A DNA stretch of 64,000 nt from NCBI RefSeq assembly GCF_021952865.1, contig NZ_CP040792.1, forward strand, positions 2,170,001 to 2,234,000, written 5' to 3'. This document shows positions 1-64,000 of the stretch, one piece after another; the stretch's first letter is position 1; each line of letters begins with the position of its first letter. The stretch comes from Clavibacter californiensis. GTDB lineage: Bacteria; Actinomycetota; Actinomycetes; Actinomycetales; Microbacteriaceae. Made by a program: the position numbers and the translations under genes. A model generated the notes under the pieces. It was not told the DNA's origin and made no database searches. It saw only the letters and a program-made list of their open reading frames with translations.

Positions 1-1607
1 GCCTCGTCCGGGATGATCGGGACGACGCGGTTGCCGAAGTCCTTGGAGCGGATGAGGTCCTTCAGGAGCCGGACGAACGCCATGGTGGTGGCGATCTCCT
101 GCGTGCCGGAGCCCTTCTTGGAGATGCGGTACGCGGAGTCGTCCGGGAGAGTGATGGCCGTGTGCTGCGTGCGGCGCTCCGGCGAGTACCCGCCGAGCGC
201 ACGGCGGCGCTCCTGCATGTACTGGATCGCCTCGTCGTCCTGGCCGGGGTGGTAGTACGGCGGCAGGTACGGGTCCGCCTCGAGCTGGGCGTCCGTGATC
301 GGCACGCGCATCTCGTCGCGGAACTGCTTGAGGTTGTCGAGCGTGAGCTTCTTCATCTGGTGGGTCGCGTTGCGTCCCTCGAAGCTCGGGCCGAGGCCGT
401 AGCCCTTGACGGTCTTCGCCAGGATCACCGTGGGCTGCCCCGTGTGCTCGCTGGCCGCCTTGAACGCCGCGTAGACCTTGCGGTAGTCGTGCCCGCCGCG
501 CTTGAGGTTCCAGATCTGGTCGTCGGTGTAGCCCTCGACGAGCTTCGCGGTGCGCTCGTCGCGCCCGAAGAAGTTCTCGCGGATGTAGGCGCCGCTCTCG
601 GCCTTGTAGGTCTGGTAGTCGCCGTCCGGCGTGCGGTTCATGAGGTCGAGGAGCGCGCCCTCGGTGTCGCGGGCGAGGAGGTCGTCCCACTCGCGGCCCC
701 AGACCACCTTGATGACGTTCCAACCCGCGCCGCGGAAGAAGCTCTCCAGCTCCTGGATGATCTTGCCGTTGCCGCGGACGGGTCCGTCGAGGCGCTGCAG
801 GTTGCAGTTGATGACGAAGTTCAGGTTGTCGAGCTTCTCGTTCGCCGCCACCTGGAGCTGGCCGCGGCTCTCCACCTCGTCCATCTCGCCGTCGCCCAGG
901 AACGCCCAGACCTGCTGGTCGGACGCGTCCTTGATGCCGCGGTTGGTCAGGTACTTGTTCGCCTGCGCCTGGTAGATCGCGTTGATGGGGCCGAGGCCCA
1001 TCGAGACCGTGGGGAACTGCCAGAACTCCGGCATGAGACGCGGGTGCGGGTAGGAGGACAGCCCTCCGCCCGAGTGGCTCTTCTCCTGGCGGAAGCCGTC
1101 CAGCTGGTGCTCGCTCAGACGTCCCTCGAGGAACGCGCGCGCGTAGGTGCCGGGGGATGCGTGGCCCTGGACGAACACCTGGTCGCCGCCGCCGGGGTGG
1201 TCCTGGCCGCGGAAGAAGTGGTTGTAGCCGACCTCGTAGAGCGCGGCCGAGGACGCGTAGGTGGCGATGTGCCCGCCGACCGCGATGCCGGGGCGCTGGG
1301 CCCGGTGGACCGTGACGGCCGCGTTCCAGCGGATCCATGCGCGGTAGCGGCGCTCGAGGTCCTCGTCACCGGGGAAGTCGGGCTCGTTCTCCGGCGCGAT
1401 GGTGTTGATGTAGTCCGTGGTCGGGACCATCGGCACACCCAGGTGCAGCTCCTTGGAGCGCTTCAGGAGGCTGAGCATGACGTCGCGCGCGCGACCCCGG
1501 CCCTGCGTCTCCACGAGCCCGTCGAGCGACTCGTTCCATTCGGCGGTCTCTTCCGGATCCTGGTCGGTGTGGTTCACCGAGTACGGATCCTGGTCGTTGA
1601 CAGTCAC
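1..1607 (-). CDS. aceE: Pyruvate dehydrogenase E1 component, homodimeric type (5' part)
   Basis: AceE decarboxylates pyruvate with thiamine diphosphate and hands the acetyl group to the lipoyl E2. About the first 535 residues are present; the gene runs off the left edge, so the C-terminal part of a usually ~900-residue protein is missing. Seen: the opening [18 protein letters not shown], usual for actinobacterial AceE, and the ThDP/Mg motif GDGEMDE near residue 240, followed by INCNLQ. The start is GTG at 1607, preceded on the minus strand by a purine-rich ribosome site (GGAAGAGG). The partner E2 and E3 genes are 19-22 kb away (20440-23325), so the complex is encoded at separate loci. Confidence 0.97.
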
Positions 1608-1847
1608 CCTCGACCTCTTCCTGTGGTGTGCAGACATCGTCTTCGGTGCCACGGGGCTCGAAGGGTGCGAGACCGCGCGTACGCCGAGGGCCAGCCTACC
1701 CATGACGGCCGACGGTCACGGACGGACGGCGGCGCGTCCCGCCGGCCCGTCGCGACCGCGTGGCGCTGGACTTCGCGGATCCCGGGCGTAGTGTGGATCC
1801 TCGTGCCAGACAGGGGACATCTGCCGGCACGGAAGGATCCGCACCCC
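1608..1847. promoter_or_regulatory. Divergent control region aceE / peroxiredoxin
   Basis: These 240 bases separate two divergent genes. On the plus strand TGGACT (1767-1772) and TAGTGT (1789-1794), 16 bases apart, make a plausible promoter for the peroxiredoxin with a leader of about 45 bases. On the minus strand a TAGGCT hexamer near 1695 could serve aceE with a leader of about 80 bases. No convincing operator dyad is seen. The promoter calls rest on hexamer resemblance only. Confidence 0.4.
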
Positions 1848-2321
1848 ATGGCCCTGGCCAACGACACACAGGCTCCCGACTTCGAGCTCGCCAACCAGTT
1901 CGGCGAGCGCGTCCGGTTGAGCGAGTACCGCGGACACCGCGCGGTCGCCCTCGTCTTCTTCCCCCTCGCCTTCTCCGGCACGTGCACGGGCGAGATGTGC
2001 CAGCTGGAGGAGAACCTCGGCCTCTTCGCCGACAGCCGCGTGGAGCTCATCGGCATCAGCGTCGACAGCAAGCACACGCTGCGCGCGTGGGCGCATCAGC
2101 AGGGCATCGACTTCCAGCTCCTCGCCGACTTCTGGCCACACGGCCAGGTGGCCAAGGAGTACGGGGTGTTCCTCGAGGAGAAGGGCTTCGCCAACCGGGC
2201 GACCTTCCTCATCGACACGCGCGGCATCATCCGCGGCAGCTTCATCACGGCGCCAGGCGAGGCGCGCGAGCTCGAGGCGTACCGCACCGCGATCCGCGAT
2301 CTGGCGCTCGTCCCCGCCTGA
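1848..2321 (+). CDS. Thiol peroxidase of the AhpE/Bcp peroxiredoxin type
   Basis: A 157-residue cytoplasmic peroxidase expected to reduce H2O2 and organic peroxides through a reactive cysteine. The peroxidatic site follows the family pattern PxxxS/TxxC: P39-LAF-S43-GT-C46. C51 lies close by and is a possible partner. The Arg in ANRATFLID fits the conserved arginine near residue 116. The single-domain, AhpE-like length matches. ATG 1848 is chosen because the thioredoxin-fold start (APDFELANQFGE) follows directly and GGAAGG lies 11 bases upstream; the much longer upstream open frame is only the shadow of aceE. It ends 24 bases before the convergent membrane-protein gene. The exact subclass (AhpE or Bcp) is not settled. 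Confidence 0.93.
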   Translation: MALANDTQAPDFELANQFGERVRLSEYRGHRAVALVFFPLAFSGTCTGEMCQLEENLGLFADSRVELIGISVDSKHTLRAWAHQQGIDFQLLADFWPHGQVAKEYGVFLEEKGFANRATFLIDTRGIIRGSFITAPGEARELEAYRTAIRDLALVPA

Positions 2322-2345
2322 TCCGGCGAGAGCGGGCGGCGGTCG

Positions 2346-3035
2346 TCAGCTCAGGATGTTCACCGCCCGGGCGATGACCAGCGCGAGGATCACGAAGCCG
2401 GCGAACGCCTCCAGCGCCATGAGCGCCTTGGCGCGATGCGACAGCGGCATCACGTCGGTGGGGCTGTACGCCATCGAGTTCGTGAGCGAGAAGTACGCGA
2501 AGTCGACGAATCCCGGGACCCAGTCGGCGTGCTCCGACGATCGGCGGGCGACCTCGGACACCGCGCCGGAGTCCTCGTCCTGCGGGAAGCGGAAGTCCGC
2601 CGGCGCGAGCGCGACGCGCGCGTGGGTCCGCCGCGCGACCGGCCCGCCGCGATCGAGCTCCCAGTAGACGATCGCGAACGCCAGCACGTTGGTCCCCCAC
2701 ACCTGCAGGGCCGTGAGCAGCAGCTCCGGTCCCGCCTCCGAGGCGTCGACCAGGGCGACGACCAGGACGACGAGGCTGACCTGGTTGGCGACCACGAGCA
2801 GGACGCCGAGGCCGACGCCGAGACCACGGGACCACGAGGTCTCCCGGGTGAACCGCCGCGGGTTGAGCGTGACCAGCGGCACGAGCAGGGAGACGGCGAT
2901 CGCCACCACCGCGATGCGGACGCCGGTCGGGACCGCGGTCGGCGCTATCGCGTAGAGGACGACGGCGACGACGAGCCCGACGGCGGCGGGCCAGCGCGGC
3001 TCCGCGACCGTCCGGCGGGAGGCGTGGATGGGCAC
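2346..3035 (-). CDS. Multi-pass membrane protein, DUF1345-like, with channel-pore-like C-terminus
   Basis: A 229-residue integral membrane protein of unknown function. Hydrophobic segments lie near residues 17-35, 38-60, 72-97 and 108-125, then a polar stretch (about 130-165), then a final pair around 167-228. The last pair (DFAYFSLTNSMAYSPTDVMP) resembles the half-hydrophobic pore and following helix of DUF1345 or two-TM ion-channel proteins, but lacks a TVGYG potassium filter. The start is GTG at 3035. The mRNA looks leaderless: TAGCCT lies at 3043-3048 on the minus strand, seven bases before the start, with no Shine-Dalgarno sequence. Family assignment is tentative. Confidence 0.72.
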   Translation of the reverse strand: MPIHASRRTVAEPRWPAAVGLVVAVVLYAIAPTAVPTGVRIAVVAIAVSLLVPLVTLNPRRFTRETSWSRGLGVGLGVLLVVANQVSLVVLVVALVDASEAGPELLLTALQVWGTNVLAFAIVYWELDRGGPVARRTHARVALAPADFRFPQDEDSGAVSEVARRSSEHADWVPGFVDFAYFSLTNSMAYSPTDVMPLSHRAKALMALEAFAGFVILALVIARAVNILS

Positions 3036-3093
3036 GGGGGAGAGGCTACGGCCCGCGCCCGTGGCACGGCCGGGACGCGCCGAGGCGGTCGGC

Positions 3094-3099
3094 TAGCAT
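3094..3099 (+). promoter_or_regulatory. -10 element of the tRNA-Val gene
   Basis: TAGCAT at 3094-3099 lies 28 bases before the mature 5' end of tRNA-Val, so transcription would begin about 22 bases upstream and leave a short leader for RNase P. No clear -35 hexamer is visible. Confidence 0.45.
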
Positions 3100-3127
3100 G
3101 GCGGGGCGCTCGGCGATCGGGCGTTGA

Positions 3128-3200
3128 GGGCCTTTAGCTCAGTTGGTAGAGCGCCACGTTTACACCGTGGATGTCGTCGGTTCGAGCCCGGCAGGGCCCA
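3128..3200 (+). tRNA. tRNA-Val, anticodon TAC
   Basis: A 73-base cloverleaf. The acceptor strand GGGCCTT pairs with AGGGCCC (one G-U pair), with discriminator A at 3200. The D arm holds AGCTCAGTTGGTAGAGC, the anticodon stem is CCACG/CGTGG around the loop TTTACAC (anticodon TAC, reading GUA), and the T arm holds GGTTCGAGCC. The 3' CCA is not encoded (CCG follows). No integrase or repeated 3' end is nearby, so there is no sign of use as an attachment site. Confidence 0.97.
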
Positions 3201-3240
3201 CCGCGCGCACGCTGCGCCTGCGAGGACCCACGGCGGGCGA

Positions 3241-3840
3241 TCAGACGCGGGTCGTGAGGCCCCGCACCAGCAGGTCGATCCCGAAGGCGAAGTCGCGGGC
3301 GGGGTCCTCGTCGCGTGCGTGGCCGGGCAGCAGGCCGAGCCGGTCGAGCTCTATGCGCTGCTGCTCGTGCGCCACGTGGCCGAGCACGAAGTGCAGGAGC
3401 GCCGATGCCGCGCGGGCGCAGTCGGCCTCCCCGAACCCGCCTGCCGCGACGGCCGCCGACAGCGAGCGGCGCGCCGCCGTCGCGCCGAGCCCCATCGCGG
3501 TGGTGCTGGCCACGACCTCCGCGCCGTCGCGATGGGCGAGGAGCGCCGCGCGGAGGACCACAGCGGCGTGCCGGACCCCCTCCTGCCAGTCGGTGCGCCG
3601 ATCCGCCGAGGTCTCGGCCGCGGCCTCGGTGTCGGCCTCGGCGACGATGCGGTCCGCCAGCTCGGCGAGGAGGCTCTGCTTGTCCGGGAAGTGCCAGTAG
3701 AGGGCGCTCGGCTGCACGTCGAGGGCGGCGCCGAGGCGGCGCATCGTGAAGTCCGGGAGGCCGTGCTCGTCGAGGATCCGGAGGGCCATGCGGGCCACGT
3801 CGTCGCGGCTGTGCCGCCCCGCCGCATGCGCCCGCACCAT
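3241..3840 (-). CDS. TetR-family regulator of biotin uptake, BioQ-like
   Basis: A 199-residue repressor-type protein. The N-terminal helix-turn-helix spans about residues 12-58 (TMRRLGAALDVQPSALYWHF is the recognition part). The rest is a helical ligand/dimer domain resembling TetR_C. It is divergent from bioY-bioM-bioN, and two palindromes of the form TGAAC-N3-GTTCA lie in the shared control region. Established: actinobacterial BioQ regulators control bio genes through such palindromes. Inference: this protein is BioQ and represses the uptake operon and itself. A TATACT hexamer (3849-3854, minus) lies eight bases before ATG 3840, so its mRNA is probably leaderless. Confidence 0.85.
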   Translation of the reverse strand: MVRAHAAGRHSRDDVARMALRILDEHGLPDFTMRRLGAALDVQPSALYWHFPDKQSLLAELADRIVAEADTEAAAETSADRRTDWQEGVRHAAVVLRAALLAHRDGAEVVASTTAMGLGATAARRSLSAAVAAGGFGEADCARAASALLHFVLGHVAHEQQRIELDRLGLLPGHARDEDPARDFAFGIDLLVRGLTTRV

Positions 3841-3848
3841 GCCCCCCA

Positions 3849-3885
3849 GTATAGTGAACGCCGTTCAGGTGAACATCGTTCAGGT
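3849..3885. promoter_or_regulatory. Bidirectional bio promoter with two tandem BioQ-type operators
   Basis: Two palindromes sit side by side: TGAACGCCGTTCA (3855-3867; perfect six-base arms around one base) and TGAACATCGTTCA (3870-3882; five-base arms), 15 bases centre to centre. Directly left is AGTATAGT, which reads as a -10 on the minus strand (TATACT) and also resembles one on the plus strand. A bound TetR dimer on either site would cover promoter sequence for both directions. Confidence 0.8.
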
Positions 3886-3917
3886 CGATGACCGTCGCGT
3901 CACTCAGGAGGTAGCCC

Positions 3918-4559
3918 ATGACCCCGTCCCCCTCCCTGCCCCTGGGGGCCGACCGTCGCGCGCGCCTGGACGCCACCGACCTCGCGCGGGTCGCCGTGCT
4001 CGCCGCCGCCGTCGCGGTGCTCGGCCTGCCGGGGAGCATCAGCGTGATCGGGGGCGTCCCCATCACCGCGCAGACGCTCGGCGTGATGCTCGCGGGCGCC
4101 GTGCTCGGGGCCCGGCTGGGCGCGCTCGCCCTCACCGTCCTCCTCGCGCTCGTCGCGGTGGGGCTGCCGCTCCTCTCCGGCGGGACAGGCGGCCTCGGCG
4201 TCTTCCTCGGACCCTCCGCCGGCTACCTCGTGGGCTGGATCCTCGGGGCCGCAGCGGTCGGGTGCATCGTCCACCTCGGCGGCCGGCGGCCCACCGTGTG
4301 GCGCACCGCCGTGGCCATGCTGGTCGGCGGGATCGCCGTCATCTACGCGGTCGGGATCCCCGTGCAGAGCCTCGTGACGCGCCTGCCGCTGACCGAGACC
4401 GCGTATACCAGCCTCATATTCCTCCCGGGCGACCTGATCAAGGCGGCCGTCGCCACCGCCATCGTGATGACCCTGGTGCGCGGCTACCCGCGCGCGTTCC
4501 GCCGCGCGTCGGGCTGGACCACCGCCCCGCGGGACGTCGACGCGACGACCGCCCCGTGA
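3918..4559 (+). CDS. bioY: BioY biotin-binding S component of an ECF transporter
   Basis: A 213-residue membrane protein with six predicted helices that binds biotin with high affinity. Seen: the BioY-typical stretches VPITAQTLGVMLAGAVLGAR (residues ~47-66) and GPSAGYLVGWILGA (~97-110), and family length. ATG 3918 is preceded by AGGAGG (3906-3911), an ideal ribosome site. Its stop overlaps the GTG start of the ATPase gene in GTGA. This is the first gene of a three-gene operon with its own dedicated energising module, the arrangement known for BioMNY. Confidence 0.96.
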   Translation: MTPSPSLPLGADRRARLDATDLARVAVLAAAVAVLGLPGSISVIGGVPITAQTLGVMLAGAVLGARLGALALTVLLALVAVGLPLLSGGTGGLGVFLGPSAGYLVGWILGAAAVGCIVHLGGRRPTVWRTAVAMLVGGIAVIYAVGIPVQSLVTRLPLTETAYTSLIFLPGDLIKAAVATAIVMTLVRGYPRAFRRASGWTTAPRDVDATTAP

Positions 4560-5260
4560 CCCCGCCGGAGTGCGCGGATCCCCCTGCCCTGCGTCTCACC
4601 GACGTCGGCGTGCGCCTCGGCGACGTGGACGCCCTCCGGGACGTCTCGCTCGACGTGGACGCGCGCACGCTCGCCGTGATCGGCGAGAACGGCTCGGGCA
4701 AGAGCACGTTCGCCCGGTTGGCGGGAGGCCTCGTCGCGCGCACGGCGGGGGAGCTCCGGGTGCTGGGCGTCGATCCCGACCGCGGATCCCGCGAGCTGAG
4801 GCGACGCGTGGCCCTGGTCTTCAGCAATCCGGACGCCCAGATCGTCATGCCCACCGTCGCCGAGGACGTCGCGTTCTCGCTGCGTCCCGAGCGCCTGCCG
4901 CGCGCCGAGTCGGACGCGCGGGTCGACGAGGCCCTCCGCCGCTTCGGGATCCAGCACCTCGCGGAGCGCTCCTCTCACGAGCTGTCCGGCGGGCAGAAGC
5001 AGCTGCTCGCGCTGGCGGGGGCATTCGTCCGGCGTCCGGAGCTCGTCATCGCGGATGAGCCGACGGCGTACCTCGACGCCCGGAACGCACGCCGGGTCGC
5101 CGACCACCTGTTCGAGGACGGCCACCGACTCGTCCTCGTCACCCACGACCTCGCCGCGGCCGCCCGGTGCGATGCTGCCGTCCTGTTCGCCGGCGGCCGG
5201 GTCGTCCGCACGGGCCCGCCCGCGGACGTCATCGCCGAGTACGAGGCGACGCTCGGGTGA
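4556..5260 (+). CDS. bioM: ECF transporter ATPase BioM
   Basis: A 234-residue ABC ATPase that powers biotin import. Walker A is GENGSGKS (residues 43-50), the Q-loop region is FSNPDAQIVMPTV, the signature is LSGGQKQ (~143-149), Walker B is LVIADEPTAYLD (~163-174) and the switch histidine is in LVTHD. The GTG start at 4556 lies inside the bioY stop (GTGA), so translation is probably coupled. A single ATPase gene is present, as in BioMNY systems where one ATPase homodimer serves the complex. Confidence 0.95.
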   Translation: MTPPECADPPALRLTDVGVRLGDVDALRDVSLDVDARTLAVIGENGSGKSTFARLAGGLVARTAGELRVLGVDPDRGSRELRRRVALVFSNPDAQIVMPTVAEDVAFSLRPERLPRAESDARVDEALRRFGIQHLAERSSHELSGGQKQLLALAGAFVRRPELVIADEPTAYLDARNARRVADHLFEDGHRLVLVTHDLAAAARCDAAVLFAGGRVVRTGPPADVIAEYEATLG

Positions 5261-5868
5261 CGCCTGCCGAGCCACGACGTCCCGGGCGCCTCGAGCGCAT
5301 GCCGGCGGGGCCCGAGCTGATGGCGCTCCTGGCCGTCGTGCTCGGGGTCTCGCTCCTGCCGTCCACCTGGTGGGCCGCGGGCACCGCGGTCGCCGTGTCG
5401 GTCCTCGCCTACGCCGTCGCGCAGCTGGGCGACGGCCTCCTGGGCCTCCGCCGGCTCGCCGCCCAGGTGCGGTCCGTGCGCTGGGTGATGCTGTTCACCC
5501 TCGGCAGCCAGCTCGTGCTGCTCGGGCCGGAGCCCGCGGTGGCGAACACCGCCCGCGTCACAGCGGCGATCGCCATCGCAGGCCTCCTCGTCCTCACGAC
5601 CTCGATGACCGCGCTCCTGGACAGCATCGAGCGTGGCCTGCGTCCGCTCCGGATGCTCGGCGTCGACACGGAGCGGGTATCCCTGCTCCTGACGCTGACG
5701 GCCGGCACCGTCCCGGTCCTCGGCCGCCTGGCCGCCGACGTCCGCGAGGCGCAGCGGGCGCGAGGCGCGCGGCCCGGCCTCCGGACCTTCGTCGTGCCCT
5801 TCCTCGTGCTCGCCCTCAAGCACGCGGATCAGCTCGGCGATGCGCTCACCGCGCGCGGTGTCAGGTGA
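5257..5868 (+). CDS. bioN: ECF transporter T component BioN (EcfT/CbiQ family)
   Basis: A 203-residue transmembrane coupling protein linking BioY to the ATPase. Hydrophobic helices lie near residues 20-35, 37-52, 72-90 and 95-118. The cytoplasmic coupling region carries the family's two short Ala-Arg-Gly motifs: AQRARGAR (~165-172) and LTARGVR at the C-terminus. The GTG start at 5257 overlaps the bioM stop in GTGA. Length and the order Y-M-N fit a complete biotin importer. Confidence 0.93.
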   Translation: MTPAEPRRPGRLERMPAGPELMALLAVVLGVSLLPSTWWAAGTAVAVSVLAYAVAQLGDGLLGLRRLAAQVRSVRWVMLFTLGSQLVLLGPEPAVANTARVTAAIAIAGLLVLTTSMTALLDSIERGLRPLRMLGVDTERVSLLLTLTAGTVPVLGRLAADVREAQRARGARPGLRTFVVPFLVLALKHADQLGDALTARGVR

Positions 5869-5953
5869 CGGCCGAGGCGGCTGCGCCGCGATCGCGCTGT
5901 CCACGGGCCGCGCGGGCCGGGTCGCCGCGGGCGTGTCGCGCTAGCATCCACCC

Positions 5954-6145
5954 ATGAGCTCCGACACGGACGACGACGCCGCCGCCTGGTCGGTCGTCGA
6001 CGCCGCGACGCACGGGTCCAGCACCCATCGCGGATCCGCCCAGCGGAGCCTCTGGCCGCTGGAGCCGCTCGTGCCGTCGCCCGGCGTCGCGCCCGATGAG
6101 TCGCGCGACGACGGCCGGACCCGCCGCCCCACCCGCCGAGCTTGA
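5954..6145 (+). CDS. Small hypothetical protein, 63 aa
   Basis: A hydrophilic 63-residue protein with an acidic N-terminus (SSDTDDD) and a basic C-terminus (RTRRPTRRA); no cysteine, no membrane segment and no family I recognise. Support comes mainly from its start region: TAGCAT (5942-5947) ends six bases before ATG 5954, the same leaderless layout as many neighbours. It ends 52 bases before the next gene. It could be a species-limited protein or a chance frame. Confidence 0.45.
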   Translation: MSSDTDDDAAAWSVVDAATHGSSTHRGSAQRSLWPLEPLVPSPGVAPDESRDDGRTRRPTRRA

Positions 6146-6197
6146 AGCACGGTCGGCCGGTGACGGGCCGCGGTCGCCCCTTCGTTACGATGGCCAG

Positions 6198-7025
6198 GTG
6201 ATCCCCACCCTCGCCGACGTCGTCCGTGTCGTCGAGGACGCGTGGCCGCCCGCCGGCGCGTCGGACTGGGACGCCTCGGGGCTCGTCTCCGGGGACCCGC
6301 GTGGACAGGTCCGCCGCATCCACCTCGCCGTCGACGCCGTGCGCGCGACGGTGGACGAGGCTGTCGCCGCCGACGCCGACCTGCTGCTCGTCCACCACCC
6401 CCTGCTCCTCCGTGGCGTCACCACGATCGCCGAGACCGGCTACAAGGGCGCGCTCCTCGCCGACCTGATCCGCGCCGGCTGCGCCCTGCACGCCGCGCAC
6501 ACCACCGCAGACGTCGTCGAGGACGGGACCTCGGGACGGCTCGCGGCGCTCCTCGGCCTGGTGCCGGAGACCATCCGTCCGATCGACGCCGCCGCGGGCG
6601 GAGTGCGCGGCATCGGCCGTGTCGGCGACCTGCCCGCGCCGACGACGCTCGGCCGCCTCGCGGGGGAGCTCGCCCGCATCCTCCCGCCCACGGCGACGGG
6701 GATCCGCGTCGCCGGACCCTACGACGCGCCGGTCACCCGCGTGGCCCTCTGCGGGGGAGCAGGGGACTCGTTGCTCGGCGCCCGAGAGGTCGTCGCCGCC
6801 GATGTCTACGTCACCTCGGACCTGCGCCACCACCCGGCCAGCGAGGCGCGGGAGTCGGCCGCCCTCCGCGACGGCACGCCGTACCTCATCGACACCTCCC
6901 ACTGGGCGAGCGAGTGGCTGTGGCTCGACCAGGCCGCCGACACGCTGCGATCAGCGCTCCCGGACGTCGCGGTCACCGTCAGCGACATCCGCACCGACCC
7001 CTGGGACTTCGCCGTCACGCAGTGA
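6198..7025 (+). CDS. Nif3-like dinuclear metal-centre protein
   Basis: A 275-residue member of the Nif3/YbgI family, proteins with a two-metal site and poorly defined cellular role (GTP cyclohydrolase-like activity has been proposed for some). Metal-binding motifs are visible: LLLVHHPLLLRG (His66, His67), HTTADVV in place of the common HTNxD, and the C-terminal pair SDLRHHP and DTSHWASEW. GTG 6198 is chosen because the domain start (IPTLADVVRVVEDAWP) follows and TACGAT (6186-6191) ends six bases upstream; no Shine-Dalgarno sequence is present. The next gene encodes the coiled-coil protein, a pairing common in actinobacteria. Confidence 0.92.
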   Translation: MIPTLADVVRVVEDAWPPAGASDWDASGLVSGDPRGQVRRIHLAVDAVRATVDEAVAADADLLLVHHPLLLRGVTTIAETGYKGALLADLIRAGCALHAAHTTADVVEDGTSGRLAALLGLVPETIRPIDAAAGGVRGIGRVGDLPAPTTLGRLAGELARILPPTATGIRVAGPYDAPVTRVALCGGAGDSLLGAREVVAADVYVTSDLRHHPASEARESAALRDGTPYLIDTSHWASEWLWLDQAADTLRSALPDVAVTVSDIRTDPWDFAVTQ

Positions 7026-7113
7026 CCGCCCGCCGCGCGGTCGGGTCCGCGCATCCACGACACGCACCGCGTGCCCGCCTCCCGGAGGCGAGCCGCACCA
7101 CGAGAGGGAGAGC

Positions 7114-7848
7114 ATGAAAGCCGATCCGAGCATCCAGAAGGAGCTCCTCGACCTGCAGGAGATCGACACCCGGCTCACGCACCTCACGCGGCAGCTGGGG
7201 CAGCTCCCGCAGCTGAAGGAGATCGACGCGCTGCAGCGGGAGATGGAGCTCGTCCGCCGCCGGCTCGGCGAGCGGACCGGCGTGGTGGAGGACGCCCAGA
7301 CCGAGCTCTCGCGCATCGAGTCCGACGTGGCGGTCGTGCAGGCCCGGATGGACCGCGACCGCACCCGCATCGAGGCGGGCGGCAGCTCGAAGGACGTCCA
7401 GGCGCTGGAGCGCGAGCTCGAGTCGCTGCTGCGTCGCCGCGACACCCTGGAGGAGGTCGAGCTCGAGGTGATGGAGCGGCTCGAGGAGGCCCAGTCGGCT
7501 CAGGCCGAGGTGGTCGTCGAACGCGACGCCCTCGCCGAGCGCCTCGCCGCCGTCGAAGCCGAGCGCGACGCCGCGGCCGTCGAGCTGCGCGCGCAGGCCG
7601 AGCACGCGCGGAGGGACCGCGACGCTCTCGCCACGCGCTTCCCCGAGGACCTCCTCGCGCTGTACGAGAAGCAGCGCGCCAGATACGGCGTGGGCGCCGC
7701 GATGCTGCACCGCGGGATCTCCCTCGGCAGCAACATCGCGCTGCACCAGAGCGACCTCGACGCGCTCCGCAAGCGCGCGCCCGACGACGTGGTGATCGAT
7801 CCCGAGAGCAACGCCATCCTCGTGCGAACGGAGGAGTCCGGCCTCTAG
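7114..7848 (+). CDS. Coiled-coil protein of the actinobacterial C4 zinc-ribbon family, ribbon degenerate
   Basis: A 244-residue protein, mostly one long coiled coil (about residues 20-175, heptad-rich in Glu, Arg and Leu). Relatives end in a zinc ribbon with two CxxC pairs and the tail RILVRTEESGL. Here the tail AILVRTEESGL is intact, but the ribbon positions read HRGISLGSN and DPESN, with no cysteine at all, so it cannot bind zinc in the usual way. ATG 7114 follows GAGAGGGAG. The gene lies between the Nif3-like gene and rnpB, its usual place. Function is unknown; the fold suggests a scaffold or nucleic-acid-associated role. Confidence 0.9.
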   Translation: MKADPSIQKELLDLQEIDTRLTHLTRQLGQLPQLKEIDALQREMELVRRRLGERTGVVEDAQTELSRIESDVAVVQARMDRDRTRIEAGGSSKDVQALERELESLLRRRDTLEEVELEVMERLEEAQSAQAEVVVERDALAERLAAVEAERDAAAVELRAQAEHARRDRDALATRFPEDLLALYEKQRARYGVGAAMLHRGISLGSNIALHQSDLDALRKRAPDDVVIDPESNAILVRTEESGL

Positions 7849-7874
7849 CGGGAGGTCCGGCATGCCGTCTGCCC

Positions 7875-7880
7875 TAGACT
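7875..7880 (+). promoter_or_regulatory. -10 element of rnpB
   Basis: TAGACT at 7875-7880 ends eight bases before the first paired base of the RNase P RNA (7889), the right distance for the RNA 5' end to be the transcription start. Confidence 0.55.
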
Positions 7881-7888
7881 CGACACCG

Positions 7889-8280
7889 CGGATGGGTCGG
7901 CAAGACGGTCGCGCCGCGGAGGAACCCGAGAGGGGGAGACCGCGTCGAGGAACGTCCGGGCTCCGCAGAGCAGGGCGGTGGGTAACACCCACCCGGGGCG
8001 ACCCGCGAGACAGTGCAACAGAGAGCAGACCGCCCGTCGCGCGAGCGGCGGGTGAGGGTGAAACGGCGGTGTAAGAGACCACCAGCGGCCCGAGTGATCG
8101 GGTCGGCTATGCAAACCTCGCCCGGAGCAAGGTCGAACAGGGGACGCACAGGCTGCTCGTCCAGTCCCCGGGTAGACCGCTGGAGGGCTGCGGTGACGCA
8201 GCTCCGAGATAGATGGCCGTCCATGGTGCCGCGAGGCACCGGGACAGAACCCGGCGTATCAGCCGGCCCATCCGCACCAC
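7889..8280 (+). ncRNA. rnpB: RNase P RNA, bacterial type A
   Basis: The catalytic RNA that matures tRNA 5' ends. The terminal helix P1 is visible as CGGATGGGTCGGC at the 5' end pairing with GCCGGCCCATCCG near the 3' end. Conserved core blocks are present: GAGGAACGTCCGGGCTCC (CR I), CAGGGCGGTGGGTAAC, GGGTGAGGGTGAAACGG, AGAGACCACCAGC, and near the 3' end the universal GACAGAACCCGGCGTATC. The boundary is exact at P1 and approximate by a few bases at the 3' end. It is followed by a strong hairpin terminator. Confidence 0.97.
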
Positions 8281-8282
8281 CT

Positions 8283-8327
8283 ACGACGAAGCGGCCGGAT
8301 CCCGAGGGGATCCGGCCGCTTCGTCGT
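8283..8327. terminator. Bidirectional terminator between rnpB and ppgK
   Basis: Two perfect 20-base arms (8283-8302 and 8308-8327) enclose a five-base loop. The hairpin is 20 bp, GC-rich in the middle, and its outer bases give TCGTCGT on the plus strand. It lies between convergent genes and can serve both. Confidence 0.9.
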
Positions 8328-8347
8328 GCGGGCGCGTGCGCCCCGGC

Positions 8348-9169
8348 TCAGTCCTCGGGCTTCGTCTTGTCGACGAGGTCGGCTGCGGGCGCGTGCGTGC
8401 TCGCGCCGACCGCGTGCGCGGCGAGGGCCGCGGCGCCCATGATGCCCGCGTTGTTGCGCAGCTCCGCCGGCACGATCGGGGTGCGCAGTCGCAGCAGCGG
8501 CAGGAAGTGCTTGTGGTTCTTGGACACGCCGCCGCCCACGATGAACAGCTCCGGCCACATCAGCTTCTCGAGCTGTCCGTAGTACACCTGCAGCCGGGCG
8601 GCCCAGCGCTTCCAGTTGAGGTGCGCGCGCTCCTTGGCTGCGTACGAGGCGCGGCGCTCGAAGTCGCGGCGGCCCGCGACGTCCATGTGGCCGAGCTCGG
8701 CGTTCGGGATGAGGACGCCGTCGTGGATCAGGGCCGTGCCGATGCCCGTGCCGAGCGTGGTCATGATGACGAGACCGCGCACGTCCTTGGCCGCGCCGTA
8801 GCGGGCCTCGGCGTAGCCGGCGGCGTCCGCATCGTTGACGAAGGTGATCTCGAGGCCCAGGCGCTCCTCGAAGAGCTTCTCGGCCTCGAGGCCGATCCAG
8901 GTGGGGGAGACGTTGGCGGCCGACATGGTCGTGCCGTGCACGATCGCGGCGGGGAAGCACACGCCGAGGGGCGTGCCCTCGGGGACCTCGCCGAGCGCCT
9001 CGATGATCTGCTTCACGGTCGCCACGATGTCCTCGGGCTCGCCGCCCTGCGGCGTCGGCAGCTTGACGCGCTCGCTCTTCAGCTCGCCGCTCACGACGTC
9101 CACGATGGCGCCCTTGATGCCGGTCCCGCCGATGTCGATGCCGATTGCGGTCGTCGCGTCCTCGCTCAT
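8348..9169 (-). CDS. ppgK: Polyphosphate glucokinase
   Basis: A 273-residue ROK-family kinase that phosphorylates glucose with polyphosphate (and usually ATP). Seen: phosphate-binding motif GIDIGGTGIKGA (~9-20), catalytic Asp region VNDADAAGYAEARYG, second phosphate motif TLGTGIGTALI and ELGHMDV. The zinc-type CxCGxxGC motif of many ROK repressors is absent, as usual for PpgK. ATG 9169 is chosen over the longer frame because TAGGGT (9177-9182, minus) ends seven bases upstream, giving a leaderless mRNA that begins at or near this codon. It is convergent with rnpB. Confidence 0.94.
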   Translation of the reverse strand: MSEDATTAIGIDIGGTGIKGAIVDVVSGELKSERVKLPTPQGGEPEDIVATVKQIIEALGEVPEGTPLGVCFPAAIVHGTTMSAANVSPTWIGLEAEKLFEERLGLEITFVNDADAAGYAEARYGAAKDVRGLVIMTTLGTGIGTALIHDGVLIPNAELGHMDVAGRRDFERRASYAAKERAHLNWKRWAARLQVYYGQLEKLMWPELFIVGGGVSKNHKHFLPLLRLRTPIVPAELRNNAGIMGAAALAAHAVGASTHAPAADLVDKTKPED

Positions 9170-9243
9170 GGAAGCGACCCTACCGGCTCGCCCGACCGCG
9201 GTCGCTCGCCGCACGCGTCGCGGACGGGCCTAGCATCGGCAGC

Positions 9244-9426
9244 ATGAGCGACAGCGACGAGCAGTACTGGTACGACGACCGCACGGGCGAGGTGGAGAAG
9301 GGGATGCTGTCCCCGGCAGCGCATCGGATCGGCCCGTTCGCCTCGGCGGAGGAGGCGGCCAGGGCACCGCAGCGGCTGCGCGAGCGCGCTGAGCAGTGGG
9401 CGGCGGAGGACCGCGACGACGACTGA
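9244..9426 (+). CDS. Conserved small acidic protein, 60 aa
   Basis: A 60-residue acidic protein: YWYDDRTGEVEKGMLSPAAH, then GPFASAEEAARAPQRLRERA and an acidic tail. I recognise this as a small conserved actinobacterial family that is sometimes mislabelled as methionine aminopeptidase; nothing in it supports an enzyme. The GPFxSxEEAxRA part resembles a half SPOR-like motif. TAGCAT (9231-9236) ends seven bases before ATG 9244, so it is probably leaderless. It is divergent from ppgK and convergent with panB. Confidence 0.82.
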   Translation: MSDSDEQYWYDDRTGEVEKGMLSPAAHRIGPFASAEEAARAPQRLRERAEQWAAEDRDDD

Positions 9427-9435
9427 TCCCGCGGA

Positions 9436-10305
9436 TCAGTCGGAGTAGCTCTCCGCCTCCGCGGGGAACGCGCCGCTGACGACGTCGTCGCGGTAGCGCG
9501 TCGCCGCGTCCAGGAGCACCGCGCGCATGTCCGCGTAGCGCCGCACGAAGCGCGGCACGCGGCCGCTCGTCAGGCCGGCGAAGTCGGTCCAGACCAGGAT
9601 CTGCCCGTCCGTGCCGTTCCCCGCGCCGATGCCGATGGTGGGGATGCGCAGCTCCTCGCTGACGCGCCGCGCGATCTCCTGGGGCACCATCTCGAGCACC
9701 ACGGCGAACGCGCCGGCGTCCTGGACGGCGCGCGCGTCGGCGAGGAGCGCCTCGGCGGCGTCCCCGCGACCCTGGATGATGTGGCCGCCGAGTCCGTGCT
9801 CGCTCTGCGGCGTGAACCCGACGTGTCCCATCACCGGGATGCCCGAGGAGACGATCCGGCGGATCTGCTCGGCGCTGCGCACGCCGCCCTCGAGCTTCAC
9901 GGCGTGGGCCCGCGCCTCCTTCATGAACCGCACCGACGTGGCGAGCGCCTGGTCGGGGCCGGACTCGTAGGACCCGAACGGCAGGTCGGCGACCACGAGC
10001 GCGCGGGCGGCCGAGGCGGCGACCGCGCGCGCCAACGGGATGAGCTCGTCCACCGTGACGGGGACGGTCGTGTCGTATCCGAGCACGGTGTTCCCGGCGG
10101 AGTCGCCGACGAGCAGGAAGTCGATGCCGGCCTCGTCGAACACGCCGGCCGTGAGCATGTCGTAGCTGGTGAGTCCCGTGATCTTGAGGCCCTGCTCCTT
10201 CGCCCGGGCGAAGTGCCGGATGCGCACCCGCCGGGGACCCGCGTCGGGCTCGCTCGGGAGGCGGGCGGGATCGGACGGGGAGACGGCAGCGTCGGGGCTC
10301 TGCAT
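9436..10305 (-). CDS. panB: 3-Methyl-2-oxobutanoate hydroxymethyltransferase
   Basis: PanB transfers a hydroxymethyl group from methylene-tetrahydrofolate to ketoisovalerate, the first committed step to pantothenate. The 289-residue protein has the family blocks: [20 protein letters not shown], the metal and substrate region [34 protein letters not shown] and the catalytic Glu in VLEMVP. The N-terminus has about 25 extra residues rich in Pro, Ser and Asp. TAGACT (10313-10318, minus) ends seven bases before ATG 10305: leaderless layout. No panC or panD is in the window. Confidence 0.96.
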
Positions 10306-10390
10306 GCCTCGGAGTCTACGGCGGGCCTCGCGAGCGCTCGGCCCGACCCCTGGTCAGCCGGTAGGTTGGACTCCGACGAGAGGGTGGTGG

Positions 10391-11728
10391 ATGGACAAGC
10401 AGCGTGACTTCGTCCTGCGGACGATCGAGGAGCGCGGGATCAAGTTCGTGCGCCTGTGGTTCACCGACGTGACCGGCACCCTGAAGTCGGTGGCGATCGC
10501 CCCGGCGGAGGTCGAGGGAGCGTTCGCGGAGGGCCTCGGGTTCGACGGCTCGGCCATCGAGGGCCTCACCCGCTCGTACGAGGCCGACATGCTGGCCCAC
10601 CCGGATCCGACGACCTTCCAGATCCTCCCGTGGCGCGGCGAGATCGACCCCACCGCGCGCATGTTCTGCGACATCTCGACGCCGGACGGGCAGCCCGCCA
10701 TCGCGGATCCGCGCAACGTCCTCAAGCGCACGCTGGAGAAGGCGGCCGACCGCGGCTTCACCTTCTACACGCACCCCGAGATCGAGTTCTACCTCCTCAA
10801 GTCGAGCGAGTTCGGCGTCGACGGCCCGGAGCCCGTGGACGCGGCCGGCTACTTCGACAACGTCCCCGGCGGCACGGCGCACGACTTCCGCCGCCGCTCG
10901 GTGCGCATGCTCGAGGACCTCGGCATCTCCGTGGAATTCAGCCACCACGAGGCGGGCCCCGGCCAGAACGAGATCGATCTCCGCTACGCGGACGCCCTCA
11001 CCACGGCCGACAACATCATGACGTTCCGCACGGTCATCAAGGAGGTGGCCATCGAGCAGGGCGTCTACGCGACGTTCATGCCGAAGCCCCTCGCGGCGCA
11101 CCCCGGCAGCGGGATGCACACGCACATGTCGCTCTTCGAAGGCGACGTCAACGCGTTCTACGCGTCCGGCGCCGAGTACCAGCTCTCCACCATCGGCCGC
11201 CAGTTCATCGCGGGCCTCCTCAAGCACGCCCCGGAGATCACGGCCGTCACGAACCAGTTCGTGAACTCGTACAAGCGCCTGTGGGGCGGCGGCGAGGCCC
11301 CGAGCTTCGTGACGTGGGGCCACAACAACCGCTCCGCGCTCGTGCGGGTGCCGTTGTACAAGCCCAACAAGGGCAACAGCTCGCGCGTCGAGTACCGCGC
11401 CATCGACTCCGCGGCGAACCCGTACCTGTCGTTCTCCCTCATGCTGGCCGCGGGCCTCAAGGGCATCGAGGAGGGCTACGAGCTGCCGGCCGAGGCGGAG
11501 GACAACGTGTGGACCCTGAGCGACGCCGAGCGCCGCGCCCTCGGGTACGCGCCGCTGCCGTCGAGCCTCGACCACGCGATCCAGCTCATGGAGCGCTCCG
11601 AGCTCGTCGCCGAGACGCTGGGGGAGCAGGTGTTCAACTACGTGCTGCTCAACAAGCGGCAGGAATGGCGCGACTACCGCGCTCAGGTGACGCCGTACGA
11701 GCTCCGCTCCAACCTCGAGATGCTCTGA
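10391..11728 (+). CDS. glnA2: Glutamine synthetase, GlnA2 type (GS I-alpha)
   Basis: A 445-residue glutamine synthetase-fold enzyme. Conserved blocks: FDGSAIEGL, PEIEFYLL, HHEAGPGQNEIDLRYADAL, GSGMHTHMSL, NRSALVRVP and RVEYRAID. It is about 30 residues shorter than GlnA1 at 14900 and its region near the adenylylation loop reads YELPAEAEDNVW, without the NLYxLPPEE context, so control by GlnE is unlikely. Gene order glnA2-glnE matches mycobacteria and corynebacteria. ATG 10391 follows GAGAGGGTGG, and TAGGTT about 20 bases further upstream is a possible -10. GlnA2 enzymes may act on glutamate or on gamma-glutamylation substrates; only the fold is certain. Confidence 0.93.
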   Translation: MDKQRDFVLRTIEERGIKFVRLWFTDVTGTLKSVAIAPAEVEGAFAEGLGFDGSAIEGLTRSYEADMLAHPDPTTFQILPWRGEIDPTARMFCDISTPDGQPAIADPRNVLKRTLEKAADRGFTFYTHPEIEFYLLKSSEFGVDGPEPVDAAGYFDNVPGGTAHDFRRRSVRMLEDLGISVEFSHHEAGPGQNEIDLRYADALTTADNIMTFRTVIKEVAIEQGVYATFMPKPLAAHPGSGMHTHMSLFEGDVNAFYASGAEYQLSTIGRQFIAGLLKHAPEITAVTNQFVNSYKRLWGGGEAPSFVTWGHNNRSALVRVPLYKPNKGNSSRVEYRAIDSAANPYLSFSLMLAAGLKGIEEGYELPAEAEDNVWTLSDAERRALGYAPLPSSLDHAIQLMERSELVAETLGEQVFNYVLLNKRQEWRDYRAQVTPYELRSNLEML

Positions 11729-11786
11729 TCCGGATCCCCGCCAGGAGCATCACGACCGAAGTCCGACGACGAGGCCGGAGCCAGCC

Positions 11787-14700
11787 ATGAGACGTGGGCA
11801 GACGCTGCTCGGCGCCCTCGCGCGCGCGGGCTTCGCGCGTCTCAGCGAGGTCGGCGAGGCCCTCGAGGAGGCCGCGGAGCTGTCCGGGTGGACCGAGGCG
11901 GATCTCGTGGAGGCGCTGCACTCCAGCGCGGACCCGGACGGGGCGCTCGACGCCCTCGTCCGGCTGCTCCGCGAGGATCCCGAGCGCACCCGCGCCGTCC
12001 TCGCCGACCCCGATGCCCGCCACCGGTTGGCGCGGGTGATCGGTTCGTCGCGCGGCCTCGCGGAGTTCCTCACGCGTCACACGGACGAGCTCGAGGCCTT
12101 CGCCCGTCCGCTCGAGGGGATGCCCGCGCCCGCCGACGTCCGCACCCGCATGCTGGAGTCGGTCCACGCGGTCGACGGCGTGGCGGGGATCACCGGCACG
12201 CCCGCGCGGACGGCCCTGCGGATCCGCTACCGCGCGCTCGTGGCGCGCGTCGCGGCGTGGGACCTCGTGCACCCGGATCCGCTCGCGGCCGTGCGACCCG
12301 TGACCGCCGCCCTGGCAGACCTCGCCGGGGCCGCCCTCGAGGCGTCGCTCGCCGTCGCCCGGGCGGAGCTGTCCGCGCCCGGCAGCTTCGGCCGCGCGCG
12401 ACCCGAGGAGATCGCCGCCACGCGCCTCGCGATCATCGGCATGGGCAAGGCGGGCGCCCGCGAGCTCAACTACGTCAGCGACGTCGACGTGATCTTCGTC
12501 GCCGAGGCCGCGACCGACGCGGACGACCGACCCGTCATCGAGCCGGCCCGTGCGGTCGAGCTCGCGACGCGCCTCGCCGTGCTGGCCATGCGCGGCATCG
12601 ACGAGCACGAGATCGAGCCGGCCCTCTGGGAGGTGGACGCCAACCTCCGGCCCGAGGGGAAGGCCGGCGCGCTCGTCCGCACGCTCGACTCGCACCTCGC
12701 GTACTACGAGCGGTGGGCGAAGGACTGGGAGTTCCAGGCTCTGCTCAAGGCTCGTCCGCTCGCGGGTGATGCCGAGCTGGGCGGGCGGTACGCCGACGCC
12801 GTCGCGCCGCTCGTCTGGTCCAGCGCGTCGCGCGAGGGGTTCGTCGGACAGGTCCAGCGGATGCGCACGCGCGTCACGGACAACATCCCCGCCGATCAGC
12901 TGCACCAGCAGATCAAGCTCGGGCCGGGTGGTATCCGCGACATCGAGTTCACGGTCCAGCTCCTCCAGCTCGTGCACGGCCAGGGCGACGAGACCGTCAG
13001 GGACCGCAGCACGCTCGCCGCGCTGGTGGCGCTCGCGGACGCCGGCTACATCGGGCGCACGGAGGCCGGCGAGTTCGCGAAGGACTACCGCTACCTCCGG
13101 CTCCTCGAGCACCGGCTGCAGCTGGAGCAGCTGCGGCGCACGCACCTGATGCCCACCGATGAGGAGCGGATGCGGATCCTCGCGCGCAGCACCGGCCTGG
13201 ACGGACGCGCGGAGGAGCTCACGGCCCGGTGGACCGCCACGAAGACCGCCGTGCGCACGCTGCACGAGCGGCTGTTCTACCGGCCGCTCCTCGCCGCGGT
13301 CGCGTCGCTGCCCGAGGAGTCGCTCGCGCTCACCAGCGACCAGGCCGCCGCTCGCCTGTCCGCCATCGGATTCGTCGACGCGCGTGGGGCGCTCGCGCAC
13401 ATCCGCGCGCTGACGCAGGGGGTCTCGCGCAGCTCCGCCATCCAGCGCCACCTGCTCCCCGTGCTCCTGCAGTGGTTCGCGGACGGCCCGGATCCCGACC
13501 ACGGCCTGCTCGCGTTCCGCCGGCTCAGCGAGGCGCTGGGGGAGTCGGACTGGTTCCTCCGGATGCTCCGGGACTCGGCCGGTGCCGCGCAGCGCCTCGC
13601 GCAGGTGCTCTCGGGATCCCGCTTCGTCTCGGAGCTGCTCGACCGCGTCCCCGAGACCGCCGCGTGGCTCGCGCGCGACGAGGACCTGCGCCCCCGCACC
13701 TGGGCGGCCCTCGAGGAGGAGGCCGTCGCCACGGTGAACCGGCATCCCACAGCCGATGCCGCCGCGGCCGCGTTGCGCACGCTCCGCCGCCGCGAGATCC
13801 TCCGACTCGCCATCGGCGCGATCGTGGGCGTCACGCACGTCGAGACCCTCGGACCCTCCCTGGCCGACATCACCACGGCGACGCTGCGTGGTGTCATGCG
13901 CGCAATCCGCCGCGAAGACGGACCCTGGCCCGAGTTCGCCGTGGTCGCGATGGGCCGCTACGGCGGCGCGGAGCTCGGCTTCGGTTCCGACGCCGATGTC
14001 ATGTACGTGTTCCGCCCGATCGCCGGCATGGATCCCGAGCTGGCCCAACGCCGCGCCCAGCTCATCGTCTCCGAGCTGACGCGCCTCACGGAGGACTCCC
14101 GCCTCCCGCTCGACCTCGACACCGGCCTCCGGCCCGAGGGACGCAACGGGCCCGTGGTGCGCTCGTTCGCGTCCTACCGCGCCTACTACGAGCGCTGGTC
14201 CCTCACCTGGGAGGCGCAGGCGCTGCTCCGCGCACGCGGGGTCGTCGGCGACAGCGGCCTCATCGCCGACTTCGCATCCCTCGCCGACCGCATCCGCTAC
14301 CCCGAGGCCATCGGCGACGCGGACGTACGCGAGATCAAGCGCATCAAGGCGCGCGTGGAGAACGAGCGGCTCCCGCAGGGTGCGGATCCCACACGGCATC
14401 TGAAGCTCGGCCGAGGATCCCTCAGCGACGTGGAGTGGCTGGTGCAGCTGATCCAGCTCCAGCACGCGCACGCGCATCCCGCCCTGCGGACGCCGACCAC
14501 TCTCGGGGCCCTCGACGCCGCCGTGGCCTCGCACATCGTGGCCGAGGGCGACGCCGTGCGTCTCCGGGATGCCTGGCTCCTCGCGTCGCGGGTCCGCTCC
14601 GCGATGACGCTCTGGACGAATCGCACGGCTGACGTCCTGCCCGCCGAGCGCGCCGCGCTCGACGCCGTCGCGCGGCTCCTCGAGTACCCGCCCGGATCAG

Positions 14701-14807
14701 CGTCGGTGCTCGAGGAGGAGTACCTCGGAGTCACCCGCCGCTCCCGCGCCGTCTTCGAGCGCCTGTTCTACGGGGTCGACGACCGGCCCGATCCGCGGGG
14801 CGCCTGA
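11787..14807 (+). CDS. glnE: Glutamine-synthetase adenylyltransferase / deadenylylase
   Basis: A 1006-residue two-domain nucleotidyltransferase that adds AMP to, and removes it from, glutamine synthetase. Each half has the signature GxGxxGxxELxxxSDxD: GMGKAGARELNYVSDVDVIF near residue 220 (deadenylylase half) and AMGRYGGAELGFGSDADVMY near 720 (adenylylase half). The central helical regulatory region lies between. It starts at ATG 11787, 58 bases after glnA2, and is likely cotranscribed. Its target is the divergent-lineage GlnA1 encoded convergently just downstream, which carries the Tyr site. Confidence 0.97.
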   Translation: MRRGQTLLGALARAGFARLSEVGEALEEAAELSGWTEADLVEALHSSADPDGALDALVRLLREDPERTRAVLADPDARHRLARVIGSSRGLAEFLTRHTDELEAFARPLEGMPAPADVRTRMLESVHAVDGVAGITGTPARTALRIRYRALVARVAAWDLVHPDPLAAVRPVTAALADLAGAALEASLAVARAELSAPGSFGRARPEEIAATRLAIIGMGKAGARELNYVSDVDVIFVAEAATDADDRPVIEPARAVELATRLAVLAMRGIDEHEIEPALWEVDANLRPEGKAGALVRTLDSHLAYYERWAKDWEFQALLKARPLAGDAELGGRYADAVAPLVWSSASREGFVGQVQRMRTRVTDNIPADQLHQQIKLGPGGIRDIEFTVQLLQLVHGQGDETVRDRSTLAALVALADAGYIGRTEAGEFAKDYRYLRLLEHRLQLEQLRRTHLMPTDEERMRILARSTGLDGRAEELTARWTATKTAVRTLHERLFYRPLLAAVASLPEESLALTSDQAAARLSAIGFVDARGALAHIRALTQGVSRSSAIQRHLLPVLLQWFADGPDPDHGLLAFRRLSEALGESDWFLRMLRDSAGAAQRLAQVLSGSRFVSELLDRVPETAAWLARDEDLRPRTWAALEEEAVATVNRHPTADAAAAALRTLRRREILRLAIGAIVGVTHVETLGPSLADITTATLRGVMRAIRREDGPWPEFAVVAMGRYGGAELGFGSDADVMYVFRPIAGMDPELAQRRAQLIVSELTRLTEDSRLPLDLDTGLRPEGRNGPVVRSFASYRAYYERWSLTWEAQALLRARGVVGDSGLIADFASLADRIRYPEAIGDADVREIKRIKARVENERLPQGADPTRHLKLGRGSLSDVEWLVQLIQLQHAHAHPALRTPTTLGALDAAVASHIVAEGDAVRLRDAWLLASRVRSAMTLWTNRTADVLPAERAALDAVARLLEYPPGSASVLEEEYLGVTRRSRAVFERLFYGVDDRPDPRGA

Positions 14808-14835
14808 CACCCTCGGTTCCTCGGCACCGACGACG

Positions 14836-14867
14836 ACGGGCCGCCCTCCCGGAGGAGGACGGCCCGT
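14836..14867. terminator. Terminator between convergent glnE and glnA1
   Basis: Outer arms ACGGGCCG (14836-14843) and CGGCCCGT (14860-14867) enclose CCCTCCCGGAGGAGGA, which itself folds (CCTCC/GGAGG). Its position between two convergent stops supports a shared terminator. Confidence 0.8.
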
Positions 14868-14899
14868 GCGTCACGCACCCCCATCGGGTGCCGGCGGGA

Positions 14900-16324
14900 T
14901 CAGACGCCGTAGTACAGCTCGAACTCGAACGGGTGCGGGCGCTGCGCGAGGGGCTTGATCTCCATCTCGCGCTTGTACTCGATCCACGTCTCGATCAGGT
15001 CGGGCGTGAACACGTTGCCCGCGGTGAGGAACTCGTGGTCCGCCTCGAGCGCCTCGAGCGCCGCACCGAGCGACGCGGGGACCTGCGGGATGTTCTTCGC
15101 CTCCTCGGGCGGGAGCTCGTAGAGGTCCTTGTCGACGGGCTCGTGCGGCTCGATGCGGTTCTTGATGCCGTCGATGCCCGCCATCAGCTGCGCCGCGAAC
15201 GCGAGGTACGGGTTGCTCGACGCATCCGGCGCACGGAACTCGATGCGCTTCGCCTTCGGGTTCGTGCCCGTGATCGGGATCCGGATCGACGCCGAGCGGT
15301 TGCCCGCCGAGTAGACCAGGTTCACGGGCGCCTCGAAGCCCGGCACGAGGCGGTGGTACGAGTTCACCGTCGGGTTCGTGAACGCCAGGATCGCCGGCGC
15401 GTGCTTGAGGATCCCGCCGATGTACCAGCGCGCGAGGTCCGACAGACCGCCGTAGCCGGCCTCGTCGTAGAACAGCGGCTTGCCGTCGTTCCACAGCGAC
15501 TGGTGCGTGTGCATGCCCGAGCCGTTGTCGCCGAACAGCGGCTTCGGCATGAACGTGGCCGTCTTGCCCCACTGCTCGGCCGTGTTCTTGACGATGTACT
15601 TGAACTTCAGGATGTCGTCCGCCGCGTGCACCATCGTGTCGAAGCGGTAGTTGATCTCCGCCTGCCCACCGGTGCCCACCTCGTGGTGCGCGCGCTCCAG
15701 GATGAGTCCGGCATCGATCAGCTTGAGGCTGATGTCATCACGCAGATCGGCCTGCTTGTCGACCGGGCTGACCGGGAAGTAGCCGCCCTTGTACGGCGTC
15801 TTGTTGCCCAGGTTGCCGCCCTCCTCCTCACGTCCCGAGTTCCACGCACCCTCCTCGGAGTCGACCGAGTAGAAGCTCGTGTGCTGGTTCACCTCGTAGC
15901 GGACGTCGTCGAAGATGTAGAACTCGGCCTCGGGCGCGAAGAACGCGGTGTCCGCGATCCCGGACGCGGCGAGGAACTTCTCCGCCTTCTTGGCCACCTG
16001 GCGCGGATCACGGGCGTAGATCTCGCCATTGCGCGGGTTGTAGATGTCGAACACCATGATCAGCGTGCGCTCGACACGGAACGGGTCCACGTACGCCGTC
16101 GTCACGTCCGGGATGAGCTGCATGTCCGACTCGTGGATGCTCGCGAAGCCGCGGATCGACGAGCCGTCGAACAGCTGGCCGACGGAGAAGAACTCCTCGT
16201 CGACGGTGGATGCGGGGATGTTGAAGTGCTGCTGCACCCCGGGCAGGTCGGTGAACCGGATATCGAGGAACTTGACGTCGGTGTCCTTGATGAACGCGAG
16301 CACCTCGGATGAGTCTCTGAACAT
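14900..16324 (-). CDS. glnA1: Glutamine synthetase type I, adenylylated (GlnA1)
   Basis: The main ammonium-assimilating glutamine synthetase, 474 residues (GS I-beta). Blocks: [71 protein letters not shown]. The adenylylation site is Tyr402 in [10 protein letters not shown], so GlnE (11787-14807) can switch it off. ATG 16324 has GGAG nine bases upstream. A -10 (TAGGGT, 16382-16387 minus) and a four-box GlnR-type operator (16398-16435) lie upstream; the box covers the -35 region and beyond, consistent with nitrogen-responsive transcription. Confidence 0.97.
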
Positions 16325-16381
16325 GTGGTGTCTCCAAAAGGGGGGCCGGAGCGGATGAGACTGACGGTTTCAGCCTCTCCG

Positions 16382-16435
16382 ACCCTAGAGGGCAGGGGTT
16401 ACTTCGCCATAACCGCCGTGTTTCCGCGATGTTAC
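16382..16435 (-). promoter_or_regulatory. glnA1 promoter with GlnR-type four-box operator
   Basis: Read on the minus strand from 16435: GTAAC, six bases, GAAAC, six bases, GTTAT, six bases, GTAAC (16398-16435). The a1-b1-a2-b2 pattern with six-base spacers is the published GlnR box of actinomycetes (gTnAC-n6-GaAAC). The -10 candidate TAGGGT is at 16382-16387 minus, so the box spans the -35 and upstream region. Activator or repressor mode cannot be read from sequence. Confidence 0.75.
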
Positions 16436-16518
16436 GCGGCCTGTCCCGGGCGAGTCGGCGACCGCTCCCAAGTCGGCGCGACCAGGGGATCCGCCTCACG
16501 CGCGCCTAGGATCGCAAG

Positions 16519-16947
16519 GTGCCCGCGATTCCCACGAACCCCGACCTCGGCGATCCCGGCCGCAACCGCTGGCCGGGGGAGCGCCTCGGGCTGCCGGAGC
16601 GCGGACGCGGGTCCGTCGCCCGCGCGGGTCGGCGCATCGTGGGGATCTGCATCGACTGGGCCATCGCCGTGCTGGTCTCCTGGGCGTTCTTCGCGTACGA
16701 CTCCACGGCGACGCTCGCGATCTTCGCGGTGATGCAGTACCTCCTCATCGTCACCCTCGGGGGGAGCATCGGCCACGTCGTGTTGGGCATGCGCGTGCGC
16801 CCTCTCGGCGGGGGATACGTGTCGCTGTGGCGGCCGGTCCTGCGCACCGTGCTGCTGTGCCTGGTCCTCCCCGCGGTCGTGTGGAACGCCGACCAGCGGG
16901 GCCTCCACGACGTGTTCTCGGGCACGGTGCTGGTGCGCACGTCCTGA
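16519..16947 (+). CDS. RDD-family membrane protein
   Basis: A 142-residue inner-membrane protein with three hydrophobic segments (about 46-65, 68-84 and 110-128). The RDD-type residues are recognisable as RAGRRIVGICIDW (first helix) and the following GHVVLGMRVRP. Function is unknown; RDD proteins are often linked to transport or cell-envelope stress. GTG 16519 has TAGGAT (16507-16512) six bases upstream, so the mRNA is probably leaderless. In actinobacteria this gene commonly sits next to glnA1 and a DUF4191 gene, as here. Confidence 0.85.
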   Translation: MPAIPTNPDLGDPGRNRWPGERLGLPERGRGSVARAGRRIVGICIDWAIAVLVSWAFFAYDSTATLAIFAVMQYLLIVTLGGSIGHVVLGMRVRPLGGGYVSLWRPVLRTVLLCLVLPAVVWNADQRGLHDVFSGTVLVRTS

Positions 16948-16972
16948 CCGCTTCGCCGTGTCGCGAGGGGCG

Positions 16973-17698
16973 TCAGCCGGGCTCGCACCCGAGGTACACG
17001 AGCTCCGGGTCGACGCCGCCGAGCACGACACGGGCGGGGGAGCCCGCGCGGACGGCGCCGAGCTCGCGGCTCTCGGTCTCCCGCCCGTCGTCGGAGCGCC
17101 CGGTGGTGACCTCGAAGCGGACGAGCGCGGCGCTGCAGTCCTCCGGCGCGGTCATGTCGAGGAGCGTGCACGACGTCGTGTCGATGCACTCGCTCGCGCG
17201 GGAGGCGGGATCGTCGACGGGCACGACGGTCGCCCCCTGGGTGAGGTCCGCGCCGACCGTCGTGAACCGCGCCCGCGTCGAGTCCTGGAAGCTGACCACG
17301 ACGACCAGCACCCCGGCCAATGCGCAGACCGCGGCGATCGAGGGCCCGAGACCGCGGCGGGCCCGCTCGCGTCGAGAGCGTCCGTAGGGCGACAGGCGCT
17401 CTGCCTGCGGATGCGACCGGGGCGGGTCCGAGCGCGCCGGCTCGCGGCGGGGTTCCGCGCGGCGCCCAGCGGCGGGTCCCGAAGAACCAGTGCCCGTCCG
17501 CTGGCGGAGGAGCAGGGCGTCCCGGGCCAGCGTCAGCTGGACGAAGCGCTCGTGCGCGCCCTTCAGCTGCTGGGGCGTGGCACCGGCCAGGCGGTCGGGG
17601 TGGGTCTCGCGAGCACGTCGGACGTACGCGCGGCTGATGGTCGCCCGATCCGCATCAGCCGCGACGCCGAGCAGCGCCGCAGCGGAGGCCTGATCCAT
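16973..17698 (-). CDS. Membrane-anchored J-domain protein
   Basis: A 241-residue protein of uncommon layout. Residues ~1-60 form a J domain: ALLGVAADADRATISRAYVR, then the diagnostic HPD in ETHPDRL (about residues 33-35), the loop that stimulates Hsp70/DnaK. A proline/arginine-rich linker (about 68-118) leads to one membrane helix (SIAAVCALAGVLVVVVSF). The rest would be outside the cell and contains four cysteines (ECIDTTSC, EDC, LGC) that could form disulfides. It is not DnaJ: no zinc fingers or C-terminal peptide-binding domain. Start ATG 17698. Role unknown; it could recruit DnaK to the membrane. Confidence 0.75.
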   Translation of the reverse strand: MDQASAAALLGVAADADRATISRAYVRRARETHPDRLAGATPQQLKGAHERFVQLTLARDALLLRQRTGTGSSGPAAGRRAEPRREPARSDPPRSHPQAERLSPYGRSRRERARRGLGPSIAAVCALAGVLVVVVSFQDSTRARFTTVGADLTQGATVVPVDDPASRASECIDTTSCTLLDMTAPEDCSAALVRFEVTTGRSDDGRETESRELGAVRAGSPARVVLGGVDPELVYLGCEPG

Positions 17699-17752
17699 GG
17701 GCTCAGTCTGCGCCGGGCACGGTGACGGCGCAAACGACCCGCGATCCGAGGA

Positions 17753-18463
17753 TCAGCGTGCCCGGGACGGGCGGACCTTGAACGGGTCGACGCCCTTGGG
17801 GATCGGCATGCTGTTCTGACCCAGAGAGGTCAGGCGGTTGTTCACGGCCAGGACCTCGGCCTTGGTGATGGTGCGCGGGAAGCGCTGCAGGCGACCGGCC
17901 AGCTTGTGCAGCTCGACGGAGTCCGCATCGGGGCCGACGAACACGAAGTGCACGGGCACGTTGGGGAGCACGCGGGCGATCTTCCGGCGCTCGTCCTCGA
18001 GCATGCGCGTGGTGCGGCTCTTCGGTCCCTCGCCGATGAGGGCCACGCCGGGACGCCCCACGGCGCGGTACACGGCGTCCTGCGACTTGCCGTTGACGGC
18101 GACGGGCATCTCGCTGCCGACCCATCCGCGCTTCAGGGAGCTGCGTAGGACCACTCCGACGGCCCCGGGCTGGCCCTTGATCTGCAGGTACGCCGCACGC
18201 TCGGCCTTGCGTCCGAGGACGATGAGGAAGGCGAGGATCCCCGCGAAGACGCCCGCGATGACGAAGAGGATGGCGGTGAGCCAGTTGCCACCCGTCGCGA
18301 AGACCGCGAGCAGGACGCCGACGACGACGGGACCCAGCAGCGCCAGGAGCATCCACCAGACCGAGCTCTTGTCGTACCGCCGGGTCATCTGGAAGACCTG
18401 CCACATCTGCTTGATGCGGCCGGGTTCCTTGGGTGCCTTCGGAGAGGCTGTCTTGCGGGCCAT
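17753..18463 (-). CDS. DUF4191 membrane protein
   Basis: A 236-residue conserved actinobacterial protein. A basic cytoplasmic N-terminus (MARKTASPKAPKEPGRIKQM) is followed by two adjacent membrane helices (about 36-57 and 63-83), then a soluble C-terminal domain ending in GVDPFKVRPSRAR. Function is unknown. Relatives stand between lipA and glnA1 in mycobacteria; here the glnA1 side is kept but lipA is absent. TATCCT (18471-18476, minus) ends seven bases before ATG 18463: leaderless layout. Confidence 0.88.
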   Translation of the reverse strand: MARKTASPKAPKEPGRIKQMWQVFQMTRRYDKSSVWWMLLALLGPVVVGVLLAVFATGGNWLTAILFVIAGVFAGILAFLIVLGRKAERAAYLQIKGQPGAVGVVLRSSLKRGWVGSEMPVAVNGKSQDAVYRAVGRPGVALIGEGPKSRTTRMLEDERRKIARVLPNVPVHFVFVGPDADSVELHKLAGRLQRFPRTITKAEVLAVNNRLTSLGQNSMPIPKGVDPFKVRPSRAR

Positions 18464-18676
18464 GGTGCCCAGGATACCGGTGCGCGGGAGGCAGCCGGAA
18501 CGGCCGAGGGGGATCGCGCCTCGTCCTGCCCCTCACAGGCGCGTGGAGCGGACGTGATCCCCAGGAGCAGCGCTCGTGGCCCCTCTCCGCCCGCCTGCCC
18601 GCACACTCCCGGGACGGGCACCCGGTCCTCGGCGACTCACGCTGATGGAGCAGGGTCGAGGAGAGGACGCGACGCG

Positions 18677-20413
18677 ATGCCGTACGGACGCGCTCAGCCG
18701 CATGTCGGACCGCCCAGGGAGCGAGGCCGTGCGGACGGTCCCCGCCGCGAGACGGCCGACGGGAGACCGGGAGCCTCGACCGCGCGCGCATCGCGGAGGA
18801 CGAGGGGCAGGGCCGCGGACACGGCGACCAGCGGCAGCACGGTCGCCGGGTATCGCCTCGTCCGGCTCATCGGGAAGGGCATGCGCTGCGAGGTGCACCT
18901 CGCACGGCCCTGCCGCGCCGCGGATGCCACGGGCGGTCTGATGGACAACGTCGCCGTCAAGATCGTGCCGCAGTCGGAACGCAGCCGCGGAGAGGCGGAG
19001 ATCCTCGCGCTGCAGGCCGTCACCTCCGAGCACGTCGTCGAGCTGCGGGACGTCGCCACGCTCTCCGACGGCAGCCTGTGCATCGTGCAGTCGCTCGGGA
19101 CCCGCGGCACGGCAGCGGCCCTGCTCGGCCGCCGAGGCAGCCTCACGCCCGGGGAGATCGTGACCCTCGTGGCCTCCGTCCTCCGAGGCCTGGGCGACCT
19201 GCACGAGGCGGGCATCGCGCACGGGGCCGTCGATCTGACCCACGTGCTCATCGACGCCACGGGCCGTCCGGTGCTGGGTGGGCTGGGGTCCTCCCGCGTC
19301 GTCGCGGGAGAGGCCGGCGAGGAGGGCCTCCGGGGCGTCGACCCCGTCGAACAGGACCTGGGGCGGGTCGCGCGCATCGTGCAGGCGCTGCGCGACCCGG
19401 GGGACGCGCGCGGACGAGCATCCACCGACAGATGGGAGGCATGGCTGGCGCTCCTCGACGGAACGATCCACGGGGAGGCCGACCTCACCGCCCACGACCT
19501 CGCTGACCGACTGCTCGACGTCGCGGACGCGGCACCGCTGGCCGATGCCGGCGGAGCCCGCCCCGAGGAGGACGCGGATCGTGCCCTGTCGCAGGGAGCG
19601 ATCCCCGTCGATGTGCCTTCCGACCCCGTCAGCGACCGCGCTCCGCGTCTCACGGGACCCCGTCGCGCGCCGCGGCCCTTCTCGCGCTCACGTCGGAGCG
19701 CTCATCGCCGGCATCGGGCGGCGCGCGCTCCGTGGGCGCACGACGTCGATGCACGGCTCACCTCGGGGCGGAGCGAGCTCGCGTCGGTCCGCCCGCGCAT
19801 CTGGGCGCTCGGAGCGTCCGCGCTCCTGCTGCTGATCGCCGGCGTGGTCGCCGTCCCCCTCCTCACCGGACCCGCCCGGGGAGCGACGACAGCGCCCACG
19901 AGCACACCGAGCACCGCGGCACCGGCGGACGCCGGCTTCGACGGGGACGTGGCACCGGCGCCAGACGGGGACGTGGCACCGACGTCGGACGGTGAGGTGG
20001 CACCGACGTCGGACGGTGACGTGGCGCCGTCGTCGGACGCAGACGCTGCAGAATCCCCGGATCCGGACGTCGCCGCTCCCGCGCTCCTCCGCCTCAGGGC
20101 AGCCTGCCTGCACCACTCCGATGCCATCTGCGTGAGCGATGTCGATGAGGCCGGCTCCGCCGTCGACGACGCTGATCGGAGCACCATCGCCAGCGATGGG
20201 AGCGAAGCCCCAGACGGCGTCGCGCTCCACGTCGGGGACGCCCTCGGCCCGGCTCGGAGACTCGGAGACACCGCGCTCATCGAGCTGCGTCCCGGCTCGG
20301 AAGCCCCGGCGGCGCCGACGGACGTTTCGGCACCGGAACGGCGACCGGCCTCCCTCCTGATCGTCAGGGGGGAGGCCGGGTGGCGGATCAGGGACCTGAT
20401 GGACGACCGGTGA
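18677..20413 (+). CDS. Membrane pseudokinase of the Ser/Thr kinase (Hanks) fold
   Basis: About 578 residues. A protein-kinase fold is clear at residues ~58-270: nucleotide loop IGKGMRCEVHLA, beta-3 lysine in VAVKIV (K95), helix-C Glu and LHEAGIAHG. The catalytic parts are lost: HRDxKxxN reads HGAVDLTH (Asp184 is Ala) and DFG reads GLG (~202-204). It should not transfer phosphate. A basic linker precedes one membrane helix (~374-396), then an outside tail with four DGDVAPTS-type repeats (~422-453) and a C-terminal domain holding a CLHHSDAIC pair. ATG 18677 follows GAGGAGAGG about 14 bases upstream; an earlier ATG at 18554 is possible. It replaces lipB/lipA seen here in related orders. Confidence 0.8.
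   Translation: MPYGRAQPHVGPPRERGRADGPRRETADGRPGASTARASRRTRGRAADTATSGSTVAGYRLVRLIGKGMRCEVHLARPCRAADATGGLMDNVAVKIVPQSERSRGEAEILALQAVTSEHVVELRDVATLSDGSLCIVQSLGTRGTAAALLGRRGSLTPGEIVTLVASVLRGLGDLHEAGIAHGAVDLTHVLIDATGRPVLGGLGSSRVVAGEAGEEGLRGVDPVEQDLGRVARIVQALRDPGDARGRASTDRWEAWLALLDGTIHGEADLTAHDLADRLLDVADAAPLADAGGARPEEDADRALSQGAIPVDVPSDPVSDRAPRLTGPRRAPRPFSRSRRSAHRRHRAARAPWAHDVDARLTSGRSELASVRPRIWALGASALLLLIAGVVAVPLLTGPARGATTAPTSTPSTAAPADAGFDGDVAPAPDGDVAPTSDGEVAPTSDGDVAPSSDADAAESPDPDVAAPALLRLRAACLHHSDAICVSDVDEAGSAVDDADRSTIASDGSEAPDGVALHVGDALGPARRLGDTALIELRPGSEAPAAPTDVSAPERRPASLLIVRGEAGWRIRDLMDDR
19940..20035 (+). repeat. Four tandem 24-bp coding repeats
   Basis: Four 24-base units (19940, 19964, 19988, 20012) encode DGDVAPAP, DGDVAPTS, DGEVAPTS, DGDVAPSS in the outside tail of the pseudokinase. 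Units two and three differ at only two bases, which indicates recent duplication or slippage. Copy number probably varies between strains. Confidence 0.9.
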
Positions 20414-20439
20414 CAGTCGCCGTCGGGTCCTGGTCGGAC

Positions 20440-21891
20440 CTAGATGCCGAGGTCGGCGTCGAACGCACCCGCCTCGAGGCGGTTCTTCACGGCGACGAGG
20501 AACCGGGATGCGTCAGCCCCGTCGACGATGCGGTGGTCGTAGGACAGCGCCAGGTAGACGGTGGAGCGGATCGCGATCGTGTCCTGACCATCCGCCGTGA
20601 TGACCACGGGCCGCTTGGTGACGATGCCGGTGCCGAGGATCGCGGACTGCGGCAGGAACACCACGGGGGTGTCGAAGAGCGCGCCGCGCGACCCGGTGTT
20701 GGTCAGCGTGAAGGTGCCGCCAGCCAGCTCGTCCGGCGACAGCTTGTTGTCGCGCGTGCGGGCGGCCAGGTCGGCGATCTCCGACGCGAACTGCGCGAGG
20801 TTCTTGCCCTCGGCGTTCTTCACGACGGGGGTCAGCAGTCCACGCTCCGTGTCGACCGCGATGCTGATGTTCTCGTGGTCGGGGTACACGATGCTGTCGC
20901 CGTCGACCGTCGCGTTGACGACCGGGTACGCCTTGAGCGCCTCGGCGGCGGCGAGGGCGAAGAAGGGCAGGAACGAGAGCTTCACGCCCGTCTTCTCGAG
21001 GAAGTCGCCTTTCACGCGGTCGCGGAAGCGGGCCACCTTCGTGACGTCGACCTCGACCACCGAGGTGAGCTGCGCGGTGGATTGCATCGAGACGACAGCG
21101 CGGTCTGCGATGAGCTTGCGCATGCGGGACATCTTCGCGGTCGTTCCCCGGAGCGGCGACGTCTCGAGCGGAGCGGCAGCGGGCGCCGCGGGACCCGACG
21201 CGGTCGGGGTGCTCTTCGCCGCGGCGGCCTCTGCAGCAGCGAGCACGTCCTCCTTGCGAATGCGCCCTCCCACGCCTGTGCCGGTCACGGAGCTGATGTC
21301 GACCCCGCGCTCGTTGGCGAGCTTGCGCACCAGCGGGGTGACGTAGCCCGCGTTGCCGGACGGCGCCGGAGCCGCGGCGGGCGCGGCGGCGGCAGCCGTC
21401 GGAGCCGCAGGAGCGGGTGCCGGAGCCGCGGCGACAGGGGCCGGGGCGGCGGGAGCAGGTGCGGGGGTCGACTCGGGAGCGGCCTTCTCCTCCTGGGAGG
21501 CCGGAGCGGGCTCGGGCTCGACGGGAGCAGGCGCCTCGGCCTCGTCGTCCGCCTCGGTGGAGGGGATCACGGTGTCCTCGACGGCCTCCTCGGTCGCCGT
21601 CTCCGGCTCCGCTGCGGCCGCGGGCTCCTCCGCGGGAGCGTCGCCCCCACCGGAGCCGTCGCCGATGCGCACCAGCACGGCGCCCACCTCGACCGTCTCG
21701 TCCTCCTGGACGAGGATCTCCTCGATGACGCCGGCGACCGGCGAGGGGATCTCGGTGTCGACCTTGTCGGTCGACACCTCGAGCAGGGGCTCGTCGACCT
21801 CGACGTGGTCGCCGACGTTCTTGAGCCAACGGGTCACCGTGCCCTCGGTGACGCTCTCGCCGAGTGCGGGGAGGTTGACGGATTCGCTCAT
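20440..21891 (-). CDS. sucB: Dihydrolipoamide acyltransferase (E2) of 2-oxoacid dehydrogenase complex
   Basis: The 483-residue E2 core. Lipoyl domain at residues 1-78 with lipoyl lysine K43 in STDKVDTE; then a very long Ala/Pro/Glu linker (~79-178); E3/E1-binding domain ~181-218 (VTPLVRKLANERGVDISSV); catalytic domain to the end with HRIVDG (His453, Asp457). Only one lipoyl domain is present, while actinobacterial homologues often have two or three. In actinobacteria one such E2 can serve both pyruvate and 2-oxoglutarate dehydrogenase, so the label aceF/dlaT is equally possible. ATG 21891 has GGAG upstream; it lies 60 bases behind lpdA and is likely cotranscribed. Confidence 0.95.
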   Translation of the reverse strand: MSESVNLPALGESVTEGTVTRWLKNVGDHVEVDEPLLEVSTDKVDTEIPSPVAGVIEEILVQEDETVEVGAVLVRIGDGSGGGDAPAEEPAAAAEPETATEEAVEDTVIPSTEADDEAEAPAPVEPEPAPASQEEKAAPESTPAPAPAAPAPVAAAPAPAPAAPTAAAAAPAAAPAPSGNAGYVTPLVRKLANERGVDISSVTGTGVGGRIRKEDVLAAAEAAAAKSTPTASGPAAPAAAPLETSPLRGTTAKMSRMRKLIADRAVVSMQSTAQLTSVVEVDVTKVARFRDRVKGDFLEKTGVKLSFLPFFALAAAEALKAYPVVNATVDGDSIVYPDHENISIAVDTERGLLTPVVKNAEGKNLAQFASEIADLAARTRDNKLSPDELAGGTFTLTNTGSRGALFDTPVVFLPQSAILGTGIVTKRPVVITADGQDTIAIRSTVYLALSYDHRIVDGADASRFLVAVKNRLEAGAFDADLGI

Positions 21892-21951
21892 GGGGTTGTC
21901 TCCTTCAGGCCCGACTCCGGACCCGGCTTGTATGTCGGTGATGGCAGGGTG

Positions 21952-23325
21952 CTACAGGGCGTGCAGAGGGGTTCCGGCGAGAGCCAGGTGCGCCTCGCCG
22001 AGCGCCTCGTTCTGGGTGGGGTGGGCGTGCACCAGGTTGGCGACGTCCTCGGGGTAGGCCTCCCAGTTCACGATGAGCTGGCCCTCGCCGATGAGCTCGC
22101 CGACACGGGCGCCGATCATGTGGATGCCGACGACGGGCCCATCCTGCACGCGGACGACCTTGATGGAACCGGCCGTGCCGAGGATGGAGCTCTTGCCGTT
22201 GCCACCGAGGTTGTACTCGTAGCTCGAGACCTTGTCGGCGCCGAACTTCTCGGCGGCCTTCGCCTCGCTGTAGCCGACGCTCGCGACCTCGGGGTCGGAG
22301 TAGGTGACCTTGGGGATGTTGATGTCCTCGACGACCACGGGCTTGTTGCCCGCGATCTCCTCGGCGACGAAGATGCCCTGCTGGAACCCGCGGTGCGCGA
22401 GCTGCAGGCCGGGGACGATGTCGCCGACGGCGTAGACGCCGGGGACGCTGGTCTGGAGCCGCTCGTCCGTCAGGACGAAGCCGCGGTCGGTCTTCACGCC
22501 CGCCTCCTCGAATCCGAGCCCCTGGGTCGCCGGGCCGCGGCCCACGGCGACGAGCAGGAGGTCGGCGTCGTACGTCGTGCCGTCCTCGAGGGCGACCTGG
22601 ACGCCCTGGTCGTCCTGGGTGACCGACTTGAAGCGCACACCGAGCGAGAACGCGATGCCGCGCTTGCGGAACGCCCGCTCGAACTGCTTGCTGATCGACT
22701 CCTCCTCGTTGGGCACGAGGTGGGGGAGGGCCTCGATGATCTGCACGTCGACGCCGAAGGAGCGCCAGACGGAGGCGAACTCGACGCCGATGACGCCGCC
22801 GCCCAGGATCGCGACCTTCTTCGGGATGTAGTCGAGCTCGAGCGCCTGCTCGCTCGTGATGACGCGGCCGCCGATCTCGAGGCCGGGGAGCGTGCGGGAG
22901 TAGGAGCCCGTCGCGAGGACGATGCTCTTCCCGGTGACGGTCTGGTCGCCTACCTGGACGGTCGTGCCGGAGGTGAGGCGCCCCTCGCCCTCGATGACGG
23001 TGATGCCGCGGGCCTTGATGAGCCCCTGTAGGCCCTTGTACTTGCTGGCGACGATGGCCTCGCGATAGGCGTTGACGCGGGCGATGTCCACCCCGTCGAA
23101 CGTGACGTTGACGCCGTACTTCTCCGACTCCCGCGAGACGTCGGCGACCTCGGCCGAGTGCAGGAGCGCCTTGGTGGGGATGCAGCCGCGGTGCAGGCAC
23201 GTGCCGCCCAGCTTGCCCTTCTCCACGAGGCCCACGGTCTTGCCCAGCTGCACCGCACGGAGGGCGGCTGCATAGCCACCGCTCCCGCCGCCGAGCACCA
23301 CCACGTCAAAGTTCTGTTCCGACAC
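21952..23325 (-). CDS. lpdA: Dihydrolipoyl dehydrogenase (E3)
   Basis: A 457-residue FAD flavoprotein that reoxidises the dihydrolipoyl group of E2 with NAD+. FAD motif VVLGGGSGGYAAA (~8-20), redox-active disulfide GGTCLHRGCIP (C43, C48), NAD motif ILGGGVIGVEFAS, second FAD motif VYAVGDIV and the C-terminal catalytic HAHPTQNEALGEA. The start is GTG at 23325, with GGGAG upstream on the minus strand. It stands between pepA and sucB on one strand, so E3 and E2 are likely made from one transcript. Confidence 0.97.
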   Translation of the reverse strand: MSEQNFDVVVLGGGSGGYAAALRAVQLGKTVGLVEKGKLGGTCLHRGCIPTKALLHSAEVADVSRESEKYGVNVTFDGVDIARVNAYREAIVASKYKGLQGLIKARGITVIEGEGRLTSGTTVQVGDQTVTGKSIVLATGSYSRTLPGLEIGGRVITSEQALELDYIPKKVAILGGGVIGVEFASVWRSFGVDVQIIEALPHLVPNEEESISKQFERAFRKRGIAFSLGVRFKSVTQDDQGVQVALEDGTTYDADLLLVAVGRGPATQGLGFEEAGVKTDRGFVLTDERLQTSVPGVYAVGDIVPGLQLAHRGFQQGIFVAEEIAGNKPVVVEDINIPKVTYSDPEVASVGYSEAKAAEKFGADKVSSYEYNLGGNGKSSILGTAGSIKVVRVQDGPVVGIHMIGARVGELIGEGQLIVNWEAYPEDVANLVHAHPTQNEALGEAHLALAGTPLHAL

Positions 23326-23416
23326 CCAGGATCTCCCTCGTATGCATCAAGGTCGTCTCATGCGACCGCCCGACCGGGCAGGCGCGGGACCCCCTCAGGA
23401 GGCCTCTCCGAGCCTA

Positions 23417-24925
23417 CTACGCGCGTGAAAAACCCGCGGCCAGGGCCAGGAGCGTGCGGACCGCGACGCCTGTCGGGCCCTTCCCCGTGAAGCCGTGACC
23501 GCCGCCCTTGTTGTGCGACGGCCCGGCGATGTCGATGTGCGCCCACGGGATCCGCGGAGCGTCGTCCGCGTCACCGGTCCGGCCGACGAACTCCTTGAGG
23601 AACACGCCCGCGACGAGCATGCCGCCAGCCGGGTTGCCCGGCTTGACGTTGGCGATGTCCGCGATGTCGGAGTTGAGGAGCGCGCGCATCTCCTCCGGGA
23701 GCGGCATGCCCCACATGCTCTCGCCCTGTTCGCGGGCGGCGTCGAGGAGGCGGGCGACGAGCGCGTCCTCGCCCATGACGGCGGAGTACCGCTCGCCGAG
23801 CGCGACGACCTGGGCGCCGGTCAGCGTCGCGATGTCGACGATGGCGTCCGGGTGCTCCTCGCTGGCGGCGACGATGCCGTCCGCCATCACGAGCCGACCC
23901 TCGGCGTCGGTGTTGAGGACCTCCACGGTCGTGCCCCCGCGCATGCGCAGGACGTCGTCCGGGCGGATCGCGGAGCCCGAGGGCATGTTCTCGGCGATGC
24001 ACAGCCACGCCGTGAGGCGCACGGGCAGCTCGAGCCGTGCCGCGGCCACGACGACCTCGAGGATCGTCGCGGCGCCGGTCATGTCGTACTTCATGCCGAT
24101 CATGGGCACGGCGGGCTTGAGCGAGATGCCGCCGGTGTCGTAGGTGATCCCCTTGCCGACGAGCGCCAGATGGCGCGTCGCACCCGCGGGGGAGTATGCG
24201 ACCTTGACGAGCCGGGGCGGGCGCGTGGAGCCCTGACCGACACCGAGGATCCCGCCGAAGCCGTCGGCCGCGAGCGCCTCCTCATCCCAGACCCGGACGT
24301 CCACGGGGAGCCCGGCGGTGCGCTCGTGGACCGCGTCGACGAACGTCGCGGGATAGAGGTCGAGCGGCGGGGTGTTGACGAGGTCCTTGGTGCCCGCCAC
24401 CGCGCCGGCGACGGCGGTGGCACGCGCCACTGCCTCGTCGGCGTCATCGGCGGTCCAGGAGTCGCCCTGCGCGAGCACCGTGACGGCGGTGGCCCGCGGC
24501 TTCTGGCCCGCGAGCGAGTCCCGGCGGTACGCGTCGAAGGAGTAGGTCCCGAGGGCAGCGCCCTCGAGCACGGCGGTCAGCTCGACGAGCGAGGACACGG
24601 GGACGGCCACGGCGACGTGGGCGACGCCGCGCAGCTGGCGGGTCGCGCTGCCGACGGCGTAGCGGAGCGCGACCGCGTCCAGGGGACCCGAGCCCACTCC
24701 CACCAGCGCGACCGTGCGGGCGGCCGTACCCGTCCCGGCGATGCGCACGACCTCGTCGCGGCCGCCGGTGACGCCGATGTCGGACAGGCCGTCCACGTCG
24801 ATCTCGAGGCCCTCGGGCGCATGCACCCGGATCCCCTCCTTCTCGCTGGAGACGGCGACGACGAGCGCGTCCGCCTCCACGTCGATGGCACGGTCGGCGG
24901 ACACGGAGAGAAGGGGGAGGGTCAT
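23417..24925 (-). CDS. pepA: Leucyl aminopeptidase (M17, cytosol aminopeptidase)
   Basis: A 502-residue two-zinc (or Mn) aminopeptidase that removes N-terminal residues, notably Leu. Catalytic C-terminal domain: VGKGITYDTGGISLKP (Lys and Asp ligands), MKYDMTGAAT and the signature NTDAEGRLVMADG (Asp, Glu, Arg). The N-terminal domain (~1-170) is more diverged, as is usual. ATG 24925 is chosen because TAGGCT (24934-24939, minus) ends eight bases upstream; the frame extends further but has no separate signal. The gene ends with two TAG codons in a row. Confidence 0.96.
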   Translation of the reverse strand: MTLPLLSVSADRAIDVEADALVVAVSSEKEGIRVHAPEGLEIDVDGLSDIGVTGGRDEVVRIAGTGTAARTVALVGVGSGPLDAVALRYAVGSATRQLRGVAHVAVAVPVSSLVELTAVLEGAALGTYSFDAYRRDSLAGQKPRATAVTVLAQGDSWTADDADEAVARATAVAGAVAGTKDLVNTPPLDLYPATFVDAVHERTAGLPVDVRVWDEEALAADGFGGILGVGQGSTRPPRLVKVAYSPAGATRHLALVGKGITYDTGGISLKPAVPMIGMKYDMTGAATILEVVVAAARLELPVRLTAWLCIAENMPSGSAIRPDDVLRMRGGTTVEVLNTDAEGRLVMADGIVAASEEHPDAIVDIATLTGAQVVALGERYSAVMGEDALVARLLDAAREQGESMWGMPLPEEMRALLNSDIADIANVKPGNPAGGMLVAGVFLKEFVGRTGDADDAPRIPWAHIDIAGPSHNKGGGHGFTGKGPTGVAVRTLLALAAGFSRA

Positions 24926-25094
24926 GGGCGACGAGCCTACCGACGTGCGCATGCGCCGCAGCCCGGAGCGCGGGGTCCGGGGATCCGCTCGGATCTGCGC
25001 ATCCAGGCGTCGTCGGCGACCGTGTTCGCTCTCGGCGGCACGTGGCGGTCACCGACAGGGAGGGGCCCTCGGAGGTGCGGCTTAGAGTGGATCC

Positions 25095-26015
25095 ATGGCA
25101 GATGCGGACGGACTGTACGAGATCGACACCGACATCGGCGAGGTCCCGACTGGACTGCCCCTGGTCGCCGGACTCACCGGCTTCTCCGACGCGGGATCCG
25201 GGGTCTCCCAGCTCAGCGAGTACCTGCTGAGCACCCTGAGCCACCGCGACGTCCTGCGCTTCGACACGGACACCCTGCTCGACTACCGCGCGCGCCGACC
25301 CACCATCTACTTCGACCAGGACCACCTCGCAGACTACCGTCCGGCCCGGCTGGCGCTGTACCTCGCGCACGACGAGATCGGGCAGCCGTTCCTCCTCCTC
25401 ACGGGCTTCGAGCCGGACTTCCGGTGGGAGGCCTTCACCGCCGCCGTCCTCGGCATCGTCGACCGGTACCGCGTCTCCACGACGACGTGGGTGCACGCGA
25501 TCCCCATGCCGGTGCCGCACACGCGCGACATCAACGTCACCGTCAGCGGCAACCGCACCGAGCTCATCGACGCGCTCAGCGTGTGGAAGCCGCACACCCA
25601 GGTGCCGGCGAACGCGCTGCACCTGGTGGAGCACCGCCTGCACGACGCCGGCCATCCCGTCGCCGGCTTCGTGCTCCTCGTCCCGCACTACCTCGCGGAC
25701 ACCGAGTTCCCCCTCGCCGCGGTCGCCGCCCTGGAGAGCATCAGCGCCGCGACGGGCCTCATCTTCCCGACCGACCGCCTCCGCGAGGAGGGCCGCGACT
25801 TCGTGGGCCGCATCGACGAGCAGGTCGCGGGCAACCAGGAGCTGGCGCGCCTCGTCACGACGCTCGAGGAGCGCTACGACAGCTACATGGAGGACACGCC
25901 GCTCAAGTCGCCGCTCACGGACGAGGACGGCGCCCTGCCGACCGCCGACGAGATCGCCGCCGAGCTGGAGAAGTTCCTCGCACGCCGTCGCCCCGGCGAC
26001 GGCGACGCCGCCTGA
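25095..26015 (+). CDS. PAC2-family protein
   Basis: A 306-residue cytoplasmic protein of the PAC2 (proteasome assembly chaperone-like) family, conserved in actinobacteria. Typical stretches: LVAGLTGFSDAGSGVSQLSEYL near the start, LLTGFEPDFRWEAF, HAIPMPVPHTRD and VPHYLADTEFPLAA, with a charged coiled C-terminus ending AELEKFLARR. The biochemical role is not established; family members are thought to be peptide- or ligand-binding. TAGAGT (25083-25088) ends six bases before ATG 25095, so it is probably leaderless. It is divergent from pepA. Confidence 0.92.
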   Translation: MADADGLYEIDTDIGEVPTGLPLVAGLTGFSDAGSGVSQLSEYLLSTLSHRDVLRFDTDTLLDYRARRPTIYFDQDHLADYRPARLALYLAHDEIGQPFLLLTGFEPDFRWEAFTAAVLGIVDRYRVSTTTWVHAIPMPVPHTRDINVTVSGNRTELIDALSVWKPHTQVPANALHLVEHRLHDAGHPVAGFVLLVPHYLADTEFPLAAVAALESISAATGLIFPTDRLREEGRDFVGRIDEQVAGNQELARLVTTLEERYDSYMEDTPLKSPLTDEDGALPTADEIAAELEKFLARRRPGDGDAA

Positions 26016-26090
26016 TCCTCCGGCGGTGAGCGGCGCCCGCTGGGCGGGCGCCGGCATCGCGGAGGCCGCTGCGTCGGTATCCTCGTGCCG

Positions 26091-27413
26091 ATGACCACAC
26101 GCCGCGCCCGCCTCGTCCTCGGCGTCGCCATGGTGGCGTACCTCTCCTCCGTGCTGCAGCGCGGCTCGCTCGGCATCGCGTCCGTCGAGGCGGGGGAGCG
26201 GTTCCACGTCTCCGCGTCGCTGCTCTCCACGCTCGCCGTCACGCAGCTCGTGGTGTACGCGGCGCTGCAGATCCCGGTCGGCGTGCTGATCGACCGGATC
26301 GGCCCGCGCGCGCTGCTCGCGGCGGGAGCCCTCCTGATGGTGGCCGGGCAGGTCACCCTGGCGCTCTCCACCTCGCTCGAGGTCGCGATCCTGGGGCGCA
26401 TGCTCGTCGGCGCGGGGGACGCGATGACGTTCGTCTCCGGCCTGCGCCTCATCAACTCCTGGTTCTCGGGTCCGCGCGTGCCGGTGCTGTCGCAGTGGTT
26501 CGCCAACGTGGGCCAGCTCGGCCAGGTGCTGTCGGCGATCCCGCTCTCGCTCGTGCTGCACACGGCGGGATGGACGCCCGCGTTCCTCGGCTCGGCGTCC
26601 GTGGCGGTCGTCGCCTTCGTCGCTGTGGTCGTCGCCGCCCGCGACCGGCCGGCGGGCGACGCGCCGCCGCCGCGCGTGCCGTGGGGCGACTCGATGCGCG
26701 AGCTCGGCCGGAGCCTGCGTCGGCCCGGCACGCAGCTCGGCTTCTGGTCCCACTTCGTCACGCAGTCGTCCGGCGTGGTGTTCAGCCTCCTGTGGGGGTT
26801 CCCGTTCCTCGTGGACGGCCTGGGCTACAGCCCCGCCCTGGCGTCGGGTCTCCTCATCGTGATCGTGGCGTCCGGCATGGTCGTGGGACCCGTCATCGGC
26901 ATCCTCACCGGTCGCTTCCCGTTCCGGCGCTCCAACCTCGTCCTCGGCGTGGTCGCGATGATGGGCGCGGCCTGGGCGCTCCTGCTCCTGTGGCCGGGCG
27001 TGCCGCCGCTCGCCGTCGTGCTGCTGGTGGTCGTCGCGATCGGCATCGGCGGGCCCGGGTCGCAGGTCGGCCTGGACTTCGCGCGCACGTTCAACCCGCC
27101 CCGGAGCCTCGGCGCCGCGTCCGGCATCGTGAACGTCGCCGGGTTCACCGCGAGCTTCACGATGATGCTGCTCATCGGCATCGCGCTCGACGTGCAGGAC
27201 GGGATCCGGGTCGCGGGCGGGGCACCGAGCGACCTGTACGCGTTCGACTCGTTCCGCGTGGCCTTCGCCGTGCAGTACCTCGTGGTGGGCTTCGGCGCGC
27301 TGATGCTCGTCCGGACGAGGCGGCGCACGCGGCGCCTGCTCGCCGACGAGGGAATACGGGTGGGGCCGCTGTGGGTTGCCTACCTCGACAGGCGGCGCCG
27401 ACGCCGCGCGTGA
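26091..27413 (+). CDS. Major facilitator superfamily permease
   Basis: A 440-residue membrane transporter with about twelve predicted helices in two halves. Between helices 2 and 3 is the MFS loop motif (GVLIDRIGPRALLAAGALLM), and helix 5 holds the LGQVLSAIPLSL stretch. The C-terminus is basic (DRRRRRRA). The substrate is not readable; sugar, nitrate or drug export are all possible. ATG 26091 is favoured over GTG 26085, because TATCCT (26078-26083) lies seven bases before the ATG, in the spacing found for other leaderless genes here. Confidence 0.9.
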   Translation: MTTRRARLVLGVAMVAYLSSVLQRGSLGIASVEAGERFHVSASLLSTLAVTQLVVYAALQIPVGVLIDRIGPRALLAAGALLMVAGQVTLALSTSLEVAILGRMLVGAGDAMTFVSGLRLINSWFSGPRVPVLSQWFANVGQLGQVLSAIPLSLVLHTAGWTPAFLGSASVAVVAFVAVVVAARDRPAGDAPPPRVPWGDSMRELGRSLRRPGTQLGFWSHFVTQSSGVVFSLLWGFPFLVDGLGYSPALASGLLIVIVASGMVVGPVIGILTGRFPFRRSNLVLGVVAMMGAAWALLLLWPGVPPLAVVLLVVVAIGIGGPGSQVGLDFARTFNPPRSLGAASGIVNVAGFTASFTMMLLIGIALDVQDGIRVAGGAPSDLYAFDSFRVAFAVQYLVVGFGALMLVRTRRRTRRLLADEGIRVGPLWVAYLDRRRRRRA

Positions 27414-27662
27414 CGCCGGCCCGCACACGGATCCCATTGGCTCGCCCACGCGCGCATCCGTGCAATAATCAGATACGGACCCGTTCATGTCCTGCATCTC
27501 GCATCACCTCGGTGGTGGCGTCATCCCGGTGGCGCACGAGCAGCGGACTTGACATGGGTCCTAGCAATGTCCGAAAACAACCCCGACCCACCTCCGGCAG
27601 GTCTCCCCGCAGCAGCATCGCGGAGCGCGCGACCGGTCGTCGTGGGGACGAAAGGTGTTCGC
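27414..27662 (+). promoter_or_regulatory. Upstream region of sigA
   Basis: These 249 bases hold the AT-richest patch nearby (TGCAATAATCAGATAC at 27461-27476), preceded by TTGGCT (27437-27442), and further on a perfect TTGACA (27549-27554). I could not pair either -35-like box with a convincing -10 at 16-18 bases, so promoters are likely but not placed. Confidence 0.35.
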
Positions 27663-29150
27663 ATGGCCACCCCCTCCACACCGTCCGCCACCCTGGACGC
27701 GGCTTCCGCGACCGGCACGGCCGACGACGCCGCGACGGGTGAGGCGAAGGCACCCGCGAAGCGCGCCCCCGCCCGCAAGACCGCGGCCGCGAAGGCTCCC
27801 GCTGCCAAGACGGCGACGGCGGCGAAGGCCCCGACGAAGGCCGCCGCCGCGAAGGCCGCGGCAGCTGAGGCAGCAGCAGCCGAGGCCGACGATGCGGCCT
27901 CCGCCGACGCTCCCGCGGCGCCCGCCAAGGCACCCACCGCGCGGGCGAAGGCCGCGGCCGCGAAGAAGGCCGCCGCCGCGTCGGGTGACGCCGCACCGGC
28001 GAAGGCCCCGCGCAAGACCGCGGCGAAGAAGACGGCGGCCCAGGGCTCCGGAGAGGCGTCCGACGACGACGCCGAGGAGGTCGTGGTCCCCGTCGCCGAG
28101 GACGACTCGGATGACGAGGCCGTCGAGGACGGCGCCGCCAAGCCGCCCGTCGCGCTCGAGCCGCTCCCGACCGGCGCCATGGTGCTGTCGAACAAGGAGG
28201 AGGACGAGGACGTCCCCGTCTACTCGACGACCATCACCGGTGCCACGGCGGATCCCGTCAAGGACTACCTCAAGCAGATCGGCAAGGTCGCGTTGCTCAA
28301 CGCCGCCGAGGAGGTCGAGCTCGCCATGCGCATCGAGGCGGGGCTCTTCGCTGAGGACAAGCTGGCGAACACGCCCGGCATCTCGCGCGAGCTGGAGCGC
28401 GAGCTGCGCTGGGTCGCGCGGGACGGCCAGCGCGCGAAGAGCCACCTGCTGGGCGCGAACCTGCGTCTCGTGGTGAGCCTCGCCAAGCGCTACACGGGTC
28501 GTGGCATGCAGTTCCTCGACCTGATCCAGGAGGGCAACCTCGGCCTCATCCGGGCGGTCGAGAAGTTCGACTACACCAAGGGCTTCAAGTTCTCCACGTA
28601 CGCCACGTGGTGGATCCGCCAGGCCATCACGCGCGCCATGGCCGACCAGGCGCGCACCATCCGCATCCCTGTGCACATGGTCGAGGTCATCAACAAGCTC
28701 GCCCGCGTGCAGCGCCAGATGCTGCAGGACCTGGGCCGCGAGCCCACGCCCGAGGAGCTGTCGCGCGAGCTCGACATGACGCCCGAGAAGGTCATCGAGG
28801 TCCAGAAGTACGGGCGCGAGCCGATCTCCCTGCACACGCCCCTGGGCGAGGACGGCGACAGCGAGTTCGGCGACCTCATCGAGGACACCGAGGCGGTCGT
28901 CCCCGCGGACGCCGTCGGCTTCACGATGCTGCAGAAGCAGCTGGAGTCGCTGCTCGACTCGCTCTCGGAGCGCGAGGCCGGCGTGATCCGCATGCGCTTC
29001 GGCCTCGGCGACGGCATGCCGAAGACGCTCGACCAGATCGGCGACACGTTCGGCGTCACGCGAGAGCGGATCCGCCAGATCGAGTCGAAGACCATGGCCA
29101 AGCTCCGCCACCCGTCGCGCTCGCAGTCGCTGCGCGACTACCTCGAGTAG
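27663..29150 (+). CDS. sigA: Principal RNA polymerase sigma factor SigA
   Basis: The 495-residue housekeeping sigma-70. The first ~195 residues are low-complexity, rich in Ala, Lys, Pro and then acidic (repeats of the KAPAKR / KTAAAK type), as in mycobacterial SigA. The functional part starts with region 1.2 ([17 protein letters not shown], ~197), followed by region 2 ([20 protein letters not shown], then [20 protein letters not shown]), region 3 and region 4 with the -35-binding helix-turn-helix ([17 protein letters not shown]). ATG 27663 is chosen for AAAGGTG six bases upstream; an in-frame ATG at 27567 cannot be excluded. murT follows after three bases. Confidence 0.96.
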
Positions 29151-29153
29151 GCC

Positions 29154-30434
29154 GTGCCGCTGCGCCTCGCCGTCGCCGCGGGCCGGGCCGCCCGCTGGGC
29201 CGCCCGTCTCCGTGGCGGCGGTTCCGCCGTGCCCGGCGTCGTCGCCCTCCGCCTCGAGCCGCGCTTCCTCGAGCGCACGATCGCCGACCTGCCGCACGGG
29301 GTGGTCGCCGTCACCGGCTCCAACGGCAAGTCGACGACGACCCACATGCTCACCGCCGTGCTCCGCGCGCATGGTCTCCGCGTCTTCACGAACCCGTCCG
29401 GCGGCAACCTGCCCCAGGGGATCGCCTCCGCGGTGCTCGCGGACGCCGACGCGTCCGGTCGCCTCGATGCCGACGTCGCCGTGCTCGAGATCGACGAGGC
29501 CTACGGCGTCGCGCTCTCCGCGCTGCTCACGCCGCGCACGGTGCTCCTCCTCAACATCCAGATCGACCAGCTGAACCGCTTCCACGAGCCGGATCGCGTG
29601 GTGGGCATGCTCGAGCGGATCGCCGCCACGGCGACCGAGGCCGTGGTCGCCAACCGGGACGACGCGCACGTCAACGCCATCGCCGCGCACACCGCGCGCT
29701 CCGGCCGGGCCGACGTCGACTGGTTCGGCGTCTCCGAGGAGCTCCTGGTCGACAGCAAGCACGGCCTGGCGTCCGCGCCGCGGTTCGGCTCCGAGGATCC
29801 CGACCCGGTACACGTCGCGGCCGGAGTCGAGGCCGTGGCGCTCTCCGGTCGCAATGCGGTCTTCCGGCTGCCGTCCGGCGACCTCCCCGTGACGCTCCCG
29901 TCGCGCGGCCTGCACTACGCCGTCGACGCCGCGGGCGCGCTCGCGACGGCCAGGCGCGTCCTCGGCGACCGCTTCGACCCCGCTCGTGCGGCTGAGGGCC
30001 TGGGATCCGTGGCCGCCGTCTACGGTCGCGGCGAGATGCTGCGCGCGGGCGACGAGGACATCGAGATCATCATGATGAAGAACCCGGCGAGCCTGCAGAT
30101 GAACCTCGACGCGCTCGACGACCCGCCCGAGCAGGTGCTGCTCGCCGTCGACGACGGCACGCCGGACCCCTCCTGGATCTACGACACCGACCTCTCCGCG
30201 CTCACGCACGCCGACGTCGTCTCCGGCACGAAGGGCTACCAGCTGGCCGTGCGCTTCGGATACGAGGGCCTCGAGGTCGGCCGCGTCGAGCCCGACCTGC
30301 GCCGCGCCGTGCAGGCGTTCCTCGCGATGGAGAAGCCGTCCCGCGGTGTCAAGACCATGATCGTCAACTACGAGCAGATGATGGCGATCCGCCGCATCCT
30401 CGGGTACACGGACCTCGAGGGAGGACCCGCGTGA
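29154..30434 (+). CDS. murT: MurT-like Mur ligase, zinc ribbon lost
   Basis: A 426-residue Mur-ligase-fold ATPase. In other bacteria MurT activates the alpha-carboxyl of D-Glu in lipid II and GatD supplies ammonia to make D-isoglutamine. P-loop GSNGKSTTT at residues 55-63, carboxy-activation region NIQIDQLNRF, MMKNPASLQMNLDAL and the C-terminal DUF1727-type domain (DGTPDPSWIYDTD). The central CxxC zinc-ribbon insertion usual in MurT is missing, and the protein has no cysteine. GTG 29154 starts three bases after the sigA stop; the stop overlaps gatD. With a dead GatD partner it may use an amine other than ammonia. Confidence 0.92.
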   Translation: MPLRLAVAAGRAARWAARLRGGGSAVPGVVALRLEPRFLERTIADLPHGVVAVTGSNGKSTTTHMLTAVLRAHGLRVFTNPSGGNLPQGIASAVLADADASGRLDADVAVLEIDEAYGVALSALLTPRTVLLLNIQIDQLNRFHEPDRVVGMLERIAATATEAVVANRDDAHVNAIAAHTARSGRADVDWFGVSEELLVDSKHGLASAPRFGSEDPDPVHVAAGVEAVALSGRNAVFRLPSGDLPVTLPSRGLHYAVDAAGALATARRVLGDRFDPARAAEGLGSVAAVYGRGEMLRAGDEDIEIIMMKNPASLQMNLDALDDPPEQVLLAVDDGTPDPSWIYDTDLSALTHADVVSGTKGYQLAVRFGYEGLEVGRVEPDLRRAVQAFLAMEKPSRGVKTMIVNYEQMMAIRRILGYTDLEGGPA

Positions 30435-31165
30435 GCGACGCCCTGCGCATCCTGCACCTCTACCCCGAGGAGCTCGGCATCAACGGCGACCGCGGCAACG
30501 TGACCGTGCTCGTCGAGCGCGCGCGCATCCGCGGGATCAGCACGGAGGTCGTCCGGCACTCCCCGGGTGGTGGGGACCCGGGCGACGCCGACCTCGTGGT
30601 CATCGGCTCCGGGCCGCTCACCGCGCAGCGCGCCGTCCTGCCCGACCTCGTCGCGCACGCCCCGCATCTCGTCGCGCTCCAGGAGGCCGGCGTCCCGCTC
30701 CTCGCGGTGGGCGGGGGCCTGCAGCTCCTGGGGGAGTCCGTGCGGCTCATCGACGGCGGCGAGCTCGTCGGCGCGGGAGTCCTGCCCGTGCGCACCACGC
30801 TGACGGCCGAGCGACGCGTGGGAGACCTCGTGCTCGACACGCCGGAGGGCGAGGTCGTCGGTTACGAGAACCACGGGTCCACGCTCGACATCGGCGCGCA
30901 CGCTCCGCTCGGCACGGTGCGCGCGGGCTTCGGCAACGGCGGGCAGGGCGGCGCGGAGGGCGTGCGCGTCGGCGCCGCCATCGGCACCCACCTCGGCGGG
31001 CCCGTCCTCGCGCTCAACCCGCGCCTCGCGGACGAGCTGCTGTCCGCAGCCCTCGCGCGGCATGGCCGCGAGCTGCCCGCCGACATCTCGGGGACGCTCG
31101 ACCGGCTGGACGCCTGGGCGCGCGAGGCCCGGTCCACCGTGATGGCCCGGCCGGCGCACTACTGA
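30431..31165 (+). CDS. gatD: GatD-like glutamine amidotransferase homologue, catalytically dead
   Basis: A 244-residue class I glutamine-amidotransferase fold, the partner of MurT. The fold is intact: LYPEELGINGDRGNV at the start, VVIGSGPL, GYENHGS and the C-terminal NPRLADELL. The nucleophile elbow that should read CGGxQLLG is VGGGLQLLG, so position 94 is Gly (codon GGC at 30710). The catalytic His motif GTxLHGP is GTHLGGP, so position 189 is Gly (30995). There is no cysteine anywhere, so glutamine hydrolysis is not possible by the known mechanism. GTG 30431 overlaps the murT stop (GTGA), keeping the pair coupled. It may be a structural or substrate-binding subunit. Confidence 0.92.
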   Translation: MSDALRILHLYPEELGINGDRGNVTVLVERARIRGISTEVVRHSPGGGDPGDADLVVIGSGPLTAQRAVLPDLVAHAPHLVALQEAGVPLLAVGGGLQLLGESVRLIDGGELVGAGVLPVRTTLTAERRVGDLVLDTPEGEVVGYENHGSTLDIGAHAPLGTVRAGFGNGGQGGAEGVRVGAAIGTHLGGPVLALNPRLADELLSAALARHGRELPADISGTLDRLDAWAREARSTVMARPAHY

Positions 31166-31200
31166 TGCTCCGCGGCCGTCAGGCGGCCGCATCCGCACAT

Positions 31201-31238
31201 GACGAAGGGCGCATCCCCACCGGGATGCGCCCTTCGTC
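31201..31238. terminator. Terminator after gatD
   Basis: Perfect 17-base arms (31201-31217 and 31222-31238) around a four-base loop CACC. It lies between gatD and the convergent DUF7455 gene and can stop both. Confidence 0.9.
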
Positions 31239-31267
31239 GTCCGCCGATGTGATCGGCGCTGGTCGTC

Positions 31268-31495
31268 CTAGGCCCGCTCGTCGAGCAGGCGGCTCGACTC
31301 GTCGTGCCAGCTCGTGGCGACGGCCGACAGCTTCTCCTGGTACTTCTTGCCGTGGTGGGCGCAGAAGAGGAGCTCGCTGCTGTTCACCTCGACGCGGATG
31401 TACGCCTGGGCTCCGCAGCTGTCGCAGCGGTCGTTGGCGGTGAGCTGGTGGTTGTCGAGCTCGTCCACGGGACGCTCGGTCGCGGTCGGTGTCAT
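31268..31495 (-). CDS. DUF7455-type small zinc-ribbon protein
   Basis: A 75-residue cytoplasmic protein. The metal-binding pattern is CDSC (about residues 24-27) with a second pair CAHH (about 45-48), giving a C2-CH type ribbon around a short beta strand region (AYIRVEVNSSELLF). It is conserved in actinobacteria near sigA/parE; function is unknown. ATG 31495 has GGGGAG upstream on the minus strand, so this is one of the genes here with a normal ribosome site. It is divergent from parE. Confidence 0.87.
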   Translation of the reverse strand: MTPTATERPVDELDNHQLTANDRCDSCGAQAYIRVEVNSSELLFCAHHGKKYQEKLSAVATSWHDESSRLLDERA

Positions 31496-31707
31496 GTGAT
31501 GCTCCCCTCCGGGTCGGGTCTGGTCGAGCCGAATGCATCAAGTAGACCACGAGCTCCCCGCAGTCGACCCGACCGCGGACGTCTGTTTCGCTCTGCGCGT
31601 AGGGCGCGGTGCGGGTGACGTCGATTCGGAGGGGGAGGCGGCGGGCGGCGGTTAAGATCGATGCGGCTCGCGTCCGGCGAATGCCGGACGTACATGGAGG
31701 ACAGCAC

Positions 31708-33786
31708 GTGGCAGCATCCGATTATTCCGCCCGCCATCTCTCCGTCCTCGAGGGCCTCGAGGCCGTGCGCAAGCGGCCCGGCATGTACATCGGATCCACC
31801 GACTCGCGCGGCCTCATGCACTGCCTCTGGGAGATCATCGACAACAGCGTCGACGAGGCGCTCGGCGGGCACGGCGACCGCATCGACGTGCGGCTCCATC
31901 CCGACGGCAGCGTCGAGGTGCGCGACACCGCACGCGGCGTGCCGGTCGACATCGAGCCGAAGACCGGACTCTCCGGCGTCGAGGTCGTCTTCACCAAGCT
32001 GCACGCGGGCGGCAAGTTCGGATCCGGCTCCTACGCGTCATCGGGCGGCCTGCACGGCGTGGGCGCGTCCGTCGTGAACGCGCTGTCGGAGCGCCTCGAC
32101 GTCGAGGTGGACCGCGGCGGCAAGACGCACGCCATGTCGTTCCGGCGCGGCGAGCCGGGCATCTTCGAGGACCAAGGCGAGGCGAGCCCCGACGCGCCGT
32201 TCCGCCCCTTCACATCCGGGAGCGAGCTGCGGGTCGTCGGCAAGGTGCGCAAGGGCGTCACCGGCACGCGGATCCGCTACTGGGCCGACCGGCAGATCTT
32301 CACCCGCGGCGCGTCCTTCCTCACGGAGGAGCTCCTCGGCCGCGCGCGCCAGACCGCGTTCCTCGTCCCCGGGCTGAGCATCGACATCGAGGACCTCCGC
32401 GGCGAGCAGCCCGTGCGCGAGTCCTTCCGCTTCGACGGCGGCATCGCGGAGTTCGTGGACCACCTGGCCGTCGACGCGCCGCTGACGGACACCTGGCGGC
32501 TCGAGGGATCCGGCACGTTCACTGAGACCGTGCCCGTGCTCACCGACGGCGGCGCCATGGTGCCGACGGAGCTCACGCGCGAGTGCGCCGTCGACATCGC
32601 GCTCCGCTGGGGCACGGGGTACGACACCCGCTTCAAGTCGTTCGTCAACATCATCGCGACGCCCAAGGGCGGCACCCACCAGGCCGGCTTCGAGGCGGGC
32701 CTGCTCAAGTTCGTGCGCGCGCAGGTCGAGGCCAACGCGCGCAAGCTCAAGGTCGGCACCGACAAGCTCGAGAAGGACGACGTGCTCGCCGGCCTCACGG
32801 CGGTGCTCACGGTCCGCTTCCCCGAGCCGCAGTTCGAGGGCCAGACCAAGGAGGTGCTGGGCACGCCGGCCGTCCGCGCCATCGTGTCGCAGGTCGTGCA
32901 GAAGGCCATGACCGAGCGGTTCGCGTCGACCCGACGCGAGGACAGGGCGCAGACCGCCGTGCTCCTCGAGAAGGTCGTCGGCGAGATGAAGTCGCGCATC
33001 TCGGCGCGCACGCACAAGGAGACGCAGCGGCGGAAGAACGCGCTCGAGAGCTCGTCCCTGCCCGCGAAGCTCGTGGACTGCCGGTCGAACGACGTCGCCA
33101 ACAGCGAGCTGTTCATCGTGGAGGGCGACTCCGCCCTCGGCACCGCGAAGCTCGCGCGCGACAGCGAGTACCAGGCGCTGCTGCCCATCCGCGGCAAGAT
33201 CCTCAACGTGCAGAAGGCGTCGCTGCCGGACATGCTCTCCAACACGGAGTGCGCCTCGATCATCCAGGTGCTGGGCGCGGGATCCGGCCGCACGTTCGAC
33301 CTGTCGGCGGCGCGCTACGGGAAGATCATCATCATGAGCGACGCCGACGTCGACGGCGCCCACATCCGCACGCTGCTGCTCACGCTCTTCTTCCGCTACA
33401 TGCGGCCGATGATCGACGAGGGCCGGGTCTTCGCCGCCGTGCCGCCGCTGCACCGCGTGGTGGTCATGAACCCGGGGTCGAAGCCGAACGACGTCATCTA
33501 CACGTACTCGGAGCGGGAGCTCGCCGCGGTCCTCGCGCAGGCGAAGCGGCAGGGCAAGCGCTACCAGGACCCGATCCAGCGGTACAAGGGCCTGGGGGAG
33601 ATGGACGCCGACCAGCTCGCGACGACCACCATGGACCGCCGCAACCGCACGCTCCGCCGCGTGCGCGTCGACGACGCCGAGGCCGCCACGCGCATGTTCG
33701 AGCTGCTCATGGGCAACGACGTCGCGCCGCGCAAGGAGTTCATCATCGACGGCGCCGGATCCGTGCGGGACCGCATCGACGTGTGA
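31708..33786 (+). CDS. parE: DNA topoisomerase IV subunit B (GyrB/ParE family)
   Basis: A 692-residue ATPase subunit of a type IIA topoisomerase. GHKL ATPase: IIDNSVDEAL, DTARGVPVD, GGLHGVGASVVNAL; transducer lysine region FEGQTKEVLG; TOPRIM IVEGDSALGTAK and MSDADVDGAHI; C-terminal YKGLGEMDADQL. The Leu in EGDSALG replaces the common Gly. GTG 31708 is chosen for GGAGG seven bases upstream. It is convergent with the A subunit at 33868-36414. Separate gyrA/gyrB genes are expected near oriC, so topoisomerase IV is the likeliest identity. Confidence 0.94.
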   Translation: MAASDYSARHLSVLEGLEAVRKRPGMYIGSTDSRGLMHCLWEIIDNSVDEALGGHGDRIDVRLHPDGSVEVRDTARGVPVDIEPKTGLSGVEVVFTKLHAGGKFGSGSYASSGGLHGVGASVVNALSERLDVEVDRGGKTHAMSFRRGEPGIFEDQGEASPDAPFRPFTSGSELRVVGKVRKGVTGTRIRYWADRQIFTRGASFLTEELLGRARQTAFLVPGLSIDIEDLRGEQPVRESFRFDGGIAEFVDHLAVDAPLTDTWRLEGSGTFTETVPVLTDGGAMVPTELTRECAVDIALRWGTGYDTRFKSFVNIIATPKGGTHQAGFEAGLLKFVRAQVEANARKLKVGTDKLEKDDVLAGLTAVLTVRFPEPQFEGQTKEVLGTPAVRAIVSQVVQKAMTERFASTRREDRAQTAVLLEKVVGEMKSRISARTHKETQRRKNALESSSLPAKLVDCRSNDVANSELFIVEGDSALGTAKLARDSEYQALLPIRGKILNVQKASLPDMLSNTECASIIQVLGAGSGRTFDLSAARYGKIIIMSDADVDGAHIRTLLLTLFFRYMRPMIDEGRVFAAVPPLHRVVVMNPGSKPNDVIYTYSERELAAVLAQAKRQGKRYQDPIQRYKGLGEMDADQLATTTMDRRNRTLRRVRVDDAEAATRMFELLMGNDVAPRKEFIIDGAGSVRDRIDV

Positions 33787-33808
33787 TCCACCGGCTGCGT
33801 GCCGGATG

Positions 33809-33849
33809 CGCGGACGGCCGCGGACCCCACGGGTCCGCGGCCGTCCGCG
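33809..33849. terminator. Bidirectional terminator between parE and parC
   Basis: Perfect 19-base arms (33809-33827 and 33831-33849) around the three-base loop CAC, located between convergent stops. Confidence 0.9.
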
Positions 33850-33867
33850 TGCGTGGCGCCGATGCGC

Positions 33868-36414
33868 CTACGTCTCGAGCGGGGTCGAGCCGTCCTCGGC
33901 CGACGGCTCGACGATGCCCGCGGCCGCGCCGGACGCCGCATCCGGCGCCTCGGCCGGGGTGACCGCCTGGCCGACGCTCCCGATCGCCTTCTCGAGCGGG
34001 ATGCCCGAGCCGTCGCGCTTCATGCCCGTGGGCGGCAGCTGCCTGACCTCGCCGGCCGCCCCGACCGCGAGGGCGGGCCCGGGGCCGACCCAGGCGAGGG
34101 CGAGGTGGTCCTCGCCCTTCAGGTACGCGTGCGCGCGGACCCCGCCCGTGGCGCGTCCCTTGCGAGGGAAGTCGCCGAACGCGCTCACCTTGGCGCGGCC
34201 GGGATCCACGCCCGCGATGGTGGCGGACGACGCCGAGATCGTGACGACCTCGGCACCCTCGGGCGCGACGGAGGAGAAGAACAGCACGCGCGCGCCTGCG
34301 CCGAGGTTGACGCCGGCGACGCCGCCCGCCTGGATGCCCTGGGGTCGCACGGACACCGCGGGGAAGTGCAGCAGCTGCGCCTCGCTGGTGACGAAGACGA
34401 GCTCGTCCGTCTCCGCGCCCTGCCGCGCACCGACGACCTCGTCGCCCTTCTTCAGCGCGATGACCTCGAACTCGGGCTTCGCGGGCAGGGCCGACGGGGC
34501 GATGCGCTTGACGACGCCCTGGCGCGTGCCGAGCGCGATGGCCTCGTCGGTGCCCAGCGCCACGAGCGCGACGACGCGCTCCTTCCTGTCGGTGAGACCC
34601 AGGTAGTCGCGGATCCGGACGCCGGCGCCCAGCTGAACGCTCGCGACCGGGACGACGGGGAGGTCGACAGGCGTCATCGTGATGAGCCGGCCGATGTTCG
34701 TGATCGCGCCGATGCGCGTGCGGCTCGTGGTCTCGATCGCCGTGAGGACCGCGTCTTGGGAGCTGCGGCGGACGGTCTGCAGGGGCGTGCCCGGCGCGTC
34801 CGTCGGCAGGTCGACGCGGACCGCGCGCCCGGTCGTCGACAGCAGCACCCGGCAGGGCACGTCCGCGATCTCGAGCACGGGCGCGGCACGGCGGCTCGAC
34901 GCCCCGGCGACGCTCGGCGCGGCCTCGGTGAGCAGGGTCCGGCGCGGCGTGCCGAAGCGGTCGGCGACCTCCTGCAGCTCGGTCGAGACGAGGGCCCGGA
35001 GCCGGCGGGGATCGGCGAGGATCGCCTCGAGCTCGGCGATCTCAGCCTGGAGCCTGTCCCGCTCCTCCTCGAGCTCGATGCGGCTGAACCGCGTGAGCCG
35101 GCGGAGGCGGAGCTCCAGGATGTAGTCGGCCTGCAGCGTCGACAGGTCGAACACGTCCATGAGTCGGGCGCGCGCCTGCTCGGTGTCGTCGCTGCCGCGG
35201 ATGACCTGGATAACCTCGTCGATGTCGAGGATGGCGATCAGCAGCCCGAGCACGAGGTGCAGCCGCTCCTGCCGGCGGGCGAGCCGGTAGCGCGTGCGGC
35301 GCGTGACCACCTCGAGCCGGTGCGCCACGTAGACCTGCAGCAGCTCCTTCAGCCCGAGCGTCTGCGGGCTGCCGTCGACGAGCGCGACGTTGTTGATGCT
35401 GAAGCCGTCCTCGAGCGGCGTGTAGCGGTAGAGCTGCTCGAGCACGGCCTCGGGGTTGAAGCCCGTCTTGATCTCGATCACGAGCCGCAGCCCGTGCGTG
35501 CGGTCGGTCAGGTCGGTGACGTTGGTGATGCCCGACAGCTTCTTGTTCTGGACGCCGTCCTTGATCTTCTCGATGACCTTCTCGGGGCCGACCAGGTACG
35601 GCAGCTCGGTGACGACGAGCCCCGACTTCCGGGGCGTGAGGCTCTCGACGGAGACGCGCGCGCGGGTCTTGAAGCTGCCGCGGCCGGTGAGGTACGCGTC
35701 CTTGACGCCCGACAGGCCGATGATCGTGCCTCCCGTGGGGAGATCCGGCCCCGGCACGAAGGCCATGAGGTCGTCCAGGCTGGCGTCCGGGTGGTCGATG
35801 AGATGGCGCGCGGCGCCGACGACCTCGATCAGGTTGTGGGGGACCATGTTCGTCGCCATGCCGACCGCGATGCCGCTCGCGCCGTTGACCAGCAGGTTCG
35901 GGAACGCCGCGGGGAGGACGGCCGGCTGCATGAACGCGTTGTCGTAGTTCGGGACGAAGTCGACGACGTCCTCGTCGAGGCCCTCGACCATCGCGAGCGC
36001 GGACGCGGCGAGCCGGGCCTCCGTGTAGCGGGGGGCGGCCGGACCGTCGTCGAGCGATCCGAAGTTGCCGTGCCCGTCGATGAGCGGAACCCGCAGCGTG
36101 AACGACTGCGCCATGCGCACCATCGCGTCGTAGATGGCGGAGTCGCCGTGCGGGTGGAGCTTGCCCATGACCTCGCCAGTGACGCGGGCGGACTTCACGT
36201 GGCCTCGGTCGGGGCGGAGGCCCATCTCGCTCATCTGGTACAGGATCCGGCGCTGCACGGGCTTGAGGCCGTCGCGCGCGTCGGGCAGGGCCCGCGAGTA
36301 GATGACCGAGTACGCGTACTCGAGGAACGAGTTCTCCATCTCGGTGGAGACGTCGACGTCCTCGATCCGCTCGGCGGGCTCGTCGGGCGTGGTGTTCGTG
36401 GTGGAGGGACTCAT
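33868..36414 (-). CDS. parC: DNA topoisomerase IV subunit A (GyrA/ParC family)
   Basis: An 848-residue DNA-cleaving subunit. Catalytic tyrosine Y130 in [10 protein letters not shown]; quinolone-resistance region [20 protein letters not shown] (~84-103) with Asp91 and Ser92 in its HPHGDS motif; the long coiled arm and a C-terminal beta-pinwheel domain follow. No clear GyrA box QRRGGRG is visible, which favours topoisomerase IV over gyrase. The C-terminal tail is acidic and Ala/Pro-rich. ATG 36414. It is divergent from the phosphodiesterase-like gene and convergent with parE. Confidence 0.94.
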
Positions 36415-36498
36415 GGACTCTCTGGGTCGGGGTCGGCGCTGCGTCGATCGGCGTCGTGACGCGGATGCGCGCCGGTCTGCTGTGGCAGACTGGGCCGG

Positions 36499-37638
36499 AT
36501 GGCCCCCATGCTACCGGCGCCCGGATCCAGCCGGATGAGCCTCACCGCGGTCATGCCCGGCTGCCTCGCCGCCCTCGCGGGCGAGGAGTCGGACGCCGGC
36601 CTCCCGCCCGTCGACCGGGCCGTGGTCGTCCTCGTGGACGGGCTCGGCTCCGCGGCACTCCGCGCCCGGGCCGGGCACGCCCGCCACCTGGTGCAGGGTT
36701 GGCGGAAGAAGGACGTCGTGGACGTGGGGTTCCCCACCACGACGGCGGCCAGCATCACGTCGCTCACCACCGGCGTGCGCGCGGGCGAGCACGGTCTCGT
36801 CGGGTACAGCGCGCTCGATCCCGCGCACGACCGCGTCCTCAAGCTGCTGTCCGGATGGGACGCCCGCAGCGTGCCCGAGGAGTGGCAGCCCGTCCCGACC
36901 GTGTTCGAGCGGGCGGTCGCCGCGGGCATCCCCGCGTACGTGGTCGGATCCGCCCGCTACGCCGGGTCGGGCTTCTCGCGGGCGGCGCTGCGCGGGGCGA
37001 CCTACGTCGCGGCCGAGTCGATCGCGGATCGCTTCACGACCACGCGAGCGCTCATGGACCGGGAGCCGCGCGCGCTCGTCTACCTCTACGTGCCTGAGCT
37101 CGACCAGGCCGCCCACTCGCACGGCTGGGAGTCGGATCGCTGGCTCCGCGGCCTGGAGGAGCTCGACCAGGCGGCGGGTCCCTTCCTCGACCGGCTCGGC
37201 TCCCGGGAGGGCGCCCTGATCACGGCCGACCACGGCATCGTCGACGTGCCCTCCGGATCCCAGGTGCTGTTCGACCGCGTGCCGGAGCTGGTCGCGGGCG
37301 TCCGTCACGTCGCGGGGGAGCCGCGCTGCCTCCACCTCCACCTCACGCCTGGCACGGACGCCGACGCCCTCGCCGACGCCTGGCGCGCCTCGGAGGGGTC
37401 GCGCGCCCATGTCGCGACGCGCGCCGAGGCGATCGCCGCCGACTGGTACGGGCCGGTCCGGGATGACGTGGCGGCGCGCATCGGCGACGTCGTCGTCGCG
37501 ACGCGCTCGCTCATCGCGTACTACGACGGCCGGCCGCGGGACCAGGGCGCCCGTCGCATGATCGGACAGCACGGATCGTTCTCCGACGAGGAGCGGCTGG
37601 TGCCCCTCGTCCGCGCGGGAGCCTTCGCCCGCGGCTGA
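36499..37638 (+). CDS. Alkaline-phosphatase-superfamily nucleotide pyrophosphatase/phosphodiesterase
   Basis: A 379-residue enzyme of the NPP-like branch. Metal and catalytic residues are in place: Asp in VVLVDGLG, nucleophile Thr in [10 protein letters not shown], Asp/His in [13 protein letters not shown] in ITADHGIVD, and His in IGQHGSFS. No signal peptide is evident, so it is probably cytoplasmic; the substrate is unknown. CAGACT (36486-36491) ends seven bases before ATG 36499, the leaderless layout with a slightly weaker -10. It is divergent from parC. Confidence 0.9.
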
Positions 37639-37693
37639 CCCGCCCGACGATCGCGGGCCGCCTCCAGGGCGACCCGTCGGACGACGGGTGGGA

Positions 37694-38884
37694 TCAGGCC
37701 AGGTGGTCGTCGTCGCTGCGCGCGCCGAACACGATCTCGTCCCAGCTCGGCATCGCCGTCCGCCCGCGTCGGCCGGACGGCTTCCCGGATCCGCGAGCCT
37801 CGCCGGTGCCGGGCGTGCGCAGGCCCTCGTCCTCGGCATCGTCGCGCGGGCGGTCGCGGCCCGTGTCGACGCGGCCGATGCCGGGGATCACCGCGGACCG
37901 CAGCGGCGGCACGGAGCGCTGACCGCCGCGCGGGCGGGACAGCTGCGCGTCGCGCGGGGCGACGGGAGCGGGAGCCTCATCGGCCTGGTCGTCGGCCTCG
38001 TCCTCGCGCGGCACGGACTCGCGCTCGCCCCGGCGGCGGCGGAGGGCCTCGAGCAGGTCGGCGGTCTCGTTCAGCTCGACCTGCGCGACGCGCGCCGGCT
38101 GCTGGCTGCCTGCGGGGTGGTTGCCCTGCCGCCCGAGGTGCGAGACGGACGCGCCCTCATCGCGGCGCGGCGTCTCCCACGGCTGGGGAGCGGTGTCCTG
38201 CGTGGCGGACGCCGTAGGCTCGGGCAGGCGGAACGCCCCGCTGTCGAAGCGCGTGACGCCGGCCTCCTCGTGCGTGTCCGCGGCCTCGGGCGGGAGAGCC
38301 CGGAGCCGGGGGATGAGCGCCCCGCGGATCTCGCCCTGCTGCGAGAGCGTGATCGCCTCGTTGTTGGCGGGGGAGAGCGCGTGCTTCTTGGCGTCGTAGG
38401 CCCAGCGCGCGTCGTGCTCGATCTCCTCGCTCGTGAACGCGACCTTCACGACCCAGCCGCCGAGCTGCTCCCTCCAGCTGCTCCAGCGCACCTCCTGCGC
38501 GCCGAGCGACTCGAGGCGCTCTTCGATGACCTGCCCGAACAGCGTGCCCTGGCCCATCGGGTCGACCTCGATGGCGGTGTGGACGGGCACCTTCATCGCG
38601 CTGCGCACGACGTGCTCGCGCTCGGCGACGACGGGCCCCTCGAACTTGCGCACGTACTCCACGGACGCGCCGGTCTCCCGCGCGACGTCCTCGGCGCTCA
38701 TGCCCTGGCGGATGAAGGACTGGATGATGCGCGGCGCGGCCTTGCGCGTCGCACCGCCGTCGGCGGACTGGCGGCGGAGCGCGGACCGGAAGGAGTCGTC
38801 CATCACGAGACGGTGCCGTTCACCGCCTGCGGCCTCGACGACGAGGGCGCCGTCCTCGACTCCGACGATTTTCAGATCCTGCAT
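37694..38884 (-). CDS. sepH: SepH septation protein (DUF3071)
   Basis: A 396-residue actinobacterial cell-division protein; SepH is known in Streptomyces to promote FtsZ assembly. The N-terminal DUF3071 domain opens with QDLKIVGVEDGALVVEA and contains a helix-turn-helix (SAEDVARETGASVEYVRKFE, ~75-94). The C-terminal half is disordered and charged, ending in a conserved short motif (PSWDEIVFGARSDD). ATG 38884 is chosen because the domain begins there; the frame stays open upstream but is not protein-like. The 325-base gap to the divergent DUF4193 gene holds dyads. Confidence 0.93.
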   Translation of the reverse strand: MQDLKIVGVEDGALVVEAAGGERHRLVMDDSFRSALRRQSADGGATRKAAPRIIQSFIRQGMSAEDVARETGASVEYVRKFEGPVVAEREHVVRSAMKVPVHTAIEVDPMGQGTLFGQVIEERLESLGAQEVRWSSWREQLGGWVVKVAFTSEEIEHDARWAYDAKKHALSPANNEAITLSQQGEIRGALIPRLRALPPEAADTHEEAGVTRFDSGAFRLPEPTASATQDTAPQPWETPRRDEGASVSHLGRQGNHPAGSQQPARVAQVELNETADLLEALRRRRGERESVPREDEADDQADEAPAPVAPRDAQLSRPRGGQRSVPPLRSAVIPGIGRVDTGRDRPRDDAEDEGLRTPGTGEARGSGKPSGRRGRTAMPSWDEIVFGARSDDDHLA

Positions 38885-39209
38885 GGGTTCCACGCCTCTC
38901 GCGCTCACTGGACGATTCACGATCGCACGACTCGGCCCCTCTTCCGGGGAATACGCGTGGCGCGCCGCGACTTGGGTCCGACGAGAGCGCCGGAAGGCGA
39001 GATCGCGGGTCCGGAGCGCAGGTTGTTCGTGCGCGAACGGTGTACCGTGTGAGTCCGCATCCGCGGCCCGATGACGGGCCGGCTCCCCGCATCCAAACCG
39101 CCGATCAGGAGGCCCGACAGGGGCCTCAGGACGGTTTGCTATCCGGATGCGATTCATGCAAACTGTGCCCGCCGATTCCGTTCGGCGGTTATTCGAGAAG
39201 TGGACAGGA
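38885..39209. promoter_or_regulatory. 325-base divergent region sepH / DUF4193, with several dyads
   Basis: Plus strand: TTGCTA (39136-39141), 17 bases, CAAACT (39159-39164) is a good promoter for the DUF4193 gene. A stem AAACCG/CGGTTT (39095-39100 with 39132-39137) encloses the hairpin GAGGCCC/GGGCCTC (39109-39127), and its right arm overlaps the -35. GTTTGC/GCAAAC lies across the promoter spacer. A leader hairpin CCGCCGA/TCGGCGG (39169-39188) precedes the start codon. The left half (38885-39090) shows nothing clear. Confidence 0.5.
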
Positions 39210-39503
39210 ATGGCAACTGATTACGACGCCCCGCGCAAGACGGAGGACGACTCCGACTCGATCGAGGCTCTGAAGGAGCGCGTCCCGGACCGCATGTCCG
39301 GGGTCGTGGACGTCGACGATGCCGACAACCCCGGGAGCTTCGACCTCGCCGGAGCGGACCTCTCCGACCTCGAGCTCGAGACGGTGGTGCTGCCGCCCCA
39401 GGCGGACGAGTTCACCTGCGTGAGCTGCTTCCTCGTGAAGCACCGCTCGCAGATCGACCACCAGGAGAAGCTCGGACCCATCTGCCAGGAGTGCGCCGCC
39501 TAG
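39210..39503 (+). CDS. DUF4193 zinc-ribbon protein
   Basis: A 97-residue acidic conserved actinobacterial protein. Four cysteines form a classical ribbon: C70-VS-C73 and C92-QE-C95, with the acidic N-terminal two thirds ending in LELETVVLPPQADEF. Function is unknown; relatives are highly expressed and sit next to DUF3093 and dut, as here. ATG 39210 has a weak ribosome site (GAAG at nine bases); an in-frame ATG at 39147 would lie inside the promoter. Expression may be shaped by the leader hairpin at 39169-39188. Confidence 0.92.
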   Translation: MATDYDAPRKTEDDSDSIEALKERVPDRMSGVVDVDDADNPGSFDLAGADLSDLELETVVLPPQADEFTCVSCFLVKHRSQIDHQEKLGPICQECAA

Positions 39504-39552
39504 AGCGACGCCGGGCCATGTCCCCCTCGGAGGCCTCGCGCCCCGCCGCACG

Positions 39553-40002
39553 TCATGATCGCCGCGATCCCCGGATCGCGGCGATCAGTCGTTCCGGGGT
39601 CCGCGTGGACAGCAGCCAGTAGGGCGCCGGGTCCGCCGCGTCCAGGAGCGGCACCTTGACGACCGGATCCACCCATCCGCGGATCACGAGGTACGCCCGC
39701 GCATGCAGGCGCGTTCCGCGCTCCGCCGTCGCCTGGGCCCCCCGGAACCCCTCCGGCTCACCGAGCTGCTCGACGTCGATGGACGCACGGCCGGCCCGCA
39801 GGCGCCCGTCGACCACCTCGATGACCGGGCTCGTGAGCACGAGCGTCGCGACGACCCCCGCGTAGAGCACGATCGCGACGACCACCCCGGCGATGACGCT
39901 GATGGGGAGGAACACGAGCAGGCTCGCGGGGATGACGAGGGCGGTGGCGACGAAGAGCCAGGGAGCCGGCCACAGCCGCTCGCTGTAGGGGGATGCGGGC
40001 AT
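39553..40002 (-). CDS. DUF3093 membrane protein
   Basis: A 149-residue protein with two membrane helices (about 13-34 and 36-58) followed by a soluble beta-rich domain that contains the conserved RAYLVIRGWVDPVVKVPLLD and YWLLSTRTPERL. Function is unknown. It is found beside dut and the DUF4193 gene in many actinobacteria and is divergent from dut here. ATG 40002; I see no clear ribosome site. Confidence 0.9.
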   Translation of the reverse strand: MPASPYSERLWPAPWLFVATALVIPASLLVFLPISVIAGVVVAIVLYAGVVATLVLTSPVIEVVDGRLRAGRASIDVEQLGEPEGFRGAQATAERGTRLHARAYLVIRGWVDPVVKVPLLDAADPAPYWLLSTRTPERLIAAIRGSRRS

Positions 40003-40040
40003 GCGCCTATTCGATCAGATTCCTGCACTAGCCTCGGACC

Positions 40041-40511
40041 GTGCCCGATCCCGTCGACGTCCTCATCGCGGGCGACGCCCCGATCCCGGCCTACGCGCAT
40101 CCCGGTGACGCCGGCGCCGACCTCACGGCAGCGGAGGCCGTCCGCCTGGAGCCCGGCCAGCGGGCCACCGTCGGCACCGGCGTCTCCATCGCCCTCCCGG
40201 ACGGCTACGCGGCCTTCGTGCTGCCCCGGAGCGGACTGGCCGCGCGCCATGGCATCACGATCGTGAACGCGCCCGGCACCGTCGACGCCGGATACCGCGG
40301 CGAGATCCGCGTCACCCTCCTCAACACCGATGCCGACGCCGCGTACGATGTCGCGGTCGGCGACCGCATCGCGCAGGTCGTCGTCATGCCGGTCAGCCGG
40401 GTGCGGTTCGTGCCCGTCCAGAAGCTGCCCGGGAGCCACCGCGGTGCGGGGGGCTTCGGCTCCACGGGCACCGGTGCCCTCCCCGCCCGAGATCCAGGAG
40501 ACCGAACATGA
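40041..40511 (+). CDS. dut: Deoxyuridine 5'-triphosphate nucleotidohydrolase
   Basis: A 156-residue trimeric dUTPase that hydrolyses dUTP to dUMP, keeping uracil out of DNA and feeding dTMP synthesis. Five family motifs: PGDAGADL, PRSGLAARHG, GTVDAGYRGEI, GDRIAQVVV and the C-terminal P-loop-like RGAGGFGSTG. GTG 40041 has TAGCCT (40029-40034) six bases upstream, so leaderless. The stop overlaps the next start (ATGA), making an operon with the DUF3710 and DUF3159 genes. Confidence 0.97.
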   Translation: MPDPVDVLIAGDAPIPAYAHPGDAGADLTAAEAVRLEPGQRATVGTGVSIALPDGYAAFVLPRSGLAARHGITIVNAPGTVDAGYRGEIRVTLLNTDADAAYDVAVGDRIAQVVVMPVSRVRFVPVQKLPGSHRGAGGFGSTGTGALPARDPGDRT

Positions 40512-41200
40512 CCGACGAGAACGCGAACCAGCCGGACGACGCCGCCCTCGCGGACGACGCCGAGGACGTCCTGGACGCCAAGTCCGCGCCCGACGACCGC
40601 GCCGACGAGGGCCCGCTCGACGAGACCGAGGCCAACCCCGTGCGTCCGTACGTCGACCTGGGCGGGATCAAGATCCTCCCGCGGGAGGGCCTCCACCTCC
40701 GCCTCGAGGTCGCCGAGGGCACCCAGCAGGTCGTCGCGATCGGCCTGGACTTCGCCGAGTCCAGCCTCCAGGTCCAGCCGTTCGCGGCGCCGCGCTCGAG
40801 CGGGCTGTGGCACGAGATCCGCACGAGCATCGGGGAGCAGATCCAGAGGCAGGGCGGCACCACGCGCCTCGCCGACGGCCCGTTCGGCCCCGAGCTCCAC
40901 GCCGCCATCCCCGTCGTGCAGCAGCCGGGCCAGCCCGCGGCCAGCACGCGGGACGCGCGCTTCATCGGCGTCGACGGCCCGCGCTGGTTCCTGCGCGGCG
41001 TCATCACCGGCCGCGCCGTGACGGATCCCGAGGCCGCCGCCGCCGTCGAGGACCTGTTCCGCAGCGTCGTCGTCGTGCGCGGCTCGTCGCCCATGCCCCC
41101 GCGCGACCTCATCCCGCTCAAGATGCCCGCCGCCCAGGTCGGCACCACCCCGGGCGCGGCTCCGGCCGGCGAGGGCCCGGCACCCGCGCTGGGCTCCTGA
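40508..41200 (+). CDS. DUF3710 protein
   Basis: A 230-residue soluble conserved actinobacterial protein. An acidic disordered N-terminus (~1-42) precedes the domain PVRPYVDLGGIKILPREGLH, with later conserved stretches RSSGLWHEIRTSIGEQI and GVDGPRWFLRGVITGRA. Function is unknown. It is translationally coupled to dut (ATGA overlap) and followed after two bases by the DUF3159 gene. Confidence 0.92.
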   Translation: MTDENANQPDDAALADDAEDVLDAKSAPDDRADEGPLDETEANPVRPYVDLGGIKILPREGLHLRLEVAEGTQQVVAIGLDFAESSLQVQPFAAPRSSGLWHEIRTSIGEQIQRQGGTTRLADGPFGPELHAAIPVVQQPGQPAASTRDARFIGVDGPRWFLRGVITGRAVTDPEAAAAVEDLFRSVVVVRGSSPMPPRDLIPLKMPAAQVGTTPGAAPAGEGPAPALGS

Positions 41201-41202
41201 CC

Positions 41203-42000
41203 GTGTCGGGTGAGGATCCGCTCGAGCGGGATCCGCAGCGCCCGGCGCCCGGCGACGACGCGTCCGCGACCGACAACGATGCGGCCGGACACGCGTCACC
41301 TGCCGCTCCGGGCGAGGCGATCGGCGCGAGCATGGCCCAAGCCGCGGAGCGCGCGGGCCTCGGGCAGGCGGCGCGCGGCGAGACGATGACGGCCGCCGCC
41401 CTCCTCACCGCGATGGGCGGCGTCCGCGGCATCCTCGAGGCGATCGTCCCCGGGCTCCTCTTCCTCGTGGCGTTCACGATCACGCGCGACGTCGTGCTCT
41501 CCGTCGCGGTGCCGGTCGTCGTGGCGGTCGTGGCCGTCGTCGCCCGACTCGCGCAGCGGTCGGCCGTCGCACCCGCCGTGGGCGGCCTCGTCGGCATCGT
41601 CATCTCCGCGTTCCTGGCGCTCCGCTCGGGGGAGGGCCGCGACTTCTACGCGCTCGGGCTCTGGACCAACGGCGCCTACTTCGCCGTGCTGCTGCTCTCC
41701 GTCGTGGTGGGCTGGCCGCTCGTCGGGGTCGCCGTCGGCTTCCTCATGGGCGACGGCACGGCCTGGCGGCAGGACCGCAGGAAGGCCAGGGCGCTCCGCC
41801 TGCTCACCCTCGTGTGGGTCGGCTTCTTCGCGCTCCGCCTCGCGGTGCAGCTCCCGCTCTACCTCGCCGACGCGATCGACGCGCTCGGCGTCGCGCGACT
41901 GGTGATGGGCACGCCCCTGTACGGCGTGCTCCTCGTCCTGTCGTGGCTCTTCGTGCGCGCCGTGTACGCGAAGGACCCGACGGCACCGGCCGCCGGCTGA
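41203..42000 (+). CDS. DUF3159 multi-pass membrane protein
   Basis: A 265-residue conserved actinobacterial membrane protein with an acidic N-terminus and about six helices (roughly 77-95, 97-112, 117-136, 158-180, 200-218, 234-256). The family hallmark GGVRGILEAIVPGLLFLVAF starts the membrane part, and FLMGDGTAWRQD is a conserved cytoplasmic loop. Function is unknown. GTG 41203 lies two bases after the DUF3710 stop: third gene of the dut operon. Confidence 0.92.
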   Translation: MSGEDPLERDPQRPAPGDDASATDNDAAGHASPAAPGEAIGASMAQAAERAGLGQAARGETMTAAALLTAMGGVRGILEAIVPGLLFLVAFTITRDVVLSVAVPVVVAVVAVVARLAQRSAVAPAVGGLVGIVISAFLALRSGEGRDFYALGLWTNGAYFAVLLLSVVVGWPLVGVAVGFLMGDGTAWRQDRRKARALRLLTLVWVGFFALRLAVQLPLYLADAIDALGVARLVMGTPLYGVLLVLSWLFVRAVYAKDPTAPAAG

Positions 42001-42073
42001 CCTCGGCCCCTCTCGACGTCGCCGCGGCGCGCGTTCCGCCGCGCGCCGCGGCACCCTGTCGGCGTCGCGATGC

Positions 42074-42096
42074 TAGATTCATCTCGACGTCGAGAT
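42074..42096 (+). promoter_or_regulatory. acnA -10 element abutting a perfect 16-bp palindrome
   Basis: TAGATT (42074-42079) is a likely -10. Directly after it, ATCTCGACGTCGAGAT (42081-42096) is a perfect 16-base palindrome covering the expected transcription start. It is well placed for a repressor. It does not match the AcnR site known in Corynebacterium. The leader to the GTG start is about 145 bases. Confidence 0.6.
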
Positions 42097-42231
42097 ACAT
42101 CGACGCCGTCCCGCCTCGCGTCGGCGTGCCCGATCAGGGTCGCCTTACTGGACCCGGCCGCGGCGGGCGACCAAGATCGGATGACGGGCGGAATCGACTT
42201 CCGCGCCCATCCAGCGAGGGAAGAGGGCCAC

Positions 42232-45045
<2,814 letters not shown>

Positions 45046-45059
45046 CAGCAACCTGAGGG

Positions 45060-45081
45060 GGCCGGGCGGCGACGCCCGGCC
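45060..45081. terminator. Hairpin terminator after acnA
   Basis: GGCCGGGCG (45060-45068), loop GCGA, CGCCCGGCC (45073-45081), followed by TCCTTCGT. It sits 15 bases after the acnA stop. Confidence 0.8.
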
Positions 45082-45159
45082 TCCTTCGTGCATGCAGGGC
45101 CCTGCGTACACTCGAAGAGGCGGGTGCCTGCACATGGCGCCCGATGGAAGGCGGTCAGC

Positions 45160-47112
45160 ATGGGAATCCTCGAGACGATCACGGGACCCCGGGACCTCGA
45201 CCGGCTGAGCCGCGAGCAGATGCTCGCGCTCGCCACCGAGATCCGGCAGTTCCTCGTCGCCGAGGTCTCCAAGACGGGCGGCCACCTCGGGCCGAACCTC
45301 GGCGTCGTCGAGACGACGCTCGCCATCCACCGGGTCTTCGACTCGCCGAGGGACCCCATCGTCTTCGACACCGGCCACCAGTCCTACGTGCACAAGCTGC
45401 TGACGGGCCGGCAGGACTTCTCCCGGCTCCGCGAGTCGGGCGGCCTCGCCGGCTACCCGCAGCGCGCGGAGTCGGAGCACGACATCGTCGAGAGCTCGCA
45501 CGCGTCGAGCTCGCTGAGCTGGGCGGACGGCATCTCGCGCGCGTTCGAGATCACCGGCCAGACCGACCGGCACGTGGTCGCGGTCGTGGGCGACGGCGCC
45601 CTCACGGGCGGCATGACGTGGGAGGCGCTCAACAACATCTCCGACGACAACACGCGGAAGCTCATCATCGTCGTCAACGACAACGGCCGCTCCTACGCGC
45701 CGACCATCGGCGGCATGGCGCGCTTCCTCAACACCGTGCGCACGCGTCGCACGTACCGGGGCCTCTACGAGACGAGCCAGCGCGTGTTCGGCGTCTTCGG
45801 GGCGCCGGGCGACAGCCTCTACCGCGGCCTCCGCGGCGGGCTGCACGGGTTCCTCACGCGCGTCACCGACAACGAGGCGCTGTACTCCAATCTCGACATC
45901 AAGTACCTGGGGCCCATCGACGGGCACGACCAGCAGGCGATGGAGGAGGCGCTCGAGCAGGCGCGCGACTACGGCGCGCCCGTCATCGTGCACGCGATCA
46001 CGGAGAAGGGCCGCGGCTACGCGCCCGCGCGCCGGGACGTCGCCGACCAGTTCCACGCCGTCGGGCAGATCGACCCGGAGACGGGGGAGCCGATCGACCC
46101 GTCTCAGGCCGTCAGCTGGACGAGCGTCTTCGCGGACGAGATCCTCGCCCTCGCCGACGAGGATCCGCGCATCGTCGGCATCACCGCGGCGATGCTCCGT
46201 CCGGTGGGCCTGCACAGGTTCGCCGCGAAGCACCCGGATCGCGTGCATGACGTCGGCATCGCCGAGCAGCACGCCGTGACGAGCGCCGCGGGCCTCGCCT
46301 ACGGCGGCCTGCACCCGGTCGTCGCCCTCTACGCGACCTTCGTCAACCGCGCCTTCGACCAGGTGCTCATGGACGTCGCGCTGCACCGTGCCGGCGTGAC
46401 CTTCGTGCTCGATCGCGCGGGCGTCACCGGTCCCGACGGGCCGAGCCACCACGGCATGTGGGACCTCGCGCTGCTGCAGATCGTGCCCCACATCCGCCTC
46501 AGCGCCCCACGCGACGCCACGCGCCTCCGCGAGGAGCTGGGGGAGGCCGTGAAGGTCGACGACGGGCCCACGGTCGTGCGCTTCTCCAAGGGCAACGTCG
46601 GCGACGAGATCGAGGCGCTGCGACGTCTCGACGACGGGGTCGACGTGCTGCACGAGTCGGCATCGCGGGACGTGCTCATCGTCACCGTGGGACCGATGGC
46701 GGCCATGGGCATCGAGGTCGCGGAGCGCCTCGCCGCGCAGGGGATCGGCGCGACCGTCGTGGATCCCCGATGGGTCGTGCCCGTGCCGCGCAGCATCGTC
46801 GAGCTCGGCGGCAGCCACCGCCTCGTCGTGACCATCGAGGACGGCGTCGTGGTCGGCGGCATCGGCACGCGGATCCGGCAGGATCTCCGCGAGGCCGGCA
46901 TCGACACGGGCGTGACGGAGCTGGGTCTCCCGGACGAGTTCCTCGACCACGGCACGCGCTCGGAGATCCTCGAGCGCGTCGGCCTCACCCCGCAGCACAT
47001 CGCGCGCGACGTCGTCGCCCAGGTGCTCGGGAGCCGGGTGCCCGCGGCACGGCCGCTGCCGGAGGACGAGGAGCGCGTGTCGATCCGCGCGGAGGACGAC
47101 GAGCAGGCCTGA
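45160..47112 (+). CDS. dxs: 1-Deoxy-D-xylulose-5-phosphate synthase
   Basis: A 650-residue thiamine-diphosphate enzyme joining pyruvate and glyceraldehyde 3-phosphate, the first step of the MEP isoprenoid pathway. ThDP motif GDGALTGGMTWEALNN, substrate region GGHLGPNLGVVETT, DTGHQSYVHKLLTGR and the transketolase-like pyrimidine domain GIAEQHAVTSAAGLAYGG. ATG 45160 is chosen for the AAGGCGG ribosome site and the standard GILETITGPRDLDRL start. TACACT about 50 bases upstream may be the -10. Confidence 0.97.
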   Translation: MGILETITGPRDLDRLSREQMLALATEIRQFLVAEVSKTGGHLGPNLGVVETTLAIHRVFDSPRDPIVFDTGHQSYVHKLLTGRQDFSRLRESGGLAGYPQRAESEHDIVESSHASSSLSWADGISRAFEITGQTDRHVVAVVGDGALTGGMTWEALNNISDDNTRKLIIVVNDNGRSYAPTIGGMARFLNTVRTRRTYRGLYETSQRVFGVFGAPGDSLYRGLRGGLHGFLTRVTDNEALYSNLDIKYLGPIDGHDQQAMEEALEQARDYGAPVIVHAITEKGRGYAPARRDVADQFHAVGQIDPETGEPIDPSQAVSWTSVFADEILALADEDPRIVGITAAMLRPVGLHRFAAKHPDRVHDVGIAEQHAVTSAAGLAYGGLHPVVALYATFVNRAFDQVLMDVALHRAGVTFVLDRAGVTGPDGPSHHGMWDLALLQIVPHIRLSAPRDATRLREELGEAVKVDDGPTVVRFSKGNVGDEIEALRRLDDGVDVLHESASRDVLIVTVGPMAAMGIEVAERLAAQGIGATVVDPRWVVPVPRSIVELGGSHRLVVTIEDGVVVGGIGTRIRQDLREAGIDTGVTELGLPDEFLDHGTRSEILERVGLTPQHIARDVVAQVLGSRVPAARPLPEDEERVSIRAEDDEQA

Positions 47113-47128
47113 TCGCCCGCCTCACGCG

Positions 47129-47161
47129 AGGAGGGCCCGGCCGATGCGGCCGGGCCCTCCT
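47129..47161. terminator. Bidirectional terminator between dxs and fadB
   Basis: Perfect 14-base arms (47129-47142 and 47148-47161) around GATGC, between convergent stops. Confidence 0.9.
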
Positions 47162-47176
47162 GTCGTGCCGGTGGCG

Positions 47177-49306
47177 CTACTCCACGCCGCGGATCGGCGG
47201 GTGGTGGAACGTGTCGCCGAAGGCGCGGTCGCTCGCCCCGACGCGGTCGAGGTACGGCGTGAGGCCGCCCATCTGGAACGGGTAGCCGGCGCCGAGGATG
47301 AGGCACAGGTCGATGTCCTCGGCCGCGTGCACGACGTCGTCCTCGAGCATGCGGTGCACCTCGTCCGCGAGGCCCGTCTCGACGCGCTCGCGGATCTCGT
47401 CGCCGGTCATCGGATCGGTGCCGCCCTTCACGATGCGGACGGCCTCCTTGTCGAAGCCCGTGGGGCGGCCCTTGGCGTCGCGCGAGTAGATCCGTCCGAG
47501 GTCAGCCAGCCTGTGCAGGTTGGGGCTCTCGAAGAAGCGGTCGGGGAACGCGGCGTGGTGCGTGTCGAGCACGTGCGCACCCACCCGGAGTCCCACGAGC
47601 TCGAGCAGCTCGAACGGCGTCATCGGCAGCCCGAACGGCGCGAGCGACCGGTCGACGACCTCGAAGGGCGTGCCCGTGTCCACCGCGTGCATGGCCTCGC
47701 CCAGCACCTTGGCCAGGATCCGGTTCACCACGAAGCCGGGCGTGTCCCGCGTGATGACGGCGTTCTTCCTCAGTGTCTTGGCGACCTGCATGGCCGTCGC
47801 GAGCGTCTCGTCCGTCGTCCGCGGCGTGCGCACGACCTCGATGAGCGGCATGACGGCCACGGGGTTGAAGAAGTGGAACCCGACCAGGCGCTCCGGGTTC
47901 GCGAGCCGCTCGCCGATGCGCTCGACGGAGAGGCTCGACGTGTTGGTCGCCAGGATCGCCGTCGCGGAGACGTGCTGCTCGATCTCGGCGAACACCTGCT
48001 GCTTCACGCCCAGCTCCTCGAACACGGCCTCGATGACCCAGTCCGCGTCGGCGAAGTCGGCCTTGTCGGTCGTGCCCGTGACGAGCGCCCGGAGCCGGTT
48101 GGCCTCGTCGGGGGAGATGCGCCCCTTCTCGGCGAGCGTCCGGATCTCGCCGTGGATGCCGGCGACCCCCGCGTCGACGCGCGCCTGGTCGAGGTCCGTG
48201 ATGACCACGGGCACCTGGAGCCTGCGCACGAACAGCAGCGCGAACTGCGATGCCATGAGGCCGGCGCCGACGACCCCGACCTTGGTGACCTTGCGTGCGA
48301 GCGCCTTGTCGGGCGCCCCCGCGGGCCGCTTCGCGCGCTTCTGCACCAGGTCGAACGCGTAGATGCTGGCGCGGAACTGGTCGCCCGAGATGAGGTCCGC
48401 GAGGGCCTCGTCCTCGGCGGCGAAGCCCTCCTCGCGCGTCGTGCTCCTGGCCGCCTTCAGCAGGTCGAGCGCGCGGTACGGCGACTGGGCGACCGTGCCG
48501 ATCCGCTGCTCGAGCGACTTGCGGGCGATGCCGACGGCGATGTCCCACTTGGCGATGCGCTCGAGGCGGCCGGGTGCGTTGGGGCGCTTCACCTCGATCG
48601 CGCCGGAGATGACGCCGTCGGCCCAGCGGATCGACTGCTCGAGGAACGACGCGGATGGGAACGACGCGTCGGCGATGCCGAGCTCCATCACGTCGGCCGC
48701 CTTGAGCGTGCGGTTGTTCTTGAGCGGGTTCTCGATGATCACCTTGAGCGCGTTCTCGATGCCGATGAGGTTCGGCAGCAGCCATGCCCCGCCCCAGCCG
48801 GGGATGATGCCGAGGAAGACCTCGGGCAGCGCCACGGCGGGCACGGACGCGTCGACCGTGCGGTAGTCGGAGTTCAGGCCGATCTCGAGCCCGCCGCCGA
48901 GCGCGAGCCCGTTGATGAAGGTGAACGACGGAACGCCGAGGCGGTGCAGGCGGCCCAGGGTGTCGTGCCCGAGCTGCGCCATCTGGCGGCCGACCTCGCG
49001 GCTGGGGATCTCGCCGACCTTGCTGAGGTCCGCACCCGCGGCGAGGATGAACGGCTTGCCGGTGATCGCGACGCCGCGGATCTCCCCGGCGGCCGCCCGG
49101 GCGGAGAGGCCGTCGAGCGCATCCGCGAGCTCCAGCAGCGTGGCCGGCCCGAGGGTGGACGGCCGGGTGTGGTCGCGGCCGTTGTCGAGCGTGACGAGCG
49201 CCAGGACGCCGCCCGAGGGCAGCGGCACGTCGCGGACGTGCGAGTGGGTGACGACCTCGTCGGGGTCGAGCGCCACGAGCTCCCGGAAGCGGCTGGTGTC
49301 GGTCAC
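47177..49306 (-). CDS. fadB: FadB-like enoyl-CoA hydratase / 3-hydroxyacyl-CoA dehydrogenase
   Basis: A 709-residue bifunctional beta-oxidation enzyme. Hydratase domain ~1-290 with both catalytic glutamates in LALGGGLEIGLNSDYR and ALPEVFLGIIPGWGGA. NAD-binding dehydrogenase domain from ~325 (VGVVGAGLMASQFA), catalytic His in GFHFFNPVAVMPL, then two C-terminal dehydrogenase helical domains. The GTG start at 49306 overlaps the fadA stop (GTGA), so hydratase/dehydrogenase and thiolase are coupled, as in a trifunctional complex. Confidence 0.95.
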   Translation of the reverse strand: MTDTSRFRELVALDPDEVVTHSHVRDVPLPSGGVLALVTLDNGRDHTRPSTLGPATLLELADALDGLSARAAAGEIRGVAITGKPFILAAGADLSKVGEIPSREVGRQMAQLGHDTLGRLHRLGVPSFTFINGLALGGGLEIGLNSDYRTVDASVPAVALPEVFLGIIPGWGGAWLLPNLIGIENALKVIIENPLKNNRTLKAADVMELGIADASFPSASFLEQSIRWADGVISGAIEVKRPNAPGRLERIAKWDIAVGIARKSLEQRIGTVAQSPYRALDLLKAARSTTREEGFAAEDEALADLISGDQFRASIYAFDLVQKRAKRPAGAPDKALARKVTKVGVVGAGLMASQFALLFVRRLQVPVVITDLDQARVDAGVAGIHGEIRTLAEKGRISPDEANRLRALVTGTTDKADFADADWVIEAVFEELGVKQQVFAEIEQHVSATAILATNTSSLSVERIGERLANPERLVGFHFFNPVAVMPLIEVVRTPRTTDETLATAMQVAKTLRKNAVITRDTPGFVVNRILAKVLGEAMHAVDTGTPFEVVDRSLAPFGLPMTPFELLELVGLRVGAHVLDTHHAAFPDRFFESPNLHRLADLGRIYSRDAKGRPTGFDKEAVRIVKGGTDPMTGDEIRERVETGLADEVHRMLEDDVVHAAEDIDLCLILGAGYPFQMGGLTPYLDRVGASDRAFGDTFHHPPIRGVE

Positions 49307-50511
49307 TTGTTCCTCTTCCTCTTGCCGGTGAAGTGCGGGTTCTCCCAGATGACGCTGCCGCCCTGGCCGAGTCCCACGCACATCGCCGTGAGTCCATAGC
49401 GGACCTCGGGGTGCTGCTCGAACTGGCGCGCGAGCTGGTTCATCAGCCGGACGCCGCTGGACGCGAGCGGGTGGCCGACGGCGATGGCGCCGCCGTACTC
49501 GTTGACGCGCGGATCGTCGTCGTCGATGCCGAAGTGGTCGAGCAGGCTGAGCACCTGGATGGCGAACGCCTCGTTGAGCTCGAAGAGCCCGATGTCGTCG
49601 ATCGTGAGGCCGGCCTTGCGGAGCGCCTTCTCGGTGCTCGGCACGGGGCCGATGCCCATGATCTCGGGCTCGACGCCCGCGAACGCGAAGGACACCAGGG
49701 TCATCTTCGGCGCGAGGCCGAGCTCCTTGACGGCGTCGCCGCTCGCGAGCAGGGCCGCGGTGGCGCCGTCGTTGAGGCCGGACGAGTTGCCGGCCGTGAC
49801 GCGGCCGTGCGGGCGGAACGGGGTGCGGAGGCCGGCGAGTCCCTCGAGCGTCGTCTCGGGGCGCATGGCCTCGTCGCGCGTCGCGAGCCCCCAGCCGCTC
49901 TCGGAGCGGGTCGCGACGGGCACGAGGTCCGGCTGGATCTGGCCGTTCGCGTATGCCAGGGCGGTCTTCTGCTGGCTCGCGAGCGCGTAGCGGTCGGCGC
50001 GCTCGCGGGTGAGGGACGGGAAGCGGTCGTGGATCCGCTCGGCCGTGTTGCCCATGTTCAGGGCATCCTGGCTCACGAGGCGCTCGGCGAGGAAGCGCGG
50101 GTTCGGGTCCGCGTCGAAGCCCATCGGGTGGCGGCCCATGTGCTCGACGCCGCCCGCGATCGCGAGGTCGTAGGCGCCGAAGGCGATGCCGCCTGCGGTC
50201 GCCGTGACGCTCGTCATGGCGCCGGCGCACATCCGGTCGATGGCGTAGCCGGGCACCGAGCGCGGGAGGCCGGCAAGGAGCGCGGCGGTGCGGCCGAGGG
50301 TCAGGCCCTGGTCGCCCGTCTGGGTGGTGGCCGCGATGGCGACCTCGTCGATCCGGTCCTTGGGCACCTGCGGGTTCCGCTCGAGCAACCCGATCATGGC
50401 CTTGACCACCAAGTCGTCGGCGCGGGTCCGCCAGTACATGCCCTTCTCACCCGCTCGTCCGAACGGGGTGCGCACCCCGTCCACGAAATGGACTTCGGCT
50501 CTCTCGACCAC
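49303..50511 (-). CDS. fadA: Acetyl-CoA C-acyltransferase (3-ketoacyl-CoA thiolase)
   Basis: A 402-residue thiolase that releases acetyl-CoA in the last step of fatty-acid beta-oxidation. Active residues: acyl-accepting Cys in DRMCAGAMTSV (~95), His in GGAIAVGHPLASSG and the second Cys in TAMCVGLGQGG. The start is GTG at 50511 with GAGGAGG upstream. A TAGGGT hexamer on the minus strand about 35 bases before the start is a plausible -10. First gene of the fadAB operon. Confidence 0.96.
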   Translation of the reverse strand: MVERAEVHFVDGVRTPFGRAGEKGMYWRTRADDLVVKAMIGLLERNPQVPKDRIDEVAIAATTQTGDQGLTLGRTAALLAGLPRSVPGYAIDRMCAGAMTSVTATAGGIAFGAYDLAIAGGVEHMGRHPMGFDADPNPRFLAERLVSQDALNMGNTAERIHDRFPSLTRERADRYALASQQKTALAYANGQIQPDLVPVATRSESGWGLATRDEAMRPETTLEGLAGLRTPFRPHGRVTAGNSSGLNDGATAALLASGDAVKELGLAPKMTLVSFAFAGVEPEIMGIGPVPSTEKALRKAGLTIDDIGLFELNEAFAIQVLSLLDHFGIDDDDPRVNEYGGAIAVGHPLASSGVRLMNQLARQFEQHPEVRYGLTAMCVGLGQGGSVIWENPHFTGKRKRNK

Positions 50512-50582
50512 TGACGCCTCCTCGCATCGATTTCCCCCACCCTAGGAAGAAGCCGGACGGGAGCCGAATCCGTTGACTGTTC

Positions 50583-52055
50583 CTACGAGGCCCCGTCGTC
50601 GGTCGCGTCGTCGGCTTGGTCTGCATCGACAAAGGCCGCCGCCACCGGAGCGGCCGTCGCCTCGATCTGCCAGGGGCGCGCGCCCCAGGACTCGAGGGCC
50701 GTCGCGACGGCCTCGGGCGCGAGGTCGTCGGGCGGCGTCCACGCGACGCGACGCAGGACCTCCGGCGTGAGCAGGTTCTCCTGCGGCACGCCCATCGCCG
50801 TCGCGACCTCCTGGACGGCGACGCGGGCGCGCTTGAGCCGGCGGTCGGCGGCGGGATCCCTGTCGGCCCACGCCTTCGGCGGCGGCATGGTCTCGCCCGT
50901 GCCGCGCAGCTGCGGGAACTCGGTCGCGGCCAGGCCCCGCTCCACGGCGGCCCACCAGCGGTCGATCTCGCTGCGGCTCGCGCGGCCCGAGAACTCGCGC
51001 ACCGCGGCGAGGTCGCGCTTGGTCTGCGGCAGGACGCGCGCGACCGCGACGAGCGAGCCGTCGGGGACGAGGCGACCGGGGCTCGTGTCGACCTCGCGCG
51101 CGTAGGCGTCGCGGGCCTCCCACAGCTCCTTCGCGACCGCGAGGTTGCGGCCGCCGCGGACGCCGTGCAGGCCGCTCAGACGACGCCACGGCTCCACACG
51201 CGCGGGCTTCGCCTCCTTGGCGATGGTCGCGGCGAACTCCTGCTCGGCGATGCCGGTCTTGCCCTGCTCCTCGAGGCGGCGCGCGATCTCGTCGCGCACG
51301 TCGACGAGCAGCTCGACGTCGAGCGCGGCGTAGACGAGCCAGGCGCGGGGGAGCGGGCGGGTCGACCAGTCGGCGGCCGAGTGCTCCTTGGCCAGGTGGA
51401 TCCCGAGCAGCTCCTCGACGACCGTGCCGAGGCCCACGCGGGGCAGTCCGAGCAGGCGCGAGGCGAGCTCGGTGTCGAAGATGCGCTGCGGGTCGAGGCC
51501 CACCTCGCGGAGGCAGGCGAGGTCCTGGCTCGCGGCGTGGAGCACCCACTCGACATCGCGGATCACGGTGTCCAGCTCCGAGAAGTCGCCCACAGCGGGC
51601 GGGTCGAAGAGGAACGTGCCGGCGCCACGGCGGAAGACCTGTATGAGGTACGCACGCTGGCTGTAGCGGAAGCCCGATGCGCGCTCGGCGTCGACCGCGA
51701 TGGGACCGGTGCCCGCGGCGATCGCCTCGACGGCCCGCAGGTACTCCTCGCGGGTGTCGATGACGGTGAGGTCGCCCGTCGCGGCGGCCTCGCGGAGGGG
51801 CGTGCGTGCGGGGGCGTCGGTCTCCGTCAGCGCGGCGGCGGCCACGACGGGCGCCGGGTCGGGGACGGGATCCGGCGCCGTGCGCCGCGCCCGGGTGCGC
51901 GTCCGCGCGACGACGGCGTCGGTGGCGGTGGATCCCGGCACGTCGGAGAACAGGGACGCGCCCATGGCCGGGCGGCTCAGGCCGGCGGGAGTCGAGGGGA
52001 CGGGAGCGTCGCCGCCGGTCGCGTCGGGGTCGGGGATATCGGACGGGGCGTTCAC
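50583..52055 (-). CDS. rnd: Ribonuclease D (DEDDy exonuclease with HRDC domain)
   Basis: About 490 residues. 3'-5' exoribonuclease domain at ~95-265 with the DEDDy residues: VDAERASGFRYSQRAYLIQV (Asp, Glu), ASQDLACL (Asp) and YAALDVELL (Tyr, Asp). An HRDC nucleic-acid-binding domain follows (LRRLSGLHGVRGGRNL region is recognisable as WRRLSGLHGVRGGRNLAVAK), then a C-terminal helical domain. The first ~90 residues are disordered. GTG 52055 overlaps the DUF3000 stop (GTGA); this start is favoured by coupling, although ATG further in is possible. It probably trims tRNA or other RNAs. Confidence 0.9.
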   Translation of the reverse strand: MNAPSDIPDPDATGGDAPVPSTPAGLSRPAMGASLFSDVPGSTATDAVVARTRTRARRTAPDPVPDPAPVVAAAALTETDAPARTPLREAAATGDLTVIDTREEYLRAVEAIAAGTGPIAVDAERASGFRYSQRAYLIQVFRRGAGTFLFDPPAVGDFSELDTVIRDVEWVLHAASQDLACLREVGLDPQRIFDTELASRLLGLPRVGLGTVVEELLGIHLAKEHSAADWSTRPLPRAWLVYAALDVELLVDVRDEIARRLEEQGKTGIAEQEFAATIAKEAKPARVEPWRRLSGLHGVRGGRNLAVAKELWEARDAYAREVDTSPGRLVPDGSLVAVARVLPQTKRDLAAVREFSGRASRSEIDRWWAAVERGLAATEFPQLRGTGETMPPPKAWADRDPAADRRLKRARVAVQEVATAMGVPQENLLTPEVLRRVAWTPPDDLAPEAVATALESWGARPWQIEATAAPVAAAFVDADQADDATDDGAS

Positions 52056-52648
52056 GTCCGGGTGCGTCGCGCTGATAGCAGTGTCACTCCTTCGCCCGCG
52101 GGAGGGAGCCCTGCGAGCATGCACAGTAGTTCCCCCCAGCCTTCCACATGGGCGGTCACGTCGGCGTCCGCCGGCGTCCACGAGGCGCGCAGCTCGATCT
52201 TTGCGCCGCTGCCCTGGCGGGCCAGCTCCCCGTAGCCGGTGGAGATGATCCGGGTGGCGGTCCCCGACGGCGAGGAGTACCGGGCACCGCGGGAGGCGAG
52301 GCCGTCGACCAGCCACGACCAGGCGACGTCGGCGAGGAACGGATCCGTCCCCATGTCGGTCTCGAGCGGCGCCTGGGCGAAGCAGACGACGCGGAAGGCG
52401 CCGCCCCACGCGTCCGGCTCCTCGGGGTCGTGCAGCAGGATGAAGCGGCCGGTGCCGAGCTCCGAGTCGGAGGCGTGGCCCGAGGGCGAGACGTCGGCGG
52501 CCAGCGCGACGGCGTACGGCGCCAGGTTGCTCGATGGCGACGGGATCTCGGTCAGCACGAGCTCGGATCGCGTGGTCGCGCGCCGCAGCGCGTCCAGCGC
52601 CGCGCGGAACTCGGGCGGATCCTCGGCGCTGTCACGGGTGTCTACCAC
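52052..52648 (-). CDS. DUF3000 protein
   Basis: A 198-residue soluble protein conserved in actinobacteria, always next to ribonuclease D. Recognisable blocks: PPEFRAALDALRRA, LVLTEIPSPSSNLAPYAVAL and RFILLHDPEEPDAWGGAFRV. Function is unknown; the neighbourhood suggests RNA metabolism. GTG 52648 has TAGTCT (52655-52660, minus) six bases upstream: leaderless layout. Confidence 0.92.
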   Translation of the reverse strand: MVDTRDSAEDPPEFRAALDALRRATTRSELVLTEIPSPSSNLAPYAVALAADVSPSGHASDSELGTGRFILLHDPEEPDAWGGAFRVVCFAQAPLETDMGTDPFLADVAWSWLVDGLASRGARYSSPSGTATRIISTGYGELARQGSGAKIELRASWTPADADVTAHVEGWGELLCMLAGLPPAGEGVTLLSARRTRT

Positions 52649-52742
52649 GTGTGCAGACTATGTTCCGCCGCGCTCCGGCCCGGGAGCCACGCCGCGGCGG
52701 TGACGCCCGGGCGCCGCCCTCGATGGCGGCACGACCAGGGGA

Positions 52743-53489
52743 TCAGCCCCGCCGCGTCGCCCAGCGCGCATAGGTGCGGTGGTCGTCGTCGACGAGCAGC
52801 TGGTCGAGCCGCATCGGCGCGTGGATGCCGGAGCCCGCCGGCACGAGCGGCGTCAGTGGTGTCACGAGCTCGGGCGACGTGGTCAGGCAGAGCTCGTCGA
52901 CCCGGCCGGCGGCGAGCAGGGACGCGGCGAGCGCCGGCCCGCCCTCGCACACCACATGGGTCAGACCGCGGCCGCGGAGCGCGTCGACGACGACGTGGCC
53001 GGACATCCGCCCGTCGGCCGCGGCGCCCAGGGGCACGGACACGATCTCCGCAGGCACGCCGCCGAGAGTGGCCACGGCGCGGTCGCGAGCCTCGGGCGGG
53101 CAGAGCACGAGGAGGCGGCCCTGCGCGGCGTCCGGGTCGAAGCGGTGGCCCTCCAGGTCGCCCGACGAGGTGGCGACGGCCAGGGGCGTCCGGCGGGGGA
53201 GCACGTAGCGCTCGGCGCGCACCGTGCCCGCCCCCACGAGCACGACGTCGGCGAGCTCGCGGATCACGCCGAGGATCCGCCGGTCGACGACGCTGGAGAG
53301 GCTGTCGGACGTGCCGTCGGCGCCGATCACGCTGCCGTCGACCGACGCCACGAAGTTGAGGCGGACGTGGTCGGCGGATCCCGGCCGGTAGAGGTCCTCC
53401 AACCACTCCCTGGTGCCGTCGTCGTCCAGCCCGCGCGGCGCGGCGTCGTCGCCCGACGCCGCACCGGGGAGGACGCGCGTGATCCTCAT
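52743..53489 (-). CDS. Pyrimidine reductase-like protein (RibD C-terminal domain)
   Basis: A 248-residue reductase of the dihydrofolate-reductase-like RibD_C fold. Family blocks: VRLNFVASVDGSVIG, LSSVVDRRILGVIRELADVV with LVGAGTVRAE, and the NADPH loop VVCEGGPALAASLL. It could reduce a deaminated pyrimidine in riboflavin synthesis, but there is no RibD deaminase domain and no other rib gene nearby, so the substrate is uncertain. ATG 53489 overlaps the sufE stop (ATGA). Confidence 0.88.
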   Translation of the reverse strand: MRITRVLPGAASGDDAAPRGLDDDGTREWLEDLYRPGSADHVRLNFVASVDGSVIGADGTSDSLSSVVDRRILGVIRELADVVLVGAGTVRAERYVLPRRTPLAVATSSGDLEGHRFDPDAAQGRLLVLCPPEARDRAVATLGGVPAEIVSVPLGAAADGRMSGHVVVDALRGRGLTHVVCEGGPALAASLLAAGRVDELCLTTSPELVTPLTPLVPAGSGIHAPMRLDQLLVDDDHRTYARWATRRG

Positions 53490-53926
53490 CCGGCGAGCCG
53501 CTCGCGCACCTGACGCTTGACCCGCCCGAGCATCGCCGTCATGCCGCGCATGCGCAGCGGCGACACGGCGGCGTCGAGCCCGATGGTGGACGGGTAGTCG
53601 TCGGGCACGGCGAGCACCAGGTCGGCGGGGAGCCCGTCGAGGCCCTGCGCGAGGATCGACGCGAACCCGCGGCTCGTCGGGGCCTCGGCCGGCGCCTGGG
53701 CGTGCACGTGCACGTCGCCGTCGACGACCTCCACGAACATGAACACGGGCGACTGGCACTCCTCCACGCGCTCGAGGAGGTCCGGGTGGTCGGCGTACCG
53801 CGCCGGCAGCTCGGGCAGCTCGTTGCTGAAGTCGAGCAGGAGGAGGAGCCGGTCGCGCTGCTCCAGCGCGAGGAAGTCGTCGCGGATCTCGGCGAGCGCC
53901 GCGGGCAGCTCGGGGGAACCGGTCAT
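53486..53926 (-). CDS. sufE: SufE-family sulfur acceptor
   Basis: A 146-residue protein that accepts persulfide sulfur on a conserved cysteine, here in [10 protein letters not shown] (about Cys57). Other family marks: [13 protein letters not shown] and [15 protein letters not shown]. It is fused into an operon by ATGA overlaps with the sulfurtransferase upstream and the reductase downstream. Actinobacterial SseA-SufE pairs are known neighbours, so it probably receives sulfur from SseA or a cysteine desulfurase. Confidence 0.94.
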
Positions 53927-54834
53927 CGGGCGGGCAGCTCCCCGGGCTCGTCGCCCTGGACGATGGGGACGCGCACGGCGGAGCCCCACTCGGTCCAGGA
54001 ACCGTCGTAGTTGCGGACGCCCTCGAAGCCCAGCAGGTGCGTCAGCACGAACCACGTGTGGCTCGAGCGCTCGCCGATGCGGCAGAGGACCACGACGTCG
54101 TCGCCATCGCCCAGGCCGGCGCCGTCGCGGTAGACCGCGTCGAGCTCGGCGCGCGTCTTGAACGAGCCGTCCTCGGCCGCGGCCTTCGCCCACGGGACGT
54201 TCTTCGACGTGGGGATGTGGCCGGCGCGGAGCGCGCCCTCCTCGGGGTACGCCGGCGCGGTCGTGCGCTGTCCCGTGTACTCCTCGGGGCTGCGGACGTC
54301 GATGAGCGGGTTGCCGAGGTGAGCGAGCACGTCGTCCTTGAGCGCGCGGATCTCCTCGTCGCGGCGCTCGACGACGGGGTACTCGACGGGGGTGACCGCC
54401 GGCCGGTCGGTCGTGGTCGGGCGGCCCTCGGCGATCCACTTGTCGCGGCCGCCGTCGAGCAGGCGCACGTCCTCGTGGCCGAACAGCGTGAAGACCCAGA
54501 GGGCGTACGCGGCCCACCAGTTGCTCTTGTCGCCGTAGATGACCACCGTGCTGTCGCGCGCGATGCCGCGCTCGGACATGAGCTGCGCGAACCGCTCGCC
54601 GTCGACGTAGTCGCGCTGCACGGGATCGTTGAGGTCGGTGTGCCAGTCGAGCTTGACCGCGCCGGGGATGTGGCCGGTCTCGTAGAGGAGCACGTCCTCG
54701 TCGGACTCGACGACCACGAGACCGGGCGTCAGGGCGCCGTCCGCGAGTCGCGCCTGGAGCCAGTCGCCGCTGACGAGGCGCTCCGGGTGGGCGTACTCGG
54801 CGAACCTGGGGGTGGTGTCCGGCTCGACGGCCAT
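53923..54834 (-). CDS. sseA: Thiosulfate / 3-mercaptopyruvate sulfurtransferase
   Basis: A 303-residue two-domain rhodanese. The first domain (inactive) contains [20 protein letters not shown]; the second has the active Cys in [14 protein letters not shown] (CRIGER loop), which suits thiosulfate over mercaptopyruvate, though the specificity is not certain. ATG 54834 follows AGGAGAG on the minus strand. It leads a three-gene operon (sseA-sufE-reductase) and is divergent from the ZapE-like gene. Confidence 0.94.
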
Positions 54835-54981
54835 GGGGCTCTCCTGATCTCGCGGCCGGAGGGGCCGCGCTGGGTGGGACGCGGATTAGTCTGGTGGGTG
54901 TTCCGCGGGCACCGAGCGCCGCGCGTCGCCCACCGTCAACGGTAACGGTTCGGCCCGCACGGGACTTCCCTGCACCGCCAC

Positions 54982-56067
54982 ATGACAGCCGGAGACCCAC
55001 CTGTGACGAACGCCGAGATCGGATCGCCGAGCCACGACGCGGAGGGCACCGCACCGGGCGCGCTCGTCGGCCGCTCCCCGAGCATCACCGGCCAGGAGAT
55101 CGCCGCGCACCTCGTGCCGCCGCGTCAGTTCGACGACGCCCGGTTCGACACCTACCGGCCCGACCCCGAGTACGACACGCAGGCTCAGGCCGTCGAGGTG
55201 CTGCGCGCGTTCTCGGGCGACCGCGCCGGATCCCGCGGCGGCCTGTTCTCGCGCAGGAAGGCGCCCGCCCTGAAGCCCGGCGTCTACCTGGACGGCGGGT
55301 TCGGCGTCGGCAAGACCCACCTCCTCGCGTCGCTCTGGCACGCCATGCCGGGACCGAAGTACTTCGGCACCTTCATCGAGTACACGGCGCTCGTCGGGGC
55401 GCTCGGCTACCAGGGTGCCGTCGGGATCCTCCGCGGCGCGACGCTCGTGGCCATCGACGAGTTCGAGCTCGACGACCCGGGCGACACCATGATGATGACG
55501 CGCCTGCTGTCCGACCTCGTGGCCGACGGGACGCGCATCGCGGCGACGAGCAACACGCCGCCGAACGCGCTGGGGGAGGGGCGCTTCGCGGCGGCGGACT
55601 TCCTGCGCGAGATCCAGGCGATGAGCGACCGGTTCGACACCATCCGCATCGACGGCCTCGACTACCGGCGCCGCGCCTTCGAGGGCCACGCGATCACGGT
55701 GGACGGCGACGACCTCGACGCGCGGGCCGATGCGGCGCAGGCCGGCGGCCGGACCGTGACCGTCGACGGCTTCCCGGAGCTCGTCGCGCACCTGTCCCGC
55801 CTGCACCCCTCCAAGTACGTGAAGGTCATCGAGGGCGTCGACGTCATCGCGCTCCGCGGCGTGACCCAGCTGCAGGGCCAGACCGACGCGCTCCGCTTCG
55901 TCGCCTTCGTCGACAGGGTCTACGACGCGCAGATCCCGCTGCTCGCGTCGGGCACGCCGTTCGACGAGGCTTTCTCGGCCGAGATGCTCGCGGGCGGCTA
56001 CCGCAAGAAGTACCTGCGCGCGATCTCGCGGCTCATCTCGCTCACCGCGGCCGGTCGCGACATCTAG
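54982..56067 (+). CDS. zapE: ZapE / AFG1-like AAA ATPase
   Basis: A 361-residue P-loop ATPase; E. coli ZapE acts at the division ring, and AFG1 in mitochondrial protein quality control. Walker A GGFGVGKTHLL (~109-119), Walker B LVAIDEFELDD, sensor-1 region IAATSNTPPNALGEGRF and the family block FLREIQAMSDRFDTIRIDGLDYR. The N-terminal ~35 residues look disordered, and GTG 55003 is an alternative start. TAGTCT near 54886 is a possible -10 with a leader of about 90 bases. Confidence 0.93.
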   Translation: MTAGDPPVTNAEIGSPSHDAEGTAPGALVGRSPSITGQEIAAHLVPPRQFDDARFDTYRPDPEYDTQAQAVEVLRAFSGDRAGSRGGLFSRRKAPALKPGVYLDGGFGVGKTHLLASLWHAMPGPKYFGTFIEYTALVGALGYQGAVGILRGATLVAIDEFELDDPGDTMMMTRLLSDLVADGTRIAATSNTPPNALGEGRFAAADFLREIQAMSDRFDTIRIDGLDYRRRAFEGHAITVDGDDLDARADAAQAGGRTVTVDGFPELVAHLSRLHPSKYVKVIEGVDVIALRGVTQLQGQTDALRFVAFVDRVYDAQIPLLASGTPFDEAFSAEMLAGGYRKKYLRAISRLISLTAAGRDI

Positions 56068-56157
56068 CCCACCGCGCTCCGACGTCCCTGGATCGGGGGC
56101 CGTCGTGGGCATCCCCGCCGCGCCCGGAAACACGATGTTCACACGCGCGCCACCCGT

Positions 56158-56195
56158 GTAACGCGCCGGAAACACGTCCGGCGAGCCGGCGAAAC
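56158..56195 (+). promoter_or_regulatory. GlnR-type operator upstream of amtB
   Basis: GTAAC (56158-56162), six bases, GAAAC (56169-56173), six bases, GGCGA (56180-56184), six bases, GAAAC (56191-56195). The first, second and fourth boxes match the actinomycete GlnR consensus exactly in order and spacing; the third is degenerate. The span of 38 bp equals that of the glnA1 box. It lies 125 bases before the amtB start. Confidence 0.75.
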
Positions 56196-56319
56196 CTCGC
56201 CCCCCGACACTGGACGCGTACCCGGCATCCGGCTCGCGCCGAACCACCCGACCACACGGGCGGCCGCTCGCCTCCAGTCCGGTGCGACCCCCTGCACGAT
56301 CTACGAGAGGTGAAACACC

Positions 56320-57606
56320 ATGGATCAAGGCAACACCGCCTTCCTCCTGATCGCCGCGGCGCTGGTCCTCCTGATGACGCCGGGTCTGGCGTTCTTCTAC
56401 GGCGGGCTCGTCAAGGCCAAGAGCGTCATCAGCATGATGATGATGAGCTTCGGGGCCATGGGCCTCATCGGGCTCCTCTGGGTCCTGTACGGCTACGCCA
56501 TCGCGTTCGGCAACGGACCAGACGGCGCGGCGGGCAACCCGCGCTTCGTCGGCATCGACGGCGTCCTCGGCATCGACCTCGGCCAGCTCGGCCTCGGCGA
56601 CGCGTACACCGCGGCACTCGGCGAGCAGACGTCGGCGTACCCGACGCTCGCCTTCGCCGCCTTCCAGGCCACGTTCGCCATCATCACGGTCGCCCTCATC
56701 TCCGGCGCCATCGCCGACCGCGCGAAGTTCGGCGCGTGGATGGTCTTCGCGGGCGTGTGGGCCACGGTCGTCTACTTCCCGGTCGCCAGCTGGGTCTTCA
56801 ACTTCACGCTCGCCGACGGCGCCACCGTCGACGGCGGATGGATCGCCTACAACGTCGGCGCCATCGACTTCGCGGGCGGCACGGCGGTCCACATCAACGC
56901 GGGCGCCGCGGCCCTCGCCCTCTCGCTGGTCCTCGGCAAGCGCGTCGGGTTCGCCAAGGGCATGCACGTGCCGCACAACCCGCCGTTCGTGCTCCTCGGC
57001 GCCGGCCTCCTCTGGTTCGGCTGGTTCGGCTTCAACGCCGGCTCCGAGCTCGCGGCCGACGGCATCGCGGCCATCGCGTTCCTCAACACCATCGCCGCGC
57101 CGGCCGCCGCGATCCTCGGCTGGCTCGTGGTGGAGAAGATCCGCGACGGCAAGCCGACCTCGGTCGGCGCCGCATCCGGCGCCGTCGCGGGACTCGTCGC
57201 GATCACCCCGGCGTGCGCAGCGCTCTCGCCGACCTGGGCCATCGTCCTCGGCCTCATCGCCGGCGCCGTCTGCGCCGTCGCGATCGAGCTGAAGTTCAAG
57301 CTCGGCTTCGACGACTCGCTCGACGTGGTGGGCATCCACCTCATCGGCGGCCTCATCGGCACGCTGTACATCGGCATCTTCGCCACGAACGTCGGCCTCA
57401 TCTACTCGGGCTCGCTCGAGCAGCTCGGCAAGCAGGCCCTCGCCGCGTTCGCGGTGCTGATCTACTCGTTCGTGCTCTCGTACGTCATCGGCACGATCAT
57501 CCAGAAGACCATGGGATTCCGGGTGAAGAACGAGGACGAGATCGCAGGCATCGACACGATCGTCCACGGCGAGGAGGGCTACGTGCTGGAGACCTCCGGC
57601 CGCTGA
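56320..57606 (+). CDS. amtB: Ammonium transporter
   Basis: A 428-residue Amt/MEP-family channel for ammonium with eleven predicted helices. The pore twin histidines are His191 (GGTAVHINAG) and His340 (VGIHLIGG), and the family signature DFAGGTAVHINAGAAALA is present. ATG 56320 follows GAGAGGTGAAA. The upstream GlnR-type box predicts induction when nitrogen is scarce. Unlike most actinobacteria, no glnK (PII) or glnD follows: a terminator comes 21 bases after the stop. Confidence 0.97.
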   Translation: MDQGNTAFLLIAAALVLLMTPGLAFFYGGLVKAKSVISMMMMSFGAMGLIGLLWVLYGYAIAFGNGPDGAAGNPRFVGIDGVLGIDLGQLGLGDAYTAALGEQTSAYPTLAFAAFQATFAIITVALISGAIADRAKFGAWMVFAGVWATVVYFPVASWVFNFTLADGATVDGGWIAYNVGAIDFAGGTAVHINAGAAALALSLVLGKRVGFAKGMHVPHNPPFVLLGAGLLWFGWFGFNAGSELAADGIAAIAFLNTIAAPAAAILGWLVVEKIRDGKPTSVGAASGAVAGLVAITPACAALSPTWAIVLGLIAGAVCAVAIELKFKLGFDDSLDVVGIHLIGGLIGTLYIGIFATNVGLIYSGSLEQLGKQALAAFAVLIYSFVLSYVIGTIIQKTMGFRVKNEDEIAGIDTIVHGEEGYVLETSGR

Positions 57607-57626
57607 CCTGCCCAGCCGATCGACCC

Positions 57627-57663
57627 GACGGGCGCCGCACCTCGCGAGAGAGCGGCGCCCGTC
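57627..57663 (+). terminator. Terminator after amtB
   Basis: GACGGGCGCCGC (57627-57638) and GCGGCGCCCGTC (57652-57663) form a 12-bp stem around 13 bases, 21 bases after the amtB stop. It marks amtB as a single-gene unit. Confidence 0.85.
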
Positions 57664-57812
57664 CGTCGTCTCACCGCTGTTCGCCCTCCGCGGAGAGCCG
57701 TCCCCGACGGGCGGCGGACGGCGACCCCGGCGTACGGTGGGAAAGAGCGGTCGGGCGCGCACCACGGCGCCTCCGCATCCCGTGACCATCGAGACGAAGA
57801 AGACGAGAGCAC

Positions 57813-58652
57813 ATGGCATCCCCCCTCATCACACTGAACAACGGCGTCACCATCCCGCAGCTGGGCTTCGGCGTCTTCCAGACCCCGCCCGCCGAGACGC
57901 AGCAGGCCGTGGAGCGCGCGTTCGAGGCCGGCTACCGCCACATCGACACCGCCGCCGGCTACTACAACGAGGAGGGCGTGGGCGCCGCCATCAAGGCGAC
58001 GGGCATCCCGCGCGAGGAGCTCTTCATCACCACGAAGCTCCGCAACGGCGACCAGGGCGCGGACAGCGCCCGCAGCGCCTTCGAGGACAGCCGGCGCAAG
58101 CTCGGCGTCGACGCGGTGGACCTCTACCTCATCCACTGGCCCTGCCCGAAGCACGGGCTGTACGTCGAGACCTGGAAGACGTTCGAGGCGCTGCACGCCG
58201 AGGGCCTCATCCGCGCGATCGGCGTCTCCAACTTCCTCCCGGAGCACCTGGAGACGCTGGCCGCGGAGTCGGACGTCGTCCCGGCGGTGAACCAGATCGA
58301 GGTGCACCCGACGTTCCAGCAGCACGACCTCTCGACCTTCTCGGTCGAGCGCGGCATCGAGGTCGAGGCCTACAGCCCGCTCGGCCAGGGCGCCGACCTG
58401 GAGTCGGAGATCGTGACGCGCCTCGCGAAGGAGCACGACGCCACCCCTGCGCAGATCGTGCTCGCGTGGCACCTCGCGCAGGGTCGCATCGTGATCCCGA
58501 AGTCGGTCACCCCGGAGCGCATCGTGCAGAACTTCCAGAGCATCGAGGTGGAGCTCACGGTCGAGGAGCTCGCCGAGATCGACACCCTCGAGACCGGCAC
58601 GCGCCTCGGCGCCGACCCGGCGACGGCGGACTTCACCCAGTTCCCGTCCTGA
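57813..58652 (+). CDS. Aldo/keto reductase
   Basis: A 279-residue NADPH-dependent oxidoreductase of the AKR5-like group (2,5-diketo-gluconate reductase type). The catalytic tetrad is complete: Asp45, Tyr50, Lys75 and His108 (IDTAAGYYNEE, TTKL, LIHWP). Cofactor regions AIGVSNF and IPKSVTPERI are present. The physiological substrate is unknown. ATG 57813 follows GAAGAAGACGAGAG. Monocistronic between two terminators. Confidence 0.95.
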   Translation: MASPLITLNNGVTIPQLGFGVFQTPPAETQQAVERAFEAGYRHIDTAAGYYNEEGVGAAIKATGIPREELFITTKLRNGDQGADSARSAFEDSRRKLGVDAVDLYLIHWPCPKHGLYVETWKTFEALHAEGLIRAIGVSNFLPEHLETLAAESDVVPAVNQIEVHPTFQQHDLSTFSVERGIEVEAYSPLGQGADLESEIVTRLAKEHDATPAQIVLAWHLAQGRIVIPKSVTPERIVQNFQSIEVELTVEELAEIDTLETGTRLGADPATADFTQFPS

Positions 58653-58676
58653 TCCACCCGCCGGCATGCCGGCAGC

Positions 58677-58714
58677 ACGACGCCCGCCCGGCTCCTCGCC
58701 GCGGCGGGCGTCGT
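58677..58714 (+). terminator. Terminator after the aldo/keto reductase
   Basis: Arms 58677-58687 and 58704-58714 (ACGACGCCCGC with GCGGGCGTCGT) around 16 bases, 24 bases after the stop. Confidence 0.8.
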
Positions 58715-58843
58715 CGCGTCGGCACCGCCGCGTGACATCGCGCTCGTATCGGGGGCGTGACAGGTCTATCCTGAGCGGCACGACGCTCCCTCAGGCCGGA
58801 GGCGAGAGCCTCAGACCCGCCAGAGCCCACCGTCAGGAGCATC

Positions 58844-59275
58844 GTGATCGATCCCGCCGTCCCGCACGCCCGCCTCGCCGACGCGCTCACCGCCGTGTCC
58901 GAGCACATCGACGCGTCCGTCGACGCGAGCTGGGACGGGCTCACGGGAGTGCAGATCCTCATCATCCGGCGGCTGTCGGGCACCGAGCGGATGGACAGGG
59001 CGTCCCTCGCGCTCGACACCCGCACCGCTCGCGCCGCCACCGTCCCGAGCCTCGCGTCGCTCATGCAGAAGGGGTTCGTCCTGGAGTCCGAGGACCAGGT
59101 CGGCTCGTACCTGCACCTCTCCGACGGCGGCCGGGCGCTGCTGCTGGGCGTCCGCGCCGCGCGGGCCGAGTGGGTGGAGCAGGCGGCGCTCCAGGCGAGC
59201 CCGCCCGTGCGCGGCGACGACCTCCTGCGGGCCGCCGCGCTGCTCGAGCACCTCGGCACCACGGAGCGCAGCTGA
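58844..59275 (+). CDS. MarR-family-like winged-helix regulator
   Basis: A 143-residue protein. The winged helix is weakly but recognisably MarR-like: LTGVQILIIRRLSGTER, RTARAATVPSLASLMQKGFV (recognition helix) and the wing LESEDQVGSYLHLSDGGRAL. The C-terminal helices would mediate dimerisation. The ligand is unknown. GTG 58844 has AGGAG upstream; TATCCT near 58765 is a likely -10. Its TGA stop overlaps the apparent start of the methyltransferase gene, suggesting joint expression. Confidence 0.82.
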   Translation: MIDPAVPHARLADALTAVSEHIDASVDASWDGLTGVQILIIRRLSGTERMDRASLALDTRTARAATVPSLASLMQKGFVLESEDQVGSYLHLSDGGRALLLGVRAARAEWVEQAALQASPPVRGDDLLRAAALLEHLGTTERS

Positions 59276-60138
59276 GCGGGCAGGCTGCGACCGACGTCGG
59301 ACGCGGCGACGGCCTGGTCGCGCGCCTGCGGGCCGCCGGCTGCGTCTTCGCGGAGGAGGAGGCCGCCCTGCTCGTCGCGGAGGCGGCGGACCGCCATCCC
59401 GACGACGGCCGGGGACGCGGGGGAGACGCCCGCGCGGCGGAGCTCAGGCGGATGACGGCGGCACGCGTCGATGGGGCGCCCCTCGAGACCGTCCTCGGCT
59501 GGGCCGAGTTCGCGGAACGTCGGATCGTCGTGCGGCCCGGGGTGTTCGTCCCGCGCCGGCGCACCGAGCGGCTCGCCCGGGCCGCCGTCGCCGCGGCGCG
59601 CGGGACCGACGGACCTGTGGTCGTCGACCTGTGCTGCGGATCCGGCGCCATCGCCGCCGTGCTCGCGGACGATGTCGAGGGCGCGATCGTGCACGCGGCC
59701 GACGTGGATCCGGTCGCGGTCGCCTGCGCCGCGGAGAACCTCGTGCCGCGCGGCGTCGGCGTGCACCGCGGCGACCTGCTCGACGCCCTGCCCGGCGACC
59801 TCCGCGGGCGGATCGACGTCCTCGTCGCCAACGTGCCCTACGTGCCGCACGCCGCGCTCGACCTCATGCCGCCCGAGGCGCGCCTGCACGAGCCCGAGGC
59901 GACGCGCGACGGCGGCTCCGACGGGCTCGACGTGCTCCGGCGGGTGGCGCGCGGGAGCGGCTCCTGGCTCGCGCCCGGCGGCCTGCTCCTCGTCGAGGTC
60001 GCGGACGCGCAGGTCGACGCCGCCCTCGGCGCACTCGCGGCCGCCGGTCTGGACGCACGCCTCGCGCCGGCCGCGGCGAGCGCGCGCGACTGCGACGAGG
60101 ACGACGGCACGCGCGTCATCACCGGCCGGATGCGCTGA
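59272..60138 (+). CDS. PrmC/HemK-like N5-glutamine methyltransferase, likely CTG start
   Basis: A 288-residue SAM-dependent methyltransferase of the PrmC-related group. Helical N-terminal domain (LVARLRAAGCVFAEEEAALL to RMTAARVDGAPLETVLGW), linker RPGVFVPRRRTE, SAM motif VVDLCCGSGAIAAVL, and the catalytic motif written NVPY (VANVPYVPHAAL) rather than NPPY, as in the PrmC-related family. The domain needs a start before ~59310. No ATG, GTG or TTG is found there except GTG 59170 deep inside the regulator gene. CTG 59272 overlaps the preceding stop as CTGA, parallel to the GTGA/ATGA overlaps elsewhere in this window. The target protein is unknown. Confidence 0.85.
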   Translation: MSGQAATDVGRGDGLVARLRAAGCVFAEEEAALLVAEAADRHPDDGRGRGGDARAAELRRMTAARVDGAPLETVLGWAEFAERRIVVRPGVFVPRRRTERLARAAVAAARGTDGPVVVDLCCGSGAIAAVLADDVEGAIVHAADVDPVAVACAAENLVPRGVGVHRGDLLDALPGDLRGRIDVLVANVPYVPHAALDLMPPEARLHEPEATRDGGSDGLDVLRRVARGSGSWLAPGGLLLVEVADAQVDAALGALAAAGLDARLAPAAASARDCDEDDGTRVITGRMR

Positions 60139-60278
60139 CCGGTGTCGGACCGCACGGCGAGGCGCGCAGGCGATCCGCGCGCTGCCGAGGATCTCGTTGC
60201 CTCCTGTCCACAACCCGCTCGGCGGCCGGACGGTCCTCCCTAGGGTCGCGGTGTCCCACCCACGTACGAGAGGCACCA

Positions 60279-61574
60279 GTGACCCACTCCCCACACCGTC
60301 CCCGCACGCCCATGAGCACGGCGCCGTCCCTCCCGCACCGCGACGCCCGTCGTCGCTCTCGTCGCGGCCTCGCCGCCCTCGCGTCGGCCGCCGCCGTCCT
60401 CACCGCGGTCGCCATCGGCGTCCCCGCCGTCTCCGCATCCGCGGCCGCGCCCAGCACGCCCGTCCCCGGCATGCAGGTCCCCGCCCTCAAGGACGTCCTC
60501 GGCGACGCCGGCATCGAGCACGTCGGCGTCGCGATGGGCAGCGGCGAGGTGCAGGGCGCCTCGGCCGACCTCATCGCCCGCCACTTCAACGCCATGACCC
60601 CGGAGAACGAGGGCAAGGCCGACGCGATCCAGCCCGTCGAGGGCCGGTTCGACTTCTCGGGCATCGACAAGCTGCTCGACTTCGCCGACGCCCACGGCAT
60701 GAAGATGTACTTCCACGTCCCCTACTGGAAGCCGCAGACGCCCGACTGGTTCTTCCTCGACCATGGCCGTCCGCTCACGAACAGCCCGGCCGACCAGGCG
60801 CTGCTCACGGCGCGCATGGACGCCCACATGAAGGCGATCGCCGACCACATCGCGTCCCGCTACCCGGACGGGAACAGCCCCATCTGGGCCATGGACGTCG
60901 TCAACGAGGTCATCGACGACGGCCCCAACGGCAACCCGCACGACATGAAGGACACGCCCTTCTTCCGGGTGCTCGGCGAGGGCTTCGTCGACGAGGCCTT
61001 CCAGCTCGCGAAGGAGTACTTCCCAGGCGTCAAGCTCTTCATCAACGAGTACAACACCGACTCGCCGAGCAAGCGCGCGGACTACCTCGGGCTCGTCTCC
61101 GACCTCCTGGAGCGGCACATCCCGGTCGAGGGCGTGTCGCAGCAGAGCCACATCGGACTCCGCAGCGACATCGAGGAGCTGAGGAACACGATCCACGCGG
61201 TGAAGGCCCTCGACCCGCACCTCCTGCAGGCCATCTCGGAGCTGGACGTCGGCGCCTCGCAGGCCGCCGCGACGGGCAACAGCGAGAACCGGAACCACAC
61301 GGCGCCGATCTACTCGGACCCGGACGACACGGCCGCCGCCGTGGGCTGGGTCTACGAGGACCTGTTCGCGATGATCCGGCAGGAGGCCGCGAACCTCGAG
61401 TCGGTCACCTTCTGGGGCTCCGACGACTCGCGGACCTGGCTGCACAGCCCGTCGATCGACCAGCCGTGGGACCAGCCGCTCCCGTTCGGGACCCACCAGG
61501 AGGCCATGCCCGCGTACTGGGGCATCGTGAACCCGAGCCTGCTCCCGCCGCGACCACCCCTCCCGAAGGGCTGA
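60279..61574 (+). CDS. Secreted GH10 endo-1,4-beta-xylanase, single domain
   Basis: A 431-residue secreted xylan hydrolase. The N-terminus has a basic region (RDARRRSRRG) and a hydrophobic signal (LAALASAAAVLTAVAIGVPA) with a likely cut after ASA; the twin-like Arg pattern is not a clear Tat motif. The rest is one GH10 barrel. Acid/base Glu210 (DVVNEVI) and nucleophile Glu321 (ISELDV) are present, as are the substrate His, Trp and Gln around FHVPYWKPQ. In that block the usual WHSQ reads WKPQ. GTG 60279 follows GAGAGG; ATG 60312 is an alternative. No binding module. Confidence 0.94.
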   Translation: MTHSPHRPRTPMSTAPSLPHRDARRRSRRGLAALASAAAVLTAVAIGVPAVSASAAAPSTPVPGMQVPALKDVLGDAGIEHVGVAMGSGEVQGASADLIARHFNAMTPENEGKADAIQPVEGRFDFSGIDKLLDFADAHGMKMYFHVPYWKPQTPDWFFLDHGRPLTNSPADQALLTARMDAHMKAIADHIASRYPDGNSPIWAMDVVNEVIDDGPNGNPHDMKDTPFFRVLGEGFVDEAFQLAKEYFPGVKLFINEYNTDSPSKRADYLGLVSDLLERHIPVEGVSQQSHIGLRSDIEELRNTIHAVKALDPHLLQAISELDVGASQAAATGNSENRNHTAPIYSDPDDTAAAVGWVYEDLFAMIRQEAANLESVTFWGSDDSRTWLHSPSIDQPWDQPLPFGTHQEAMPAYWGIVNPSLLPPRPPLPKG

Positions 61575-61591
61575 TCGCAGCGCGAGCCACC

Positions 61592-61624
61592 GCGGCCCCC
61601 GTCCTCATCGAGGACGGGGGCCGC
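61592..61624 (+). terminator. Terminator between the two xylanase genes
   Basis: Perfect 15-base arms (61592-61606 and 61610-61624) around ATC, 17 bases after the first stop. The second gene therefore needs its own promoter: TTGCCA (61635-61640) and TCGAAT (61657-61662), 16 bases apart, in an AT-richer patch, are a candidate. Confidence 0.88.
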
Positions 61625-61741
61625 ACTGCGTTCGTTGCCACACACAACAAAGGTTTTCGAATACCTTGCCGCCCGTAGGGGAGGATGCCTACGGTGCGAG
61701 CATCCGACACCGAAGTCGGAACACATGAGAGGTGTTCGACG

Positions 61742-63751
61742 ATGAGCATTCCCCGCACCAGCCCGCCAGCGTCCGCGGACGTCAGCCATTCACGCCCGGA
61801 CCGCAGCAGGTCCGCTGGCGGCCGCAGCGCCGGCACCCGTCCCGCCCGTCGCCACGGCATGGCGGCGATCACCGCGCTCGGCCTCGTCGTGGGCGCAGGC
61901 GCCCTCGTCGCGCCATCCGCACAGGCCGCCGACGCTGCCGCTCCCGCCGGCATCGGATCCGACTTCGAGTCCGGAACGGACGGCTGGGCCCCGCGCGGCG
62001 ACGGCGTCGCGATCGCGCCCAGCACGATCGCGCACACCGGATCCGGCAGCCTGCTCGTGACCGACCGCACGCAGGAGTGGCACGGCGCCGCCCTCGACGT
62101 GACGAGCGCCCTCGCCGTCGGCCAGCAGGTCGAGGTGACGGTGTGGGCGCGCCTGGCCGCGGGGGAGGAGCCCGCGTCCCTCAAGGTCTCCGTGCAGCGC
62201 GACACCGGCGGCGGCAGCGGATACGACGGGGTGGCGGGAGCCGCCGCGCGGGTCACCGCCGACGCCTGGACGGAGCTCACCGGCACGTACACGCTCGGCG
62301 GACCCGTCGACAAGGCGCAGGTCTACGTGGAGGGGACGGTCGGCGCCGACTTCCTCCTCGACGACTTCCAGCTCGGCGACGAAGTGGGCACCCCCGTGCA
62401 GACCGACATTCCGGCGCTGAAGGACGTCCTCGGCGCCCGCGGCATCGAGCACGTGGGCGTGGCCGTCGACGGGCGCGAGACCGTCGGCGCCGGAGCCGAC
62501 CTCGTGAGCCGGCAGTTCAACGCGCTCACGCCGGAGAACGCCGGGAAGCCCGAGAGCGTCCAGCCGGAGGAGGGCCGCTTCACGTTCGCGCAGATCGACC
62601 AGCTGCTCGACTACGCCGACCGCACCGGCACCAAGGTCTACTACCACGTGCTGTTCTGGCACTCGCAGACGCCCGCGTGGTTCTTCCTCGACGGCGACCG
62701 CCCGCTCACCGACAGCCCCGCCGACCAGGCGATCCTGAAGGCGCGCATGGAGGCGCACGTGAAGGGCATCGCGGACCACGTGGCAGCCCGCTACCCGGAC
62801 GGCGGCAGCCCGATCTGGGCGATGGACGTCGTCAACGAGGTCATCGACGACGGCCCGAACGACAACGCGCACGACATGCGCGACAGCCGCTGGTACCAGG
62901 TGCTGGGGGAGGGCTTCGTCGACGAGGGCTTCCGCCTGGCGCGCGCCTACTTCCCGGGCGTGAAGCTGTTCATCAACGACTACAACACCGAGGTGCCGAC
63001 CAAGCGCGCCGACTACCTCGAGCTTGTCTCGGCGCTCGTGGCCCGCGGCGTGCCGATCGACGGGGTGGGCCACCAGGCGCACGTCGACTTCGCCCGGCCC
63101 GTCTCGTGGCTGCGCGACTCGATCCGCGCGGTGGAGCGCATCGACACGCGCCTGCTGCAGGCCATCACGGAGCTCGACGTCAACGCGTCGAACCAGAACG
63201 AGGGCGCCGACGTGAGCGGCGCGCCGCAGGATCCGTACACGCCGGTCTACGCGGACGACGCCCAGGCGGGAGCGGAGGTCGGCTACTACTACCGCGACCT
63301 CTTCCAGATGATCCGCCAGCAGGCCGCGTCGATCGACTCGGTCACCTTCTGGGGCGTGAGCAACGCGCGCAGCTGGCTGCGCACGTGGCCCATCGCGCGT
63401 CCGTGGGAGCAGCCTCTGCCGTTCGACGACGATCTGCAGGCGGCGCCCGCGTACTGGGGCATCGTGGATCCGAAGCAGCTGCCCGCGCGACCGGCCGACC
63501 TGTCGGCGCCGCGCATCGCGGACGTGGACGACATCACGGCCGTCGCCACGAAGGCCACCGGCGTGCGCGTGCCGTACGCGCTGCCATCGGCCATCGACAC
63601 CCGCGACGGGAACGTGCGCATCGTCTGCGATCCGCCGCGCAGCGGGATCTTCCCCGTCGGGACGACCACCGTCACCTGCACCGCGAAGGACCGGGCCGGC
63701 AACGTCCGGACGAGCGAGTTCGACGTGGTGGTGACCCGCGCCGGCTCGTGA
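61742..63751 (+). CDS. Secreted GH10 xylanase with carbohydrate-binding and HYR domains
   Basis: A 669-residue secreted enzyme. Signal region ~38-62 (MAAITALGLVVGAGALVAPS, cut near AQA). CBM4/9/22-like beta-sandwich ~66-213 (GSDFESGTDGWAPRGDG to LLDDFQLGD). GH10 barrel ~218-585 with acid/base Glu366 (DVVNEVI), nucleophile Glu477 (ITELDV) and an intact WHSQ. C-terminal ~590-669 is an HYR-type Ig-like domain (VRIVCDPPRSGIFPVGTTTV, then CTAKDRAGN), often an adhesion or spacing module. The barrel is clearly paralogous to the neighbour. ATG 61742 follows GAGAGGTG. It fits attack on plant cell wall. Confidence 0.95.
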   Translation: MSIPRTSPPASADVSHSRPDRSRSAGGRSAGTRPARRHGMAAITALGLVVGAGALVAPSAQAADAAAPAGIGSDFESGTDGWAPRGDGVAIAPSTIAHTGSGSLLVTDRTQEWHGAALDVTSALAVGQQVEVTVWARLAAGEEPASLKVSVQRDTGGGSGYDGVAGAAARVTADAWTELTGTYTLGGPVDKAQVYVEGTVGADFLLDDFQLGDEVGTPVQTDIPALKDVLGARGIEHVGVAVDGRETVGAGADLVSRQFNALTPENAGKPESVQPEEGRFTFAQIDQLLDYADRTGTKVYYHVLFWHSQTPAWFFLDGDRPLTDSPADQAILKARMEAHVKGIADHVAARYPDGGSPIWAMDVVNEVIDDGPNDNAHDMRDSRWYQVLGEGFVDEGFRLARAYFPGVKLFINDYNTEVPTKRADYLELVSALVARGVPIDGVGHQAHVDFARPVSWLRDSIRAVERIDTRLLQAITELDVNASNQNEGADVSGAPQDPYTPVYADDAQAGAEVGYYYRDLFQMIRQQAASIDSVTFWGVSNARSWLRTWPIARPWEQPLPFDDDLQAAPAYWGIVDPKQLPARPADLSAPRIADVDDITAVATKATGVRVPYALPSAIDTRDGNVRIVCDPPRSGIFPVGTTTVTCTAKDRAGNVRTSEFDVVVTRAGS

Positions 63752-63808
63752 TCCGCTGACGCACCGCGGCGGTCGGCCATCCGATCGCCGCGGGCCGGTG
63801 CCCGGACA

Positions 63809-63848
63809 GACAGCTCGAGCCCCTGCAGGCGCAGGGGCTCGAGCTGTC
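63809..63848. terminator. Bidirectional terminator after the second xylanase
   Basis: Perfect 18-base arms (63809-63826 and 63831-63848) around AGGC, between the xylanase stop and the convergent gene at the window end. Confidence 0.9.
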
Positions 63849-63868
63849 GTCCTCGTGAGCGTCGTCAC

Positions 63869-64000
63869 CTACGGGAGGCAGGTGCTGTGCTGGAGGTCGG
63901 GGACCGAGACGTACATGTGGTGCTGCTCGAGGAGGGTGAGAGCGACCGTGACGGCGAGGGCCCATGCGGCGTAGCTGACCTCGCGCAGCAGGATGCCCGC
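63869..64000 (-). CDS. C-terminal end of a membrane protein (partial)
   Basis: The last 43 codons of a minus-strand gene that continues beyond the window. The visible part contains one hydrophobic segment (YAAWALAVTVALTLL) followed by a polar tail ending DLQHSTCLP and a TAG stop at 63869. No family can be named from this fragment. Confidence 0.6.
   Translation of the reverse strand, partial: AGILLREVSYAAWALAVTVALTLLEQHHMYVSVPDLQHSTCLP

What the first reader, a model, noticed from the sequence alone, without database searches (positions are those of the whole stretch)
29154..31165. MurT-GatD pair with dead glutaminase: candidate ligase for the type-B peptidoglycan bridge
Seen: GatD has Gly at both catalytic positions (94, normally Cys, codon at 30710; 189, normally His, codon at 30995). 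GatD and MurT contain no cysteine, and MurT lacks its zinc ribbon, yet both folds, the MurT P-loop and the GTGA coupling are kept, so the pair is under selection. Known: MurT/GatD amidates the alpha-carboxyl of D-Glu in lipid II. In type-B peptidoglycan of Microbacteriaceae (Clavibacter: B2-gamma, with diaminobutyrate) that carboxyl carries the interpeptide bridge and should not be amidated. Inference: MurT here forms the acyl phosphate and an amino acid (for example diaminobutyrate), not ammonia, attacks it, with dead GatD shaping the amine site. The bridge-forming enzyme of type-B walls is, to my knowledge, not assigned.
Basis: partly seen in the sequence, partly recalled or inferred. Interest (0 to 1): 0.92.

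Follow-up and report, generated by a model that had tools for sequence, protein, structure and literature searches.

The report
Glutaminase-dead MurT-GatD in wall-bridge locus
In Clavibacter and its relatives a cell-wall enzyme pair has lost the half that frees ammonia from glutamine, and it sits in a fixed chromosomal slot that in other relatives holds unrelated ligases instead, which makes it a testable candidate for the still unassigned enzyme that starts the cross-bridge of this family's cell wall.

Summary
The window's GatD has Gly at the Cys94 and His189 positions, MurT keeps its ATP site, both genes are under purifying selection, and the genome has no second pair. The dead state is widespread in Microbacteriaceae: 63 of 70 family GatDs examined lack Cys94, against 0 of 48 genomes sampled outside the family.

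Position rescues the idea. The dead pair lies between rpoD and parE, and in 79 of 80 named loci (one contig ends too early) that slot opens with either MurT (42) or a CofE/F420-ligase-like gene (37), never both. The CofE type nearly always carries an ATP-grasp gene too, and both types often carry an alanine-racemase-like pair. In 149 genomes all 21 strong CofE-like genes fall in the 27 MurT-negative ones.

My best reading is a bridge cassette that loads the alpha-carboxyl of D-Glu with the interpeptide-bridge residue, the dead MurT-GatD being one of several interchangeable ligases. The chemistry is inferred, not shown.

The parts
27549..29150 (+). rpoD-type primary sigma factor gene, left border of the slot (start codon uncertain)
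   Evidence: NCBIfam RNA polymerase sigma factor models; murT follows rpoD directly in 31 of 33 dead-GatD loci with flanks and in the named MurT loci
29154..30434 (+). murT: Mur-ligase-type ATP-dependent ligase, ATP site kept, no Cys
   Evidence: Pfam, 6fqb/9sq9/7q8e homology, invariant residues, dN/dS 0.06
30431..31165 (+). gatD: GATase_3-fold subunit without glutaminase residues
   Evidence: Pfam, 5n9m/6gs2 homology, dN/dS 0.12-0.17
30482..30484 (+). GatD Asn18, where all 56 intact GatDs compared have Tyr (S. aureus Tyr17; S. pneumoniae Tyr30, analogous to an ammonia-channel plug)
   Evidence: PMC6085368 passage
30710..30712 (+). GatD Gly94 at the catalytic Cys position
30995..30997 (+). GatD Gly189 at the catalytic His position
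31609..33786 (+). parE/gyrB-type topoisomerase gene, right border of the slot
   Evidence: NCBIfam DNA topoisomerase subunit B models; right border in most named loci

Best explanation
The rpoD-parE interval of Microbacteriaceae is a cassette that puts amino acids on the alpha-carboxyl of D-Glu in the peptidoglycan precursor, that is, it starts or builds the type-B interpeptide bridge. In Clavibacter, MurT activates that carboxyl with ATP as an acyl phosphate. GatD no longer makes ammonia but is kept as the partner that holds MurT active; with its catalytic Cys and channel Tyr gone, an amino acid, most likely D-diaminobutyrate, supplies the amine. In relatives without MurT-GatD a CofE-like ligase does the first step and an ATP-grasp ligase probably adds a further residue; AlrA/AlrB racemase-like proteins would supply D-amino acids. 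Shown: dead residues, kept ATP site, purifying selection, fixed location, mutual exclusivity with the CofE-like gene, linkage to racemase-like and ATP-grasp genes. Inferred: substrate, amine, order of steps and the role of every enzyme.
For: Dead GatD: 63 of 70 family loci, 0 of 48 outside genomes. Location: 31 of 33 dead GatDs with flanks lie next to rpoD, 0 of 7 intact ones. Exclusivity: 42 MurT or 37 CofE-like, none both, in 80 named loci, one cut off; 21 of 21 strong CofE-like genomes are among the 27 MurT-negative of 149 (hypergeometric 1.5e-20 ignoring phylogeny); six genera hold both kinds. Domains of neighbours: PF01996, PF14397, PF01168/PF00842. ATP-grasp in 29 of 30 complete CofE slots and 1 of 39 complete MurT slots; AlrA plus AlrB in 18 of 30 and 15 of 39. 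Second dead lineage with zinc ribbon in the same slot. S. aureus GatD C94G keeps ammonia-dependent MurT activity and GatD is still needed (PMC3266927). Clavibacter bridge is one D-DAB on D-Glu (PMC9603630). Window genome has two tandem alr genes; 13 of 13 non-family genomes examined have one.
Against: No biochemistry. 6 of 149 family genomes have neither ligase and nine genomes examined have an empty slot; if these have type-B walls, something else makes the bridge there. D-Glu amidation is reported for Clavibacter muropeptides (PMC9603630), which fits an ammonia-using MurT as well. Three genomes have a divergent CofE-like gene together with MurT. The window's slot has no racemase gene, and 8 of 30 cassette-type genomes looked at have only one alr gene. 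L162, labelled M. schleiferi, a species listed with Orn (PMC10978784), has a CofE slot without racemase. The comparison with bridge chemistry is genus-level and partly recalled. AU test does not exclude a single origin of the dead state (p 0.078).
Confidence: 0.52

Rival explanations
1. The pair still amidates D-Glu but uses free ammonia, the glutaminase having become dispensable; the bridge is made by another enzyme.
For: S. aureus MurT with GatD C94G uses ammonia at pH 8.5 (PMC3266927). D-Glu amidation reported in Clavibacter (PMC9603630).
Against: At pH 7.5 that mutant was inactive with ammonia (table in PMC3266927). It does not explain the exclusivity with CofE-like plus ATP-grasp genes or the racemase-like genes in the slot, nor the shared loss of the channel Tyr by itself.
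Confidence: 0.15
2. The slot adds an amino acid to the D-Glu alpha-carboxyl of uncross-linked stems, or to another acceptor such as a wall polymer, rather than forming the bridge.
For: All slot ligases are of carboxyl-activating kinds; cassette types vary within genera and slots are empty in some genomes, as for an accessory trait. Recalled: Micrococcus luteus carries Gly on that carboxyl without using it as a bridge.
Against: The cassette is in most family genomes examined, and bridge formation on this carboxyl is the known peculiarity of the family's wall; a separate bridge ligase has not been seen.
Confidence: 0.2
3. The pair is a decaying or purely structural relic without catalysis.
For: Catalytic residues of GatD gone; in Naasia lichenicola (L193) I found no GatD and the MurT match is reported with an inner TAG.
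Against: dN/dS 0.06 for MurT and 0.12-0.19 for GatD within the genus; MurT ATP-site residues invariant in 32 of 32; GatD residues facing MurT kept (Gly190 95 of 95, Pro191 91 of 95).
Confidence: 0.05

Closest known systems
MurT/GatD lipid II isoglutaminyl synthase (S. aureus 6gs2/6h5e/7q8e, S. pneumoniae 6fqb)
   Same: Both subunits homologous and adjacent; MurT ATP-site residues kept; GatD residues facing MurT kept
   Different: No Cys94, no channel Tyr, here no His189; zinc ribbon absent; fixed rpoD-parE location with ligase or racemase-like neighbours in relatives; curated NCBIfam cut-offs not reached
CofE / F420-0:gamma-glutamyl ligase (PF01996), for the alternative slot gene
   Same: Two slot proteins score 50 and 41 bits against a cut-off of 25
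   Different: About 230 aa, stand-alone, in the slot; at E below 1e-90 in 0 of 183 non-family genomes, the 16 weaker non-family hits (E 1e-45 to 1e-61) lying in frames of 809-1016 codons, as in fused F420 enzymes; role in F420 not tested
ATPgrasp_ST (PF14397), for the second slot gene
   Same: Three slot proteins score 110-163 bits against a cut-off of 31
   Different: No solved relative found by sequence for one of them; function unknown
Alanine racemase, for AlrA and AlrB
   Same: Ala_racemase_N and _C domains
   Different: AlrB is about 237 aa and has no Lys at the PLP position in 28 of 28 readable cases; AlrA has it in 22 of 22

Membership tests
Lipid II isoglutaminyl synthase (MurT/GatD) | MurT with Mur ligase middle domain and MurT_C domain | tested here: met
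   43.7 and 37.3 bits against cut-offs 24 and 25
Lipid II isoglutaminyl synthase (MurT/GatD) | GatD with GATase_3 fold encoded next to MurT | tested here: met
   67.5 bits against 27; 4-base overlap
Lipid II isoglutaminyl synthase (MurT/GatD) | GatD Cys94 nucleophile and His189 | tested here: not met
   Gly at both; S. aureus C94G/C94S abolish glutamine-dependent amidation (PMC6113224, PMC3266927)
Lipid II isoglutaminyl synthase (MurT/GatD) | Score above the curated equivalog cut-off (NF045635, NF045636) | tested here: not met
   106.7 of 800 and 78.5 of 400 bits
Lipid II isoglutaminyl synthase (MurT/GatD) | Glutamine- and ATP-dependent amidation of D-Glu in lipid II | not testable with these tools
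   needs an enzyme assay
Type-B bridge cassette (proposed) | Exactly one first ligase (MurT-GatD or CofE-like) directly after rpoD | tested here: met
Type-B bridge cassette (proposed) | Present in every type-B organism | tested here: inconclusive
   6 of 149 family genomes have neither ligase; their walls are not known, and type-B organisms outside the family were not reached
Type-B bridge cassette (proposed) | Cassette type matches solved bridge composition strain by strain | tested here: inconclusive
   Genus-level only: Cryobacterium (B2gamma, 5 loci), Glaciihabitans (B10, 1) and Frigoribacterium (D-Lys B2beta, 1) (types from PMC7033078) and Curtobacterium (7) have MurT without ATP-grasp, 28 of 32 Microbacterium-labelled loci have CofE-like; that Microbacterium bridges begin with Gly and Curtobacterium has D-Orn is recalled

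The most novel reading that the evidence does not exclude
Microbacteriaceae carry one chromosomal bridge cassette in which unrelated ligases replace one another in place: two separately deadened MurT-GatD lineages, or a CofE-like ligase with an ATP-grasp partner, together with a heterodimeric racemase (AlrA with the PLP lysine, AlrB without). The module set dictates the composition of the type-B cross-bridge, and a glutamine amidotransferase was turned into an amino-acid ligase by the death of its glutaminase.
Probability: 0.42. Interest if true: 0.93.

Novelty: new variant of a known kind. Interest (0 to 1): 0.85.

Why it matters
I found no paper that names the enzyme attaching the interpeptide bridge to D-Glu in type-B peptidoglycan (searches of open-licence PubMed Central only). 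This work narrows the search to one slot with a handful of genes that can be expressed and removed one by one, gives predictions of which gene set goes with which bridge, and offers a natural case of an amidotransferase apparently converted to another amine. Wall bridges are used in taxonomy and bear on sensitivity to wall-active drugs and lytic enzymes.

Tried and rejected
Tried without result: structure prediction of GatD and MurT (tool switched off), so no pocket was modelled; solved-structure search of an ATP-grasp ORF (no hit); literature searches for a bridge enzyme and for strain-level bridge structures, which gave cell-wall data at genus or species level only; Schleifer and Kandler 1972 is not held.

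Considered and rejected: that zinc-ribbon loss is part of the switch; that His189 loss is general; that the dead pair is a universal type-B enzyme; that a second intact pair exists here; that the number of MurT-GatD pairs equals the number of bridge residues (an early idea, replaced by the slot data). Not settled: whether slot racemases mark D-diamino-acid species (L162, labelled M. schleiferi, has none, though the species is listed with Orn). My guess from genome size that genus code g78 is Microbacterium was not verified.

Full report
CHECK OF THE OBSERVATION. MurT has the Mur ligase middle domain and MurT_C, GatD the GATase_3 domain, all above Pfam gathering scores. Closest solved sequences are S. 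aureus GatD (5n9m, 6gs2; E about 1e-26) and S. pneumoniae MurT (6fqb, E 3.8e-28). Alignment puts Gly at positions 94 and 189. Neither protein contains Cys. The genome, 3.24 Mb in two contigs, has one MurT_C match; its three other GATase_3 matches are elsewhere. dN/dS in three pairwise comparisons within the genus is 0.056-0.065 for MurT and 0.115-0.187 for GatD. The genus is Clavibacter by plasmid similarity (20 of 21 matching records).

DEAD STATE ACROSS THE FAMILY. A search with the window's GatD found 116 of 149 Microbacteriaceae genomes. A MurT profile found a MurT (E 1e-39 or better) in 122 of 149 and only weaker matches of the Mur ligase kind (E 1e-18 or worse) in 27. I read the GatD residues of 70 family loci from 65 genomes (the 30 best plus 40 fetched): 63 lack Cys94, with Gly, Ala, Ser, Asn, Thr or His instead, and 7 have Cys and His (L036, L038, L039, L061, L063, L073, L075). 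Outside the family 20 of 20 GatDs of the order and 29 of 29 in loci of the class sample have Cys and His; one genome is in both sets, so 48 genomes. In a joint alignment of 151 sequences Cys94 is absent in 95 of 95 dead ones and present in 55 of 56 intact ones, the other having a gap there in that alignment. Tyr at S. aureus position 17 is absent in 95 of 95 dead and present in 56 of 56 intact ones; in S. pneumoniae the corresponding Tyr30 lies where IGP synthase has its ammonia-channel plug (PMC6085368, passage). His189 is kept in 52 of 95 dead ones. The two papers differ on the third catalytic residue (MurT Asp349 in PMC6113224; a GatD Asp in PMC6085368); that GatD Asp is kept in 84 of 95 dead ones. 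Gly190 (95/95) and Pro191 (91/95), the latter in contact with MurT in S. aureus, are kept. So glutamine hydrolysis and the channel gate are gone while the contact with MurT seems to stay.

TWO DEAD LINEAGES. In MurT trees the window's clade (A, 21 of 21 rows) and a second dead clade with zinc-ribbon cysteines and the GatD motif THNALEVLG (C, 8 of 8) are each fully supported (100/100) and separated by well supported branches with intact homologues between, so the tree needs two changes of state. Forcing them together costs 24 log-likelihood units, but the AU test gives p 0.078, so one origin is not formally excluded. Long-branched L047 (near C in the first tree) and L060 were not in the second tree.

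THE SLOT. One scan of named genomes with an RpoD stretch returned the best 80 of a capped list. Right after rpoD stands either MurT (42) or a CofE/F420-ligase-like gene (37); L128 ends at rpoD; no locus has both. GatD was found in 41 of the 42 MurT loci and lacks Cys94 in 41 of 41; in Naasia lichenicola (L193) none was found. Pfam confirms PF01996 for two CofE-like ORFs, PF14397 (ATPgrasp_ST) for three ORFs beside them, and PF01168/PF00842 for racemase-like ORFs. In slots read up to parE, the ATP-grasp gene is present in 29 of 30 CofE slots and 1 of 39 MurT slots, the racemase-like pair AlrA-AlrB in 18 of 30 and 15 of 39. In dead clade C the ATP-grasp gene is seen in 4 of 8 loci (L045, L050, L052, L053). 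Where the PLP-lysine motif could be read, AlrA has Lys in 22 of 22 and AlrB in 0 of 28; 16 and 9 had no readable motif: perhaps a heterodimeric racemase.

EXCLUSIVITY GENOME-WIDE. Of 49 genomes behind named loci, 24 have MurT and 25 do not; the 25 are all CofE-type loci, among them Microbacterium oxydans, M. testaceum, M. maritypicum, M. flavum, Salinibacterium xinjiangense, Microcella alkaliphila and Gulosibacter chungangensis, plus one contig labelled Stenotrophomonas. In 149 unnamed family genomes a CofE-like match below E 1e-90 occurs in 21, none with MurT; 6 have neither (G017, G045, G047, G057, G108, G110), and 3 have a divergent CofE-like gene and MurT (G049, G112, G134). The hypergeometric chance of 21 of 21 is 1.5e-20, ignoring phylogeny. 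Six genus codes (g7, g9, g53, g54, g70, g77) hold both kinds. In the order sample the 15 family genomes listed split the same way: 6 CofE-like without MurT, 9 MurT without a strong CofE-like gene. The CofE-like gene at that strength is in 0 of the 183 non-family genomes of that sample.

POSITION AND STATE. Of 40 loci with flanks (L036-L075), 31 of 33 dead GatDs are next to rpoD and 0 of 7 intact ones; the two off-slot dead ones (L041, L043) are second copies in genomes whose slot holds another dead pair. Four genomes with one MurT-GatD, intact (G003, G076, G081, G117), have nothing of the cassette between rpoD and parE, nor do G005, G055, G017, G047 and G110; G138 has a Mur-ligase-like ORF there, G045 and G108 other ORFs. 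In one non-family genome read (G240) rpoD and parE are about 0.8 kb apart without the cassette; in two others (G164, G318) parE was not adjacent.

HOW IT PROBABLY WORKS. [quoted passage not shown] In S. aureus the C94G exchange in GatD, the same as here, abolishes glutamine use and leaves the ammonia-dependent reaction at pH 8.5 unaffected, while MurT alone is inactive (PMC3266927, passages). A natural Gly94 GatD is thus expected to be a needed partner for a ligase that takes an external amine. The neighbours hint which amine: racemase-like and ligase genes in many relatives, and a CofE-like ligase that stands in for MurT-GatD. Two ligases (CofE-like plus ATP-grasp) in Microbacterium and one in Clavibacter, Curtobacterium, Cryobacterium and Frigoribacterium would match two-residue and one-residue bridges; the Gly-first bridge of Microbacterium is recalled, not read in a call. 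The window's slot has no racemase, but the genome has two tandem full-length alr genes, against one in 13 of 13 non-family genomes.

WEAK POINTS. Substrate, amine and order are inferred. D-Glu amidation is reported for Clavibacter (PMC9603630, sections read; its supplement was not seen). Genomes without cassette exist whose walls I do not know. Eight of the cassette-type genomes have one alr gene. All exclusivity comes from one family, and the p-value ignores relatedness, though both kinds occur within several genera.

COMPARISON AND NOVELTY. By homology this is MurT-GatD; by residues it is not the glutamine-dependent enzyme and should not be annotated as such. My searches of open-licence PubMed Central showed no paper on MurT-GatD in Microbacteriaceae or on a type-B bridge enzyme (listings, with passages or sections of nine to ten papers read); most subscription papers are not in that library.

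Noticed in passing
L152:9783-10493 and 10415-11530; L191:9941-11014 and 11014-11724: A pair of alanine-racemase-like genes in the slot: AlrA keeps the PLP lysine, AlrB is short and lacks it, suggesting an obligate heterodimer.
   Followed up: partly
window MurT residues 254-258 (29913-29927): Clade-A MurT has Asp258 in 21 of 21 where 29 of 29 intact MurTs have Asn, and mostly Tyr255 where intact ones mostly have Asn, near a position studied in the S. aureus ATP site.
   Followed up: partly
G000:C1:21759-23323 (L257): Two full-length alanine racemase genes in tandem in the window's genome; tandem pairs also in several relatives. One could serve diaminobutyrate.
   Followed up: no
L173: A contig labelled Stenotrophomonas maltophilia carries a Microbacteriaceae-type rpoD-CofE-ATP-grasp-parE locus, and no MurT was found in that genome; looks like contamination or a wrong label.
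   Followed up: no
L211:6337-7896 (G138): A Mur-ligase-like ORF of 519 aa stands between rpoD and parE in one genome, perhaps another slot solution.
   Followed up: no
L047 (G112) and L222 (G049): A divergent CofE-like gene directly beside a divergent MurT-GatD, in the slot in one genome and outside it in the other of the same genus code.
   Followed up: no
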